Assembly (NCBI RefSeq): GCF_002285265.1
Contig: NZ_NSJB01000011.1
Location: 1-64,000, forward strand
Length of the DNA: 64,000 bases
Source: Vandammella animalimorsus
Lineage (GTDB): Bacteria > Pseudomonadota > Gammaproteobacteria > Burkholderiales > Burkholderiaceae_C
Reading direction: 5' to 3'
A model generated the notes under the pieces. The model was not told the origin of the DNA and made no database searches. It was given only the letters and a program-made list of their open reading frames with translations. Within the stretch, counting starts at the first letter, position 1. Every line of letters begins with the position of its first letter. The position numbers and the translations under genes were made by a program. Shown in pieces: positions 1 to 64,000 of this stretch.

Positions 1-200
1 CGCAGTTCTACTTCCGCACCACCGACGTGACCGGCTCCATCGAACTGCCCGAGGGCAAGGAAATGGTCATGCCTGGCGACAACGTCAGCATCACCGTCAA
101 GCTGATCGCCCCGATCGCCATGGAAGAAGGTCTGCGCTTTGCGATCCGCGAAGGCGGTCGTACCGTCGGCGCTGGCGTGGTGGCCAAGATCATTGCCTAA
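1..200 (+). CDS. tuf: Elongation factor Tu, C-terminal end (partial)
   Basis: This is the last 65 codons of EF-Tu, the GTPase that delivers aminoacyl-tRNA to the ribosome; the 5' part lies outside the window. The reading frame starts at base 3 and ends with TAA at 198-200. Typical C-terminal barrel residues are visible ([18 protein letters not shown], then MVMPGDN and [15 protein letters not shown]). rpsJ follows 26 bp downstream, the usual end of the str operon in this group, so the two are probably cotranscribed. Confidence 0.97.
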
Positions 201-226
201 CTCTCAGGTGAGAAGGAAGCCACACC

Positions 227-538
227 GTGAGCAAGCAAAAGATCCGTATCCGCCTCAAGGCCTTCGATTACAAGCTGATCGACCAGTCGGCCGCTGAAAT
301 CGTTGATACCGCCAAGCGCACCGGCGCCATCGTCAAGGGCCCCGTGCCCCTGCCCACGCGCTTCAAGCGTTTCGACATCCTGCGTTCGCCGCACGTCAAC
401 AAGAGCAGCCGCGACCAGCTGGAGATCCGCACGCACCAGCGTCTGATGGACATCGTCGACCCGACCGACAAGACCGTCGATGCGCTGATGAAGCTGGACC
501 TGCCCGCTGGCGTGGACGTGGAGATCAAGCTGCAGTAA
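227..538 (+). CDS. rpsJ: 30S ribosomal protein S10
   Basis: S10 (103 aa, the usual length) is a small-subunit protein that also serves as NusE in antitermination. The sequence opens [19 protein letters not shown] and contains the conserved GPVPLPTR loop and a RTHQRLMDI segment. The start is GTG at 227, preceded by a purine-rich Shine-Dalgarno run (AGAAGGAAG, 211-219). It follows tuf closely, but a strong terminator comes directly after it. Here it therefore looks like the last gene of the str transcript rather than the first gene of the S10 operon. Confidence 0.97.
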
Positions 539-564
539 GCCGCTGAGCCTGGCCTCATCAAGAA

Positions 565-597
565 GCCTGTGTCGTTTTGGCGGCACAGGCTTTTTTT
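565..597 (+). terminator. Rho-independent terminator after rpsJ
   Basis: A GCCTGTG arm (565-571) pairs with CACAGGC (584-590) and is followed at once by seven T residues (591-597). It lies 27 bp after the rpsJ stop. With the promoter at 670-698 it separates tuf-rpsJ from rplC and the genes after it. Confidence 0.85.
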
Positions 598-669
598 CTT
601 GGCGCTGCCAATGCTGTGCCTGCCATGGCATTTGGGCGGTGATTGCAGGGCTTGGCATGGGGTGCAGGC

Positions 670-698
670 TTGCCGTTTGTTTTTTGGCTGGCTATAAT
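670..698 (+). promoter_or_regulatory. Sigma-70-type promoter for the rplC operon
   Basis: TTGCCG (670-675) and a perfect TATAAT (693-698) are separated by 17 bp. The sequence around it is more AT-rich than its neighbours. The predicted start is near 705, which leaves an untranslated leader of about 150 nt before rplC. No other good promoter was seen between rpsJ and rplC. Confidence 0.8.
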
Positions 699-765
699 CG
701 CGGGCTTCGCCTGTTGGGCGCCATTTTTTGGCTTGCCTGGGGGCGGAGATTTTTTCAACAACCTT

Positions 766-840
766 CTCTCACGCTGGCGTCATGATCGGATGTGATGGCT
801 GGCAAACGCATGCCGCCAATTGCAGTGGCTGCGGTGAGAG
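766..840 (+). promoter_or_regulatory. Possible structured mRNA leader of the rplC operon
   Basis: In the leader between the promoter and rplC, CTCTCAC (766-772) is complementary to GTGAGAG (834-840). A second pair, TGGCG (775-779) with CGCCA (814-818), nests inside it. The closing strand ends 15 nt before the rplC ATG, so folding could expose or hide the translation start. In other bacteria S10-type operons are controlled by ribosomal proteins binding such leaders; applying that here is inference. Confidence 0.4.
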
Positions 841-859
841 TTCTGGAGCAAAACAATGA
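782..859 (+). CDS. Possible 25-codon upstream ORF overlapping the rplC start
   Basis: An ATG at 782 opens a 25-codon frame (begins [17 protein letters not shown]) whose TGA stop (857-859) overlaps the rplC ATG in an ATGA arrangement. That geometry is typical of translational coupling. No clear Shine-Dalgarno sequence precedes it, so it may be chance. It lies across the leader stems, so its translation would disrupt them. Confidence 0.25.
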
Positions 860-1515
860 GTCTGAGTAACTCCCTGGGGTTGCTGGGCCGCAAGGTGGGC
901 ATGATGCGCCTTTTCACCGATGACGGGGAATCCATCCCCGTGACGGTGGTGGACGTGTCGGACAACCGCGTGACCCAGGTCAAGACCCAAGAGAACGACG
1001 GATACACCGCTTTGCAGCTGACCTTCGGGTCGCGCAAGGCATCGCGTGTCACCAAGCCCGAGGCTGGGCATCTGGCCAAGGCCGGCGTCGAAGCGGGCGA
1101 GATCGTGCGCGAATTCCGCGTTACCGAGGAAACCGCTGGTCAGTACGCCGCTGGCGCCAATGTGCCGGTGGCCAACCTGTTTGCCGCAGGCCAGAAAGTG
1201 GATGTGCAGGGCACGTCCATCGGTAAGGGCTACGCCGGCACCATCAAGCGCCACAACTTCGGCTCGCAGCGCGCCTCGCACGGTAACAGCCGCTCGCACA
1301 ATGTGCCCGGCTCGATCGGCATGGCGCAGGACCCTGGTCGCATCTTCCCGGGCAAGCGCATGACTGGCCACATGGGCGATGAGACAGTGACCACGCAGAA
1401 CCTGGACATCGTGCGCGTCGACGAAGCGCGCCAGCTGCTGCTCATCAAGGGCGCCATTCCCGGTGCCAAAGGTGGTTTCGTGACGGTTCGTCCTGCTGTG
1501 AAGGGAGCGAAGTGA
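856..1515 (+). CDS. rplC: 50S ribosomal protein L3
   Basis: L3 (219 aa) is an early-assembly large-subunit protein near the peptidyl-transferase centre. Recognisable segments are [14 protein letters not shown] near the N-terminus, the central [12 protein letters not shown] with the following [18 protein letters not shown], and [16 protein letters not shown] Shine-Dalgarno sequence sits just upstream of the ATG at 856. Its TGA stop overlaps the rplD ATG by one base. It is the first gene of the transcription unit that starts near 705. Confidence 0.97.
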
Positions 1516-2132
1516 TGCAAGTAGAGCTCCTCAACGATCAAGGCCAGGCCTCGACCTGTGATGTGCCCGAGGCACTGTTTGGTCGTGACTACAACGAAGC
1601 GCTGATCCACCAGATCGTCGTGGCCTACCAGGCCAATGCCCGCCAGGGTACGCGTGCGCAAAAGGACCGCCAGCAGGTGCGTCACTCGACCAAGAAGCCG
1701 TTCCGCCAGAAGGGCACCGGCAATGCGCGCGCCGGCATGACGTCCTCGCCGCTGTGGCGTGGGGGCGGTCGCGTGTTCCCCAACCTGCCTGAAGAGAACT
1801 TCTCGCACAAGGTCAATAAAAAGCAGTACCGCGCCGGCATCGCCTCGATCTTCTCGAAGCTGGTGGCCGATGGCCGTCTGTCCGTTGTCGAGGACATCAA
1901 GCTCGACAGCCCCAAGACCAAGGCGTTCGCTTCCAAACTCAAGAACATGAAGGTCGATTCCGCGCTGCTGATCGCCGATGAGGTCGATGAGAACCTCTAT
2001 CTGGCATCGCGCAACCTGGCCAACGTGTATGTCATCGAGCCCCGTTACGTCGATCCTCTCTCGCTGGTGCACTTCAAGAAAGTGCTGGTGACCAAGGGTG
2101 CGGTTGACAAGCTCCAGGAGATGTTCGCATGA
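1515..2132 (+). CDS. rplD: 50S ribosomal protein L4
   Basis: L4 (205 aa) lines the exit tunnel and, in enterobacteria, represses its own operon. The sequence shows the loop residues [16 protein letters not shown] and [14 protein letters not shown] chose ATG 1515, which shares its A with the rplC stop (TGATG). A GTG three bases earlier would add one residue. The stop overlaps the rplW start by 4 bp (ATGA), so rplC, rplD and rplW are translationally coupled. Confidence 0.96.
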
Positions 2133-2464
2133 GCCGCATCAATCCGACCCCCAAAGAGCGCCAGTTCAGCGAAGGCCGCCTGTACCAGGTGCTGGTTGCT
2201 CCCATCGTTTCGGAGAAGGCCACATTCGCGGCCGAAAGCTCCAACGCCGTGACCTTCAAGGTCCTGCGTGATGCCACCAAAGCCGAGATCAAGGCAGCCG
2301 TCGAGTTGCTGTTCAAGGTCGAGGTCGAGGGCGTCTCCGTCGTCAACGTCAAAGGCAAGACCAAGCGCTTTGGGCGCACCATCGGCCGCCGCGATCACGT
2401 GCGCAAGGCCTATGTGCGCCTCAAGGAAGGTCAGGCGCTGAACCTGTCCGGGGAGGCTGCGTAA
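2129..2464 (+). CDS. rplW: 50S ribosomal protein L23
   Basis: L23 (111 aa) binds 23S rRNA at the tunnel exit and docks trigger factor and SRP. Family landmarks are [12 protein letters not shown] and [15 protein letters not shown]. The first 15 residues ([15 protein letters not shown]) are an extension also common in betaproteobacterial L23. The start overlaps the rplD stop by 4 bp and rplB follows after 3 bp. Confidence 0.96.
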
Positions 2465-2467
2465 ACC

Positions 2468-3295
2468 ATGGCTATCATCAAACTCAAACCCCAGACGCCC
2501 GGTCAGCGCGGTGCGGTGAAGATCTCCCGCGCCCACCTGCACAAGGGCAAGGGCTACGCTCCGCTGCTGGAGTCGCAGCACCAGAAATCCGGCCGCAACA
2601 ACAACGGCCACATCACCACGCGCCACAAGGGCGGCGGCCACAAGCACCACTATCGTGTGGTGGATTTCCGCCGCAACGACAAGGACGGCATCCCGGCCAA
2701 GATCGAGCGCATCGAGTACGACCCGAACCGCTCGGCCCATCTGGCGCTGGTGCTGTACGCCGATGGCGAGCGCCGCTACATCATTGCGCCGCGCGGCCTG
2801 GAAGTGGGCGCCAGCATCGTCTCTGGCTCCGAGGCCCCGATCAAGGCCGGCAATACGCTGCCGATCCGCAACATCCCGGTGGGTTCGACCATCCACTGCA
2901 TCGAGCTGCAGCCTGGCGCTGGCGCGCAAATCGCCCGCTCGGCTGGCACCTCGGCCACGCTGCTGGCCCGTGAGGGCGTTTATGCCCAGGTGCGCCTGCG
3001 CTCTGGCGAAGTGCGCAAGGTGCACATCGAGTGCCGCGCCACGATCGGCGAGGTCGCCAACGAAGAGCACAGCCTGCGCCGTTTCGGCAAGGCCGGCGTC
3101 AAGCGCTGGATGGGTATTCGCCCGACCGTGCGCGGCGTGGTGATGAACCCGATCGACCACCCGCACGGTGGTGGTGAAGGCCGCACGGGCGAAGGCCGTC
3201 ATCCTGTGGATCCATGGGGCAACCTGACCAAGGGCTACAGGACCCGTAATAACAAGCGGACACAGACTTTCATTGTGTCGCGTCGTAAGAAATAA
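2468..3295 (+). CDS. rplB: 50S ribosomal protein L2
   Basis: L2 (275 aa, normal length) is a primary 23S rRNA-binding protein needed for subunit joining. The diagnostic C-terminal stretch [20 protein letters not shown] is present, as are [17 protein letters not shown] and a basic tail ending VSRRKK. It sits between rplW and rpsS in the standard order with short spacers. Confidence 0.98.
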
Positions 3296-3307
3296 GGGTA
3301 GGGCGCC

Positions 3308-3583
3308 ATGACACGTTCACTCAAGAAAGGTCCTTTCGTGGATCACCACCTGCTGGCCAAGGTCGAGAAGGCCGTCGCCGGCAAGGACAAGCGACCGGTC
3401 AAGACCTGGTCGCGCCGCTCCATGGTGCTGCCGGAGTTCATCGGTCTGACGATCGCTGTGCACAACGGCAAGCAGCATGTGCCTGTCTACGTTACCGATC
3501 AGATGGTTGGCCACAAGCTGGGCGAGTTCGCGCTCACCCGCACCTTCAAGGGCCACCCTGCTGACAAGAAAGCCAAGAAGTAA
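3308..3583 (+). CDS. rpsS: 30S ribosomal protein S19
   Basis: S19 (91 aa) binds the head of the 30S subunit with S13. It starts [20 protein letters not shown] and contains [16 protein letters not shown] and [16 protein letters not shown], all typical. It lies 12 bp after rplB and 11 bp before rplV. Confidence 0.97.
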
Positions 3584-3594
3584 GGAGTCCAACC

Positions 3595-3927
3595 ATGTCT
3601 GAAACACGTGCTGTACTCCGTGGCGTGCGCCTGTCTGCCGACAAGGGCCGCCTCGTGGCCGACCTGATCCGTGGCAAGAAGGTGGAGCAGGCCCTGAACA
3701 TCCTGCAGTTCTCGCCCAAGAAAGCGGCCGGCATCATCAAGAAAGTGCTGGAGTCGGCCATTGCCAACGCCGAGCACAACGACGGCGCCGACATCGACGA
3801 GCTGCGCGTCAAGACCATCTACGTCGAGCAGGGCATGACCCTCAAGCGCTTCACCGCACGCGCCAAGGGCCGTGGCAACCGCATCAGCAAACCCACCTGC
3901 CACGTCTACGTGACGGTGGGCTACTAA
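3595..3927 (+). CDS. rplV: 50S ribosomal protein L22
   Basis: L22 (110 aa) contacts all 23S domains and forms part of the exit-tunnel constriction. Recognisable blocks are the N-terminal [20 protein letters not shown] and the tip-loop region [25 protein letters not shown] sequence precedes the ATG. It is followed by rpsC after 14 bp. Confidence 0.97.
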
Positions 3928-3941
3928 GCCAGAGGACGACT

Positions 3942-4796
<855 letters not shown>

Positions 4797-4798
4797 GC

Positions 4799-5215
4799 AT
4801 GCTGCAACCTGCTCGCCGCAAATACCGCAAAGAGCAAAAGGGCCGCAACACCGGGATCGCAACCCGTGGCAACACGGTGGCGTTCGGTGAGTTTGGCCTG
4901 AAATCCACTGATCGCGGCCGCCTGACGGCGCGCCAGATCGAATCGGCGCGTCGCGCCATCACCCGCCACGTCAAGCGCGGCGGCCGCATCTGGATCCGCG
5001 TGTTCCCGGACAAGCCCATTTCCACCAAGCCCGCCGAAGTGCGTATGGGTAACGGCAAGGGCAATCCGGACTACTACGTGGCCGAGATCCAGCCGGGCAA
5101 GGTGATCTACGAGATCACTGGCGTGCCCGAGGAGCTGGCGCGTGAGGCGTTCCGCCTGGCTGCGGCCAAGCTGCCGCTGCGCACGACCTTCGTGACCCGC
5201 CAACTGGGCGCTTGA
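4799..5215 (+). CDS. rplP: 50S ribosomal protein L16
   Basis: L16 (138 aa) sits near the A-site and helps position aminoacyl-tRNA. It begins [17 protein letters not shown] and contains [18 protein letters not shown] and [11 protein letters not shown], which are diagnostic. The ATG is 2 bp after the rpsC stop, suggesting coupling. Confidence 0.97.
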
Positions 5216-5231
5216 TTCAGGAGATACTCAC

Positions 5232-5462
5232 ATGGCTAAGAAATCGACTGAAAAGCAAAGCAAGGCCCAGGCACTGCGCGAGAAGGACGTTGCCGGTCTG
5301 AAAGAGGAAGTCAAATCGCTGCAAAAGGCCCACTTCGGCCTGCGCATGCAGGTGGCAACCCAGCAGCTGAACAACACTTCGGCACTGCGCACCACCCGCC
5401 GCGACATTGCCCGCGCCAAGACCATCCTGAACCAGAAGCAAGCCCAGGCCAAAGCCAGCTAA
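5232..5462 (+). CDS. rpmC: 50S ribosomal protein L29
   Basis: L29 (76 aa) surrounds the tunnel exit with L23. The [18 protein letters not shown] helix and the [15 protein letters not shown] segment identify it. It is about 12 residues longer than the typical 63-65 aa protein: an N-terminal [13 protein letters not shown] extension and a short Ala/Lys/Gln tail are added. It stands in the normal place between rplP and rpsQ. Confidence 0.95.
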
Positions 5463-5471
5463 GGAGCCGAT

Positions 5472-5741
5472 ATGACGGAAGAAAAGAAATCCCTCAAGCG
5501 CACCTTGGTTGGCAAGGTGGTCAGCGACAAGCGCGCCAAGACCGTGACCGTGCTGGTGGAGCGCCGCGTCAAGCACCCGATCTACGGCAAGATCGTGATC
5601 CGTTCGAGCAAGTACCACGCCCACGACGAAGCGGGCGAGTACAAGCTGGGCGACACCATCGAGATCACCGAAAGCCGTCCGATCTCCAAGACCAAGACCT
5701 GGGTCGCTACCCGTCTGGTGCAAAAGGCCGCACTGGTCTGA
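5472..5741 (+). CDS. rpsQ: 30S ribosomal protein S17
   Basis: S17 (89 aa) is an OB-fold protein that binds 16S rRNA early in assembly. The blocks [20 protein letters not shown] and KYHAHDE followed by [19 protein letters not shown] identify it. It is the last gene of this operon; a terminator follows and rplN is not next, so the spc-type genes are elsewhere. Confidence 0.97.
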
Positions 5742-5793
5742 TGCGCAGGTGAATGCCGGCGCCTTGAATGGCGCACCGGCGCCAACCGCCCAA

Positions 5794-5829
5794 CAAAGCC
5801 CTGCAAGCAATTGCAGGGCTTTGTTTTTG
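5794..5829 (+). terminator. Rho-independent terminator after rpsQ
   Basis: A perfect 13-bp stem, CAAAGCCCTGCAA (5794-5806) with TTGCAGGGCTTTG (5811-5823), closes a GCAA tetraloop and is followed by a T-rich stretch. This ends the rplC-rpsQ operon. Confidence 0.92.
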
Positions 5830-5916
5830 TGGTTGGCTCAGCCGTTGCCATCTTGCCTGCACGCAAGCACAGGCCGCTGCGCTGGCGGGGGCCTGATCTG
5901 CGCGACAATCTCGGCC

Positions 5917-7038
5917 ATGACTTTTGCGCCGCTTCAAAACGACACTTTTTTGCGTGCCTGCCACCGTCAGGCCACCGACTACACCCCCTTGTGGATGATG
6001 CGCCAGGCCGGGCGCTATCTGCCCGAATACAAGGCCACGCGCGCCCAGGCCGGCAGCTTCATGGGCCTGGCCACGAATGTGGACTACGCCACCGAGGTGA
6101 CGCTGCAGCCGCTGCAGCGCTATGCGCTGGATGCGGCGATCCTGTTCTCCGACATCCTCACCGTGCCCGATGCCATGGGCCTGGGGCTGCATTTCGTCGA
6201 AGGCGAAGGCCCGCGCTTTGAGCGCTGCGCCGCCGATGAGGCCAGCATTGCCGCGCTGCGCGTGCCCGACATGGAGCGACTGCGCTACGTGTTCGATGCC
6301 GTGACCTCGATCCGCCGTGCGCTGGCCGGGCGGGTGCCGCTGATTGGCTTTTCCGGCAGCCCCTGGACGCTGGCCTGCTACATGGTCGAGGGCGGCAGCA
6401 GCTCCGACTACCGAAAGATCAAAACCCTGATGTATGCCCGCCCGGATCTGCTGCAGCGGCTGCTGCAGATCAATGCCGATGCCGTGGCCGTCTATTTGAA
6501 TGCCCAGATCCAGGCCGGCGCCCAGGCGGTGATGCTGTTCGACAGCTGGGGCGGGGTGCTGGCCGACAGCCATTTCCGCAGCTTCAGCCTGGCCCATACG
6601 GCGCGCGTGCTGGCGCAGCTGCAGCGCCACGGCCCCGATGGCAGCGACGTGCCGCGCATCGTGTTCACCAAGGGCGGGGCCTTGTGGCTGCAGGCCATGG
6701 CCGGGCTCGATTGCGAGGTGCTGGGGCTGGACTGGACGGCCAACCTGGCCCAGGCGCGCGCCCTGGTCGGCGGGCAGGCCGGCCAGCCGGGCAAGGCGTT
6801 GCAGGGCAACCTGGATCCGAACGTGCTGTTTGCCCCGCCGGCCGTGATCGAGCGGGAGGCGCAGCGCGTGCTTGAGGACTTTGGCCCCCCCCACACCGAC
6901 AAGGCCTGCAGCGGGCCCACGCACATCTTCAACCTGGGCCATGGCATCAGCCAATTCACCCCGCCCGAGCATGTGCATTGCCTGGTCGAAGCGGTGCACA
7001 GCCATTCGCGCCGCATGCGCCAGGCGGCGGCGCGCTGA
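5917..7038 (+). CDS. hemE: Uroporphyrinogen decarboxylase
   Basis: HemE removes four carboxyl groups from uroporphyrinogen III to give coproporphyrinogen III in haem synthesis; it is cytosolic. The 373-aa product has the N-terminal signature [16 protein letters not shown], the active-site region [16 protein letters not shown] and [14 protein letters not shown] start at ATG 5917 (MTFAPLQND). The frame is open further upstream, but that part runs through the rpsQ terminator and has no family similarity. A weak -10-like element (GACAAT) lies about 10 bp before the ATG, so the leader may be very short. Confidence 0.95.
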
Positions 7039-7260
7039 AGCAGGTGCAATCTTGGCTCTGAAGGCACGCCCTGCCAGGTGTAGCCCAGTGCTTTTGTACA
7101 CACCACGGGCCATGTGCCCGCTGGCAGCAGCCCGCCAAGCCGATGTTCTCAAGAATTACTCCTAACCCATTGATTTTCAATGGCTGCACAGTTTGCTTAA
7201 ATCGCAGGCAAGCTAAGCAAGGGCTTGATTTCACAGGCCCTGCGGGTGGATGCCTGCAGT

Positions 7261-7575
7261 TTCTCCACAAACTTGTCCACAGAAATTGGGGGTTATCCCT
7301 GAAATCGCTGCGCGCTCAAGCGCTTACGCGCGGTTGGGGCTGTCGCCGGGCATGCCAGCCGGGCATCACAGGCGCAGCAGGGGGCTTGGCCTCTGGCCTT
7401 ACCCACAGCGCCCTTCGCTGGGGCGCAAGGCTTTCTTCAAAAGGCTTGGGAAAATCGCAAATCCATGAATTCATTGGATTTTCTTTCGGTTTCAACATGT
7501 GCGAAGGTGCTGAGGCAAAGCCCTTGAGGCCGTGGCCACAGGCCCACAGGCCCGATATGCACAGACTTATCCACA
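7261..7575. promoter_or_regulatory. Cluster of DnaA-box-like sequences between hemE and priA
   Basis: The 610-bp spacer 7039-7648 has no convincing gene. It holds a consensus DnaA box TTATCCACA (7567-7575) and four near matches in the same orientation: TTCTCCACA (7261-7269), TTGTCCACA (7273-7281), TTATCCCTG (7293-7301) and TTACCCACA (7399-7407). Two AT-richer patches lie near 7141-7210 and 7455-7500. The spacer could be a DnaA-binding regulatory or titration site, or part of a replication origin. Which of these is correct cannot be told from the sequence alone. Confidence 0.5.
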
Positions 7576-7648
7576 TGGCGCGGGCAAGGGCCTGCCACGC
7601 GGCAGGCCGCTGCAGCCGTGCCCGCTGGCCACAACAGGGCAGCAGGGC

Positions 7649-9835
<2,187 letters not shown>

Positions 9836-9845
9836 GGCGGGTTTC

Positions 9846-10080
9846 AGAGCGCGTGCTGCTCGTACGCTGACAAATCCAAGACCTGGGCGCTGACTGGCAT
9901 CGCCATCTCGCAGGCCGCGCTCGTCATGCCCGCGAAGGCGGGCATCCAGCGCCACCCTCGCGCGCGAGCGGGGGGCAAACGGCAGCGCCGCCCGCCCGCG
10001 TCGCGGCCGGACACCCGCCTTCGCGGGTGTGACGAGAACAGGCGGCGCTTGCAGGAGCTGTCTTCATCAGAATCGAAGCC
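9846..10080. repeat. REP-pair repeat, copy R1
   Basis: First of four copies of a dispersed repeat (see R2, R3, R4). It starts AGAGCG and ends with the shared TCTTCATCAGAATCGAAGCC. It carries two hairpin modules (ATGCCCGC...GCGGGCAT and ACACCCGC...GCGGGTGT) in opposite orientation. At 235 bp it has a longer middle than R2 and R4, sharing segments with R3, and it lacks the terminal CGCTCTA. It fills the gap between priA and the next gene. Confidence 0.85.
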
Positions 10081-10139
10081 CTTGCGTCCAAGTGCAGGGC
10101 TGTTGCGATTCGTGCCTGCCAGCCCCGGCGAGCGGGCCG

Positions 10140-10838
10140 TCAGCGCGGCAGGCGCAGGCCGTCGGCGCCGATTTGCAGCGTGTCGGCCGGGGCGTGGAAG
10201 ACCGCTTCGAGCAGGTCCTTGGCCGAGCCGCGCAGGCGCTCGATGCTGGCGCGGTCGTTTTTCTGGACGGCCTGATACTGCATCATGCCCAGGATGATGT
10301 ATTCGAGGTATTTGTCCTTCATCTGGGCGCGCGAGAGCTGGCCCCAGCTGTCGGGCCTGGCGCGCGCCTCGCCTTCCAGCTGGCGGGTCAGCTGCTGCAG
10401 CGCTGACCCGTCGAGCAGGCGGCCGTGATAGACCATGTAGCTGCTGGCGATCATGAAGGCCGTGGCGGCCGGCAGCGTCGGGCGCTTGTGGCTGTTGCCG
10501 GGGATTTCGGTGTAGCCGCGCCCGGCGCTGGCATACAGGCGGCTGCCGGCCTCGCGGTATTCGGCCGGCATGGCCTGGGTCATTTTTTCGGCCGCGTCAT
10601 TGATGTCCGAGCCCCACAGGATGCTCAGCGGCTGCAGGATTGGCGGCTGCTCGGGCGCGGCGCGGCGGCTGCCCGCGCCCAGATCGTCCTTGCTCAGCTC
10701 GGCCGCGGCGTTGGCGTAGGCAAAGCCCGCGGTCATGGTGTAGCCCAGATCGGGCACCCAGGCGCTCTGGGCTTGCGCCGGCTGGGCGCCGAAAAGAATG
10801 CTGAGAACACTGGCGCCGATCAACACCATGCGTTTCAT
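10140..10838 (-). CDS. Secreted protein of unknown function
   Basis: A 232-aa protein with a clear N-terminal signal peptide (MKRMVLIGASVLSILFGA, cleavage probably after AQA near residue 23), so it is likely periplasmic or secreted. The mature part is mostly predicted helical, has no cysteine pairs and no motif I can assign. The start at 10838 is supported by an AAGGAG Shine-Dalgarno sequence. It is flanked on both sides by repeats and looks monocistronic. It may belong to a DUF family of small exported proteins, but I cannot name one securely. Confidence 0.75.
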   Translation of the reverse strand: MKRMVLIGASVLSILFGAQPAQAQSAWVPDLGYTMTAGFAYANAAAELSKDDLGAGSRRAAPEQPPILQPLSILWGSDINDAAEKMTQAMPAEYREAGSRLYASAGRGYTEIPGNSHKRPTLPAATAFMIASSYMVYHGRLLDGSALQQLTRQLEGEARARPDSWGQLSRAQMKDKYLEYIILGMMQYQAVQKNDRASIERLRGSAKDLLEAVFHAPADTLQIGADGLRLPR

Positions 10839-10910
10839 GGCCTGCTCCTTGGAAGTTGCAACAGCCCGGCAGTCTGTGGCAATGGCCGGGCCTGTCAAGG
10901 CCAGGGCGTA

Positions 10911-11073
10911 AGAACCTGTTCAAAATCTCAGTGCGAGTGGGCAAGAAGCGGTTTGGGATGGGCTGCAAGGCGCAAAACGCAGCCATGGCTGGGGCTATGG
11001 CGAGGCTTTGCAACGCGGCAGACCGCCCAAATCCGCTTGATTGCACACCGCGCAGAGATTTTGAACAGGTTCT
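10911..11073. mobile_element. MITE-like element M1 with 19-bp terminal inverted repeats
   Basis: AGAACCTGTTCAAAATCTC (10911-10929) is repeated in perfect inverted orientation at 11055-11073. The 163-bp element has no coding capacity. Its interior is itself partly palindromic, with GCAAGGCG and TTTGCAACGC segments resembling M2 at 48554. The right end abuts REP-pair R2 with no spacer. No transposase with matching ends is in the window. Confidence 0.75.
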
Positions 11074-11280
11074 AGAGCGTGTTCTGCTCGAACATTGACA
11101 AATCCAAGACCTGGCCGCTGACGGGCATCTCAATCTCGCAGGTGGATCTCGTCATGCCCGCGAAGGCGGGCATCCAGCGCCGCCTCTGTCAGCGTCGCGA
11201 CTGGACACCCGCCTGCGCGGGTGTGACGAGAACCAGCGGCGCTTGCAGGAAGTGTCTTCATCAGAATCGAAGCCGCTCTA
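11073..11280. repeat. REP-pair repeat, copy R2
   Basis: A complete copy bounded by 7-bp inverted ends TAGAGCG (11073-11079) and CGCTCTA (11274-11280). Hairpin modules are at 11154-11173 (ATGCCCGC / GCGGGCAT) and 11205-11224 (ACACCCGC / GCGGGTGT). The second module, reverse-complemented, matches the first with compensating base changes. It is nearly identical in layout to R4. Confidence 0.88.
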
Positions 11281-11306
11281 AGCAGCTGTTGTGCAGGTGG
11301 CGGCTT

Positions 11307-12002
11307 TCAGAAACCGCGCATCTGCAGCCATTGCTGCGGGTCGGCGCGGTCTGCGCGCCATTGGTTGATGGGGGCGCTGTCGTCGGCGTAGCCCAGGGCG
11401 ATGCCGAAGGCGATCATGTAGTGCTCGGGCAGGCCCAGCAGTGGCTTGAGCGCGCCTTGGTAGCGGCGCCAGAAGCCCTGGGCGCAGGTGGCCAGGCCGT
11501 GGGCGGTGGCCTGCAGCATCAGCGATTGCAGGTAGATGCCCAGGTCGATCCACTGTGCGTGGCCCATGCGCTGGTCGATGCAGACCAGGATGCCCACGGG
11601 CGCGCCGAAGAATTCGAAGTTCCTGGCCAGCTGCGCCAGGCGCGCGGGCTTGTCGTCGCGCCCAATGCCCAGGCTGGCGTACAAGTCCTCACCATTTTTG
11701 TAGCGGCGGCTGCGGTAGGGCTCCCACAGGCTGGGCGGGTAGGAGAGCTGGCGCTCGTCCTCATCGGCCGGGCCTTGGCGCGCCGTGGCGATGAGCTCGG
11801 CCAGCGCCGCGCCGCGCAGGGCCAGCACCTGCCAGGGCTGCAGGTTGCCGCCGGAGGCCGCCCGGCCGGCCTGCACCAACAGGCGTCGCAGCAGCTCGGG
11901 GTCGGGCTCCTGGCGGGTGAAGGCGCGGGCGGAATAGCGCGCCTGCAAGGCGGCTTCCACTGCGGTGGCGGCAGCGGCGGTGTCGGTGTGGCTGTTGTGC
12001 AT
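11307..12002 (-). CDS. Nitroreductase-family FMN oxidoreductase
   Basis: A 231-aa protein of the FMN-dependent nitroreductase family, which reduces nitroaromatics, quinones or unsaturated carbonyls with NAD(P)H. The FMN-binding features are the N-terminal RYSARAF, then ASGGNLQPWQVLAL, and a C-terminal GIALGYAD followed by an INQWRA segment. No membrane segment is seen. It stands between repeat R2 and a HAD phosphatase on the same strand. The physiological substrate cannot be read from the sequence. Confidence 0.88.
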   Translation of the reverse strand: MHNSHTDTAAAATAVEAALQARYSARAFTRQEPDPELLRRLLVQAGRAASGGNLQPWQVLALRGAALAELIATARQGPADEDERQLSYPPSLWEPYRSRRYKNGEDLYASLGIGRDDKPARLAQLARNFEFFGAPVGILVCIDQRMGHAQWIDLGIYLQSLMLQATAHGLATCAQGFWRRYQGALKPLLGLPEHYMIAFGIALGYADDSAPINQWRADRADPQQWLQMRGF

Positions 12003-12070
12003 GGTGGTGCGGTGTGTCGAGGAAATGGAGAAGAAAGGATTGCAGGGGCTTGCGTGTCAGCCGCAGCGTC

Positions 12071-12766
12071 TCAGGCCAGCGCGCGCGCCAGTGCGGCGAT
12101 GGCCTGGGGCAGCTCGTCCATGTGGGCGATGAAGTGCTGCACGCCGGCCTGGCGCATGGCTGGCGTGTAATGGCCGCTTTTGTCGTAGCCGATGACGGTG
12201 GCGCCGGCGGCCAGGCCGGCGTGGCTGCCGGGCACGGAGTCCTCAACGACCAGGCAGCGCTCAGGTGCCACGCCCACGGCAGCGGCAGCCTGCAGGTACA
12301 CGTCGGGGAAGGGCTTGTTGCGCGGCAGGTCCTGGCCGCTGAAGATGCGCCCCTCGAAGTAGGGCCACAGGCCGACTTTCTGCAATTGGAGGTCGAGCTT
12401 GTGGCGATCGCCCCCGGAGGCACAGGCGATGCGCCCGGCAAAGTGCCGGTGCAGGGCCTGCACGGCCTGCGGCGCGCCGGGCTCGGGCTGCAGCTCGGCG
12501 CCCAGGCGCGCATTGCGGCGTGCGTAGAAGTCGGCCATCCAGGCCTCGGTCAGGGGCTGGCCGGTCTCGGCCTCGATGCGCTCGCGCAGGTCGCGCACGG
12601 CCCGGCCGTGAAACAGCGCAAAGCACTGCGCATAGTCCAGCGCCCAGCCCGCTTCGTTGAGCATCTGGCACAGCACTTGGTTGGTGATGCCTTCGCTGTC
12701 GACCAGCACGCCGTCGCAGTCGAACAGCACGGCATCGAAGGGCAGGGGGTGGGTATCCAGGGGCAT
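12071..12766 (-). CDS. HAD-superfamily hydrolase (phosphoglucomutase/phosphatase-like)
   Basis: A 231-aa HAD hydrolase. The catalytic motif I is FDCDGVLVDSEG (residues 14-25, two aspartates), a helical cap follows, and VVEDSVPGSHAGLAAGATVI supplies the acidic motif IV. The closest type is the phosphatase/beta-phosphoglucomutase subgroup acting on small phosphorylated metabolites. The substrate is unknown. It lies between polA and the nitroreductase on the same strand and could be read from the polA transcript. Confidence 0.88.
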   Translation of the reverse strand: MPLDTHPLPFDAVLFDCDGVLVDSEGITNQVLCQMLNEAGWALDYAQCFALFHGRAVRDLRERIEAETGQPLTEAWMADFYARRNARLGAELQPEPGAPQAVQALHRHFAGRIACASGGDRHKLDLQLQKVGLWPYFEGRIFSGQDLPRNKPFPDVYLQAAAAVGVAPERCLVVEDSVPGSHAGLAAGATVIGYDKSGHYTPAMRQAGVQHFIAHMDELPQAIAALARALA

Positions 12767-12805
12767 GGCGCAATGGGAATGAAAAAAAGGGGGCGGGGCA
12801 GGCGT

Positions 12806-15592
12806 TCAATGCGCCTGCTCCCAGTTGTCGCCCACGCCGATCTCGGCCAGCAGCGGCACCTTCAGCTCGGCCACGCCGGCCATGACGGCGGGGATGGTCT
12901 GGCGCAGCCAGGGCACCTCGGCCTCGGGCACTTCGAACACCAGCTCGTCGTGCACCTGCATCAGCATGCGCGTGGCGTGCGGGTGGCTGTCCAGCAGGGC
13001 CTGCACGGCCACCATGGCTTTTTTGATGAGGTCGGCGGCCGTGCCCTGCATGGGGGCGTTGATGGCCGCGCGCTCGGCGGCGGCGCGGCGCGGGCCGTTG
13101 GGGGAGTTGATCTCGGGCAGGTACAGGCGGCGGCCGAACACGGTTTGCACGTAGCCCTGCTCCTTGGCCTGGGCCTTGGTCTGCTCCATGTAGCGGCGCA
13201 CGCCGGGGTAGCGCTCGAAGTAGCGCTCGATGTAGTTGCTCGCGGCCTGCTGGCTGATGCCCAGGTTGCGCGCCAGACCAAAGCGCCCCATGCCGTAGAT
13301 CAGCCCGAAGTTGATGACCTTGGCGTAGCGGCGCTGCTCGGCGCTGACCTGATCGAGCGGCAGATCGAACACTTCGGCGGCGGTGGCGCGGTGGATGTCC
13401 TCGCCGCGCGCAAAAGCGCGCAGCAGCGCCTCGTCGCCGCTGAGGTGGGCCATGATGCGCAGCTCGATCTGGCTGTAGTCGGCGCTGGCGATCTTCATGC
13501 CGGGCGCGGCGATGAAGGCCTCGCGGATGCGCCGCCCCTCGGCGGTGCGCACGGGGATGTTCTGCAGATTGGGCTCCAGGCTGGAGAGCCGCCCGGTCAC
13601 GGCCACGGCCTGCGCATAGTGCGTGTGGATGCGCCCGGTGGCCGGCAGCACCAGCTGCGGCAGCTTGTCGGTGTAGGTGCTCTTGAGCTTGGCCAGGCCG
13701 CGGTGCTCCAGGATGCGCGCGGGCAGCGGGTAGTCGGCCGCCAGGGTCTCCAGCACTTCCTCGTTGGTGCTGCGCGCGCCGGTGGCGGTTTTCTTGATGA
13801 CGGGCATGCCCAGCTTGTCGAAGAAGATCTCCGCCAGCTGCTTGGGGCTGCCCAGGTTGAAGGGCTGGCCGGCCAGCTGGTAGGCCTGCTGCTCCAGCTC
13901 CAGAATGCGCTGGCCCAGATCCTGGCTTTGCCGCGCCAGCAACTGCGCATCGACCAGCACGCCGGCGCGCTCCATCTGGAACAGCACCTCGCTGGTGGCA
14001 ATCTCCAGCGCGTAAATGCCTTGCAGGTCCTCATCGGCCTGCAGGCGCGGCCAGAGCGCGCGGTGCAGGTCAAAGCAAAAATCCGCATCCTCGCAGGCGT
14101 AGTGGCCGGCCTGCTCGATGGCCACCTGGCTGAACGGGATTTGCGCCGCGCCCTTGCCGCACAGGGCTTCGTAGCTGGTGCCGCTGCGCCCCAGGTGGCG
14201 CTGCGCCAGGCTCTCCAGCCCATGGGGCTGGTGCGCTTCGAGCACATAGCTTTGCAGCATGGTGTCGTGGCGGTAGCCGCGCACCTCGATGCCGTGGTTG
14301 GCAAACACGTGCCGGTCGTACTTGATGTGCTGGCCCAGCTTGGCGTGCTCGGCGCTTTCCAGCCAGAGTTTGAGGCGCTGCAGCACCTCATCGCGCGGCA
14401 GCTGTGGGCCCACGCCCGGGTAGTCGTGCGCCAGCGGAATGTAGGCCGCCTCGCCCGGCGCGGTGCTCAGGCTGATGCCGACGATTTGCGCGCGCATCTG
14501 ATCCAGCGATGTGGTCTCGGTGTCGATGGCCACCAGCTCGGCGGCCTGCCAGCGCGCCAGCGCGGCGTCGAAGCTGGCCCAGTCCTGGATGATCTGGTAG
14601 TGCAGCGGGCCGTTGTAGCCAGCAGGTGCAGGTTGTTCAGACGCAGCAGCGGTATGTGCCTGCGCCGCGCCGGGCGTTGCCGCGCCTGCGTTGGCGCTGG
14701 CGTTGGAACTGCTGCCCTCGCCCGCTGGGGCCTGCAGGCCGCGCAGCAGCGACTTGAAGCCGTATTGCTGATACAGCGCCGCCAGCGCCGCCTGGTCGGG
14801 CGCGCGCATGTCCAGCGCCTGGGGCGCGGGCAGGCCGGCCACGTCGCGCTTCATCGTCACCAGTTGCCGCGCCGTGGGCAGCCAATCGAGCGCCGCGCGC
14901 AGGTTCTGCCCGGCCACGCCCTTGATCTGCCCGGCCTGCGCCAGCAGCTGCTCCAGGCTGCCGTATTCGCCCAGCCATTTGGCGGCCGTCTTGGGGCCGA
15001 CCTTGGCCACGCCCGGCACGTTGTCCACCGCATCGCCCACCAGGGTCTGGAAGTCGATCATGCGCTCGGGCGGCACGCCGAACTCGGCCAGCACGCCAGC
15101 GGCATCGCGGCGCTTGCCGCTCATGGTGTCGTAGATGGTGATGCGCTCGTTCACCAGCTGCGCCAGATCCTTGTCGCCGCTGGAGATCAGCACCTGCAGG
15201 CCCTGCGCGGCCGCCTGCGTGGCCAGCGTGGCGATGACGTCGTCGGCCTCCACCCCGTCGATGGCCAGCAGCGGCCAGCCCAGCGCCTGCACGGCCTCAT
15301 GGATGGGGGCGATCTGCGCGCGCAAATCGTCGGGCATGGGCGCGCGGTTGGCCTTGTAATCCGGGTAGAGCGCATCGCGGAAGGTCGCGCCGCTGGTGTC
15401 GAACACGCAGGCCGCATAGCGCGCCGGCACCTCCTTGCGCAGCGCCTGCAGCATGTTGATCATGCCGCGCAGCGCGCCGGTGGCCGGGCTGGCCGGATTG
15501 CCCGGATCGGCGCGCAGATCGGGCATGGCGTGGTAGGCGCGGTACAGATAGCTGGAGCCATCGACCAGCACCAGGGTGTTCTCAGCAGTCAT
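12806..15592 (-). CDS. polA: DNA polymerase I
   Basis: Pol I (928 aa) fills gaps and removes RNA primers. The N-terminal 5'-nuclease starts MTAENTLVLVDGSSYLYRAY. The 3'-5' exonuclease looks intact: VAIDTETTSLD (D and E ligands), QHIKYDRHV and YACEDADF. Polymerase motifs are SADYSQIELR (A), KVINFGLIYGMGR (B) and QVHDELVFEVP (C). A low-complexity Ala/Ser linker separates nuclease and exonuclease parts. The start at 15592 matches the family N-terminus. A very long open frame on the opposite strand is only a GC-driven shadow. Confidence 0.97.
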   Translation of the reverse strand: MTAENTLVLVDGSSYLYRAYHAMPDLRADPGNPASPATGALRGMINMLQALRKEVPARYAACVFDTSGATFRDALYPDYKANRAPMPDDLRAQIAPIHEAVQALGWPLLAIDGVEADDVIATLATQAAAQGLQVLISSGDKDLAQLVNERITIYDTMSGKRRDAAGVLAEFGVPPERMIDFQTLVGDAVDNVPGVAKVGPKTAAKWLGEYGSLEQLLAQAGQIKGVAGQNLRAALDWLPTARQLVTMKRDVAGLPAPQALDMRAPDQAALAALYQQYGFKSLLRGLQAPAGEGSSSNASANAGAATPGAAQAHTAAASEQPAPAGYNGPLHYQIIQDWASFDAALARWQAAELVAIDTETTSLDQMRAQIVGISLSTAPGEAAYIPLAHDYPGVGPQLPRDEVLQRLKLWLESAEHAKLGQHIKYDRHVFANHGIEVRGYRHDTMLQSYVLEAHQPHGLESLAQRHLGRSGTSYEALCGKGAAQIPFSQVAIEQAGHYACEDADFCFDLHRALWPRLQADEDLQGIYALEIATSEVLFQMERAGVLVDAQLLARQSQDLGQRILELEQQAYQLAGQPFNLGSPKQLAEIFFDKLGMPVIKKTATGARSTNEEVLETLAADYPLPARILEHRGLAKLKSTYTDKLPQLVLPATGRIHTHYAQAVAVTGRLSSLEPNLQNIPVRTAEGRRIREAFIAAPGMKIASADYSQIELRIMAHLSGDEALLRAFARGEDIHRATAAEVFDLPLDQVSAEQRRYAKVINFGLIYGMGRFGLARNLGISQQAASNYIERYFERYPGVRRYMEQTKAQAKEQGYVQTVFGRRLYLPEINSPNGPRRAAAERAAINAPMQGTAADLIKKAMVAVQALLDSHPHATRMLMQVHDELVFEVPEAEVPWLRQTIPAVMAGVAELKVPLLAEIGVGDNWEQAH

Positions 15593-15734
15593 GGGCCGGT
15601 ATTGTGCAGGCTTTCCCGGCTGGGGCCGGGGGCGTGCGGGCGCGCAACAGGCCCTACAATCGCCGCCATTGCTGTTTCGCCAGGGCTGGCGCGCACCATG
15701 CGTATGCCAGCCTTCGCACCACCGAATGCCTGCC

Positions 15735-16214
15735 ATGACCGCTGCTTCCTCCCCCCGTCTTCGCCTTGCCCTGCGCCGCGCCGCGCTGGGCGCCGTGCTG
15801 GCCGCCAGCGGCAGCTGGGCCGCAGCCCAGCAGGCCCAGGCCACAGATGCTGGCGCGCCACCCGTGGTGTATGAGCGCGTGGTTTCGGGGGGCGCTGCGC
15901 CATCGGCCAGCCCCGCGCCCGGGGCCGAGGCAGCCGGCGCTGCAGAGACAGCCAGCGCGCCCGCCCCTGGCGCGGCAGCCCAGGCCGCCGGTGCGCGCGC
16001 GGCCGTGCGCATCTCGCACCAGGATGCGGGCTCGCGCGTGGACGAACTGCGCGTGCGCGGCCAGACGCAGGAAATCACCGTCACCCCGGCCGGCCAGCTG
16101 CCCAGCTACGAAGTGCAGCCCGGCAACAGCCAGCGCTACCAGAGCCACCAGTCGGGCCGCCACTCCAGCGACGGCACCAATGGCCCGCGCCGCTGGAAGC
16201 TCGGCGAGTTCTGA
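15735..16214 (+). CDS. DUF2782-type protein with signal peptide
   Basis: A 159-aa exported protein: a basic N-terminus and hydrophobic core (LALRRAALGAVLAASGSWAA) form a signal peptide, then an Ala/Pro-rich stretch. The conserved C-terminal part contains VRISHQDAGSRVDELRVRGQ and the ending PRRWKLGEF. This pattern, and its place between polA and thrB, fit the DUF2782 family, whose function is unknown. ATG 15726 would add three residues. A TACAAT element at 15654 may be its promoter. Confidence 0.8.
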   Translation: MTAASSPRLRLALRRAALGAVLAASGSWAAAQQAQATDAGAPPVVYERVVSGGAAPSASPAPGAEAAGAAETASAPAPGAAAQAAGARAAVRISHQDAGSRVDELRVRGQTQEITVTPAGQLPSYEVQPGNSQRYQSHQSGRHSSDGTNGPRRWKLGEF

Positions 16215-16309
16215 AACACTGAAACCCCTGAGCCGGCCCCCGCGCGGCCCCTGCGCCCTTGCGGCGCAGGCCCGTGGCCGCGTGCCGCCTCGCGCACATT
16301 GCTTTTTCC

Positions 16310-17263
16310 ATGGCTGTCTATACCGAAGTCACCCCCGCGCAGGCGCAGAGCTTGCTGGACCAGCTGAACCTGGGGCGCCTGCTGGCGCTGCGCGGCATCG
16401 AAGGGGGCATCGAAAACACCAACTACTTCGTCACCACGCAGCAGGGCGAATACGTGCTGACGCTGTTCGAGCGCCTGACGCACGAGCAACTGCCCTTTTA
16501 CCTGCGCCTGACGCAGCACCTGGCCGGCAAGGGCATTGCCGTGCCCGCGCCGCAGACCGATGCGAGCGGCGAGCTGCTGTTCACACTCAACGGCAAGCCC
16601 GCGGCCGTGGTCGAAAAGCTCGAAGGCCAAAGCCAGCTGCAGCCCCAGGCCGCGCACTGCGCGCAGCTGGGTCAGGTGCTGGCGCGCATGCACCTGGCCA
16701 GCGCCGACTTCCCGCTGCAGCAGCCCAACCTGCGCGGCCTGCCGTGGTGGAACGCCACGGCGCCGCACATCCTGCCGCACCTGAGCAGCGCCCAGGCGGC
16801 GCTGCTGCAGGCCGAGCTGGCGCACCAGAATGCACTGGCTCAATCGCCGCAATACGCCCAGCTGCCGCGCAGCGCCGTGCACGCCGACCTGTTTCGCGAC
16901 AACGTGCTGTTCGTGGGCGAGCGCCTCAGTGGAGTGTTCGATTTCTATTTCGCCGGCATCGACACCTGGGCCTTCGACCTGGGCGTGGCCCTCAACGACT
17001 GGTGCATCGACCGGGCCACGGGCGCCTTCGAGCCGGCGCTGCTGCAGGCGCTGCTGCAGGCCTACCAGGCCGTGCGCCCGCTGCAGCCGGTGGAGCGGCA
17101 GCTGCTGCCGGACATGCTGCGCGCCGCAGCGCTGCGCTTTTGGATCTCGCGCCTGTGGGACTTTTACCTGCCGCGCCAGGCCAGCCTGCTCAAGCCGCAC
17201 GACCCTGCGCACTTCGAGCGCATTCTGCAGGCCCGCATTGCTGGAGCGGATGTGTGGGCATAG
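16310..17263 (+). CDS. thrB: Homoserine kinase (APH-fold type)
   Basis: ThrB phosphorylates homoserine before threonine synthase. This 317-aa form belongs to the aminoglycoside-phosphotransferase-like type found in betaproteobacteria and Pseudomonas, not the GHMP type. It opens MAVYTEVTPAQAQSLLDQ and has GIEGGIENTNYFV, the catalytic loop VHADLFRDNVLF and the metal-binding FDFYFAGIDTWAFDLG. It lies 95 bp after the DUF2782 gene on the same strand. Confidence 0.93.
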   Translation: MAVYTEVTPAQAQSLLDQLNLGRLLALRGIEGGIENTNYFVTTQQGEYVLTLFERLTHEQLPFYLRLTQHLAGKGIAVPAPQTDASGELLFTLNGKPAAVVEKLEGQSQLQPQAAHCAQLGQVLARMHLASADFPLQQPNLRGLPWWNATAPHILPHLSSAQAALLQAELAHQNALAQSPQYAQLPRSAVHADLFRDNVLFVGERLSGVFDFYFAGIDTWAFDLGVALNDWCIDRATGAFEPALLQALLQAYQAVRPLQPVERQLLPDMLRAAALRFWISRLWDFYLPRQASLLKPHDPAHFERILQARIAGADVWA

Positions 17264-17323
17264 GGTATTTCCGTCACAAAAATGCACCCCTGCCATGCGC
17301 CATAACCCTTGCCGCGCGCGAAA

Positions 17324-17354
17324 TTGTGGTAAAGGGCGCAACTTGGCATAGAAT
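17324..17354 (+). promoter_or_regulatory. Possible promoter of the candidate small RNA
   Basis: TTGTGG (17324-17329) and TAGAAT (17349-17354) lie 19 bp apart, a longer spacer than ideal. They precede the structured region and its terminator. If used, transcription would start near 17361, about 100 bp after the thrB stop. Confidence 0.4.
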
Positions 17355-17360
17355 GGCCGC

Positions 17361-17521
17361 CGGTGCATTGGCTTGGCTGGGCGTTTGCCTGCGGTGCGAG
17401 CAATGCCCGGGCTGATCTGGGTGATAGCCTTCGGATGGGCCCAGATCAAGAGTGGTTTGAGAATCTGCGAGAACTATCCAAGATCGTTTACACCCCGCTG
17501 TGACCCAGCGGGGTTTTTTTT
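17361..17521 (+). ncRNA. Candidate small structured RNA between thrB and dgt
   Basis: The roughly 160-nt segment between two convergent genes has a possible promoter, successive hairpins and a strong terminator, and no ORF. GCATTG (17365-17370) pairs with CAATGC (17401-17406). TGATCTGGG (17413-17421) pairs perfectly with CCCAGATCA (17440-17448). I compared it by eye with 6S RNA, 4.5S RNA and tmRNA and saw no match. It could instead be a long structured thrB 3' UTR. Confidence 0.45.
17492..17521 (+). terminator. Rho-independent terminator ahead of dgt
   Basis: ACCCCGCTG (17492-17500) pairs with CAGCGGGGT (17506-17514) around a 5-nt loop and runs into eight T residues. It ends whatever is transcribed from the thrB side and protects convergent dgt. 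Confidence 0.92.
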
Positions 17522-17564
17522 GCCTGCGGCGCGGCCGCGCGCTCGGGCGGTTGCGCACAGGCGC

Positions 17565-18965
<1,401 letters not shown>

Positions 18966-19087
18966 GGGATGGGCTGGCAAAAAAACAGGCATTGTAGGCA
19001 GTGCGCGGCGGCGCAGGCCCACGTCGGGCGCCTGGGTTTTGCCGGGCTTTGCCCGCAATGCCGGCCAGACTGTGCAGAATGGCGGCC

Positions 19088-20025
<938 letters not shown>

Positions 20026-20046
20026 ACAGGCCTTACGCCTTGCGTC

Positions 20047-21210
20047 TTACGCCGCAGCGCGCCAGCTGGCGCTGGCAAAGCGCAGGCCGTCGATGAGGGC
20101 GTGCAGCGCCGCCGTGGCGTGCGTGGCCTGCGGGTAATGCTGAAAGCGGATGCTCAGCTGCGGCACCGCATCGCGCTGCAGGGCCTGCACGAACTGCCGG
20201 GCCTGATCGACCTGGCCGCGCTGCTGCATCATGCGCGCGCGTGGCGATTGGGCGTCGATCAATGGCGAGGGGGTTTGTTCGTATTCACCAATGCTCAGCT
20301 GCAGCCAGCGCGGCGCATGCGCCGTGCGCTGGGCCTGGCGCGCGGCAAATTGCGCGCGCAGCTGGTGGATGTGGCCTTGGTTCCACCAGATCGACGGGCT
20401 GGAGGCGATGTAGGTTTGCCAGCCGGGGCTGCCCTGCAGCAGCGCATACAGCGCGAACAGCCCGCCATAGGAATGGCCCAGCAGCGCCTGGCGGCCGGCA
20501 TCGACGGGGTAGGCCTGGGCCACGGCCGGCTGCAGCTCTCGGTGGAGGAACTGCAAAAAGCGCTCGGCCCCGCCCTGGCGCAGGGCGCGCCGGTCGCCGG
20601 TGTTACTCAGATCCGGCGCGGGCGGGGTGTAGTCCTCGGCGCGGGCCTGCTCGTCGAGCAGACCGCCGCCTTCGTAGCCCACGCCCACCAGCAGCATGGG
20701 GGCGATGCCGTTTTCATCGGCGCGCATGGCCATGCCCAGCGCCGCCATGGCGGCCACGGGGAACATGGCGTCGCCGTCCAGCACGTAAAGCACCGGGTAG
20801 CCGCCGGGCGGCCTGGGGCCAATGCGGCTGACCTGGATGCGGTAGCGGCGCCCAGTGGCCTGCGATGCCAGCAGGTGCTGGCGCGCCTGGGGCAGGGTGG
20901 CGGGCTCGGCCGGCGAGAGCTCTGCAGGCCCGGCGCGGCCCTGGGCCGCCGCGCCAGCCTTGGGCTGTTCCAGCTTGGGCCGCTGCTGCGCGGCAGCTTG
21001 CAGCGGCAGCGCGCCGCCGGCGGCCATGGCCAGCAGCAGCTGGCGGCGCTGGCGCGCCTGCGGGGGCAGCGGGGCCGCGCCTGGGTTGCGCTGTGCGGGA
21101 ACGAGTGGCGCTGGCACAAGCGGCGCTGGCACGGGCGGTGTTGGCGGCGGCGTCATGGCGTGCCCGGCGGTTGTGCTGTGGCCGTGGTCTTGGCTTGGGC
21201 GGCGGGGCAT
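20047..21210 (-). CDS. Alpha/beta-hydrolase, siderophore esterase-like (IroE/Fes type)
   Basis: A 387-aa esterase of the putative esterase/IroE group. Features are YPVLYVLDGDAMFP, the nucleophile elbow LLGHSYGGLFALYAL and SPSIWWNQGH. A C-terminal histidine (TH near the end) would complete the triad. The N-terminus has a Pro-rich run then RQRRQLLLAMAAGGALPLQA, a Tat-like signal, so it is probably periplasmic. I start at 21210, 5 bp after the receptor stop; ATG 21156 is possible. Being co-oriented with the receptor gene, it probably releases iron from the imported siderophore. Confidence 0.8.
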   Translation of the reverse strand: MPRRPSQDHGHSTTAGHAMTPPPTPPVPAPLVPAPLVPAQRNPGAAPLPPQARQRRQLLLAMAAGGALPLQAAAQQRPKLEQPKAGAAAQGRAGPAELSPAEPATLPQARQHLLASQATGRRYRIQVSRIGPRPPGGYPVLYVLDGDAMFPVAAMAALGMAMRADENGIAPMLLVGVGYEGGGLLDEQARAEDYTPPAPDLSNTGDRRALRQGGAERFLQFLHRELQPAVAQAYPVDAGRQALLGHSYGGLFALYALLQGSPGWQTYIASSPSIWWNQGHIHQLRAQFAARQAQRTAHAPRWLQLSIGEYEQTPSPLIDAQSPRARMMQQRGQVDQARQFVQALQRDAVPQLSIRFQHYPQATHATAALHALIDGLRFASASWRAAA

Positions 21211-21215
21211 GGCGC

Positions 21216-23582
21216 TCACCACTGGTAGCGCAGGCTGGCCGTCCATTGGCGGCCGGGGCCGGCAAAGCAGCCCAGGCCGCGCCCGCCAGGGGCGCAGCTG
21301 GCCAGGTAGCGCTTGTCCGTCAGGTTGCTGACGTTCAGCGCCAGCTGCATGCCCTGCAGCTGGGCGCTGAGGTGGCTGAGCTCATAGCGCAGGCCGGCAT
21401 CGAGCAAGGTCTGGCCGGGCACGCGCAGGCGGTTGTCCACCGTGGCCCAGGTGCTGCCGATGTGGCGCGCGCCCAGCGACAGGCCCAGCTGCCCTTGCAG
21501 CAGGCGCCAGTCCAGCCAGGCCGAGGCGCTGGCGCGCGGCACGCCCACGGGCTGGCGGCCTTGCTCGCCGGGGATGTGGCTGCGCGTGACCTCTGGATCC
21601 AGCCAGGTCAGCGCGCCGATGGCGCTGAGGCTGCGGCCCAGCTCGGCGCGGCCTTCAAACTCCAGGCCGCGCACGCGCACTTCGCCGGTCTGGATTTGCT
21701 TGTTGGACGGCGCGCCGGGCGTCGGATCCTTGGTCAGCACGTTGCGGCGCGTGAGCTCGAAGGCCGCGGCGCTGAGCAGCCAGGGCTGGCCTGCGGGCTG
21801 GTACTTGGCGCCCAGCTCGATCTGCCGAGCCGTGCCCGGCTTGAACGGGTCGCCGTGCAGGTTGATGGCGGTGGTCGGCTCGAACGAGGTGGCGTAGCTG
21901 GCATAGGGCGAGAGGCCCGAGGCCATGCGGTACATCAGGCTGGCGTTGACGCTGCTCTTGCGGTCGCTCTGGCGGTGGATGGTGGTGCGCCCGGCGGCCA
22001 GTTGCTCGATGCGGTCGCGGTGGCTGGCGCGGTCGTGGCGCAGGCCCAGCTGGGCCAGCCAGGGGCCCCATTCCAGCTGATCCTGCAGGTACAGGCCGGT
22101 CTGGCTCTGGCGGCGCTGGGAGTCGCTGCTGAAGGCCGGCGTTTCGATGGTCAGACCGTAGCGCGGGGCCAGGAAGTCCAGCGGCATGCCGGGGCGGCCA
22201 ATGCCCAGCTGGCGCTGCGCCGTGCTGCGCTGCCAGTCCAGGCCGGCCAGCAGCGTGTGGCGCACGTTGCCGCTGCGCAGCCGCCAGCGCAGCTGGGTGT
22301 CGGTGTTGATGCCGCGCAGCGTCTCATCGGCGGCGCTGGCCTGGCGCATCAGAATGCTGCGCGCCGGGTCGGCCAGCGCGGCCGAGACGTTGCGAAAGCG
22401 CGAGTCGGCCGACAGCCAGCGCCCTTGGTGCTGCAGGCTGAAGTGCTCGCTGAAGCTGTGCTCCAGGCGCCAGGTCAGCGCGTTCTGGTCGCGGTCGAAG
22501 CGCTCGTAGCTGGGCTCGGCGGTCTGGAAGTCGAAGGGGATGCGCCCCAGCGGGTGCGGCAGCAAGGTGCCCACGCCCGGCAGGCCGTTGTAGTTGCCGC
22601 TCTTGGGGTCGCGCTGGAGCCAGGCCTGCAGGCTCAGCTGGGTGCTGGCCGCCGGGCGCCAGCTCAGCGCCGGGGCCAGGAGGTAGCGCCGCTCGGGCAG
22701 GCCGCTGGCGCTGCTGGCATCGCGCGCCAGCGCGGTGATGCGCCAGGCCCAGCGGCCTTGCGCATCGGCGCTGCCGCCCAGGTCGGCGGCCAGCTCGCGC
22801 AGGCTGTGGCTGCCCAGGCGCAGGCGCACATCGCGCACCGGCTCGAACACCGGCCGGCGGCTGATCTGGTTGACCAAACCGCCGGGGTTGACCTGGCCGT
22901 ACAGCACCGAGTTGGGGCCGCGCACCACGTCGATGCGCTCCAGCGCCCAGGGGTCGATGCCGGCAATCAGGTACGACAGGCCGCGCGGCAGGCGCAGCCC
23001 GTCGAGGTAGCCCACGTAATTGGCCGTCTGCCCAAAGCCGCCAAAGCCGCGCAGGAACACGCTGTCGTAGCGCGGCGAGACGCGCGCCTCGGACAGCACG
23101 CCGGGCGTGTAGCGCAGCGCCTGCGCCACGCTGGCGGCGCCCTGGTCGTCCATCTGCGTGCGCGTGATGGTGGAGATGGAGGCGGGCGTGTCGGCCAGCC
23201 GGGTGTCGGTCTTGGTGGCCGTGGCGCTGCGGCGCGCCACGTAGCCCGGCGGCGATTGCCACTCCTCGCTGGTGGAAGTCACCGTCACGGGCGCCAGCTC
23301 CTGGGTGGCGGCGGGCGCGGCCTTGGGGGCTGTGTTGGGTGCTGTGTTGGGCGTGGCCGGTGCGGCCTTGGCGGTGGCGGCAGCGGCCGGGCTGCGCTGC
23401 CCATCGGCCGCAGCATTGCGGGCCGCAGCCGGCTGGGCCTGGGCCGCGCCGGCCAGACAGCCCAGCGCGCAGGCCAGCGCCAGCGGCCGCAGGGCGCAGG
23501 GCCAGCGCGTGGCAAGCGGGCGATGCAGCGGGCGCTGCGGTGAACGCTTCAGTGGGCGGGGCGTGGAAATGGCGTGCTTCAT
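21216..23582 (-). CDS. TonB-dependent siderophore receptor
   Basis: An outer-membrane ferric-siderophore receptor of 788 aa. It has a long signal region (LRPLALACALGCLAGAAQA), an Ala-rich linker and a plug domain with ISTITRTQMDDQGAASVAQA, RGFGGFGQTANYVGYLDGLR and ERIDVVRGPNSVLYGQVNPG. A 22-strand-type barrel follows, ending LNVSNLTDKRY...LRYQW. No extra N-terminal signalling domain is seen. The start at 23582 is a choice; ATG 23597 adds five residues. A Fur-box-like site lies upstream and a divergent AraC regulator follows it. Confidence 0.93.
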   Translation of the reverse strand: MKHAISTPRPLKRSPQRPLHRPLATRWPCALRPLALACALGCLAGAAQAQPAAARNAAADGQRSPAAAATAKAAPATPNTAPNTAPKAAPAATQELAPVTVTSTSEEWQSPPGYVARRSATATKTDTRLADTPASISTITRTQMDDQGAASVAQALRYTPGVLSEARVSPRYDSVFLRGFGGFGQTANYVGYLDGLRLPRGLSYLIAGIDPWALERIDVVRGPNSVLYGQVNPGGLVNQISRRPVFEPVRDVRLRLGSHSLRELAADLGGSADAQGRWAWRITALARDASSASGLPERRYLLAPALSWRPAASTQLSLQAWLQRDPKSGNYNGLPGVGTLLPHPLGRIPFDFQTAEPSYERFDRDQNALTWRLEHSFSEHFSLQHQGRWLSADSRFRNVSAALADPARSILMRQASAADETLRGINTDTQLRWRLRSGNVRHTLLAGLDWQRSTAQRQLGIGRPGMPLDFLAPRYGLTIETPAFSSDSQRRQSQTGLYLQDQLEWGPWLAQLGLRHDRASHRDRIEQLAAGRTTIHRQSDRKSSVNASLMYRMASGLSPYASYATSFEPTTAINLHGDPFKPGTARQIELGAKYQPAGQPWLLSAAAFELTRRNVLTKDPTPGAPSNKQIQTGEVRVRGLEFEGRAELGRSLSAIGALTWLDPEVTRSHIPGEQGRQPVGVPRASASAWLDWRLLQGQLGLSLGARHIGSTWATVDNRLRVPGQTLLDAGLRYELSHLSAQLQGMQLALNVSNLTDKRYLASCAPGGRGLGCFAGPGRQWTASLRYQW

Positions 23583-23656
23583 AACAGGAATGGGCATGTG
23601 AACGCCGCCTGGCGGAGACCAAGAAAGCCCTTGATCGCCGCCAGGCGGTTGGATTT

Positions 23657-23679
23657 GATAGCATTTCTCATTCTTATTG
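23657..23679 (-). promoter_or_regulatory. Fur-box-like operator in the receptor/AraC intergenic region
   Basis: Read on the minus strand the AT-rich segment contains AATAAGAATGAGAAATGC, close to Fur boxes built from AATGAGAAT-type units. It lies 75 bp upstream of the receptor start and 68 bp upstream of the AraC gene, so iron-Fur could repress both. The rest of the spacer is GC-rich. Confidence 0.55.
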
Positions 23680-23746
23680 TAGAAATTGCGCCCTGCCGGC
23701 CGGCTTTGAGAGAAATGCAAAAACCTTTGCGCAAGCGGCAACTGCC

Positions 23747-24832
23747 ATGAACGCCCCCGAGCCTGATCTGCCCTTGATTGCGCTGTCCGAGCTGGACGCG
23801 CAAAGCCGGCTCGCGGGCAGCCACTACCGGCTGCGCAGCGGCGTGCAGCACCAGGCCTTTGCGCTGCGCGGGCGCGTGCAAACCCATGCCATGGCCCAAG
23901 GGGCCACGCTGCATCTGGTGGATGTCTGCGAGGACGCCCACGCGCAGCAGGTGCAGCTGCAGCTCAAGCCGGGGCTGCGCGTGGCCTGGGTCGTGCAGGG
24001 CCAGGCCGATGTCAGCTACGGGCCGCAGCGTCTGCTGATGGGCGCTGCGCAGCGGCCGGGCCAGCCGGCCCAGGCCCATGCCGTGGCGCTGCAGCGGCCC
24101 GAGCAGTTCACGCGCCGCGCCTCGCCGGCCGGGCGCGAGGCCACCGTCAGCCTGTGCCTGACGCCGCAATGGCTCGAAGAGCTGGCCGCCGAGCAGCAGC
24201 GGCACTCGCCCGTGCTGCAGGCCGTGCATGAGTTCTCGCGCTGCCACCTGCGGCAGGCGCAATGGCGCGCGCCGCCGCAGGTGGACCAGCTGCTGCGCGG
24301 CCTGCTGCAAGCGCCCCGCCTGAGCCCCGAGCTGCAGGCGCTGTACCTGCAAGGGGCCTTCCAGATGCTGTGCAGCCACGTGCTGCAGGCCTTGTACGAG
24401 CTGGCCCAGCCCGGCAGCGCAAAGGCTGCGGCCACCACGGCAACTGCGGCCACTGCAGCGGCCCCGCTGGCGCTGGCCCAGGCCAGCCAGGCGGCCCAGC
24501 CGCCGCGCATCAGCGCCGCGCGCCAGCGGCAGATGCAGCAGGTGCGCGAGCTGCTCGACAGCGGCGCGGCCGACCACTGGAGCCTGCAGGCCATCGCCCA
24601 GCACCACCACATGAGCGTGGCCACGCTGCAGCGCCACTTCCAGCTCGTGCACGGCCAGGGCGTGTTCGAATACCAGCGCCGGCGCCGCCTGCGCCTGGCC
24701 TGGCAGGCGCTGCAGCGCGCCGAGCTGGACGTGGCCCAGGCCGCGGCGCTGGCCGGCTACCGCCACGCGGGCAACTTCGCCACCGCCTTTCGGCGCGAGT
24801 TCGGCACCAGCCCTTCGCAGCTGCGGCGTTGA
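23747..24832 (+). CDS. AraC-family transcriptional regulator (PchR-like)
   Basis: A 361-aa regulator. The C-terminal double helix-turn-helix runs from about residue 265, with WSLQAIAQHHHMSVATLQRH and the family signature FATAFRREFGTSPSQLRR. The N-terminal half should bind the effector, and an Ala/Thr linker joins the two. It is divergent from the TonB-dependent receptor with a shared Fur-box-like site. That layout is known for PchR/AlcR-type regulators that activate a siderophore receptor when the ferric ligand is present; applying it here is inference. Confidence 0.88.
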   Translation: MNAPEPDLPLIALSELDAQSRLAGSHYRLRSGVQHQAFALRGRVQTHAMAQGATLHLVDVCEDAHAQQVQLQLKPGLRVAWVVQGQADVSYGPQRLLMGAAQRPGQPAQAHAVALQRPEQFTRRASPAGREATVSLCLTPQWLEELAAEQQRHSPVLQAVHEFSRCHLRQAQWRAPPQVDQLLRGLLQAPRLSPELQALYLQGAFQMLCSHVLQALYELAQPGSAKAAATTATAATAAAPLALAQASQAAQPPRISAARQRQMQQVRELLDSGAADHWSLQAIAQHHHMSVATLQRHFQLVHGQGVFEYQRRRRLRLAWQALQRAELDVAQAAALAGYRHAGNFATAFRREFGTSPSQLRR

Positions 24833-24847
24833 GTGCGTTCAGCGCGT

Positions 24848-25831
24848 TCAGCGCGCTGGCGCGGCGCGCGTGACCAGCGCAATGCCGATGGCCACCGGCA
24901 CGATGCCCAGCAAATCGAGCAGCGACAGCGGCTCGCCCAGCACCGCCCAGCCCATCAGCAGGCCCAGCGGCGGCGTGAGGAAAAACCAGGCGCTGGCCGC
25001 GCTGGCGCTGTGGCGGCCCAGCAGCGTGAACCACATCAAATAGCCCATCAGCGAGACCACGCCCAGCAGCCAGGCGAACGCGCCCAGCAGCGCGGGCGTC
25101 AGGCGCAGCTCGGCCGGGTTCTCCAGCGCCAGCGCCACCGGCGCCAGCAGCAAGCCGGCCAGCAGCATCTGCAGCCCGGCATTGGCCACCAGGCCGATGC
25201 GCAGCGGCAGGCGCTTGTACAGCACCGTGCCCAGCGACAGCGAGGCCAGCGCCAGCAGCACCAGCGCCAGCCCCTGGGCCGTATCGGCCCCGCCGTGCAG
25301 GCGGTGGCGCACGATGAAGGCCACGCCGCCCAGGCCCAGCGCCAGGCCCAGCAGCTTGCGGCGCGTCAGCGGCTCGCCCAGCAGCGCCGCCGCCAGCAAG
25401 GCCACGGCAATCGGGTTGGCGCTGATGATGATGGTTGCCAGCCCGGAGGAGAGCTGGCGCATGCCCGTCCAGCTCACGCCCAGGTACAGCGCATGGCCCA
25501 GCAGCGCCAGCGCCAGCAGCGCGGCCCAGTCGCGCAGGCCCGGGCGGCGCTGGCGGAACTCGCCGCGCCAAGCGGCCCAGGCCGTCAGCAGCAGGCCGGC
25601 GCAGACAAAGCGCAGGCTGAGAAACAGCAGCGGCGGGCTGTCGGGGAAGACGAACTTGGCGGCCGGAAAGGCGCTGGCCCAGACCAGCGTGAACGGCAGC
25701 GCCAACCAGAGCGTGCCGCGTCCGGCAGCGCCGGCCAGCGCCGGGCTGGGGGCGGCAGGGGCAGAGGCGGCAGTGGTGGCTGGGGCTGGGGCGGGGGCGG
25801 GGGCGGGGGCAGGGCGGTTGTCATGTGGCAT
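24848..25831 (-). CDS. EamA/DMT-superfamily transporter
   Basis: A 327-aa inner-membrane protein with about ten hydrophobic helices and two EamA repeats, the drug/metabolite transporter pattern. Landmarks are LVWASAFPAAKFVF, LALLGHALYLG, IIISANPIAVALLAAALLGE and the second-repeat GWAVLGEPLSLLDLLG. The N-terminus has a (PA)n run from a G-rich tract in the plus strand. The substrate is unknown. It is divergent from a LysR gene 88 bp away that may control it. Confidence 0.88.
   Translation of the reverse strand: MPHDNRPAPAPAPAPAPATTAASAPAAPSPALAGAAGRGTLWLALPFTLVWASAFPAAKFVFPDSPPLLFLSLRFVCAGLLLTAWAAWRGEFRQRRPGLRDWAALLALALLGHALYLGVSWTGMRQLSSGLATIIISANPIAVALLAAALLGEPLTRRKLLGLALGLGGVAFIVRHRLHGGADTAQGLALVLLALASLSLGTVLYKRLPLRIGLVANAGLQMLLAGLLLAPVALALENPAELRLTPALLGAFAWLLGVVSLMGYLMWFTLLGRHSASAASAWFFLTPPLGLLMGWAVLGEPLSLLDLLGIVPVAIGIALVTRAAPAR
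25782..25813 (+). other. G-run tract with quadruplex potential in the transporter 5' end
   Basis: Six runs of three to five G residues separated by one or two bases occur on the plus strand within the first codons of the minus-strand transporter gene, where they encode a Pro-Ala repeat. Such tracts can form G-quadruplexes and are prone to slippage. Confidence 0.5.
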
Positions 25832-25919
25832 GGCCGGCAGTCTAGAAAAGCCGGCATGAATCGAAAAACGAGAAATACGGATGCCATGCATCGGTTTTTT
25901 CAATGTATCGTCCGCGGCC

Positions 25920-26873
25920 ATGACGCAATTTGACATCCCCTTGCTGCGCACCTTCGTGCAGGTGGTCGACAGCGGCGGCTTTGCCCGCGCCGGCGGGCGC
26001 GTGTACCGCAGCCAGTCCACCGTCAGCCAGCAAATCAAGAAGCTGGAGGCCCAGGCCGGCCGCCCGTTGCTGCTGCGCAATGCGCGCGCCACCAGCCTGA
26101 CGCCCGATGGCGAGCGCCTGCTGGGCTATGCGCGGCGCATGCTGGCGCTGCACGACGAGGTCTGCAACCTGTTTGCCGAAGACCTGCCCGAGCTGGTGCG
26201 CATCGGCCTGCCCGAGGACTACGCCGTGCAGCTGCTGCCCTATCTGCTGGCCGAAGTGGCCCAGCACCACCCGCAGGCGCGGCTGGAGGTGCGCTCGCAG
26301 CTGTCGGTGCAGCTGCAGGCCGCGCTGGCCGATGGCGAGCTGGACATTGCGCTGTACCGGCGCGTGGTCGGCAGCGACGCGCCCGGGCAGGACGACGCGC
26401 ACGACACCTGGCCCGACGCGCTGCAATGGGTGGCCGCCAGCGGCACGGCGCTGGAGCACCAGAGCGTGCTGCCGCTGGTGCTGTTCCCGCACGGCTGCGT
26501 TTATCGCGCCCATGCGCTGGCCCAGCTGGAGCAGCAGGGCCGCCGCTGGCGCGTGGCCTACACCAGCCCCAACATGGCCGGCGTGCTGGCGGCCGTGCAG
26601 GCCGGGCTGGGCGTCTCGCTGCAATCGCGCCAGGTGCTGGCCCATGCCAGCGGCCTGCGCGAGCTGGGGCCGGGCAGCGGCCTGCCGCCTGCGCCCAGCG
26701 GCCGCTTCGTGCTGCGCAGCGCCGCCGGCCCGGCCGGCCCGGCGCGCCAGGCCGTGCTGCAAAGGCTGCGCGCCCTGCTGGCGCAAAGCCATGTCGCCCA
26801 GGCGCAGCATTCATCCCCAATGGCCGGGGACAAAGCTGTGGATAAGGTGTCGGCGGCTTCGGGATTGCCCTAG
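25920..26873 (+). CDS. LysR-family transcriptional regulator
   Basis: A 317-aa LysR regulator. The N-terminal winged helix is clear (LLRTFVQVVDSGGFARAGG, then QSTVSQQIKKLEAQAGRPLL and TPDGERLLGYARRML). A substrate-binding domain with a possible effector pocket follows. The start is ATG 25920 (MTQFDIPLL). It is divergent from the EamA transporter, a common regulator/target arrangement. The last 21 or so codons, including the TAG stop, lie inside the 96-bp repeat A, so its C-terminus seems to be supplied by a repeat. Confidence 0.9.
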   Translation: MTQFDIPLLRTFVQVVDSGGFARAGGRVYRSQSTVSQQIKKLEAQAGRPLLLRNARATSLTPDGERLLGYARRMLALHDEVCNLFAEDLPELVRIGLPEDYAVQLLPYLLAEVAQHHPQARLEVRSQLSVQLQAALADGELDIALYRRVVGSDAPGQDDAHDTWPDALQWVAASGTALEHQSVLPLVLFPHGCVYRAHALAQLEQQGRRWRVAYTSPNMAGVLAAVQAGLGVSLQSRQVLAHASGLRELGPGSGLPPAPSGRFVLRSAAGPAGPARQAVLQRLRALLAQSHVAQAQHSSPMAGDKAVDKVSAASGLP

Positions 26874-26906
26874 GGAGCGGGGTGGCTTGCCTGGATTTTG
26901 AGCAGC
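26811..26906. repeat. 96-bp repeat, copy A
   Basis: This segment aligns without gaps to 33168-33263 at 80 of 96 positions. It contains TCATCCCC, a GGCCGGGG motif, TGTGGATAA (a DnaA-box complement, 26838-26846) and ends CTGGATTTTGAGCAGC. It overlaps the 3' end of the LysR gene and continues into the spacer. Confidence 0.8.
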
Positions 26907-27062
26907 CGGCTGGGGCGGCGCAGCTGCGCCCAAACAGCCGCAGCGAAATTGGATGCTTGGCAAGCAGGCCCCATTGAGCCCCGCTGAGTGCGGACCAGCC
27001 GGCCCTGGCCCAGCACCGTCACAGGCGCAGGCCGGCATCCCAGCGTGGGTATGGCCGGCCAT

Positions 27063-27102
27063 GAAAAACCCCGCAGGGCCTTGCGTTGGGCCTTGCGGGG
27101 TT
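27063..27102 (-). terminator. Rho-independent terminator of the yciO-like gene
   Basis: On the minus strand a long stem (AACCCCGCAAGGCCC with its partner GGGCCCTGCGGGGTT, one G-T pair) is followed by a T run at 27068-27064. It lies 57 bp beyond the stop of the minus-strand gene at 27160. Confidence 0.85.
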
Positions 27103-27159
27103 GGGCTTGCCAGTGGCCAGTGGCTGGCGTGCGGCAGCTGGGTTTTTTTGAGTTGGTCG

Positions 27160-27798
27160 TTACGCCAGGCCCAGCCGCGCCAGATCGCCCTGGCCCTGGC
27201 GCAGCACGGTGGCGCTGCCGCCGCCTTCCATGCTGGTCAGATCGAGCACGGTGGTGGGTTTGATGGCCACGGTGCCGGCGTCGATCACGGCGCCCAGGTC
27301 TTTTTGCAGGCGCTGGCGGATTTCTTCGGGGTCGCTCAAGGGGTCGGGCTCATCGGGCAGGATCAGCGTGCTGGCCAGCAGCGGCGCGCCCAGCATGTCC
27401 AGCAGGCCTTGCACGACGGGGGAGTCGGGCACGCGCAGGCCGATGGTCTTGCGCTGCGGGTGGCTGATGCGCCGGGGCACTTCCTTGCTGGCTTCGAGCA
27501 CGAAGGTGTAGGGCCCGGGCGTGGCCTGCTTGAGCAGGCGGAACTGGCGGTTGTCCACGCGCGCGTAGCTGGCCAGCTCGGACAAATCCTTGCACAGCAG
27601 GGTCAGCAGGTGCTTGTCGTCCACGCCGCGGATGCGGCGCAGGCGCTCGACGGCAGCCTTGTCGTCCAGCGGGCAGACCAGGGCGTAGCTGGAATCGGTG
27701 GGGATGGCCAGCACCTGGCCTTGCTGCAGCAAGCTGGCGGCCTGCTTGAGCAGGCGCGGCTGCGGGTTCTCGGGGTGGACTTCGAAATACTGGGCCAT
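27160..27798 (-). CDS. Sua5/YciO/YrdC-family protein (YciO type)
   Basis: A 212-aa protein of the YrdC-like fold, which binds nucleotides and tRNA. YrdC/Sua5 members make threonylcarbamoyl-AMP for tRNA t6A; the YciO branch has an unclear role. It has [40 protein letters not shown] and [13 protein letters not shown], matching YciO. I start at 27798 ([15 protein letters not shown]), the usual N-terminus, although the frame extends 19 codons upstream. It is divergent from dcd. Confidence 0.9.
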
Positions 27799-27949
27799 GG
27801 CGTCGCAGGGGGATGAAAGGGCGCGCCCAGCGCAGGCGCGGGCGGCCATTGTCACCGCAAATGGCCCCTACAATCGGCCGGCCCGGCCGCGCGGCAGCGC
27901 GCGGTGCGTGCCGGGCATCCCCGAAAAAGCGCAGCAGGACGAGCCCACC

Positions 27950-28515
<566 letters not shown>

Positions 28516-28516
<1 letters not shown>

Positions 28517-28567
28517 GAGCCTGCCCAAGGTCTCTGCCCGCTCGCGCCGAGACCTTGGGCAGGCTCT
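28516..28567. repeat. Perfect 19-bp palindrome after dcd, related to M1 ends
   Basis: AGAGCCTGCCCAAGGTCTC (28516-28534) is perfectly complementary to 28549-28567 across a 14-nt loop. There is no T run, so it is not a classic terminator, though it could stop or stabilise the dcd transcript. It matches the M1 terminal repeat at 14 of 19 positions and all five differences are transitions. It looks like a collapsed member of that family. Confidence 0.75.
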
Positions 28568-28595
28568 GATGGGGCCAAATTGGCGACGGTCTTTC

Positions 28596-28862
28596 TGGAG
28601 CGGTTTCGATTCTCATGAAGACTTTCCTGCAGGCGCGGCCTTCTCTCGTTCTCGTCACACCCGCGAAGGCGGGTGTCCAGTTGCGACGCTGACAGGGGCG
28701 ACGCTGACAGAGGCGGCGCTGCCGTTTGGCAATCCCCTCTCGTGCGCAAGGGTGGCGCTGGATGCCCGCCTTCGCGGGCATGACGAGAGCGACTTGCGAG
28801 ACGGCGATGCCAGCCAGCGGCCAGGGCTTGGGTTTGTAGGCGTTCGCGCAGAACACGCTCTA
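28596..28862. repeat. REP-pair repeat, copy R3 (inverted orientation)
   Basis: Longest copy (267 bp), in reverse orientation to R1, R2 and R4. It runs from TGGAGCGG to CGCTCTA. It holds both hairpin modules and a middle with a duplicated GACGCTGACAG unit. It also has a CAATCCCCTCTCGTGCG-type segment with a counterpart in R1. It fills most of the gap between dcd and the next gene. Confidence 0.85.
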
Positions 28863-28879
28863 ACGTCGGCCCGTTTTCT

Positions 28880-30019
28880 TCACCCGGCGCTTGCGCGCTG
28901 CCGTGGTGGTTTGCGCCGCCTGGGCCAGGGCAGGGCCAGCAGGCCCAGGGCGATGCAGGTGGCCAGCGCCCAGGCGGGCAGATCGGCCAGCCAGCGCAGC
29001 AGCAGGCGCAGGGCATCGCCCTTGTAGGCCACTTTGGCGGCGCGGGCGTGGTATTTGGCAAAGCGCGCCGCGCCGCTGCGCTCGAGCACTTGCAGGCCGC
29101 GCTGGCCATAGGTGGCGGCCAGGCGCAGGGCGCTGGCGCCGTGCCGCTCGGTCAGCCGCATGTGCTGGGCCAGCACGCTGGCCTGGCCCTGGCTGAGTTG
29201 CAGCAGCGCGGCGGTGTGCGGGCCCTGGGCCTTGGCAAAGCGGGCGCTGCGCGCCAGGGCGGCGGCGTCCTCGCTGCGTGCCAGCAGCCGGGGCCCGCCG
29301 GGGATGCCGGCCAGGGTGTGCACGTCTTGCAGGATGGCCTGCATGGGCTGCAGGCTGTGCAGCGAGCGTTGCTGCTTGAACTGGCGCGCGCTGGCGATGG
29401 CGCTCTGGCCCAGCCAGTCGGGCAGGCGGCCCAGGCGGCGCAGGGCCTTGAGCGTGGCGATGCTGGCCTTGGCCGAGGTGGCCCCTGCCGTGATGGGGGC
29501 CGTGGCCCCGGCGGTGGCGCCGCTGGCCAGGGCGCTGCCCACTTGCGCGGCGCTGGCGGCCACGCCCAGGGTGGACAGGGCAATGAGCACCGGGTCGGTG
29601 GCTTCGTCATGGGCCATGCGCCAGCCCTGGATGCCCAGATCGCGCAGATCACCCACGACGAGAAAGTCGCTGGCGATGCCGGCGATCTGGCCGATGTCCT
29701 CATCGCTGTGGCCTTGCAAGAGGCCTTCGCCGAGCTTGCCCAGCTGGTACAGCCAGGAGCTGCGCTGCTGGGCGATGTGCTGCTGCAGCTGCTGGGCCTG
29801 CGGTTGGGCGCGCACGTAGTCGTAGGCCATGAAGAAGTCCAGGTACTGCGCAGCGTCGGCCCAGCGCTGCTCGGCCATGAGCTGCTGCACCTGCGGCAGC
29901 GGGTCGATGCGGGCCGTGGCCAGCAGGGCCAACTGGCCGCGCTGCCACCAGGCCAGGGCGGCCGCCAGGGCCAGGGCAAGGCACAGCAGGCGCAGCAGCA
30001 ACAAGGGCAGGCGCAGCAT
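28880..30019 (-). CDS. Membrane-anchored protein of unknown function
   Basis: A 379-aa protein with an N-terminal membrane segment (LLLLRLLCLALALAAALAWW) and a C-terminal one (LPAWALATCIALGLLALPW) followed by a basic tail. The middle, about 310 residues, is mostly helical, Ala/Gln-rich and probably periplasmic. It contains a small-residue stretch (SGATAGATAPITAGATSAK) and no catalytic motif I recognise. It is the third gene of an operon behind a GDYXXLXY protein (17 bp spacing), so it may work with those membrane proteins. Confidence 0.75.
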   Translation of the reverse strand: MLRLPLLLLRLLCLALALAAALAWWQRGQLALLATARIDPLPQVQQLMAEQRWADAAQYLDFFMAYDYVRAQPQAQQLQQHIAQQRSSWLYQLGKLGEGLLQGHSDEDIGQIAGIASDFLVVGDLRDLGIQGWRMAHDEATDPVLIALSTLGVAASAAQVGSALASGATAGATAPITAGATSAKASIATLKALRRLGRLPDWLGQSAIASARQFKQQRSLHSLQPMQAILQDVHTLAGIPGGPRLLARSEDAAALARSARFAKAQGPHTAALLQLSQGQASVLAQHMRLTERHGASALRLAATYGQRGLQVLERSGAARFAKYHARAAKVAYKGDALRLLLRWLADLPAWALATCIALGLLALPWPRRRKPPRQRASAG

Positions 30020-30036
30020 GGGGGGCGGGCCTGCGG

Positions 30037-30657
30037 TTACAAGCGGTTCTCGCCCAGCAGGCGCAATTGCGCATCGCGCAGGCCCACCAGCAGGGCGCGG
30101 CCCTGGGCATCGACGCGCATCTCGCCCCAGCGGGCGAAATCGTAGTGCTTGGCCGTGCCTTCCTGGAAGAAGAAGGCGTTGGGGCCCAGGCGCGGGATGT
30201 GGCTCATCTGGCCAGGGCGCAGGCGCAGCGCGATGGTGCCCGCAGGCGGCGTGGGCTGCATGCCCAGGCTGTGCACGGCGGTGGCGCGCTGCTGCCCGTC
30301 CAGGCTCAGGTAGGCATAGCGCGGCGGCGCGGGCCAATCAGGCTGGATGCTTTGCTCCACTTGGGGGGTGTCGATCTCCCTTTCCAATTGGTAGCTCAGC
30401 GCCATGTAGTCGCCCTGCATCAGCGAGCGCGGGTCCACCGGGGCCAGCTCCAGGTAGACGGTGCGGCCCTGGCGCAGCAGGGTCTCGAAGCCCAGCACGC
30501 TCCAGGCGGCCAGGCCCAGCACCAGCGCAATGCTCAGGGCCAGCGCAGCGCGCAGCGTGCGCGCGTGCGCCTGTGCCTGCGGCGGCCGGGCAGGCGCTGC
30601 GGCCTGGGTGGCGGACATGGCGGCGGGCGTGGCGGCGTCGGTCAATGAATTGGACAT
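30037..30657 (-). CDS. GDYXXLXY-domain protein
   Basis: A 206-aa protein with one N-terminal membrane helix (ALALSIALVLGLAAWSVLGF) and a periplasmic domain bearing the family motif GDYMALSY. These proteins are of unknown function and usually sit next to DUF2157/DUF4401 membrane proteins, as here. The start is 12 bp after the upstream stop, with an AAGGAG Shine-Dalgarno sequence. It is followed by an orphan membrane-anchored protein. Confidence 0.85.
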   Translation of the reverse strand: MSNSLTDAATPAAMSATQAAAPARPPQAQAHARTLRAALALSIALVLGLAAWSVLGFETLLRQGRTVYLELAPVDPRSLMQGDYMALSYQLEREIDTPQVEQSIQPDWPAPPRYAYLSLDGQQRATAVHSLGMQPTPPAGTIALRLRPGQMSHIPRLGPNAFFFQEGTAKHYDFARWGEMRVDAQGRALLVGLRDAQLRLLGENRL

Positions 30658-30669
30658 GGCAGGGCTCCT

Positions 30670-32727
30670 TCAAGGCTGGTGGTGGCCGGGGGCCGGGGCG
30701 ATGGCCGGCGTGCGGCCTGGCAGCAGGCGCTGGCGGTGGTAGGCGGCCATGGCCAGCAGCAGGGCCAGGCCGGCGCCCATCAGCGTGAGCGATTTGTGCA
30801 GCAGGCTGACCTGCATCTCGTAATAGGCCAGGCCCAGTGCCACGGCGGCGCACAGCAGCGCCAGCAGCGGCCAGACCGGCTGGCGGCGCTGGAACAGCAC
30901 GGCCGCCAGTGCCAGGCACAGCAGCAGGTTGGGGATGGTCCAGGCCAGCGCGGCCAGCCCCAGCGCCGCCAGCCACCACCATTGCGCGCGCTGCAGCAGG
31001 GGCTGGCCTTGGCCCGGCTGGGCGGTGGCCAGCCAGGCCAATGTCAGCAGCCAGGCCAGCGCCGTCAGCCAGGGCATGGCCGCTGCCAGGCCATGCGGGG
31101 ACGAGGAGAAGTAGTCCAATGCGCTGGTGCCCAGGGTGGCCGTGCCCAGCGCCATGAGTGTCATGGCCTGCAGCCCGGCGCGGGCCCAGCCGGCCAGGGC
31201 GGCGGGTGTGCCCGGTTGGGGCGATGGGCTGGCGGGCGCGGCCAGGCCACGCGGCCCGGCGGCGAAGATCCAGCCGGCCAGGGCCGCGCAGAACAGCACG
31301 GTGGTGAAGATGCTGGGCGGCAGCTTGTGCAGCAGCGTGCCGGCCAGGCAGGCGCCCAGCGCGCTGGCCAGGCACAGCACGCGGTGTTGCGGCAGGCTGG
31401 GCGGCAGGCTGGCCAACAGCGCCAGGATGGCGATGGGCAGCCAGTCCTGCGTGTCCGCCCAGGGCCGCAGCGCGGAGTTGGACAAGAGCAGCGCCAGGCT
31501 CAGCCACAGCTGGGCCAGCACCGACAGGGCAAAGCCCAGTTGCTGCATGAACAGCGACTCGTGCGCCCTGGCGCGCATCAGCCACAGGCCCAGGGCAAAG
31601 GGCAGCAGGGCCAGCAGCGCGGTGGGCAGCTCGAGGATTTCGTCAGACAGCAGGCCCAGGCCGCCTGCGGCCAGCAGCAGGCCGCACAGCCAGGCGCTGA
31701 AGCTCAGCGCGACCTTGAGCCACCAGGGCGCGGCGTGGGCCTGGGGCGCTGCCGGGCTGGCAGCGTGCGCCGGTTGGGGTTGCTGGGGCTGGCGCGCCGG
31801 CCGCGCAGCGCGCCAGACGCGCAGCACATGGCGCGCGGCCAGGCTGGAGGCGGCCAGCAGCGCCAGTGCCACCAGCAGCATCTGCATGTCGATAGGCATG
31901 AAGCGCACTGCAAAGAACCAATAGTCGGCCACCACCAGCATGGCGATGTAAACCATGGCCAGCGCCGCGGCATCGGGGCGCAGCAGGGCATACCAGGACC
32001 AGGCCAGGCCGGCGCTGAGCAGGAACAGCAGCACGTGCTGCTGCTGCAGGGGCACGATCAGGCCGATGGCCGTCAGCGGGGCCAGCGTGGCCGCGGCCAA
32101 TGCCAGCTCGAACCAGCGGCGGCGCTGCGCGGTGAACCAGCGCGGGCGCAGGCTGACGAGCAGCAGCGCCAGGCCATTGAGCAGCGCCAGGGCGTAGATG
32201 TGGGCGTGTTGGCTGCTCCAGTGATTGAGCAGCAGCCGCAGCGGCCCGGCCGTGGGCTCGATCTCCAGCCAGCGCAGCAGCGCCAGGTCCAGCACCGCCA
32301 GCCACAGCAGCCAGCAGGCGCCCGAGCGCGCCAGCAGCACCACAGGCAGCATCAGCGCGGCCCAGCTGGCAAACAGCTGCCACATGTCGGCGCCGGTCTG
32401 GTACTTCTGCCCGATCAGGGCCAGCAGCGCGCCGATGGCAATGCACACCAGCAGGCAGCCCGTGCGCCAGGCCAGGCTGCCCGGGCGCGTGGCCAGCGTG
32501 CCGCCGCCGGCTGCCAGCAGGGCCGATGCGGCCAGCGCAAACTGGCCGAAGCGGCCCAGCGCCTGCCAGTTGAAGGCAAAAAAGAACACCAGGCCCGTGC
32601 CCAGCAGCAGCGCGCCGCTGAGCAGGCACAGCCGGGTGAGAAACACCCGCCAGCTGCGCGCGCTGGGCGGGCGCGCGGCGTGCGGATCGAGGGGCGCGGG
32701 TGAGAAGAGCGAGGCAGTGGTCGTCAT
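30670..32727 (-). CDS. DUF2157 + DUF4401 fused polytopic membrane protein
   Basis: A 685-aa inner-membrane protein with about twenty hydrophobic helices. The N-terminal part (LLGTGLVFFFAFNWQALGRF, GQKYQTGADMWQLFASWA) resembles DUF2157. The C-terminal part, after a Gln/Pro/Ala linker near residue 330, resembles DUF4401. These two are often separate genes next to a GDYXXLXY gene; here they appear as one reading frame. Function is unknown. It is the first gene of a three-gene operon; I start at ATG 32727. Confidence 0.8.
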   Translation of the reverse strand: MTTTASLFSPAPLDPHAARPPSARSWRVFLTRLCLLSGALLLGTGLVFFFAFNWQALGRFGQFALAASALLAAGGGTLATRPGSLAWRTGCLLVCIAIGALLALIGQKYQTGADMWQLFASWAALMLPVVLLARSGACWLLWLAVLDLALLRWLEIEPTAGPLRLLLNHWSSQHAHIYALALLNGLALLLVSLRPRWFTAQRRRWFELALAAATLAPLTAIGLIVPLQQQHVLLFLLSAGLAWSWYALLRPDAAALAMVYIAMLVVADYWFFAVRFMPIDMQMLLVALALLAASSLAARHVLRVWRAARPARQPQQPQPAHAASPAAPQAHAAPWWLKVALSFSAWLCGLLLAAGGLGLLSDEILELPTALLALLPFALGLWLMRARAHESLFMQQLGFALSVLAQLWLSLALLLSNSALRPWADTQDWLPIAILALLASLPPSLPQHRVLCLASALGACLAGTLLHKLPPSIFTTVLFCAALAGWIFAAGPRGLAAPASPSPQPGTPAALAGWARAGLQAMTLMALGTATLGTSALDYFSSSPHGLAAAMPWLTALAWLLTLAWLATAQPGQGQPLLQRAQWWWLAALGLAALAWTIPNLLLCLALAAVLFQRRQPVWPLLALLCAAVALGLAYYEMQVSLLHKSLTLMGAGLALLLAMAAYHRQRLLPGRTPAIAPAPGHHQP

Positions 32728-32904
32728 GCGCAGCACCGGGGTTGATGGGCGATGGGATCGCCGGGCAAAGCCGCCGTGCATGCACAGCAAACGGCGGCGG
32801 GCTCAGGCATCCATGATCGCGCAGCATACCGGCTGCGTGGCACTGCCAGGGCCGCGGTAGCGCGATGGGATACTGCGCGGCCTGCGATCTGCGCTGCTGG
32901 CAGC

Positions 32905-33111
32905 TAGAGCGTGTTCTGCTCGAACGCCTACAAATCCAAGACCTGGCCGCTGACTGGCATCGCCATCTCGCAGATGGCTCTCGTCATGCCCGCGAAGGCG
33001 GGCATCCAGCGCCACCCTGTCAGCGTCGCAACTGGACACCCGCCTGCGCGGGTGTGACGAGAACCAGCGGCGCTTGCAGGAAATGTCTTCATCAGAATCG
33101 AAACCGCTCTA
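32905..33111. repeat. REP-pair repeat, copy R4
   Basis: A complete 207-bp copy bounded by TAGAGCG (32905-32911) and CGCTCTA (33105-33111), in the same orientation as R2 and nearly collinear with it. Both hairpin modules are intact. With repeat B it fills most of the 595-bp gap between the DUF4401 gene and argF; I see no gene in that gap. Confidence 0.88.
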
Positions 33112-33167
33112 GCGAAGTGTCGGGTGAATGCGCAGGCGCTGCGATGGGCGCAGAAGCTGCCTTGAAG

Positions 33168-33263
33168 TCATCCCCATTGGCCGGGGATAAGGCTGTGGAC
33201 AAGGTGTCGGCGGTCTTGGGATCGCCCTATGGGCAGGGCTGGGCTGCCTGGATTTTGTGCAGC
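33168..33263. repeat. 96-bp repeat, copy B
   Basis: Second copy of the repeat at 26811-26906 (80 of 96 identical, no gaps), with TGTGGACAA in place of TGTGGATAA. Here it is wholly intergenic, downstream of argF, starting 56 bp after R4. Confidence 0.8.
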
Positions 33264-33322
33264 GCGATGCCAGGGGCGGATGGGGGTCTGCGCGCCGCTG
33301 CGCAAGCCCCGACGGGCGGCGC

Positions 33323-34246
33323 TCACTGCCGGCCCAGCAGCAGGTATTCCATCAGGGCCTTTTGCACGTGCATGCGGTTTTCCGCCTCATCCCAGACGAC
33401 CGATTGCGGGCCGTCGATGACTTCGGCGTCCACTTCTTCGCCGCGGTGCGCGGGCAGGCAGTGCATGAACAGCGCGTCGGGCTGGGCGGCGGCCATCATG
33501 CGCGCGTCCACCTTCCAGTTGGCAAAGGCCTGCTTGCGCTGGGCGTTTTCTTCCTCGTAGCCCATGCTGGTCCAGACGTCGGTGGTCACCAGGTGCGCGC
33601 CCTGGCAGGCCTGCAGCGGGTCGTCAAAGGTTTGCAGGTGGGCCGGGTCGGCCTGGGTGCCCAGGGCCAGGCGCTCGTCGAGCTCGTAGCCCGAGGGGGC
33701 GCTGACGTGCAGCTTGAAGTCCAGCAGCTGCGCGGCCTGCAGCCAGGTGTTGGCCATGTTGTTGCCATCGCCCACCCAGGCCACGGTCTTGCCCTGGATG
33801 GGGCCGCGGTGCTCGATGTAGGTGAAGATGTCGGCCAGGATCTGGCAGGGGTGAAATTCGTTGGTCAGGCCGTTGATGACGGGCACGCGCGAGTGCTGGG
33901 CAAAGCATTCGAGCTTGGCCTGCTCGAAGGTGCGGATCATCACCAGATCGACCATGCGGCTGATGACGCGGGCGCTGTCCTCGATGGGCTCGGCGCGGCC
34001 CAGCTGGCTGTCGCCGGTGGTCAGGTGCACGACGTAGCCGCCGAGCTGGTACATGCCGGTCTCGAAGCTCACGCGCGTGCGCGTGCTGGCCTTCTCGAAG
34101 ATCATGGCCAGCGTGCGGTCGGTCAGGCTCTGGTGTTTTTCATAGCGCTTGAACATCTGCTTGAGCGTGGCCGCGCGCTCGAGCAGGTAGGCGTATTCAT
34201 CGGCGCTGAGGTCGCTGAATTGCAGGTAGTGCTTGATGGTGCTCAT
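33323..34246 (-). CDS. argF: Ornithine carbamoyltransferase
   Basis: ArgF makes citrulline from ornithine and carbamoyl phosphate in arginine synthesis. The 307-aa catalytic chain shows the carbamoyl-phosphate loop EKASTRTRVSFETGM, then VINGLTNEFHPCQILADI, WVGDGNNMANTW and the ornithine-binding HCLPAHRGEEV. It opens MSTIKHYLQFSDLS. It is 30 bp downstream of argD on the same strand, so argD-argF form an operon. Confidence 0.96.
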   Translation of the reverse strand: MSTIKHYLQFSDLSADEYAYLLERAATLKQMFKRYEKHQSLTDRTLAMIFEKASTRTRVSFETGMYQLGGYVVHLTTGDSQLGRAEPIEDSARVISRMVDLVMIRTFEQAKLECFAQHSRVPVINGLTNEFHPCQILADIFTYIEHRGPIQGKTVAWVGDGNNMANTWLQAAQLLDFKLHVSAPSGYELDERLALGTQADPAHLQTFDDPLQACQGAHLVTTDVWTSMGYEEENAQRKQAFANWKVDARMMAAAQPDALFMHCLPAHRGEEVDAEVIDGPQSVVWDEAENRMHVQKALMEYLLLGRQ

Positions 34247-34276
34247 GGGATGGGGCCTGGTGAAACGGTGGGGCGC

Positions 34277-35479
34277 TCAGCGCGGCTGGGCCAGGAAGTT
34301 CTGCACGACGGGCAGCAGGCGCTGCACGAGCTCGTCGGCCTCGGCCTCGGTGATGATGAGCGCTGGCAGCAGGCGGATGACGCGCTCGGCCGTGACGCTG
34401 ATGAGCAGGCCGGCGTCAGCAGCCTGCTGGATCAGCGCCGCGCAGGGGCGGTCAAGCTCCACGCCGATCATCAGGCCCTGGCCGCGCACGTCCACGACCG
34501 CATCGAGCGCGCCCAGGGTGGCGCGCAGGCGCTGCAGCAGGTGCTCGCCCACGCGCTGGGCGTTGGCCAGCAGCTGGTCCTCCTCGATGATGCGCAGCGT
34601 TTCCAGCGCGGCGCGCATGGCCAGCGGGTTGCCGCCGAAGGTGGTGCCGTGGTTGCCCGGCTGGAACAGCCCGGCGGCCTTGGGGCCGGCGACCACGGCG
34701 CCCACGGGCACGCCCGAGCCCAGGCCCTTGGCCAGGGCCATGACATCGGGCTGGATGCCGGCCCACTGGTGCGCGAACCATTTGCCGGTGCGGCCCATGC
34801 CGCACTGCACTTCGTCGAGCATCATCAGCCAGTCGCGCTCGTCGCACAGCGCGCGCACTTGCTGCAGGTACTCGATGCGCGCGGGGTGGATGCCGCCCTC
34901 GCCCTGGATGACTTCAAAGAACACGGCGGTGACTTCGGGCTCGCCCTCCACGGCCTTTTTCAGCCCTTCGATGTCGTTGAAGGGCACGCGGATGAAGCCC
35001 TCCACCAGCGGGAAGAAGCCGGCATGGATTTTGGGGTTGCCCGTGGCCGAGAGCGTGGCCAGCGAGCGGCCGTGGAAGGCGTGTTCGCAGACCACGACCT
35101 TGGGGTGCTTGTAGCCGCGATCGTTGCCGAGCTTGCGCGCCAGCTTGAGCGCGGCCTCGTTGGCCTCCAGCCCGGAGTTGCAGAAGAACACATTGCTCAG
35201 CCCACTGTGCTGCACCAGCTTTTGCGCCACCAGCTCCTGGCCGGGCACGTGGTAGTAGTTGGAGCAGTGGATGAGCTGGGCGACCTGCTCCTGCAGCGCG
35301 GGCACCAGCTTGGGGTGGGCGTGGCCCAGCGTGTTCACGGCGATGCCGCTGAGCGCGTCGAAGTACTCGCGCCCTTGCGTGTCCCACACGCGCAGGCCCT
35401 TGCCGTGCGCCAGCGCGATGTTCACGCGCCCATAGGTGTTCATGACGTGCGGTTCGGCAAGCGGCGCGGGCTGGCTCAT
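34277..35479 (-). CDS. argD: Acetylornithine aminotransferase
   Basis: ArgD is a PLP-dependent class-III aminotransferase acting on N-acetylornithine (400 aa). Recognisable segments are GREYFDALSGIAVNTLGHAHP, FFCNSGLEANEAALKLAR, HAFHGRSLATLSATGNPK and MMLDEVQCGMGRTGKWFA. MALAKGLGSGVPVGAV carries the PLP lysine. Related enzymes act on succinylornithine, but the argF neighbour supports the arginine assignment. Confidence 0.93.
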   Translation of the reverse strand: MSQPAPLAEPHVMNTYGRVNIALAHGKGLRVWDTQGREYFDALSGIAVNTLGHAHPKLVPALQEQVAQLIHCSNYYHVPGQELVAQKLVQHSGLSNVFFCNSGLEANEAALKLARKLGNDRGYKHPKVVVCEHAFHGRSLATLSATGNPKIHAGFFPLVEGFIRVPFNDIEGLKKAVEGEPEVTAVFFEVIQGEGGIHPARIEYLQQVRALCDERDWLMMLDEVQCGMGRTGKWFAHQWAGIQPDVMALAKGLGSGVPVGAVVAGPKAAGLFQPGNHGTTFGGNPLAMRAALETLRIIEEDQLLANAQRVGEHLLQRLRATLGALDAVVDVRGQGLMIGVELDRPCAALIQQAADAGLLISVTAERVIRLLPALIITEAEADELVQRLLPVVQNFLAQPR

Positions 35480-35506
35480 GGCGGGGCTCCTTCAGTGGCT
35501 CTGGGG

Positions 35507-35534
35507 AAAAAACAAAAGGCGCATTCTATGCGCC
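35507..35534 (-). terminator. Rho-independent terminator of glmU
   Basis: On the minus strand GGCGCAT (35534-35528) pairs with ATGCGCC (35524-35518) around a 3-nt loop and is followed by TTTTGTTTTTT. It lies 95 bp past the glmU stop and just before the argD start, separating the two genes. Confidence 0.88.
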
Positions 35535-35628
35535 CCTTGTGGCCATGCCGGGAGGGATGTTCTGTGCGAATTCAGCGGCCCAGCGCGCGCGGCGCACGAC
35601 CGCACGCCGCACGCTCTCTCGCGCCGCC

Positions 35629-37080
35629 TCAGCCCTTGGGCTGCTTGGCCGGGCGCTGCCAGCCGGGCACGGTGCTGGTCTTGGCGCGCGTGACGCTCAG
35701 GCTTTGCGCCGGGGTGTCGCGCGTGATGGTGCTGCCCGCGCCGATGGTGCTGCCCGCGCCGATGGTCACCGGTGCGACCAGCACGCTGTTGCTGCCGATG
35801 TGCGCGCCCGCTTCGATCACGGTGCGGTGCTTGTTGGCGCCGTCGTAGTTGGCGGTGATGGCGCCGGCGCCATAGTTGACGTTGGCGCCCACGCTGGCAT
35901 CGCCCAGGTAGGCCAGGTGGTTGGCCTTGGCGCCATCGGCCAGGGTGCTGTTCTTGACCTCGACGAAGTTGCCGATGTGCACCTCTTGGCCCAGCTGCGC
36001 GCCGGGGCGCAGGCGCGCAAACGGGCCGATGCGCGCCGCAGCGCCGATCTGCACGCCGGCGGCCTCGCCATCAATGTGGCTGTAGGGCTGCACGATGCAG
36101 CCCGCGCCGATCTGCGCCTGGCCAATGTGGCAGTAAGCGCCAATGCGCGTGCCCTCGCCCAGCGCAACCTGGCCGGTGAAGATGCAGCCCACGTCGATCT
36201 CCACATCGGCGGCGCAGTCGAGCCGGCCGGGCAGGGCGCTGCCGGGCGCGGCGCGCAGCTCGAAGCGCTCCGGGTCCAGCAGGCGCACGCCGGCCTGCAT
36301 CAGCTGCTGCGCCTGCAGGCGCTGGTACTGGCGCTCCAGCGCCGCCAGCTGCTGCGGGCTGTTCACGCCCGCGACCTGCCAGGCCTGCTGCTGCGGCAGG
36401 CAGTGCGCATGCACGGCCACGCCATCGGCCACGGCCATGGCGATCACGTCGGTCAGGTAGTACTCGCCCTGGGCGTTGTCGCAGCCCAGGCGCTGCAGCC
36501 AAGGTTTGAGCCGCCGCGCCGGGAAGGCCATGATGCCGCTGTTGACCTCGCAGATGGCGCGCTGCGCGGCGCTGGCGTCCTTGTGCTCGACGATGCCCTG
36601 CACCTGGCCTTGCGGGCTGCGCAGGATGCGGCCATAGCCGCTGGGGTCGTCCAGGGCCACGGTCAGCAGCGCCACGTGCTCGTTGGCGCACAGCTGCAGC
36701 ACGGCGCGCAGCGCATCTGGCTCGACCAGCGGCACATCGCCCAGCAGCACCAGCACCATGTGCTCGTCGGCCAGCGCCGGCGCGGCCTGCTGCACGGCGT
36801 GGCCGGTGCCGTTTTGCGGTTGCTGCAGGGCCGTGCGCAACTGGGCATCGCCCAGCAAGGGGGCGGCGCAGGCATGGGCAAAGGCATCGACCTGCTCGGC
36901 CCCGTGGCCGCTGACCAGCACCAGTTGCTGCGGCTGCAGCTGCCCGGCCGCCTGCAGCACATGGGCCAGCATGGGCCGGCCCCCCAGTGGCTGCAGCACC
37001 TTGGGCGTGCGGCTTTTCATGCGCGTGCCCTTGCCGGCGGCAAGGACGACGATGGACAGGGCTGGGGCAGTGGCGTTCAT
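35629..37080 (-). CDS. glmU: Bifunctional GlcNAc-1-P uridylyltransferase / GlcN-1-P acetyltransferase
   Basis: GlmU makes UDP-GlcNAc for peptidoglycan and LPS in two steps (483 aa). The N-terminal uridylyltransferase has the nucleotide loop SIVVLAAGKGTRMKSRTPKV and LLGDVPLVEPDAL. The C-terminal left-handed beta-helix acetyltransferase shows hexapeptide repeats, NFVEVKNSTLADGAKANHLA and NYDGANKHRTVIEAGAHIG. The start at 37080 is the usual one. A CATAAT element about 30 bp upstream may be its -10. It is divergent from plsY. Confidence 0.95.
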   Translation of the reverse strand: MNATAPALSIVVLAAGKGTRMKSRTPKVLQPLGGRPMLAHVLQAAGQLQPQQLVLVSGHGAEQVDAFAHACAAPLLGDAQLRTALQQPQNGTGHAVQQAAPALADEHMVLVLLGDVPLVEPDALRAVLQLCANEHVALLTVALDDPSGYGRILRSPQGQVQGIVEHKDASAAQRAICEVNSGIMAFPARRLKPWLQRLGCDNAQGEYYLTDVIAMAVADGVAVHAHCLPQQQAWQVAGVNSPQQLAALERQYQRLQAQQLMQAGVRLLDPERFELRAAPGSALPGRLDCAADVEIDVGCIFTGQVALGEGTRIGAYCHIGQAQIGAGCIVQPYSHIDGEAAGVQIGAAARIGPFARLRPGAQLGQEVHIGNFVEVKNSTLADGAKANHLAYLGDASVGANVNYGAGAITANYDGANKHRTVIEAGAHIGSNSVLVAPVTIGAGSTIGAGSTITRDTPAQSLSVTRAKTSTVPGWQRPAKQPKG

Positions 37081-37259
37081 GGGGCGATGGCAGCAAAAAA
37101 AGCAGCGTGCATTATGGATGCCTCTCTTGCCATGCCAGCTCTGGCAGCCCGGCGCAGCAGTGATAATGCGCATGACGTAACGCTTGGATACAAGCCTTGC
37201 GCTTGCCGCGCGCACGGCGCCGGCGGCGGGCTTGGGAGAACACGGACAGGAATGAACCA

Positions 37260-38009
37260 ATGGATTGGATGGTGATTGCACTGGCGCTGCTGGGCGCTTA
37301 TTTGCTGGGCTCGTTGCCCTTTGCGGTATTGGTCAGCCGCGCCATGGGCCTGCAGGACCCGCGCACCTTTGGCAGCGGCAACCCGGGGGCCACCAATGTG
37401 CTGCGCTCGGGCAGCAAGCTGGCGGCGGCCCTGACGCTGCTGCTGGACGCCGCCAAGGGCTGGCTGCCCGTGGCCTTGGTGGGCTGGTACGGGCCGCGCT
37501 TCGGGCTGTGGGAAGGGGCGCAGGCTTTCGTGGGCCTGGCGGCGTTTGCCGGGCATGTCTGGCCGCTGTTTTTGCGCTTTCGCGGCGGCAAGGGCGTGGC
37601 CACGGCCCTGGGCGTGCTGCTGGGGCTGAGCCCCTGGCTGGGGCTGGCCGTGCTGCTGGTCTGGCTGCTGGTGCTGGCAGGCTCGCGCATCTCGTCGCTG
37701 TCCTCGATCGTGGCCGCCATTGCCGCGCCGGTGATTTACGTGCTGGGCGCCAGCCAACTCTGGCCCTATGCGCCCAGCGCCCAGCTGGCGCTGATCGCCA
37801 TGACCCTGGTGCTGCTGTATCGCCATGGCGGCAACATCGCCCGCCTGATGAAAGGCACCGAGCCGCGCATCGGCCAGGGCAAGCAGGCCGCCCAGGTCAC
37901 GGCCGCGCCGGCCGAGCCCGGCGCGCCCGCGCCCAGCGCCGCCGCACTGCGCAATGCCCGCAAGGCCGAGCGCAAAAAGCACAAGCGCACACGCCACAGC
38001 CAGCGCTGA
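37260..38009 (+). CDS. plsY: Acyl-phosphate glycerol-3-phosphate acyltransferase
   Basis: PlsY transfers an acyl group from acyl-phosphate to glycerol-3-phosphate, the first step of phospholipid synthesis. The 249-aa protein has about five membrane helices and the conserved loops GSLPFAVLVSRAMGLQDPRT, FGSGNPGATNVLRSG and LFLRFRGGKGVATALG. Unlike the roughly 205-aa typical protein it carries a charged tail ending RNARKAERKKHKRTRHSQR. An AGGA sequence precedes ATG 37260. Confidence 0.94.
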   Translation: MDWMVIALALLGAYLLGSLPFAVLVSRAMGLQDPRTFGSGNPGATNVLRSGSKLAAALTLLLDAAKGWLPVALVGWYGPRFGLWEGAQAFVGLAAFAGHVWPLFLRFRGGKGVATALGVLLGLSPWLGLAVLLVWLLVLAGSRISSLSSIVAAIAAPVIYVLGASQLWPYAPSAQLALIAMTLVLLYRHGGNIARLMKGTEPRIGQGKQAAQVTAAPAEPGAPAPSAAALRNARKAERKKHKRTRHSQR

Positions 38010-38029
38010 AGCGGCGATGCGCTGCAAGG

Positions 38030-38067
38030 CAAAGCCCCGCCGGGCAATGGCGCCGGGCGGGGCTTTG
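38030..38067. terminator. Strong hairpin between convergent plsY and retropepsin-like gene
   Basis: CAAAGCCCCGCC (38030-38041) is perfectly complementary to GGCGGGGCTTTG (38056-38067). The T stretch after it is short. Lying 20 bp after plsY and 24 bp before the convergent gene's stop, it probably serves both. Confidence 0.7.
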
Positions 38068-38090
38068 TTCCTGGGCGGGCGCTGACTTGC

Positions 38091-38765
38091 TTACTTGCTT
38101 TTGAGCACCAGCGAGCGCGCGTCGCGCGTCATCTGGTAGTGGTTGAGAAAGGAGTTGCCCAGCAGCACGAAGGGCATGGGCTGCTGCACCACGGTGGCCG
38201 GCACGTTGCGCTGGGTGAGCGCGCCGATGCTGACCGTGGGCAGGCGCACGGACCAGCCTTCTGCCTTGCCGTTGGCCGTGGCGATCTGGACGGGCTGGCC
38301 GCTGCGCTCGTAGTCGATGCCCAGGCGGCGGGCAGTTTTGGCGTCCATGGCGATGGTGGAGGCGCCGGTGTCGACGATGAACTGCACCGCATGGCCGTTG
38401 ATCTTGCCCTCGCTCATGTAGTGGCCGTTGGCGCTGGGGCTGAGCGTCAGCGCGGTCTTGCCGGGCGTGAGGTGCGTGGGCGCCTGGCCCACGAGCAGGG
38501 TCTGGCGGCTGCTGCCGATCTGGAACGTGGCGCTGTTGCCCTGCACCGAGAGCAGCTGCACCCCGCCCAGGCTCTGGCCCGTGGCCAGGGTGCGCGGCTG
38601 GCCGCCATCGACGCTGACGATGGCGCGGCTGCCGATGGTGCCCACCAGCCGCACGTCCTGCGCGCTCGCCGCACCGGCCAGCAGCAGCGCGCACAGCCCG
38701 CCCAGCAGGGCTGCGGCCTGTGGCCTGCGGCTTTGGCGGGGGCGCTTGCGCATTGCGGCGGGCAT
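38091..38765 (-). CDS. Retropepsin-like aspartic protease (clan AA, TIGR02281 type)
   Basis: A 224-aa exported protein with a signal peptide (AAALLGGLCALLLAGAASA). The protease-like domain begins near residue 115. The active-site triad VDTGAST is intact, followed by GIDYERSGQPVQIATANGKA and FVLLGNSFLNHYQM, as in the family of dimeric aspartic proteases in proteobacteria. Natural substrates are unknown. ATG 38753 is an alternative start. It lies just after yajQ on the same strand. Confidence 0.87.
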   Translation of the reverse strand: MPAAMRKRPRQSRRPQAAALLGGLCALLLAGAASAQDVRLVGTIGSRAIVSVDGGQPRTLATGQSLGGVQLLSVQGNSATFQIGSSRQTLLVGQAPTHLTPGKTALTLSPSANGHYMSEGKINGHAVQFIVDTGASTIAMDAKTARRLGIDYERSGQPVQIATANGKAEGWSVRLPTVSIGALTQRNVPATVVQQPMPFVLLGNSFLNHYQMTRDARSLVLKSK

Positions 38766-38784
38766 GGCTTGGCGCGAGCGGGGC

Positions 38785-39270
38785 TCAGTCGCGGAAATTG
38801 TTGAACGACAGCGGCACGTCGGCCACTTCCTTGCGGATCAGGGCCATGGCCGCCTGCAGGTCGTCGCGCTTGGCGCCGGAGACGCGCACGCTGTCGCCCT
38901 GGATGGCAGCCTGCAGTTTGAGTTTGCTGTCCTTGATGTGTTTCTGGATTTGCTTGGCCAGCGCGCTGTCGATGCCATTGCGCACGCGCACCAGTTGCTT
39001 GAGCTTGTCGCCGCCGATTTTCTGCGGCTTGTCCAGATCGAGAAAGCGCACGTCCACGTTGCGCTTGGTCAGCTTGTTGCGAAGAATGTCCTCAACCTGC
39101 TGCAGCTGAAATTCCGAATCGCCCAGCAGCGTGATCTCCTTGTCCTTGAGCTCGATGCTGGCGCTGGTGCCCTTGAAATCGAAGCGCGTGGCAATTTCCT
39201 TGCTGGCGTTGTCCACGGCGTTGCGCACTTCGACGAAATCGGCTTCGAGAACGGTGTCAAAAGAAGGCAT
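38785..39270 (-). CDS. yajQ: YajQ-family nucleotide-binding protein
   Basis: A 161-aa cytosolic protein of the YajQ/DUF520 family, which binds nucleotides; some members bind cyclic di-GMP. It opens [20 protein letters not shown] and has [38 protein letters not shown] and the C-terminal [10 protein letters not shown]. All are standard. It is divergent from murB, 54 bp apart. Confidence 0.94.
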
Positions 39271-39324
39271 AGGGCAGGCAAATCCAAAAAAAGAGCGTCC
39301 GCGGCGGTGGGACAATATCGCGCG

Positions 39325-40455
39325 ATGTTAGTCGAAAAAAACGTTTCCCTCAGACCCTACAACACCTTTGGCATTGCGGCCAAGGCCCTGGGCCTGGTGC
39401 GCATCCGCCAGGCTGAGGAGCTGCGCGCCTTTGCCCGCCTGTGGCAGGAGCAGCGCCGCGCAGCGCTGGCGCCGGCCAAGCGCGTGGCGCCCGAGTGGGA
39501 GCCGCTGGTGCTGGGCGGGGGCAGCAACATCGTGCTCACCGGCGATGTGCGCCGCCCGGTGCTGAAGATGGAAATCCTGGGCAAGCGCGTGGTGCACGAG
39601 GACGCGCAGGGCTGGCTCATCGAGGCCGGCGCTGGCGAGCGCTGGCACGATCTGGTGCGCTGGAGCCTGGAGCAGGGCATGCCCGGGCTGGAGAACATGG
39701 CGCTGATCCCCGGCACCGTCGGCGCCGCGCCGGTGCAGAACATCGGCGCCTACGGCGTGGAGCTCAAGGACCGCTTCCACAGCCTGGACGCCATCGACCT
39801 GTGGAGCGGCGCCAGCCTCACGCTCGATGGCGCGCAATGCGCCTTTGGCTACCGCGACTCCATCTTCAAACACCCGCCGGGCAAGGCCGTGGAGGCCTGG
39901 CCGCCAGCGCCCGGCCAGCTGCCGCCAGCGGGCATGGGCCTGGCCGGGCGCGCCGTCATCACCCACGTGCGGCTGTGGCTGCCCAAGGCCTGGCAGCCGC
40001 AGCTGCAATACCAGGATCTGGAGCGGCGCATGGCCGCCAGCGGCATTGATGCGCCCAGCGCGCAGCAGGTGTTCGACTGGGTGGTGGACATCCGCCGCAG
40101 CAAGCTGCCCGACCCGCAGCAAATCGGCAATGTGGGCAGCTTCTTCAAGAACCCCAGCGTCACGCCCGAGCAATGCCGCGACATCATCGCGCGCGAGCCG
40201 CGCATCGTGCACTACCCCATGCCCGATGGCAGCGTCAAGCTCGCCGCCGGCGCCATGATCGACGCCTGCGGCTGGAAGGGCAAACGCATCGGCAACGCCG
40301 GCGTGTACGAGAAGCAGGCCCTGGTGCTGGTCAACCTGGGCGATGCCGCGCACAGCGTCACCGGCGGCGAAGTGATGATGCTGGCCAAGGCCATCCAGAC
40401 CAGCGTCTACGAGCGCTACGGCATCCGCCTGGAGCCCGAGCCGGTGGTGGTGTGA
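39325..40455 (+). CDS. murB: UDP-N-acetylenolpyruvoylglucosamine reductase
   Basis: MurB reduces the enolpyruvyl group to make UDP-MurNAc, using FAD and NADPH (376 aa). It has NTFGIAAKA, the FAD loop [34 protein letters not shown] and [12 protein letters not shown] with the catalytic serine. [19 protein letters not shown] and a final EPEPVVV follow; its glutamate fits the catalytic acid. It is an E. coli-like type I MurB without large gaps. Confidence 0.95.
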
Positions 40456-40526
40456 GCGCCTGTCTCATGCCAGGGCTGCGAGCAGGCCCGCCAAACCCAT
40501 TGTCATCACCCTTTCAGGAGAGTCTC

Positions 40527-40919
40527 ATGAATGCTGTGGCCGCGCGCGTGCAGCTCTATGGCATTGCGCAGTGCGATACCGTGAAGAAAAGCCGCCAATG
40601 GTTTGCCAGCCAGGGCGTGGATGTGCAGTGGCACGATTTCAAGAAGCAGGGGCTGGATGAGGCCACGTTGGCTGCCTGGTGCGCGAAGCTGGGCTGGCAG
40701 GCCTTGCTCAACCGCCGTGGCACGACCTGGCGCGGCCTGGATCCGCAGGCGCAGGCCCAGGCCGGCGATGCGACCGGCGCGCAGGCGCTGATGCTGGCCC
40801 ACACTAGCCTGATCAAGCGCCCGGTGGTGCGCATTGCGCCGGCCAGCGGCGGTGCTGCGGTGTTGAGCGTGGGCTATGTGCCCGAGCAATGGGCCGCAGC
40901 GCTGGCGGCGGCGCAATAG
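40527..40919 (+). CDS. ArsC/Spx-family reductase (YffB-like)
   Basis: A 130-aa thioredoxin-fold protein. The N-terminal YGIAQCDTVKKSRQWF carries the single active-site cysteine; W-H-D-F-K-K and NRRGTTWRGL follow, and SLIKRPVV supplies the conserved cis-Pro region. This matches YffB-type proteins, probably glutathione-dependent thiol reductases rather than true arsenate reductases. AGGAGAG precedes ATG 40527. It follows murB after 71 bp on the same strand. Confidence 0.88.
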   Translation: MNAVAARVQLYGIAQCDTVKKSRQWFASQGVDVQWHDFKKQGLDEATLAAWCAKLGWQALLNRRGTTWRGLDPQAQAQAGDATGAQALMLAHTSLIKRPVVRIAPASGGAAVLSVGYVPEQWAAALAAAQ

Positions 40920-40958
40920 GGTGCCAATAGAGCGAGGGCGCCACCCGGGTGCGACTGG

Positions 40959-41744
40959 TCAGCCGCGCCCGCTCGGCGCGCTGCTGCTGATGCGGCCTGC
41001 TTGCAGGGTGTGCACGCCGGCCCAGCGCCAGGGCGGCAGCTCTTCGATGGGCTGGTGGGTGCCCAGCAGCACCAGCTGGCCGGGCAGGCGGCTGCGCACG
41101 GCCAGCGCGTGCCAGAGCACGCGGGTGGAGCGCCAATCCAGCGCGGCGCAGGGCTCGTCAAGCAGCAGCACGGGCCGGGGGCTGAGCAGCGCGGCGCTGA
41201 GCAGCACTTTGCGGCGCGTGCCGCTCGAGAGCATGTGCAGCGGCTTGTCCAGATGCGGCGCGAGCGCGAAGCCTTCGATCAGCTCGGCGCAGGCGCGCTG
41301 CAGGCTGGGCGGAGCGCCCGCAGGCAAGCCCAGCAGGGCGCGCGCCGGCAGGGCATCGTGCTGCTGCTGGTCTGGATCCCAGTGCTGGATCAGGGCCTGC
41401 CAATGCCCGCCGGCCTGGGCCGGGGCGCTGATCTGGCTGCGCCCATCGAGTGGCAGCTGGCCGCCCAGCAGGCGCAGCAGGGTGGAGGCGCCGCTGCCGG
41501 GCGCGCCGCGCAGCAGGTGCAGGCCCGGGCCCAGGCGCCAGTCGCGCAGTGCCAGCAGCGGCCCGGCCGCGCCGGGCCAGGCCCAGTGCAATTGGTGGAT
41601 GTGCAGCACTGGCGTGGGCCTGCAGGGGGCTGCGGCGGTGGTAGGCTTGCGCGCCGCCGCGCTGCCTGCAATGGCGGCGCGGCCGTGATCGCTGTGCGTG
41701 CCAGCTGGCCTGCACGCCGTGTTGGTTTCATTTGACTTTTGCAT
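40959..41744 (-). CDS. ABC-type ATPase with altered Walker A
   Basis: A 261-aa ABC ATPase domain without membrane segments. The signature LSSGTRRKVLLSAALLS, Walker B PVLLLDEPCAALD and the H-loop LGTHQP are present. The P-loop reads GAPGSGAST (residues 80-88), with Ala where the nucleotide-binding lysine should be; the codon is GCC. Family resemblance is to CcmA-like exporter ATPases, but no permease is adjacent. The first 40 residues are low-complexity and may be untranslated. It may bind nucleotide poorly or act as a degenerate partner. Confidence 0.78.
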   Translation of the reverse strand: MQKSNETNTACRPAGTHSDHGRAAIAGSAAARKPTTAAAPCRPTPVLHIHQLHWAWPGAAGPLLALRDWRLGPGLHLLRGAPGSGASTLLRLLGGQLPLDGRSQISAPAQAGGHWQALIQHWDPDQQQHDALPARALLGLPAGAPPSLQRACAELIEGFALAPHLDKPLHMLSSGTRRKVLLSAALLSPRPVLLLDEPCAALDWRSTRVLWHALAVRSRLPGQLVLLGTHQPIEELPPWRWAGVHTLQAGRISSSAPSGRG

Positions 41745-41761
41745 GATTGGGGAGTTTGCCC

Positions 41762-42175
41762 ATGCCCACCGTCCAAGCCTGTGCCCACCCGGAGCAAGAT
41801 GCCCGCGTCCGAGCCGTGTTCGATGATATCCGCGCCACGCGCAAGACCGACTTCATCAACAACATGTGGCGCTATCTGGCGTTCGACCCCGAGCTGCTCG
41901 AGCAGACCTGGCGCGAGGTCAAGGAGGTCATGGCCACGCCCTCGCAGCTCGATCCCATGGTCAAGGAGATGCTGTATGTGGCCGTCTCGATCACCAACGG
42001 CTGCGGCTACTGCGTGCACTCGCACACGGCCGCGGCCAAGGCGCGCGGCATGACGCCGGCCCAGCATGCCGAGCTGTTGCGCATCGTGGCGCTGGCGGGC
42101 AAGACCAACCAGCTGGCGCTGGGCCTGCAGGTGCCCGTCGATGCCGCCTTTGATGCCGACGCCTCGCCGCGATGA
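41762..42175 (+). CDS. Carboxymuconolactone decarboxylase-family protein (AhpD-like)
   Basis: A 137-aa, mostly helical protein of the CMD/AhpD family. The redox motif is CGYCVHSH (C81 and C84 with H86 and H88), typical of AhpD-like peroxidase-coupled disulfide proteins, preceded by VKEMLYVAVSITNG. I start at ATG 41762, which has a GGGGAG Shine-Dalgarno sequence; the frame can be extended to a TTG at 41747. Its stop overlaps the next gene's start (ATGA), so the two are coupled. Confidence 0.9.
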   Translation: MPTVQACAHPEQDARVRAVFDDIRATRKTDFINNMWRYLAFDPELLEQTWREVKEVMATPSQLDPMVKEMLYVAVSITNGCGYCVHSHTAAAKARGMTPAQHAELLRIVALAGKTNQLALGLQVPVDAAFDADASPR

Positions 42176-43143
42176 GCGTGCGCGGCACACCGGGCACGCG
42201 CCGCCGCCGGCGGGTGCAGGCCCCATGGGTGACCGGCGCGCAGTGGTGCTGCGTGGGCGTGCCCGCGGCAGCGCGCGGCCAGCCGGTGCTGGAGTTCCTC
42301 TGCCAGCGCTTTGAGCACATCGAGCGCCAGGAGTGGCTGCGCCGCTTCGCCCAGGCCCAGGTGCGCGACGTGCAGGGCCAGCCCCTGCAGCCCGCGCAGC
42401 CGCTGGCCGGCGGCGGCCATGTCTATTACCAGCGCGCCGTGGACGATGAGCTGCCGGTGCCGTTCGAGGTCTCGGTGCTGCATGGCGATGCCGATCTGCT
42501 GGTGGTGGACAAGCCGCACTTCCTGACCGTGGCGCCGGCCGGGCGCCACGTGCAGCAGACGGTGCTGCAGCGCCTGCGCCAGCAACTGGCGCAGCAGGCG
42601 CCGGCGCAGGCCGCCGCGCTGGCGCCCCTGCACCGCCTGGACAAGGACACGGCCGGGCTGCTGCTGCTGTCGGTCAACCCGGCCAGCCGCGATGCCTACC
42701 ACGGGCTGTTTCGCGACCAGGGCATCGACAAGGAATACGAAGCCGTGGCGCGCTGGGATGCGCGCTTTGCCACGGCCCAGCCCTATTGCCACCGCAGCCG
42801 GCTGGAGCCGGGCGGGGCGCGCTTTTTCACCATGCAGGAGGTGCCCGGCGAGCCCAACAGCCAGACGCTGCTGCACATCGTGGCGCGCGCCGGCGATTGG
42901 GCGCTGTACCGCCTGCGCCCGCTGGGCGGGCGCAAGCACCAGCTGCGCGTGCACATGGCGGCGCTGGGCGTGCCGATCCGCAACGACGCCTTCTACCCCC
43001 GCATCGACGACCCGCCGCCGGGCGACTTCAGCCGCCCGCTGCAACTGCTGGCGCGCACGCTGCGCTTTACCGACCCCATCAGCGGCCAGCTGCGCTGCTT
43101 TCACAGCCAGCAAACGCTGCAATGGCCGCCGCCTGATCATTGA
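42172..43143 (+). CDS. RluA-family 23S/tRNA pseudouridine synthase
   Basis: A 323-aa pseudouridine synthase. The catalytic motif HRLDKDTAGLLLLSVNP contains the essential aspartate. LHGDADLLVVDKPHFLTVAP and the C-terminal LGGRKHQLRVHMAALGVPI are family features. An N-terminal segment of about 90 residues resembles a shortened or degenerate S4-type domain. The RNA target (23S or tRNA) cannot be told from the sequence. Translation is coupled to the AhpD-like gene by a 4-bp overlap. Confidence 0.9.
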   Translation: MSVRGTPGTRRRRRVQAPWVTGAQWCCVGVPAAARGQPVLEFLCQRFEHIERQEWLRRFAQAQVRDVQGQPLQPAQPLAGGGHVYYQRAVDDELPVPFEVSVLHGDADLLVVDKPHFLTVAPAGRHVQQTVLQRLRQQLAQQAPAQAAALAPLHRLDKDTAGLLLLSVNPASRDAYHGLFRDQGIDKEYEAVARWDARFATAQPYCHRSRLEPGGARFFTMQEVPGEPNSQTLLHIVARAGDWALYRLRPLGGRKHQLRVHMAALGVPIRNDAFYPRIDDPPPGDFSRPLQLLARTLRFTDPISGQLRCFHSQQTLQWPPPDH

Positions 43144-43213
43144 GCGCCGAGCGTCAGCGCCCGGGTGCGCTGCGCCTCTTGCCCGGTGATGGGCAAAGGC
43201 CGTGGGCAGGCGC

Positions 43214-44680
43214 TCAACGCCGCCAGAACGAGGGCAGCAGCAGCACCATCAGGCTGAGGATTTCCAGCCGGCCCAGCAGCATGCCCAGGCTGCAGACGTA
43301 GAGCTGGAAATCGCTCAAGCCGCCGAAGTTGGAGGCTGGGCCGACGCTGCCCAGCGCCGGGCCGGCGCAGTTGATGCTGGCCAGCACGGCCGAGAAGGCC
43401 GTCACCAGGTCCATGTCGGTGATGACCAGCGCCAGGCTGAGCACCAGAATGGCCATGATGTAGAACAGGATGAAGGCCAGCACGGAGAAGATGATCTTGT
43501 TGTCCACCGGGCTTTGGCCCAGGCGCACCGGGTTGACCACGCGCGGATGCACCAGGCGGGTGAGCTCGCGCCTGGCTTGCTGCACCAGGATCAGCGCGCG
43601 GATCATCTTGATGCCCCCGCCAGTGGAGCCGGCGCTGGAGGCCACCGAAGACAGCAGCAGCATGGCCAGTGGCGCAAAGGTGGGCCAGCGCAGGTAGTCC
43701 GTGGTGGCATAGCCGGTGGTGGTCGCCAGCGAGATGGTGTTGAACATGCCAAAGCGCACGGCGTCGCCGAGTTCATAGACGTTGCGCGACCACAGGAACA
43801 GGCTGATGACCAGCCCGCCGATGAGCAGCGTGGCCAACGTGGCGCGCACTTCGGCCTCGCGCCAAAAGCCAGTCAGGCTACGGCGGCGCAGGGCCACGAA
43901 GTACAGCGCGAAGTTGCAGCTGGCCACCAGCATGATGGCAATGGCGATGCCCTCCAGCACGGGCGAGTTGAAGTGCCCGAAGCTGTTGTCGTATGAAGAC
44001 AGGCCGCCCAGGCTGACGGTGGTGAAGCAGTGCAGCAGCGCATCCACTGGCGGCATGCCGCCGGCCCAGTAGGCGCAAAAGCACAGCACCGACAAGCCCA
44101 GATAGACCGACCACAGCCCCTTGGCCGTTTGCGTGATGCGCGGCGTGAGCTTGGTGTCCTTGAGCGGGCCGGCCACTTCGGACTTGAACACCTGGCTGCC
44201 GCCCACGCCCAGCATGGGCAGCACGGCCACGGCCAGAATCAGAATGCCCATGCCGCCCAGCCACTGCATGAAGCAGCGCCAGATGTTGAGTGACAGCGGC
44301 AGATACTCCAGCCCGGCCAGCACGGTGGCGCCGGTGGTGGTCAGGCCGGAGACGGCCTCGAAGTAGGCCTGGGCAAAGCTCAGCGGCTGGCCAACCTGGC
44401 GCGTGACCAGCCAGATGGGCACGCTGCCCAGCAGCGGCAGCAGGCCCCAGACGGCGCCCACCAGCAGCACGCCATCGCGCGGCTGCAGTTCCTGGCGGCA
44501 GCGGCGCAGGCGGTAAAAGCCCACCGCGCCCAGCACCATGCCGGCCAGCGCGGGCAGGGCGTAGTCCAGCCACAGGGGTTCGTGCATCAGCAGCGAGGTG
44601 GCCAGCGGCACGGCCAGGCAGGCCGAAAACAGCAGCAACAGGCCACACAGCACGCGCAGTACGGGCAGGTAGTCGCTCAT
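43214..44680 (-). CDS. trkH: Trk potassium uptake system membrane protein
   Basis: TrkH/TrkG forms the K+-conducting membrane subunit (488 aa, about ten to twelve helices in four M1-P-M2 repeats). Selectivity-filter loops are visible as VSGLTTTGATVL, FTTVSLGGLSSYD, ISLATTTGYATTDY and SINCAGPALGSVG. It is 90 bp downstream of trkA on the same strand, so they should be co-expressed and act as one complex. Confidence 0.95.
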   Translation of the reverse strand: MSDYLPVLRVLCGLLLLFSACLAVPLATSLLMHEPLWLDYALPALAGMVLGAVGFYRLRRCRQELQPRDGVLLVGAVWGLLPLLGSVPIWLVTRQVGQPLSFAQAYFEAVSGLTTTGATVLAGLEYLPLSLNIWRCFMQWLGGMGILILAVAVLPMLGVGGSQVFKSEVAGPLKDTKLTPRITQTAKGLWSVYLGLSVLCFCAYWAGGMPPVDALLHCFTTVSLGGLSSYDNSFGHFNSPVLEGIAIAIMLVASCNFALYFVALRRRSLTGFWREAEVRATLATLLIGGLVISLFLWSRNVYELGDAVRFGMFNTISLATTTGYATTDYLRWPTFAPLAMLLLSSVASSAGSTGGGIKMIRALILVQQARRELTRLVHPRVVNPVRLGQSPVDNKIIFSVLAFILFYIMAILVLSLALVITDMDLVTAFSAVLASINCAGPALGSVGPASNFGGLSDFQLYVCSLGMLLGRLEILSLMVLLLPSFWRR

Positions 44681-44770
44681 GTCAAAAGGGCTGGCTCATC
44701 GGTGGCGGGGCGCTGGGGCGCAGGCCAGCGCAGCGCGCGCATTGCGTGGGCGGTCATGCGGGAGAGGGCC

Positions 44771-46345
44771 TCAGAAGAAGGTGGGTTTGACGCTGAAGGC
44801 TTTTTCCACTTCGCGCACCAGCCGCTTGTGCGGCAGGAAGAAGACGAAGTGGTCGCCCGATTCGATCACGGTGTCGCGGTGCGGGAAGATCACCTCCGGC
44901 AGGCGCGGGGCAAGCGCTTCGGGTTCGGGCAGCTCGGCGGCGGCGTCAGCCTGCATGGCGGCAGCCTCGTGCTCGGGCGCGCTGCGCGCGGACGTGTCGC
45001 GCTCGGCCTCTGGCTGCGGCGCGGCAGGGCTGCGCTGGGCCAGCACAGGCGGCTCCAGGCCGCGCACGATCAGGCCGATGTGCACGTCGCGCGGCAGGCG
45101 AAGCTCGCCCACGGTGCGGCCCACGACCTGGGAGGTCTTCTTGTCGCCGCGCGCGACGATCTCCAGCGCCTCTGCCACGCCACGGCGCAGGCTGTGCACG
45201 GCCTGCACGTCGCCATGGCGCACGTAGGTCAGCAGATCGCCGAGCATGGCCTGCGCCGGGGTCAGGGCGATGTCGATCTGTGTGCCGTGCATCAGGTCGG
45301 CGTAGCTGCGCTGGTTGATCAGCGCCAACACGCGCTTGGCGCCCATGCGCTTGGCCAGCAGGCTGGTCATGATGTTGCGCTCGTCGTCGTCCGACAGCGC
45401 CAGCAGCAGATCGACCTCTTCGATGTTCTCTTGGTCGAGAAAGTCCTCATCGGTGGCCTCGGCGTGGAACACCAGCACGTCTTCGGGCAGTTTGGCCGAG
45501 AGCTCCATGCTGGCCTCGCGCTGGCTTTCGACGACCTTGATGCGGTAGTAGCCCTTGCGCTGCTGCGTCAGCTGCAGGGCCAGCTTTTGCGCCACCACGC
45601 CGCCATCGACGATCATGATGCGGCGCACGGTGGCCGTGGGCGCCTCGACGGGCTTGGTCAGCAGCGTCAGCACCTCGGCTGCGCGCTCGCGCGTGGTCAG
45701 CACGAACACCTCGTCGTCGGGCTCGATGCGGGTGTTGCCCTCGCTGGGCACGAAACGGTCGGGCTGATCGGCAAAACGCCGGTAGATGGCCACCACGCGC
45801 ATGGGCACTTCTGGGTGGAGTGCGCGGATCTCGGCGATGGTGCGGCTGCACATGGGCGCGGCTGCGCGCGCGCGCGCAGCAGTGAGCACAGCCCGCCCGC
45901 CAGCGAACTCGCGCACCTGCATGGCCTGTGGGAACTCCACCAGCTTGCTCAGATAGCGGGTGAGCGAATCCTCCGGTCGCAGGCACTGGTCCACGGCAAA
46001 ACCCTCCGGCCCCAGCACGGCCGAACCCTCGGCCCAGGCGTTGGAGCGCACGCGGGCAATACGCACAGGAATGCGAAACACCATGTGCGCGATCTTGCAG
46101 CAGGCCAGGTTGGTCTCGTCGGCCGAGGCGCAGGCGATGAGCAGGTCGGTGTCGTCGGCGCCGGCCTCGGCCAGCACCGAGGGGTCGATGCCGTCACCCA
46201 CCACGCCGCGCAGGTCGTAGCGCGACTCCAGCTCCTGCAGCAAGGCGCGGTTGGTATCGATGACGGTGATGTCGTTGCGTTCGAGCACCAGGCTGTCGGC
46301 CACGGCCTGGCCGATTCTGCCTGCGCCGAGAATGATGATTTTCAT
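44771..46345 (-). CDS. trkA: Trk system regulatory protein TrkA, with an insertion
   Basis: TrkA is the cytosolic NAD(H)/nucleotide-binding ring that gates TrkH. The first RCK domain opens MKIIILGAGRIGQAVADSLV; the second starts near RRIMIVDGGVVAQKLALQL. At 524 aa it is longer than the usual 458 aa. About 51 extra residues (431-481), rich in Pro, Glu and Ala, interrupt the last RCK-C domain between IGLIVRGL and EVIFPHRDTVIESGDHFVFF. The rest looks intact. ATG 46345 is the canonical start. Confidence 0.94.
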   Translation of the reverse strand: MKIIILGAGRIGQAVADSLVLERNDITVIDTNRALLQELESRYDLRGVVGDGIDPSVLAEAGADDTDLLIACASADETNLACCKIAHMVFRIPVRIARVRSNAWAEGSAVLGPEGFAVDQCLRPEDSLTRYLSKLVEFPQAMQVREFAGGRAVLTAARARAAAPMCSRTIAEIRALHPEVPMRVVAIYRRFADQPDRFVPSEGNTRIEPDDEVFVLTTRERAAEVLTLLTKPVEAPTATVRRIMIVDGGVVAQKLALQLTQQRKGYYRIKVVESQREASMELSAKLPEDVLVFHAEATDEDFLDQENIEEVDLLLALSDDDERNIMTSLLAKRMGAKRVLALINQRSYADLMHGTQIDIALTPAQAMLGDLLTYVRHGDVQAVHSLRRGVAEALEIVARGDKKTSQVVGRTVGELRLPRDVHIGLIVRGLEPPVLAQRSPAAPQPEAERDTSARSAPEHEAAAMQADAAAELPEPEALAPRLPEVIFPHRDTVIESGDHFVFFLPHKRLVREVEKAFSVKPTFF

Positions 46346-46483
46346 GGCAATAATCGCGGGCGCTGGGCATTGCCTCAGGCGCCCGGCGCGTTGCTGGTGG
46401 CATTGGGCGGCATCATACTGTTTGCCAGCGCGTGCGCTGCTTTGCTGCAAGAGGGACGCCAGGCAAAAGATCGAGGAACACGG

Positions 46484-47698
46484 ATGACAACAAGCATGCA
46501 TGAACAGGGCTTTGATGGTGCCGTCGGCGTGGCGCCAGGCATGCCGCTGACCGAGCTGGATACGCCCACGCTGGTGCTGGATCTGGACGCGATGGAGCGC
46601 AACATCCAGCGCATGGCCCAGTTTGCCGCCGCCCATGGCGTGCAATGGCGGCCCCATGCCAAGCTGCACAAAAGCGCGCGCATCGCCCAGCGCCTGGTGG
46701 CCGCTGGCGCCAGCGGCTGCTGTGTGCAAAAGGTGGCTGAGGCACAGGCCATGGCCGCTGGCGGAGTGCGCGACATCTACATCAGCAATCAGGTGCTGGC
46801 GCCGCAAAAGCTGCAGCGTGTGGCGGCCTTGGCGCGCCAGCTGCAGCAGCAGGGCGGGCGGCTGGCCCTGGCTGTGGACAGCGCCCAGGGCGTGGCCGGG
46901 CTGGCCCAGGCGCTGCAAGGCGCAGGCGTGCCGCAGGCCGTGGAGGTGTTCATCGAGATCGACATCGGCCAGCACCGCGCTGGCGTGGGGCCGGGCGCCC
47001 CGGCGGTGGCGTTGGCGCAGAACATCGTCCGCCAGCGCCAGCTGCGCCTGGCCGGGCTGCACGCCTACCACGGCGGCGCCCAGCACATCGAGGATGGCAG
47101 CCAGCGCGCCGCTGCCATGCAGGCCGCCTATGCGCTGGTGCGCCAAACCTTGGAGCAGCTGCATGCGGCTGGCTTTACCGATTTGGCGGTGACTGGCGCA
47201 GGCACGGGCACTTTTGCGCTGGAGGCCGCCAGCGGCTTGTACACCGAGCTGCAGCCCGGCTCCTTCCTGTGCATGGATGCGCACTACGCGCGCGTGCAGC
47301 CGGTGCCGCAATCGCCGCTGCCGGGGCCCACGCATTTCGAGCATGCCTTGTTCATCAAGACCCAGGTGCTCTCCAGCTGCGCCACGCATGCCGTGGTCGA
47401 TGCCGGCCACAAAAGCCATGCCATTGACTCGGGCCTGCCCATGGTCTGGAACCAGGGCCAGCCGCCCCTGTATGAGTTTCGCAATGGCGGCGATGAGCAC
47501 GGCATCGTGGCGCCGCGCGTGCTGCATGGCGCGCTGCACGCGCCGGTGCCGGCGCTGGGGCAGGCGCTGTGGCTGGTGCCCGGCCATTGCGACCCGACCG
47601 TGAACCTGCACGATGCCTTCGTGGGCATCCGCGGCGGGCTGGAGCAGGGCGTGGTGCAGGAGATCATCCCCATCGACGCGCGCGGCGCGCTGTGGTAG
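46484..47698 (+). CDS. D-threonine aldolase / DSD1-family PLP enzyme
   Basis: A 404-aa PLP-dependent fold-III enzyme. TPTLVLDLDAMERNIQRM precedes the PLP lysine in WRPHAKLHKSARIA. The Mn2+/Zn2+ site is recognisable in VPGHCDPTVNLHD. Family members cleave D-threonine or D-3-hydroxyaspartate, or deaminate D-serine; which applies here is not decidable. A GAGGA sequence precedes ATG 46484; ATG 46496 is an alternative. It is divergent from trkA. Confidence 0.87.
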   Translation: MTTSMHEQGFDGAVGVAPGMPLTELDTPTLVLDLDAMERNIQRMAQFAAAHGVQWRPHAKLHKSARIAQRLVAAGASGCCVQKVAEAQAMAAGGVRDIYISNQVLAPQKLQRVAALARQLQQQGGRLALAVDSAQGVAGLAQALQGAGVPQAVEVFIEIDIGQHRAGVGPGAPAVALAQNIVRQRQLRLAGLHAYHGGAQHIEDGSQRAAAMQAAYALVRQTLEQLHAAGFTDLAVTGAGTGTFALEAASGLYTELQPGSFLCMDAHYARVQPVPQSPLPGPTHFEHALFIKTQVLSSCATHAVVDAGHKSHAIDSGLPMVWNQGQPPLYEFRNGGDEHGIVAPRVLHGALHAPVPALGQALWLVPGHCDPTVNLHDAFVGIRGGLEQGVVQEIIPIDARGALW

Positions 47699-47718
47699 CC
47701 GCCGCTGCAGTTGTTGCG

Positions 47719-47737
47719 GCTGCCTGCCGCAGGCAGC
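47719..47737. terminator. Hairpin between convergent aldolase and Yip1 genes
   Basis: GCTGCCTG (47719-47726) pairs with CAGGCAGC (47730-47737) around a CCG loop. No T run follows on either strand, so terminator activity is uncertain; the convergent context makes it plausible. Confidence 0.4.
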
Positions 47738-47771
47738 GCCGTAACGCCCAGGCCAAGCCAGGCCAGGCGGT

Positions 47772-48482
47772 TTATTGCGCCGCAGGGCCGCTGGCTGTGC
47801 CGTTTGCGCCGCCTGCGCCGCCCGGCGGGGCCTGCAGGATTTGCTGCAGCACGCGGTTTTGCTCCTGCGGGCTCATGGCCTCGAACTGCTCCAGCGTGAT
47901 GCCCAGCGGCTGCAGGCGCTGGGCCAGTATCTGGGCCTGCATGCTTTGCATCTGCCAGATGCCGCCGGCCATCAGCAGGCCCAGCAGCGTGAAGGCCACG
48001 GCGGCCTTGCGCTGGGCGATGCCATGCACTTGCACGCTGGCGATGGTCCACAGGTACATGGTCCAGGCGATGTTGAGCGCCGCGCCCACGTAAGGGGCAA
48101 AGGCCAGCAGCGCCGTCACCGGCGCCAGCGCCATGGTGGCGGCCATGCAGCGAAAGGCCACCTGGTAGCCGTGCGGCGAGCCCAGGGCCTTCCACAGCAG
48201 CATGACGATGGCCGAGCCGATGAACACCGCCCCCAGGCTCATCCCCGGCGTGAGCACCAGAATGTCCAGCAGCGCCGGCAGCTGGCCGCGCAGCAGCAGC
48301 AGCGGCAGCGAGGCCAGCAGCGCTGCGGCAATGGCCATCACCATCACGAACAGCATGGGTTCGGCCAGCGGGCCGTGGCGCGGCATGGTGCGGAAATACT
48401 CGGCCGGGCGCACGATGACGTACAGCGCCAGCTGCAGCATGCGCTGCAGGCTGAAAAGCGGGGCAGGGGAGTTCTGGGACAT
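47772..48482 (-). CDS. Yip1-domain membrane protein
   Basis: A 236-aa integral membrane protein with about five helices, of the bacterial Yip1/DUF type. It begins MSQNSPAPLFSLQRMLQLAL, and RPAEYFRTMPRHGPLAEPML leads into helices including FVMVMAIAAALLASLPLLLL and IGSAIVMLLWKALGSPHGYQ. The C-terminal 60 residues are soluble and Gln/Pro-rich, ending in an Ala/Gly stretch. Function is unknown. It is separated from the pyrimidine cluster by the M2 element. Confidence 0.82.
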   Translation of the reverse strand: MSQNSPAPLFSLQRMLQLALYVIVRPAEYFRTMPRHGPLAEPMLFVMVMAIAAALLASLPLLLLRGQLPALLDILVLTPGMSLGAVFIGSAIVMLLWKALGSPHGYQVAFRCMAATMALAPVTALLAFAPYVGAALNIAWTMYLWTIASVQVHGIAQRKAAVAFTLLGLLMAGGIWQMQSMQAQILAQRLQPLGITLEQFEAMSPQEQNRVLQQILQAPPGGAGGANGTASGPAAQ

Positions 48483-48553
48483 CGGGGTGTGGGCCGGGCG
48501 CGAGGGCTCAAGAGCAGCGGCCCGCGCCGGGCGTTGGGGTTTTGTGCGGGGCC

Positions 48554-48717
48554 AGGGGTTGTTGAGATTGGGTTTGCGAAGCGGTTTTTCGAGACAAAAG
48601 CCGCAGATGCAAGGCGAAAACGTGCGCAAGGTTGAACACCTTGCAAGCGTTTTCAACGCTGCAGCTGTGGATTGTTGTCCGAAAACACCGCCGCAATACC
48701 CAATCTCAACAAGCCCT
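48554..48717. mobile_element. MITE-like element M2
   Basis: TTGTTGAGATTGGGT (48559-48573) is repeated perfectly inverted at 48698-48712, and the similarity extends a few bases outward (AGGG) and inward (TTGCG). The roughly 164-bp element is non-coding and internally palindromic. It shares GCAAGGCG-AAAACG and TTT-CAACGC-GCAG motifs with M1. It lies between the pseudo-dihydroorotase and Yip1 genes. Confidence 0.72.
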
Positions 48718-48721
48718 AGCT

Positions 48722-50047
48722 TTATTGGGCCAGGGGCGATGCGGCGCTGGCTGTGCGGCGCTCGAAGGCGATGTCGCCGGCCACGATGGTGCAGCGCACC
48801 TGGCCGGGCAGGGTCTGGCCCAGAAAGGGCGTGTGTTTGCCCTGGCTGTGCAGCGCCTGGGGCGTGAGGCGCCAGGGCGCTTGCGGGTCGTACAGGCACA
48901 GGTCGGCCACGCCGCCGGCCACCAGCTTGCCCACGCTGGCCTGCAGTGTGCCCAGCGCATCGCCCAGCACCTGGGCGCTGGCGCTGCTCACGCGCGAGAG
49001 CGCCGTCAGCAGGGGCACGCCTTGCTGCTGGGCCCAGTGCTGGGTCAGCGGCAGCAGCAGCTCCAGGCCGGTGGCACCGGGCTCGGCTTCGGCAAAGGGC
49101 ATTTCCTTGGCGTCATCGGCCACGGGCGTGTGGTCGGAGACCAGTGCGTCGATGGTGCCATCGGCCAGCGCCTGGGCCAGCGCCTCGCGGTCGCGCTGCT
49201 GGCGCAGCGGCGGTTGCAGGCGCGCATTGCTGTCGAAGAAGCCGATGTCGGCATCGGTCAGCAGCAGGGAGTTGATGCTGATGTCGCAGCTCACGGGCAG
49301 GCCCTCGGCCTTGGCCTGGCGCACCAGCGCCACGCCCTGGGCGCTGCTGAGACGACACAGGTGCACGCGGCAGGGGGTGCTGCGCAGCAGCTCGAACAGG
49401 GTGTGCAGGGCAATGGTCTCGGCGGCCACGGGCACGCCCGACAGGCCCATGCGCTGCGCCAGCGGGCCGCTGGCGGCCACGCCGCCACCCAGCGCCGCAT
49501 CTTGCGGGCGCAGCCAGACGGTGTAGCCGAAGGTGGCGGCGTACTGCAGCGCGCGCTGCAGCACCAGGTTGTTTTTCAGCGGCGCCTCGGCCTGGCCGAA
49601 GCCCACGCAGCCGGCCTGGGTCAGGTGCGACATCTCGGTCAGCACCTCGCCGTGCAGGCCGCGCGTGAGCGCGCCCAGCGGGAATAGCCGCGCCTGGCGC
49701 AGGTTGCCCGCGCGCAGCTTGAGCATTTCGACCAGGCCGGATTCGTCCAGCACCGGGTCGGTGTCGGGCGGGCAGACCAGGCTGCTCACGCCGCCGGCCA
49801 CAGCAGCGTGCATTTCCGATTCGAGCATGCCGGCGTGCTCGAAGCCGGGCTCGCGCATGCGCGCGCACAGATCGACCAGCCCGGGCAGCACCCACAGGCC
49901 GCTGGCGTCGATGCGGCGCTCGGGCTGGAACTCGGCCGGCACCTGGCCGATGGCGACGATGCGCCCGGAGGCAATGGCGATGTCGCCGGTGGCATCCAGC
50001 CCGCTGGCCGGGTCCAGCAGGCGGCCGCCTTGGATGAGTGTTTTCAT
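48722..50047 (-). CDS. pyrX: Dihydroorotase-like protein lacking metal ligands (PyrC', PyrX)
   Basis: A 441-aa amidohydrolase-fold protein like dihydroorotase. The metal-binding HxH expected after PGLVDL is replaced by C61-A62-R63 (PGLVDLCARMREPG), so zinc binding and catalysis should be lost. In Pseudomonas and relatives such non-catalytic pseudo-dihydroorotases assemble with aspartate carbamoyltransferase. The gene lies 30 bp after pyrB, which supports the same role. An active dihydroorotase should be encoded elsewhere. It is the last gene of the algH-ruvX-pyrR-pyrB cluster. Confidence 0.9.
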   Translation of the reverse strand: MKTLIQGGRLLDPASGLDATGDIAIASGRIVAIGQVPAEFQPERRIDASGLWVLPGLVDLCARMREPGFEHAGMLESEMHAAVAGGVSSLVCPPDTDPVLDESGLVEMLKLRAGNLRQARLFPLGALTRGLHGEVLTEMSHLTQAGCVGFGQAEAPLKNNLVLQRALQYAATFGYTVWLRPQDAALGGGVAASGPLAQRMGLSGVPVAAETIALHTLFELLRSTPCRVHLCRLSSAQGVALVRQAKAEGLPVSCDISINSLLLTDADIGFFDSNARLQPPLRQQRDREALAQALADGTIDALVSDHTPVADDAKEMPFAEAEPGATGLELLLPLTQHWAQQQGVPLLTALSRVSSASAQVLGDALGTLQASVGKLVAGGVADLCLYDPQAPWRLTPQALHSQGKHTPFLGQTLPGQVRCTIVAGDIAFERRTASAASPLAQ

Positions 50048-50077
50048 GCGTGCAATGACAAGGGTCTGAAGGGGGGA

Positions 50078-51040
50078 TCAGGCTTCGTTGCCGGCGACGA
50101 TGGACATGACGGCCATGCGCACGGCGATGCCGAAGCTCACCTGCGGCAGGATCACGCTGTGCGCGCCATCGGCAACGTCGGAGTCGATCTCCACGCCGCG
50201 GTTGATCGGGCCGGGGTGCATGACGATGGCGTCGGGCTTGGCCAGGCGCAGCTTGGCCGGCGTCAGGCCGAAGTTCTTGAAATACTCTTGGCTGCTGGGC
50301 AGCAGCGCGCCGCTCATGCGCTCGTTTTGCAGGCGCAGCATGATGACCACGTCGGCATCGCGGATGCCGTCTTCGAGGCGGTGAAAGACGCGCGCGCCCA
50401 TGGCCGAGAAGTGCTCGGGCACCAGCGTGCGCGGGCCGACCACGCGCACGTCCGGGCAGCCCAGCGTGGTCAGCGCGTGGATGTCCGAGCGCGCCACGCG
50501 CGAGTGCAGCACGTCGCCCACGATGGCCACCGACAGCTGGCTGAAGTCCTTCTTGTAGTGGCGGATGGTGTACATGTCCAGCAGGCCCTGCGTGGGGTGG
50601 GCATGGCGGCCATCGCCGGCGTTGACCACGTGCACGTGCGGCGCCACGTGCTGGGCGATGAGGTAGGGCGCGCCCGATTCGCTGTGGCGCACCACGAAGA
50701 TGTCCGCGGCCATGGCCGAGAGGTTGGCGATGGTGTCCAGCAAGGTCTCGCCCTTGGCGGTGGAGGAGCGGCCAATGTCCAGCGTGAACACGTCGGCCGA
50801 GAGCCGCTTGGCGGCAATGTCGAAGGTGGTGCGCGTGCGCGTGCTGTTCTCGAAGAACAGGTTGAAGACGCTCTTGCCGCGCAGCAGCGGCACCTTCTTG
50901 ACCTCGCGGTCGCTGACGGAGACGAAGTTGCTGGCCGTGTCGAGGATGTGCGTGAGGATCTCGCGCGGCAGGCCCTCGGTGGAGAGCAGGTGGATGAGCT
51001 CGCCGTGCTGGTTCAGTTGCGGGTTGCGGGACGCACGCAT
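50078..51040 (-). CDS. pyrB: Aspartate carbamoyltransferase catalytic subunit
   Basis: PyrB joins carbamoyl phosphate and aspartate in UMP synthesis (320 aa). Landmarks are the carbamoyl-phosphate loop [47 protein letters not shown] and [13 protein letters not shown]. It begins 4 bp after the pyrR stop, and the pseudo-dihydroorotase gene follows. No pyrI is present, in line with the PyrB-PyrC' type of dodecamer. Confidence 0.96.
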
Positions 51041-51044
51041 GGCC

Positions 51045-51578
51045 TCAGACCTCCTCAATCGCAAAGTGCAGGCGCCGCTGGCCCTGCGCGTCCTGGCGCG
51101 CCAGCGCCAGCTTCTGGCTGGCCGGCAGCGACAGACGCGCGGCGGCGTAGGTGGCCTCGATGGGCAGCTGGCGCCCGCCGCGATCGACCAGCACCGCCAG
51201 GCGCACGCGCGCCGGGCGGCCATAGTCGAACAGCTCATTGAGCACGGCGCGGATGGTGCGGCCGGTGTAGAGCACGTCGTCGAGCACCAGGATGTCGGCG
51301 CCGTTGACGTCGAAATCCAGCGCAGTCTGGGCGCTGGAGGCGGCGCTGGCCATGCCGCGCTGGGCAAAGTCGTCGCGGTGCAGCGCCGAGGACAGGCTGT
51401 TCAGGCCCTGGCGCAGCTGCAAGTCGTCGATCAGGCGCTCGAGCAGCCAGACGCCGCCGGAGGTGATGCCCGCCAGCCGCGTCTGCGGCTCCAGCAGCGC
51501 CCGCACCCCCTGGCGCAGGTCGGCATACAGGCTTTCGGCATCCAGGGCCAGCAGCCCTGGCGATGCGGTGTGGTTCAT
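51045..51578 (-). CDS. pyrR: PyrR-like uracil phosphoribosyltransferase/regulator
   Basis: A 177-aa type-I phosphoribosyltransferase with the PRPP-binding motif [19 protein letters not shown], preceded by [14 protein letters not shown]. In Gram-positives PyrR also binds pyr mRNA; in proteobacteria that role is less clear. I see no attenuator stem-loop in the short spacer to pyrB. It overlaps ruvX by 4 bp and is followed directly by pyrB. Confidence 0.92.
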
Positions 51579-52009
51579 TCCAGGTTCCTCAGAAATTGGG
51601 TCAGGATGATAGCGGCAGATACGGCGTCGACATGGGCCTGATCGGCGCCTTGCGACAGCGCCTCGGTGGTGCTGTAGCGCTCATCGACGCCGAACACCGG
51701 CAGGCCAAAGCGCCCGTGCAGCCCGCGCATGAAGCGGCGCGCCAGCTCGGTGTTGGCATGGGGCGCGCCATCGGGATGAAAAGGCAGGCCAACGACCAGC
51801 GCATCGGGCTGCCACTGGGCCAGCAGCGGCTCGACCAGCGCAAAGACGGCCTTGCCCTGCGCCTGCAGCGCCGTCAGCGGCCGGGCCGTGCCCAGCAGGC
51901 GCGTGCCCACGGCCACGCCGGTGCGCCGGGTGCCGTAGTCAAAGGCCAGAAAGGTTTGCAGTGCGGCCTGGCCGGCCGGGGCGGGGTAATTGGGGGGCAG
52001 CGATTCCAT
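51575..52009 (-). CDS. ruvX: Holliday-junction resolvase-like RuvX (YqgF)
   Basis: A 144-aa RNase H-fold nuclease. LAFDYGTRRTGVAVGTRLLG supplies the first catalytic aspartate, VVGLPFHPDG follows, and FGVDERYSTTEAL and QAHVDAVSAAIILTQF carry the other acidic residues. YqgF is implicated in 16S rRNA 5' processing and possibly recombination. I start at 52009 (MESLPPNYP). The stop overlaps the pyrR start by 4 bp. Confidence 0.93.
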   Translation of the reverse strand: MESLPPNYPAPAGQAALQTFLAFDYGTRRTGVAVGTRLLGTARPLTALQAQGKAVFALVEPLLAQWQPDALVVGLPFHPDGAPHANTELARRFMRGLHGRFGLPVFGVDERYSTTEALSQGADQAHVDAVSAAIILTQFLRNLE

Positions 52010-52098
52010 GGGCCGGTCAGCGCGATGTGCAAGGCCTAGCATGTCGCCGGGGGCGTTGCGCAGAGCGCGTTAGAGCTTTGAGCAAGCCATCAAAACCT

Positions 52099-52692
52099 TC
52101 AGGCATGGCCCACCATGGGCACGATGCGCTGCGGGTCGATGCCCAGCAGCTCGAAGGCCCTGGCATAGCGCTGCTGCGGCGCGAGCTCGAACAGCAGTTG
52201 CCGATCGGCCTTGACGGTCAGCCAGGCGTTGGCGGCCAGCTCGCTTTCGAGCTGGCCCTCGTCCCACGAGGCGCAGCCCAGTGCCAGCAGCGCCTTGCGC
52301 GGGCCGTCGCCTTGGCTGAGCGCATCCATCACATCGCGCGAGGAGGTCATGGCCAGGCCATCGCCCACCGGCAGGGTGGAGGCATAGGGCCAGGCATCCT
52401 GCCCCTGGGCGCCGGGGGCGGCGTCGTGCAGCACGAAGCCGCGATCCTGGTGCAGCGGGCCGCCGAGCAGCACCGGCATGTCGGCCAGGTCATCGCGCGC
52501 CAGCGCCAGCTCCAGGCGCGAGAACAGGTGGCGCACGCTGATGTCCGTGGTTTTGTTGACGATCAGCCCCAGCGCGCCCTTGTCGTTGTGCTCACAGACA
52601 TACACCACGCTGCCGCCGAACAGCTCATCCTCAAGGCCAGGCATGGCGATGAGGAGGTGGCCGGTCAGATCCATGGCGGGTGGGGAAGACAT
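52099..52692 (-). CDS. algH: YqgE/AlgH-family protein
   Basis: A 197-aa conserved cytosolic protein of the YqgE/AlgH (DUF179) family. It opens MSSPPAMDLTGHLLIAMPGL and has YVCEHNDKGALGLIVNKTTD, LLGGPLHQDRGFVLH and LGCASWDEGQLESELAANAW, the family signature. AlgH influences alginate and redox-related traits in Pseudomonas; the molecular role is unsettled. It is the first gene of the algH-ruvX-pyrR-pyrB-pyrX cluster. Confidence 0.93.
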   Translation of the reverse strand: MSSPPAMDLTGHLLIAMPGLEDELFGGSVVYVCEHNDKGALGLIVNKTTDISVRHLFSRLELALARDDLADMPVLLGGPLHQDRGFVLHDAAPGAQGQDAWPYASTLPVGDGLAMTSSRDVMDALSQGDGPRKALLALGCASWDEGQLESELAANAWLTVKADRQLLFELAPQQRYARAFELLGIDPQRIVPMVGHA

Positions 52693-52719
52693 GGGCTTGA
52701 TTTTATGGTCTGTTCAGCC

Positions 52720-52751
52720 GCTTTTTCGGGATGCGCGCACCCCGAAAAAGC
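52720..52751. terminator. Hairpin after prfB
   Basis: GCTTTTTCGGG (52720-52730) is perfectly complementary to CCCGAAAAAGC (52741-52751) with a 10-nt loop. The T-rich arm sits on either strand. It lies beyond the prfB stop and upstream of algH, so it probably terminates prfB. Confidence 0.6.
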
Positions 52752-52756
52752 CCCGC

Positions 52757-52815
52757 AAGCGCCCCCAAAGCGCCCCCCAAAGCGCCCCCGAAAGCGCCAC
52801 CGAAAGCGCCACCGA
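52757..52815. repeat. Short tandem repeat of about 12 bp, five units
   Basis: Five units of the type AAGCGCCACCGA (first one 11 bp, variants with CCCCC) lie head to tail between the prfB terminator and prfB. Translated forward they would read (APPK)n, but no gene is evident. The array is AT-poor and likely to vary in copy number. Confidence 0.75.
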
Positions 52816-52862
52816 AAAGATTGGGCGCAGCCGGGGCTGGATGCCTCTGCACGGCCGGTGCT

Positions 52863-53967
52863 TTACACGCCTTGCTTGAGCGAGGCTTCGATGAAGGCGT
52901 CCAGGTCGCCGTCGAGCACTTTTTGCGTGTTGGAGATTTCCACGCCGGTGCGCAGGTCCTTGATGCGGCTGTTGTCCAGCACGTAGCTGCGGATCTGGTG
53001 GCCCCAGCCCACGTCGGTCTTGCTGTCTTCGAGCTTTTGCTGGTCTTCCAGGCGCTTGCGCATCTCGAAGTCGTAGAGCTTGGAGCGCAGGCGCTGCCAG
53101 GCCATGTCGCGGTTGCTGTGCTGGCTGCGGCTGTCCTGCGATTGCACGACGATGCCGGTGGGGATGTGCGTCAGGCGCACGGCCGAGTCGGTCTTGTTGA
53201 TGTGCTGGCCACCGGCGCCGCTGGCGCGGTAGGTGTCCACGCGCACGTCGGCCGGGTTGATCTCGATCTCGATGGAGTCGTCGATTTCCGGGTAGACGAA
53301 GATCGAGGCAAAGCTGGTGTGGCGCCCGCCCGAGGAGTCGAACGGCGACTTGCGCACCAGCCGGTGCACGCCGCTTTCGGTGCGCAGCAGGCCGTAGGCG
53401 TACTCGCCCTCGACCTTGATGGTCGCGCCCTTGATGCCGGCCACGTCGCCTGGGGTCTCGTCCTCCATGCTGGTCTTGAAGCCCTTGCGCTCGGCGTACT
53501 TGAGGTACTGGCGCAGCAACATGCTGGCCCAGTCGCAGGCCTCGGTGCCGCCGGCGCCGGCCTGGATGTCGATGAAGCAGTTCAGCGGGTCGGCCTCCTG
53601 GCTGAACATGCGGCGGAACTCCAGCTCTTCAACGTCCGGGCGCAGCTCTTCGACCAGCGCCTCGATGGCCTCCAGGCTGGCGTCATCGCCTTCCTCGCGG
53701 GCCATGTCGAACAACTCGCTGTTGTCGCTCAGCTCCTGCGTCAGGCGCTCGAGCGTGAGCACCACGCCGTCGAGCAGCTTTTTCTCCTTGCCCAGCTCCT
53801 GGGCCTTCTTCGGGTCGTTCCAGACGGCCGGGTCTTCCAGGCCGGCGTTGACTGTCCTCAGGCGTTCGAACTTGGCATCGAAGTCAAAGATACCTCCGTA
53901 AGTCCTGGGTGCGCGCGCTCAGGTCTTCCAGGCTGGCCTTGATTTGGTTGATGCGTTCTGCTTCCAT
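52863..53967 (-). CDS. prfB: Peptide chain release factor 2 (programmed +1 frameshift)
   Basis: RF2 recognises UGA and UAA. Translation starts at ATG 53967 ([20 protein letters not shown]). After 27 codons it meets an in-frame TGA (53886-53884) and must shift +1 into the frame that runs to 52863, giving 367 aa, the normal RF2 length. The second frame carries the stop-codon tripeptide SPF ([11 protein letters not shown]) and the catalytic GGQ ([20 protein letters not shown]). The shift site has the classical form: a Shine-Dalgarno-like GGAGG just before TATCTTTGAC. Confidence 0.97.
53883..53901 (-). promoter_or_regulatory. prfB programmed frameshift site
   Basis: Read on the minus strand: CGGAGG, then TAT, then CTT TGA C. 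The SD-like element, slippery CTT and poorly terminating TGA-C match the autoregulatory RF2 frameshift cassette. Low RF2 favours the shift and thus more RF2. Confidence 0.95.
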
Positions 53968-54094
53968 GGTGCTTGCTCTCTCATTCAAAAAGACGGCGCT
54001 GGCAGGCGGGCTGGCCAAACCTGCAGCGCGAAAGGGGGGATTTTCGCACGGGCGCGGCCATGGGCCTTGCCGTGCTTTGGCGGGCTGAACTCTG

Positions 54095-54117
54095 AGAACC
54101 TGTTCAACAGGCTCTTA
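54095..54117. repeat. Palindromic remnant of the M1 family next to rpiA stop
   Basis: AGAACCTGTTCA (54095-54106) is identical to the first 12 bases of the M1 terminal repeat and is followed at once by ACAGGCTCTTA, an inverted partner. It looks like two element ends joined with the middle lost. It overlaps the rpiA stop codon and may work as a weak terminator. Confidence 0.6.
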
Positions 54118-54792
54118 GTCAAAGCGCAGCGTCTGCACGCCGTCGGCGGCGCCCAGCAGGCAGATGCTGGCCTTGTGGCGCGCGAAGATGCCGACGGTGA
54201 CCACGCCCGGCCAGGCCGAGATCTCCTGCTCCAGCGCCAGTGGCTGGTGGATTTGCAGGCCACGCACGTCCAGGATGTGCATGCCGTTGTCGGTCACCAG
54301 CGGCTGGCCGTCCGCGCGCAGGCGCAGGCTGGCCTGGCCGCCCAGCGCGGCAAAGCGGCGCGCCAGCTGGGTGCTGGCCATGGGCACGACTTCGACCGGC
54401 AGTGGAAAGCGCCCCAGCACCGGCACTTGCTTGCTGGCATCGGCGATGCAGATGAAGCGCTCGGCCAGGTCGGCGACGATTTTCTCGCGCGTCAGCGCCG
54501 CGCCGCCGCCCTTGATCATGCAGCCCTGCGGGTCGATCTCGTCGGCGCCGTCGATGTAGCACTGCAGGCGCTCGACGGCGCTGGCTTCGAGCACGGCGAT
54601 GCCGGCCTGGCGCAGCAGCGCGGTGCTGGCCTCGGAGCTGGAGACTGCGCCTTGCAGCGGGATGGCCGCCTGCGCCAGCGCAGCAATGAAGTGGTTGACG
54701 GTCGAGCCGGTGCCGACGCCGAGGATGCCGTGCGCGGGCACGTACTCCAGCGCGGCCTGGGCCACGCGGGCCTTGAGGGTGTCTTGGTCCAT
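54115..54792 (-). CDS. rpiA: Ribose-5-phosphate isomerase A
   Basis: RpiA interconverts ribose-5-P and ribulose-5-P (225 aa). The sequence shows [16 protein letters not shown], then [20 protein letters not shown] with the catalytic region, [12 protein letters not shown] and [12 protein letters not shown]. All are standard. I start at 54792 ([18 protein letters not shown]). It lies downstream of prfB's start region but on the same strand, as a separate unit. Confidence 0.95.
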
Positions 54793-54947
54793 GGGGTGTG
54801 CGGTTTGCTGCAAAAAGCGCCGGCCTGCCCGGCCGTGCGCGGGGGCGCATTATCACTTTTTGCCGGCCGCCTGGCGGCCCTTGCCTGGGGATGTCCTGTA
54901 CGTGCCCAGAGGCAAAGTCGCCTCTGCCTTCATTTACACTCGCCGCC

Positions 54948-56027
54948 ATGGATTTGTACCCGCTGATTCGGCCTTTTCTGTTTGCGCTGGATGCAGAAAA
55001 AGCCCATGACTTCGCCCTGGACTGGATCAAGAAAACCCAGTCGCGCCCGCTGTTGCGGCGCCTGTATGCCCAGAGGGCCGTGCTCGATCCGGTCACCGTT
55101 GCCGGGCTGGAGTTCCCCAACCGCGTGGGGCTGGCGGCCGGGCTGGACAAGAACGCGCGCTGCATCGACGGCCTGGCGGCCATGGGCTTTGGCTTTGTCG
55201 AGGTCGGCACCGTCACGCCGCTGGCGCAAAAGGGCAATTCCAAGCCGCGCATGTTCCGCGTGCGCGAGGCTGGTGCCATCATCAACCGCATGGGCTTCAA
55301 CAACCAGGGGCTGGAGGCGTTTTTGCGTAACGTGCAGCGCTCGGTGGTGCGCCGCCAGGTGCAGCCTGAAGGCCAGCCGGCGCTGCGCCTGGGGCTGAAC
55401 ATCGGCAAGAACGCGGCCACGCCGATCGAGCGCGCCGCCGATGATTACCTGGCCTGCCTGGAGGCGGTCTACCCCCATGCGGACTACGTCACCATCAACA
55501 TCAGCTCGCCCAACACCAAGAATCTGCGCGATCTGCAATCCAACGCCTCGCTCGATGCGCTGCTGCACGCGCTGACCGAGCGGCGCGAGCAGCTCAAGCA
55601 GGCGCAGCCGCACAAGCCCATGTTCCTGAAGATCGCGCCGGATTTGAGCGAGGAGCAGGTGGCCCTGATTGCCGCCATCGTGCAGCGCCACCAGGTCGAT
55701 GGCTTGATCGCCACCAACACCACCGTCAACCACGACGAGGTGCAGGCCTTCACCCACGGCAGCGAGGTCGGCGGCGTCAGCGGCGCACCGGTGCGCCAGG
55801 CCAGCACGGCGGTGATCGCCCAGCTGCGCCAGGCGCTGGGCCCGCAGGTGCCCATCATTGGCGTGGGCGGCATCATGGACGCCGAGGACGCCCTGGAGAA
55901 AGTCAAGGCCGGGGCCGATCTGGTGCAGATCTACAGCGGCCTGATCTACCAGGGCCCGGCGCTGGTGCCGCAGGTGGCCCAGGCCCTCAAGGACTACCAC
56001 GCGCGCCAACCCCAGGCAGAGTCCTGA
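54948..56027 (+). CDS. pyrD: Dihydroorotate dehydrogenase (quinone), class 2
   Basis: PyrD oxidises dihydroorotate to orotate and passes electrons to quinone at the inner membrane (359 aa). The N-terminal helix ([20 protein letters not shown]) is the class-2 membrane-association domain. [34 protein letters not shown] with the catalytic serine, IATNTTVNH and [20 protein letters not shown] follow. AGAGGC/GCCTCT can form a small hairpin 22 bp upstream of the ATG. Confidence 0.96.
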
Positions 56028-56112
56028 CGCAGAGCTGCCTGTTCAAAGCCCAAAGGCGCAGGCCTGCGGCCTGCAGGCGCAGCGGGCTTGGCCGCCGCGC
56101 CGCCTGGGCGCA

Positions 56113-57459
56113 TCACAAATGCTTGACCAGCACGCGGCTTTTGCGGCTCCAGTTGTACTTTTCCTTGCGCGCCTGCGGCAGCCAGTCCGGGTCCACCGTC
56201 TCGAAGCCACGCTTGATGAACCAGTGCATGGTGCGCGTGGTCAGCACGAAGATGCTTTTGAGCCCCTGCGCCCGGGCGCGCTGCTCGATGCGCTTGAGCA
56301 GCTTCTCGCCATCGCCCTGGCCCTGGGCGTGCGGCGAGACGGTGACCGAGGCCATTTCGCCGGTGCGCTCCTCGGGGTAGGGGTAGAGCGCGGCGCAGCC
56401 GAAGATCACGCCGTCGTGCTCGACGATGGTGTAGTTGTTGATGTCGCGCTCGATGTCGGTGCGGCTGCGTTTGACCAGCGTGCCGTCGTTCTCGAAAGGC
56501 TCGATCAGCTGCAGGATGCCGGCCACGTCGTCGGCCGTGGCCTGGCGCACTTCCTCCAGGCGCTCGTCCACCACCATGGTGCCGATGCCGTCGTGCACGT
56601 AGATCTCCAGCAGCATTGAGCCGTCGACCGCATAGGGGATGATGTGGCTGCGCTCGACGCCGCCCTCGCAGGCCTTGATGCAGTAGCTGAGGTAAAAGCC
56701 CGTGTCCGTGGGCAGCTCGGCCTGGGGCGAGCGCTGCAACAGCGCGCGCGCATCGGCCAGCGTCATCTCGGTGACGATGGGGTTGTCCTCGGCCGGCGGC
56801 TGATCGGGCTGCTGGCGGATGCCCGGCAGCTCGCAGACGTACAGCAGCTTGTCGGCCTTGAGCGCGATGGCGATGGAGCTGGCCACCTCCTCCATGCCCA
56901 GGTTGAAGGCCTCGCCCGTGGGCGAGGAGCCAAATGGCGAGAGCAGCACGATGGAGTCCATCTCCAGCGCGTGGCGGATGCCGTCGGCATCGACCTTGCG
57001 CACCTTGCCCGTGTGCTGGAAATCCACCCCGTCCAAAATGCCCATGGGCCGCGCGGTGATGAAGTTGCCCGAGATCACGCGCACCTTGGAGCCGGCCATC
57101 GGCGTATTGGGCAGGCCCTGGCTGAAACAGGCCTCGATCTCAAAGCGCAGCTGCCCGGCCGCTTCCTGCGCGCAGTCCAGCGTTACCGGATCGGTGATGC
57201 GATGGCCCTTGTAGTACTGCGGCTGGTGGCCCTTGGCCAGCAACTGCTCGTTGACCTGTGGGCGAAAGCCATGCACCAGCACGATCTTCACCCCCATGCT
57301 GTGCACCAGCGCCAGGTCCTGCACCAGGTTCTGCAGCTTGCCCGCGGCAATGGCCTCGCCGCAGATGCCGACGACGAAGGTCTGGTGCCGGAACTTGTGG
57401 ATGTAGGGCGCGACCGAGCGGAACCAGGGAACGAAGGTGAAGTTGAAGACGTTGGACAT
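56113..57459 (-). CDS. argA: N-acetylglutamate synthase
   Basis: ArgA makes N-acetylglutamate, committing glutamate to arginine (448 aa). The N-terminal amino-acid-kinase-like domain shows VKIVLVHGFRPQVNEQL, KVRVISGNFITARPMG and SIVLLSPFGSSPTGEAFNL. The C-terminal GNAT domain has MASVTVSPHAQGQGDGEKLL and KSIFVLTTRTMHWFIKRGF. This two-domain form is usually feedback-inhibited by arginine. argD and argF lie about 20 kb away, so the pathway is dispersed. Confidence 0.94.
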   Translation of the reverse strand: MSNVFNFTFVPWFRSVAPYIHKFRHQTFVVGICGEAIAAGKLQNLVQDLALVHSMGVKIVLVHGFRPQVNEQLLAKGHQPQYYKGHRITDPVTLDCAQEAAGQLRFEIEACFSQGLPNTPMAGSKVRVISGNFITARPMGILDGVDFQHTGKVRKVDADGIRHALEMDSIVLLSPFGSSPTGEAFNLGMEEVASSIAIALKADKLLYVCELPGIRQQPDQPPAEDNPIVTEMTLADARALLQRSPQAELPTDTGFYLSYCIKACEGGVERSHIIPYAVDGSMLLEIYVHDGIGTMVVDERLEEVRQATADDVAGILQLIEPFENDGTLVKRSRTDIERDINNYTIVEHDGVIFGCAALYPYPEERTGEMASVTVSPHAQGQGDGEKLLKRIEQRARAQGLKSIFVLTTRTMHWFIKRGFETVDPDWLPQARKEKYNWSRKSRVLVKHL

Positions 57460-57606
57460 GGGGCGAGCAGCGTGGTGGCGGCACTGGTAAATCAATGGGG
57501 CCGCCATTGTGGTGCAGTTTGCGCACCATCGCGCTGAGGATGGCGCCCATGGCGCAGCAATGCACGGCGCCTCTCCAAGGCCTGGATGGCCTGAAAGGGC
57601 AGGCTG

Positions 57607-59586
57607 TTACAGCTGCGTCTGCGGCGCGCTGTCCCAGCCGGCCTCGTAGTCGCGCGCCAGGCGTTGCAATTGCAGGCGCACGCTGGCGGCCATGGACAGG
57701 TAGTGCTTGGGGCCCAGCACCTGCCTGAGCTCGGCCTGCGTGGCGTAGCCCACGGCCTTGCGCTGGGTGCGGCGGATGTGCTGGCTGCGCTGCCAGCGGG
57801 CCTCGACGGCGGGCAGGTCTTGCGCGCAGACGATGGCGTCCTCGGGGTGCATCAGCATGTGCGCGGCAATCTTTTGCTGGTGGCGCTGCAGCACTTGCTG
57901 CACTGGCGTGCGGGCCGGCAGGCGCTCCAGATAGACCGGCGGCTCGTACTGGAAGGGCGAGGGGCTTTCCCACTGCGTGATGATGACGCTGCCCGATTCG
58001 AGCAGGGTTTCGCAGGTGAGCATGGCCTGGGTCTTCCATTGCCCGCGCAGGGCCTGCAGCGCAAAGCCCAGCAGGCCCGGCCATTGGGGCTTGACGACGA
58101 AGGCGGCCACGCCGGTCTCGCCGCGCGCGTCGGTGTAGATGCGCACCAGGGTGCGCTGGCCGAGCAGCTTGGACAGGCCGTTGGCCTCGGCATCGGCCAG
58201 GTGGCGCAGGCCGGCGGCGCTCAGGGCCGCGCCGATCTTGTCGATCAGGCGGCGCTGCCCGGCCGGGTAGTCGCCAGCTTGCACGGTGCGCAGGCCGCAG
58301 GCGCCCTTGTAGGCTTCGTTGAGGAACAGCTGGGCGATGGAGATGGCCTGCTGCGTGCGGGCGTCGCCGGCCTCGGCGCTGGCCGCGCCCTGGCTGGCGG
58401 GCGCGGTCTGCTTGCGCCTGAGGCTGCTGCGGCGTTTTTTCCCCTTCTCCGCGCTGGGCAGTTGAACGTGTTGCACGACCGTTTGCTGGGGCGCGTCTGG
58501 CTGCGGCTGCGCCGGGGCGCTGACTGCACCGGCCGCGTTGGCTGTGCTGGTGGCTGTACTGGCGTAGTGCGCTGCGTTTGTGTCTTCCGCCAGCTCGGCC
58601 TGGGCGGCGCTGGCCTGGGCCGCCGCCGGGGCGGGCTGGGCCTGTTGAGCCTGGCTGTGGGGGCCTTCGTCCAGGCTGTCGGCCAACGCCGTGCTCATGC
58701 CCTCGCAGGAGCAGGCTTCGCTGCTGCCGCCGCAGCCGCCTTCCTGCGAGCGGCGGAGCAGCTTTTGCACGTGGGCGTAGCCGGGGTGGCGCGGGTCCAT
58801 CAGCGCCAGCACGCGCTCGTAAGTGGCCACGGCCTGCTCGAACTGGCCCAGCTCGTGCAGGCACATGCCCACGCGGGTGGCGATGCTGGGCTGCTCGCTC
58901 AGCGCCAGGCAGCGCTGCCAGTCGGCGCAGGCGTGTTCCAGGCCTGCGCGCTCATAGTAGTGCCCGTGCGAGGTGCGCACCACTTGCTCGGGCGGCAGCT
59001 GCGCGGCCTGGGCCGGCTCGAGCAGGGCCAGCTGGCGCAGGCGGTGCGCGCGCTGCTTGAGCAGGTCGATGCGATCAGGCGCGAGGGCGATGGCGCGCTC
59101 GAGCAGCAGCTGGGCCTCGCGCAGTTTTTCCGCTGGCGGCGCGGGCTGCTGCGCCAGGGTCTGGGCCAGCAGCGCCAGCACGTCGGCGTTGTCGGGCTCC
59201 AGGGCGCGCAGGCGGCGCAGCAGCGCCTCGTTGCGACGCGCCACATGGCGGTCGAGCTCTTGCTGGCGCTCTTGCAAGGCTGCGGCCTCGGCCGCGTCCA
59301 GGGCGCTGGTGTCGATGTCCAGCCGATCGCCGCGCTGGCCCACGCGCACCTGCAGCAGCGCGGCCTGTACGTGGTCGGGCCGGTGCTTGAGCGTGGCCTG
59401 CAGCGCCTCGCGCAGTGCCTCGAGCCGGCCCAGCTGCTGCAGCAGGCAGGCGCGCTGCCAGTGCAGCTCGGCGTTCTGCGGCGCCTGGGCGCACAGGGCC
59501 TGGACGGCGTGCAGCTTGCGCTCCAGCAGGGCGCGCTGTTCGGCGTCGGCGGCTTCGATCGGCGGTGGCACGAAAGTGCTGACCAT
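57607..59586 (-). CDS. TPR-containing protein of unknown function
   Basis: A 659-aa protein. Residues 1-300 form helical TPR-like repeats (LHWQRACLLQQLGRLEALRE, CLALSEQPSIATRVGMCLHE, FEQAVATYERVLALMDPRHP). A cysteine cluster GGCGGSSEACSCEG (near residue 293) follows, then a 110-residue Ala/Gln/Thr-rich linker and a C-terminal domain of about 250 residues that I do not recognise. No signal peptide or membrane helix is seen. ATG 59586 has an AAGGAG Shine-Dalgarno sequence. It lies 208 bp after the AAA+/M41 gene and may be its adaptor or substrate receptor. Confidence 0.8.
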   Translation of the reverse strand: MVSTFVPPPIEAADAEQRALLERKLHAVQALCAQAPQNAELHWQRACLLQQLGRLEALREALQATLKHRPDHVQAALLQVRVGQRGDRLDIDTSALDAAEAAALQERQQELDRHVARRNEALLRRLRALEPDNADVLALLAQTLAQQPAPPAEKLREAQLLLERAIALAPDRIDLLKQRAHRLRQLALLEPAQAAQLPPEQVVRTSHGHYYERAGLEHACADWQRCLALSEQPSIATRVGMCLHELGQFEQAVATYERVLALMDPRHPGYAHVQKLLRRSQEGGCGGSSEACSCEGMSTALADSLDEGPHSQAQQAQPAPAAAQASAAQAELAEDTNAAHYASTATSTANAAGAVSAPAQPQPDAPQQTVVQHVQLPSAEKGKKRRSSLRRKQTAPASQGAASAEAGDARTQQAISIAQLFLNEAYKGACGLRTVQAGDYPAGQRRLIDKIGAALSAAGLRHLADAEANGLSKLLGQRTLVRIYTDARGETGVAAFVVKPQWPGLLGFALQALRGQWKTQAMLTCETLLESGSVIITQWESPSPFQYEPPVYLERLPARTPVQQVLQRHQQKIAAHMLMHPEDAIVCAQDLPAVEARWQRSQHIRRTQRKAVGYATQAELRQVLGPKHYLSMAASVRLQLQRLARDYEAGWDSAPQTQL

Positions 59587-59664
59587 GTTCCTCACTCCTT
59601 GGGCTCTTGTCTTGTATTGCAGCCTCTGGCGCGGGGCGCGCCAGAGGCCTTGCGAGGCGCATCA

Positions 59665-59679
59665 TAGAGCGTGTTGTGC
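59665..59679. repeat. Solo end of a REP-pair repeat
   Basis: TAGAGCGTGTTGTGC matches the left end of R2 and R4 at 14 of 15 positions and then diverges. It lies in the spacer between the TPR and AAA+/M41 genes. Confidence 0.4.
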
Positions 59680-59794
59680 ATTTTGCGCCCGATCTGGCGG
59701 CCTGGCGCTGTTGCTGCGCCGCCATGGATGGTCTGCGCGCATCGGCAGCCGAACACGGCGCGCGGTGATTCGTGCAGGCCTTGCCTGTGCCGCC

Positions 59795-61804
59795 TCAAGA
59801 GTTGGGCGTGTGCGCCCGGTCGCGCTGGGCAAAGGCTTGCAGGCGCTGGGCGTAGTCGGTCAGCACCATCGGGTCCTGCGGGGCCATGGGCACGCCCAGC
59901 AGCTCGGCCAGGCGCTGGCGGCCGAGCTCGCCGTGGCGCATCAGCTCGTCCACCAGGGCCAGCAGCTTTTGGCGGTGCGCGGTGATGAGCGCCGTGCTGC
60001 GCTGCATCTGCGTCTGCAGGATGGCTTCAATGGCCAGGTTGCTGGGCTGCACGTCGGTGTTGAGGTGCTCGTTCGTTTCGCTGGTCACATCGGTGCGCGC
60101 CAGGCGCTCGCCATAGCCGAGAAAGCGCACGAAGCGGCTGGCGTATTCGGTGGCGTGCTGGATGTCCTGCTCGGCGCCGCTGGAGCAAGCATCGGCGCCG
60201 AAGACCACGCCCTCGGCCGCGCGCCCGGCCAGGCAGACGGCGATGCGGTCCAGCCAGTTGCTGCGCGACCACGATTGCAGGTCGCTGAACATGGCGTAGC
60301 CGCCCTCGAAGCTGGCGACGTTGATGCGGATTTCCTGCGGCGCGCTGCCAAACAGCAGCGCATGCACCAGGCCGTGGCCGGCCTCGTGCACGGCCAGCAG
60401 GGCGCGAAAGTCGCTGAGCGTGCGCTGGCGCAGCGTGCGCACTTCAAAGGCCACGGGGCAGTGCAGCTGCTGGCCCTGCGCGTGCGCGCACAGGCTTTGG
60501 CCGTCCGCGCCCAGCCGCACCTCGACGGTGCTGCCCGCGGGCGCGCCCAGGCCCAGGGCCCAGACGGCGGCATTGACCAGCGGCGTGCCCAGCACGGCAT
60601 GCAGGGTGGAGAACAGCGGCCGCGTGCCCTGGGCGGGGAAGACGCCGTTGGCGTAAATCTCGCGGCGCACCTCGGGCGTGATGACAAAGTGCAGCCCGGT
60701 GCTGCGCTGCATTTGCTCGGTGTACTGCGCGCAGTGCTCGTCGATGATGCGCGTGTAGGCGGCGCGGTTGAGCGAGGGGTAGATCAGGTGCTGATTGCCC
60801 AGGCGCGCGACCTGCTCGGGCTTGAAGCGCCGCGCCAGCGCGCGTTTGACGTCGATGAGCGAGAGCCGCAGGCTGTGGCTGTGGAACACGTCGGCGTCGG
60901 TGTCGCAGTCCTCCACGCGCCGCGCCAGCGATTCGTACATTTCGTCCAGGTTGCCGCAGACGAAGATCAGCAGGCGGCTGTAGTCCGTCTCCCAGCTTTG
61001 CTCGCTGCCGCGCACGCGCGCCAGCTCCTGCTCGACGCGCTCGGGCGGCCAGGCCATGATCTCCAGCAGCGGCTCCTTGAGCTTGAGCGCGCGCTTGAGC
61101 GACTGGGCCTCGTAGGCGCTCACGCGCAGCGGCTTCTTGGCCTGCGCGCGGCGCTCGCCGGGGCTGCGCTGCTGCTCGTCGTAGCGCGCTTCGGCCAGGG
61201 TCGATTCCAGCTCGCCCAGGAAGGAGACCGAGGGCGGCAGACGCCCGTCCGAGAGCAGGGCCCAGACATCCTGATAGCGCTGCACTTCGACTTCCTGGCG
61301 TTGCTCGTTGAGGGTGCGGTAGCGCTGGAATTCGTCCAGCACCAGAATGCCCGGCTCGCCCTCGTCGATGCCCGAGCTCTCCAGAATGCGCGAGATGCTG
61401 CCAGCGCCGTGCCAGCTGCTGGTGCCGTGGGAGAAGCCGTCCATCTGCACTTCCACGAAGCGGTCGTAGAAGCCCAGCTTGCGCGCCAGCGAGCGCGTGA
61501 GCTGGGTTTTGCCCGTGCCGGTCAGCCCCCACAGGCAGACGATCACCGGGCGCTGGATCAGCTCGGGCATGACGTACCAGGCGCGGATGGTGTCGATCAC
61601 GCGGTCGATGATGGCGTCGATGCCAAACAGCTCCTGCTTGAGCTGCTGGGCGGCCTGCTGCAAAGCGTGGCTGCGCGCGGCCATGCGCTGCATCAGCTGC
61701 TGGCGCTCGGCGTCTTCTGCGGCGGGCAGGGCCGCTGCGTCTTGCCGTGCCGCGCTGGCTTTGTCTGTGTCGTTGCCTTTGTGTGGCTTGGTCTGCGATG
61801 TCAT
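59795..61804 (-). CDS. Clp-type AAA+ ATPase fused to FtsH-type M41 peptidase
   Basis: A 669-aa soluble protein with no membrane segment. The N-terminal half is an AAA+ module: Walker A GLTGTGKT (93-100), Walker B ILVLDEF (153-159), sensor-1-like LLIFVCGN (279-285) and a sensor-2-like GTRPL (393-397), closer to HslU/Clp ATPases than to FtsH. The C-terminal half is an M41-type zinc peptidase: HEAGHG (473-478) and the third ligand D547 in SSGAEQDIQHATEY. It should unfold and degrade proteins. I start at 61804 (MTSQTKPHKGND). Neighbours are a small ORF upstream and a TPR protein downstream. Confidence 0.85.
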   Translation of the reverse strand: MTSQTKPHKGNDTDKASAARQDAAALPAAEDAERQQLMQRMAARSHALQQAAQQLKQELFGIDAIIDRVIDTIRAWYVMPELIQRPVIVCLWGLTGTGKTQLTRSLARKLGFYDRFVEVQMDGFSHGTSSWHGAGSISRILESSGIDEGEPGILVLDEFQRYRTLNEQRQEVEVQRYQDVWALLSDGRLPPSVSFLGELESTLAEARYDEQQRSPGERRAQAKKPLRVSAYEAQSLKRALKLKEPLLEIMAWPPERVEQELARVRGSEQSWETDYSRLLIFVCGNLDEMYESLARRVEDCDTDADVFHSHSLRLSLIDVKRALARRFKPEQVARLGNQHLIYPSLNRAAYTRIIDEHCAQYTEQMQRSTGLHFVITPEVRREIYANGVFPAQGTRPLFSTLHAVLGTPLVNAAVWALGLGAPAGSTVEVRLGADGQSLCAHAQGQQLHCPVAFEVRTLRQRTLSDFRALLAVHEAGHGLVHALLFGSAPQEIRINVASFEGGYAMFSDLQSWSRSNWLDRIAVCLAGRAAEGVVFGADACSSGAEQDIQHATEYASRFVRFLGYGERLARTDVTSETNEHLNTDVQPSNLAIEAILQTQMQRSTALITAHRQKLLALVDELMRHGELGRQRLAELLGVPMAPQDPMVLTDYAQRLQAFAQRDRAHTPNS

Positions 61805-61870
61805 GGGCGTGAAGAGGCAGGCCAGAGCGCCGCCGCCTGGCCGCAATGTTTGGTTTTTGGGGCGAGGACG

Positions 61871-62104
61871 TTACTCGGCGCTGGCCCAGTCGCGTGTGCG
61901 GATGCTGCGCTGCAAGGCCATGCGCTCGGCCCGGCGCTGGGCGCCCTGGCTGCGCATGTGCTTGCCGCCAGCGCCTGTGCTGGCCTTGGCGGCCAGGGCC
62001 CGGGCATAGGGGTTGCGCACCGGCAGGCTGGCTGCAGGCAAGGTGTGCCGCGTCGGGCGGGATGTTTGGGCGCGGCTGGCGCCCGCAGTGGGGTTGGCAC
62101 GCAT
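61871..62104 (-). CDS. Small basic protein, hypothetical
   Basis: A 77-codon frame beginning MRANPTAGASRAQTSRPTRH and ending RTRDWASAE, with many Arg and Lys and no hydrophobic segment. A GGAG Shine-Dalgarno sequence stands at good distance from ATG 62104. It ends 66 bp before the AAA+/M41 gene on the same strand. The frame is open upstream, so a longer form is possible. Coding status is uncertain in this GC-rich DNA. Confidence 0.45.
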   Translation of the reverse strand: MRANPTAGASRAQTSRPTRHTLPAASLPVRNPYARALAAKASTGAGGKHMRSQGAQRRAERMALQRSIRTRDWASAE

Positions 62105-62406
62105 GTGCTGCTCCAGAAAGTCGAAAACCCTGGACAGAAGAACCTGCCAGGGTTTGCCCCGGCTGGGTGCGGCGGTGCGCATCCAGCCAGGGCGGTGTGG
62201 AGCGCACGAGTCAGTGAAGAGGCGAACAGAGCATGGGGCAGCTCTTGTGGATGAGGGGGGCGGGGGCTCAAGAAGGCGCGCATTGTGCCAAGCCCTGTGC
62301 CAGCAGGGCAAGGGCTGCTGGCGCTGAGGGGGCCGGCGGGGCCGGGGAAGGCAGGGCGGCTGTTGCTTTTGCGCAGCAGCGGGGGCGCAAAGTTGCCTTA
62401 CACGCG
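62105..62406. other. Intergenic stretch without a supported gene
   Basis: About 300 bp between the small basic ORF and the EamA transporter. Open frames cross it on both strands, but none has a ribosome-binding site and a recognisable start. No repeat of the families above and no clear terminator was seen. The promoter of the AAA+/M41 cassette is expected here but was not found. Confidence 0.5.
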
Positions 62407-63324
62407 CTACGGCCGCCGCCGGCGCGGGCGCCATTCGCTGACCAGCACGCCGATGACGATCAGCACCGCGCCGGCAATGGCCAGCGGCGGCAGGCGGTCG
62501 CCGGCGATGCGCCCGGCCACGCCGCCCCAGACGGGCTCGCCCGCGTAGATCAGCGTGGCGCGCGTGGGCGAGACGGTTTTCTGCGCCCAGTTCATGACCA
62601 GCTGGATGACGATGCTGGAGCAGGCCATGCCGACGGCTGCCAGCAGCCAGACCCAGGAGAAGGCCGGCACGGCCTCGCCCGCCAGCGGCATGGCCAGCCA
62701 GGCCAGCAGCCCGGCTGCCAGCAGCTGCACCACGGTCACGCGCCGCACGTCCACCTTGCCGGCAAAAAAGCCGATCAGGATGACTTCACCCGCAATGCCC
62801 AGCGCGCCCAGCAGGGTGGCCCACTCTCCCGCCTCCATCTGCAGGCCCAGGCCAGCCTCGGGCCCGGCCAGCAGCACCAGCCCGGTGAAGGCAAAGGCCA
62901 CGCCCAGCAGGCTCATGGCATGGGGCGGGCGGCGCAGCACCAGCCATTGCAGCAGCGGCACCAGCGGCACATACATGGCGGTGATGAAGGCCGATTGGCT
63001 GCTGCTGATGGTTTGCAGGCCATAGGTCTGCAGGCCGTAGCCGATGAAGATGCTGGCGCCGATGGCGCTGCCGGCGAGCAGCTCCTGGCGCGTCAGGCCG
63101 CGCATGGCGCGCCAGAAGACCAGCGCGCCCAGCAAGGCGGCGGTGACAAAGCGCAGGCCGACGAAGAACATTGGCCCGCTGTGGCGCATGGCCGCATGCA
63201 CGACGACGAAGGTCGTGCCCCAGACCATGGTGATGAGGATCAGCGCCAGCTCCTGGCGCGAAAACCAGGCGGGCCGGCAGGGCTGGCCGGCGCTGGGCGC
63301 TGGGGCTGGGGGCAGCACAGGCAT
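62407..63324 (-). CDS. EamA/DMT-superfamily transporter
   Basis: A 305-aa protein with about ten membrane helices and two EamA repeats. Landmarks are LILITMVWGTTFVVVHAAMR, FVGLRFVTAALLGALVFW, GYGLQTYGLQTISSSQSAFI and, in the second repeat, TRATLIYAGEPVWGGVAG. The tail is a run of arginines. It may export amino acids or related metabolites; the substrate is not evident. It follows nusB on the same strand after about 40 bp. Confidence 0.88.
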   Translation of the reverse strand: MPVLPPAPAPSAGQPCRPAWFSRQELALILITMVWGTTFVVVHAAMRHSGPMFFVGLRFVTAALLGALVFWRAMRGLTRQELLAGSAIGASIFIGYGLQTYGLQTISSSQSAFITAMYVPLVPLLQWLVLRRPPHAMSLLGVAFAFTGLVLLAGPEAGLGLQMEAGEWATLLGALGIAGEVILIGFFAGKVDVRRVTVVQLLAAGLLAWLAMPLAGEAVPAFSWVWLLAAVGMACSSIVIQLVMNWAQKTVSPTRATLIYAGEPVWGGVAGRIAGDRLPPLAIAGAVLIVIGVLVSEWRPRRRRP

Positions 63325-63363
63325 GGGAACAGGTGCAGCGGGAGAGCCGACCGCACGCCTGTG

Positions 63364-63837
63364 TCAGCGTTGCTGCGGCTGCTGGCCCAGCTCCAGCGGG
63401 CGCAGCTGGGCAGCCAGCGCGTGCAGCACGGCGTTGACGTATTTGTGGCCATCGGTGCCGCCAAAGGCCTTGGCCAGTTCCACGTATTCGTTGATGACGA
63501 CTTTCCAGGGCACGTCCGGCGCGTGCTGGAATTCGTACACGCCCATCCACATGATGGCGTGCTCGATGGGCGAGAGCTCGCCCAGCGGGCGGTCCAGCAC
63601 CGGGGCGATGGTGGCGTCCAGCGCGGCGGCCTGCTCGATGCAGCCGTGGAGCAGGGCGTCGTACAGCGCCGAGTCGGCCTTGTGAAAGCCGCTGAGGCCG
63701 CGCGTGAACTGGTCGATTTCGCGCGCCTCGTTCTTGCCCACCAGGCGTTGGTACAGAGCCTGCAGGGCAAATTCGCGCGCGCGGCTGCGGGCGCTTTTCT
63801 TGCTGCTGGGGGTGGGGGGCTGGGCAGCGGGGCTCAT
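63364..63837 (-). CDS. nusB: Transcription antitermination factor NusB
   Basis: NusB binds boxA RNA with S10 in rRNA antitermination (157 aa). The N-terminal tail is Ser/Lys-rich. [19 protein letters not shown] and the C-terminal [20 protein letters not shown] and [20 protein letters not shown] are typical. Its start overlaps the ribH stop (ATGA), the common ribH-nusB arrangement. Confidence 0.95.
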
Positions 63838-64000
63838 TCGTCCCCCATGGCGACCAGGCCAATCAGGTTGGCCATTTCGACGGCGGTGCGTGCGGCATCT
63901 GCGCCTTTTTCCGTCTGCCGCGCCACAGCCTGGGCCGTGTTCTCCACGGTCAGGATGGCGTTGGCGATGGGGATGCCGTAATCCAGGCCCACGCGCGTGA
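63834..64000 (-). CDS. ribH: 6,7-dimethyl-8-ribityllumazine synthase, C-terminal end (partial)
   Basis: The last roughly 55 codons of lumazine synthase, the penultimate riboflavin enzyme; the 5' part lies beyond the window. The frame reads [19 protein letters not shown], then [20 protein letters not shown] and ends LVAMGDE with TGA. The C-terminal block [13 protein letters not shown] is diagnostic. Confidence 0.92.

Follow-up and report, generated by a model that had tools for sequence, protein, structure and literature searches.

AAA+ proteases are commonly classified by set pairs of motor and blade, in which the FtsH motor goes with an M41 peptidase and the Clp motor with ClpP. The locus analysed here raises the question of what a single chain that unites a Clp-type motor with an M41 blade may be doing, and together with which partners. 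It lies in a stretch of 64,000 nucleotides from Vandammella animalimorsus (contig NZ_NSJB01000011.1), which is referred to as the window. On the minus strand, the order of transcription is a leader ORF, the gene for a 77-aa basic protein, the gene for the Clp/M41 fusion, and the gene for a TPR protein, with nusB and an EamA transporter gene before them and argA after the TPR gene (Table 1). The three ORFs claimed in an earlier note on this DNA, with their coordinates, sizes, and motifs, are all borne out by the sequence, and all three are on the minus strand.

Table 1. Features of the locus, in window coordinates
Feature	Position	Strand	Basis or remark
Leader ORF, MLCSPLH then TGA	62211..62234	-	Candidate ORF; weak SD (AAGAG) upstream
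Leader region 1, GTGCGCTCCA	62198..62207	-	Predicted alternative partners are region 2 and the SD of the small ORF
Loop motif, GCCCTGGC	62186..62193	-	Best partner in the window is region 3
Leader region 2, TGGATGCGCAC	62175..62185	-	Complementarity and permutation test
Leader region 3, CCCAGCCGGGGC	62156..62167	-	Predicted to pair with the loop motif and the start of region 2
Terminator-like hairpin ahead of the small ORF	62124..62155	-	Minimum-energy fold and alignment
SD region of the small ORF, TGGAGCAGCAC	62105..62115	-	Complementary to region 1
Small basic protein, 77 aa	61871..62104	-	ATG 62104, stop 61871; conserved partner gene
Clp-type AAA+ ATPase/M41 peptidase fusion, 669 aa	59795..61804	-	ATG 61804, stop 59795
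Walker A GLTGTGKT, residues 93-100	61505..61528	-	Alignment of members
ClpB D2-small domain, residues 345-411, with GTRP sensor-2 motif	60572..60772	-	Pfam and profile
Peptidase_M41, residues 467-634; HEAGH 473-477, Asp547	59903..60406	-	Pfam and alignment
TPR protein, 659 aa	57607..59586	-	ATG 59586, stop 57607; clade-specific neighbour

The architecture of the fusion is well supported. Three Pfam domains scored above the cut-off, namely AAA (residues 89-178, E 7.8e-7), ClpB_D2-small (E 4.2e-5), and Peptidase_M41 (E 9.6e-20), and the motifs ILVLDEF, GTRPL, and HEAGHG (473-478) are present in addition to Walker A and the downstream Asp547. None of the ATPase and peptidase residues varies among the aligned members (33/33). 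When a profile of the N-terminal half was compared with the PDB at E <= 1e-3, the 15 matched sequences were all ClpB, ClpC, or ClpE; a single-sequence search also returned weak matches of the ATPase region to Msp1 and Lon (E 0.002-0.005), and the FtsH_fam model covers residues 467-629 only. As judged from its residues, the ATPase half is of the HSP100/Clp D2 type, its Walker A and B motifs and both sensors, 1 and 2, being intact, and the M41 half is a zinc peptidase with all of its ligands (HEAGH and the Asp), predicted to be competent. The earlier note had argued for a Clp-type, and not an FtsH-type, ATPase joined to an M41 peptidase, a view upheld by the Pfam evidence and by the PDB profile, which retrieved Clp proteins only and no FtsH AAA domain.

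The same note had seen no membrane anchor, and the analysis agrees. No transmembrane helix is evident by hydropathy in the window fusion, whose full-length maximum is 1.5 vs 2.3 in a control FtsH, and 85 relatives, read from their matched part onward, show a median maximum of 1.4, with three at 1.7-1.9. In these 85 fusion proteins, 72 pore-loop segments could be located; none of them holds a GYVG-type loop, and an aromatic residue is often present in this stretch, in 48 cases according to the script. The structure model of the fusion monomer is of low confidence at residues 125-134 and over most of 292-343. The predicted product is very probably a soluble Clp-type AAA+ protease.

A search of 60 related genomes gave relatives of the fusion in 7 (own genome counted; one cut by a contig end), and a GTDB contig set yielded 114 fusion loci, of which 80 were kept, with names mostly of Comamonadaceae and related Burkholderiales. 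Since these relatives comprise the whole fusion, it is not a chance product. Its presence is patchy, as 15 of 150 family genomes carry it, and among 299 phylum-wide genomes, a draw that contains few family members, only the own genome was recovered at E <= 1e-40. The set used for the counts of neighbours below consists of 87 sequences (the window plus 80, 1, and 5 loci), searched with tblastn and with duplicates kept (L054 is genome G008). L128 was left out of the motif counts as a script artefact, and L175 was dropped because of a stop inside the reference. The neighbours of the fusion, called with a crude composition script (which also served for the stretches of genomes G173 and G154 and for the ssb-like neighbour mentioned below), vary widely; the commonest are hrpA-like genes and argA, the latter being inside the fetched stretch in 45/87 sequences. 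Spread on plasmids or phages is disfavoured. Fifty-three plasmid records match the fusion, but no match extends over 80% of the query; among the 20 of these 53 matches listed, coverage is from residue 435 onward only, that is, over the M41 part.

This distribution could suggest an anti-phage defence or toxin-antitoxin system, with the small protein being harmful or a sensor and the protease acting as effector or antidote. Such a role would fit the patchy presence and the many gene contexts, as well as one copy located in an island that also holds UmuC-like and IS-like genes, and a relative on a viral contig of 296 kb (L134, 9001-10881, 41% identity). It is nevertheless markedly improbable, because no PADLOC model covers the fusion (the best match, with E 2e-5, takes in part of the ATPase only), 50,697 phage records gave no match to the fusion, housekeeping genes are its most frequent neighbours, and one genome, G179, keeps the small gene without the fusion. 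In PHROGs, parts of the fusion match unknown families as well as an ATP-dependent protease.

Two of these copies show further features. The relative on the viral contig keeps the catalytic residues, with HETGH in place of HEAGH, and its neighbours were named by reading as MoxR-like, exonuclease-like, and glutaredoxin-like genes. The copy in the island is the second fusion of genome G173 (L160, G173:C59, 5588-7525), which is without the small gene and is surrounded by UmuC-like, MerR-like, and IS-like genes, also named by reading.

With regard to partners, the earlier note had proposed that the TPR protein, which holds a Cys cluster, is the protease's own adaptor, and had named rarity of the TPR gene beside the protease gene as a ground for refutation. 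The two genes are on the same strand, with 208 nt from the fusion stop to the TPR start, and occur together in three close genomes. However, the neighbourhood survey found the TPR gene adjoining the fusion in 3/87 sequences, all from one clade with fusions 95-96% identical, and paralogues of the TPR gene in this genus have an ssb-like gene as neighbour. A dedicated TPR adaptor is rejected as a general rule, and this reading is very improbable. Neither PADLOC nor PHROGs gave a match for this protein. The window genome also has a second, shorter related TPR protein, located beside an ssb-like gene (L051 8450-9316).

The conserved partner is instead the small basic ORF ahead of the fusion, which had been mentioned only in passing. 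A homologue lies upstream of the fusion in 64/87 sequences (tblastn), spanning 19 named genera, and never on the opposite strand; the 23 sequences in which it was not detected include one cut by a contig end and 16 from Variovorax. In the independent draw of 150 family genomes, 15 bear the fusion; the small gene adjoins it in 14 of them, the fifteenth being G154, where the small gene is elsewhere. The distance from the small stop to the fusion start is within 8 nt in 43/61 loci. For this count the fusion was taken to begin at the first in-frame start that follows the small gene, which biases it toward short gaps; 3 of the 64 loci are lacking, and two values are clearly mis-started. The window has a gap of 66 nt. 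Because the neighbours differ so widely, the small gene and the fusion appear as a pair that is kept together while the surroundings change. Co-production of both proteins, like the catalytic competence of the fusion, is read from the sequence.

The protein encoded in the window has a pI of 12 and a charge of about +12. Its family has no match in Pfam or NCBIfam, nor in PHROGs, and a search against the PDB gave one insignificant match for the small protein and none for its shorter relatives. No match to ArfA was found among the 16 small-protein members or the relatives tried, a result compatible with a very distant kinship. The core of the small protein (PRNPVARALA...GAGKHIRSQGAQRRADRVAL) is weakly common to shorter basic proteins of 53-56 aa (E 6e-8 to 2.5e-4), for which no Pfam or NCBIfam match was obtained in the relatives scanned, and is also shared weakly with proteins found in 4 genomes when 143 from the class were searched.

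These shorter proteins (PRNPLVAAA..RKAGSHRKS..) were seen at loci L157, L161, L163, L164, and L165. An ogt-like gene adjoins them in L157, L161, L164, and L165, three of which also have an EamA-like gene. In addition, a divergent member of the small family is encoded directly upstream of argA in L158 (6861-7070, minus strand), whose genome, G145, is without the fusion.

The small gene is not always found with the protease. In G154, it stands alone with the leader, the fusion being on another contig, and G179, a genome 99% complete, has the small gene and, by eye, the leader, with no fusion, while its genus-mate G027 has all three. Since the small gene is kept apart from the fusion in one case and without it in the other, the small protein is likely to have a function of its own. 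The conserved core of the locus consists of the leader, the small basic protein, and the Clp/M41 fusion.

A new result of this analysis is the leader, with its short ORF, its alternative pairings, and a pairing that would hide the SD of the small gene; that it acts as a switch is moderately supported. A leader of this make-up precedes the small ORF in 57/64 loci, as identified with a regular expression that was written after seeing the sequences and that misses L064, L079, L087, L098, L099, L108, and L133; this count and those that follow are inflated by relatedness. L064, counted as a miss, looks by eye like a variant. Across the 57 loci, the leader ORF has 6-11 codons and ends with TGA in 55 cases and TAA in 2, and its stop lies 16-22 nt ahead of a GCCCCGGC-like motif. 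An SD, a short ORF, and a stop 12-20 nt before the motif occur together in 51/57 loci, compared with 0.0 in mononucleotide shuffles. Most leaders, as read from the sequences, also contain a terminator-like hairpin before the small gene; in the window, its U-run is weak, and a consensus scan gives a different stem (62163-62146).

The leader peptides show no third-position bias, and their sequence is not conserved, for which reason the position of the ribosome, and not a specific peptide, would be what matters. An arrest-peptide leader is disfavoured by the same lack of codon-position bias.

A leader model, R1, was run against the 150 family genomes and matched 31 of them at E <= 0.01. The strong matches (E <= 6e-8) were 14, of which 13 are at small-fusion loci and one is at the lone small gene of G154. 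The search gives false negatives, since it missed G027, whose leader stood in the alignment of the model. When six loci were compared with Rfam 15 at the gathering score, no family fell over the leader, and the sole match was Proteo-phage-1; a search of the window at E <= 5 gave three matches, all below threshold, of which the one over the leader is BcKCsr7 (14.6 bits for a gathering score of 59, E 3.6).

Other RNA-level features were observed away from this leader. The Proteo-phage-1 RNA (RF03044, 85 bits) lies at L071 1490-1569, about 7 kb from the fusion. The Variovorax fusions without the small gene (L076, L132, and others) have, by eye, a different leader-like stretch upstream, perhaps a leader of another kind. 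It contains an ORF about 30 codons long (MSFLALTPLRSRCARH... RPA), and close to a possible promoter there is an inverted repeat, GTAAA-N5-TTTAC.

The regions that follow the leader stop can be paired in several ways. Region 1 is complementary to region 2 or to the SD of the small gene, and region 2 to region 3, while the loop motif in most relatives has its best partner in the 3' arm of the terminator-like hairpin. The complementarity between region 1 and the SD is maintained in different sequences, such as CGGTTCC/GGAACCG, GCACTCC/GGAGTGC, CGCTCCAT/ATGGAGCG, and GCTCCA/TGGAGC in the window. In permutation tests, carried out on distinct sequences (38-51) and on a thinned set (18-19), the level of own pairing was reached by 0/5000 permutations in both sets for region 1 with region 2, region 1 with the SD, and region 2 with region 3. 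As for the controls, region 1 with the pre-SD stretch stayed at chance level in both sets, and region 2 with the SD (13/5000) and region 1 with region 3 (21/5000) exceeded it in one set each. Covariation thus supports mutually exclusive pairings in the predicted RNA, one of which would hide the SD of the small gene.

The support from folding is partial. The window leader folds better than 200/200 shuffles (z -4.7), and ViennaRNA predicts that, when the leader stop is covered, the mean openness of the SD rises from 0.155 to 0.308 (from 0.04 to 0.37 in the window), with an increase above 0.1 in 12 and a decrease in 2 of the 29 leaders folded for openness among the 57. Covering an upstream stretch gives a mean openness of 0.160, and covering the middle of the leader gives 0.227, this control block being replaced by the upstream one where the leader was too short. 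In an alignment of 28 of the 57 leaders, the RNAalifold consensus contains only the helix between the motif and the terminator and none of the three covarying pairings. That helix shows a double change in 2/8 pairs, in one sequence each, and a shuffle of whole arms was not significant (884/2000, with 6 distinct arms and L046 left out).

A rival view is that the leader is not a switch, in which case the short ORF and the hairpins would be remnants or a plain terminator, and expression would be constitutive. The lack of conservation of the peptide and the thin covariation of the motif:terminator pairing are in line with this, as are the slight opening of the SD by the mid-leader control and the number of terminator-like sites in 57400-63400, which shows no excess (4 vs 2.9 in shuffles). 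Against it stand the placement of the ORF and its stop in 51/57 loci and the three pairings at 0/5000 permutations, and it is considered unlikely. A scan of the same interval, 57400-63400, found no sigma-70 promoter. A ribosome-sensing switch is the probable function of the leader, an estimate that has been lowered because the mid-leader control also raises the openness of the SD. The earlier note had suggested stress or defence as a possible role of the locus, and the leader hints at translation stress.

A working mechanism can be outlined. The fusion may assemble into a soluble hexamer whose Clp ring would unfold substrates into an M41 protease ring, so that motor and blade in one chain would act in the manner of FtsH or ClpXP without ClpP. 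When ribosomes pass freely through the leader ORF, region 1 would pair with region 2 and/or with the SD, and expression would be low. If a ribosome halts where this ORF ends, it would cover region 1 and leave the SD free, leading to more small protein. Synthesis of the fusion would rise with it through close coupling. The small basic protein would probably bind RNA or ribosomes, and it may guide the protease to the products of blocked translation. Taken as a whole, this proposal, in which attenuation that senses ribosomes governs the joint production of a soluble AAA+ protease and a protein binding nucleic acids or ribosomes, has about an even chance of being right. The narrower claim that the small protein is an adaptor of the fusion protease is possible though doubtful. 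It is unlikely that the locus is a bacterial ribosome-associated quality-control route, in which a leader sensing stalled ribosomes would bring forth a ribosome-binding small protein and a soluble Clp/M41 protease from one messenger, and the products of failed translation would be destroyed with no need of ClpP, of Lon, or of tagging by tmRNA.

A function of its own for the small protein supports equally well the view that it is the main substrate, that is, a leader-induced regulator of translation or nucleic acids that is limited by the co-made protease in a feedback. Small, very basic proteins are common clients of AAA+ proteases, the two genes are very close, and even a small gene whose fusion is on another contig (G154) or missing from the genome (G179) keeps its leader. 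On the other hand, the fusion is found without a detected adjacent small gene in 22/87 sequences that are uncut there, and a dedicated protease of 669 aa would be costly for a single substrate. The substrate role is rather unlikely.

A Clp motor with an M41 blade recurs across a single bacterial family, where many genera have it, and is also present on one contig that is phage-like; it offers a test of the interchangeability of motors and blades in AAA+ proteases. The locus couples this fusion to small basic proteins of a family without a name and to what is probably a ribosome-sensing leader RNA, and since protease, small protein, and leader are joined in it, both the signal and the class of substrates are directly testable. 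No description of this operon was found in the open-access papers searched, a scope largely outside subscription journals.

Among known systems, FtsH and the m-AAA and i-AAA proteases share with the fusion an M41 domain with HEXXH and an Asp as third ligand. They differ in that the ATPase of the fusion is predicted to be of the Clp D2 type and no strong transmembrane stretch is present in it; a separate canonical FtsH is encoded elsewhere in the own genome (243 vs 74 bits). With HSP100/Clp proteins (ClpB/ClpC D2, ClpX, HslU, Skd3), the fusion has in common the Walker A and B motifs, an LLSDGR box, sensor 1, and a D2-small domain with the GTRP sensor 2. In contrast to them, it carries its own M41 peptidase and has no GYVG pore loop, and about 97 residues separate its LLSDGR box from sensor 1, a spacing that is shorter in ClpB.

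Rescue factors of the ArfA type are short and very basic, and their production is tied to translation trouble. The small protein is also short and very basic, and its production would be tied to translation trouble as well, but no Pfam match supports homology. For the leader, the comparison is with toiL-topAI, where the ribosome-binding site is proposed to stay masked by a structure as long as no ribosomes stall on an upstream ORF (PMC12121999), and with ermC, mentioned in another paper as sensing a global slowdown of translation (PMC2965389). The genes are unrelated to those studied here and the RNA is different, and most leaders described here have a terminator-like hairpin as well. The three cases share a short upstream ORF, an RNA that hides, or is predicted to hide, the downstream ribosome-binding site, and the position of the ribosome as the proposed switch, and toiL-topAI is the closest working analogue of the leader.
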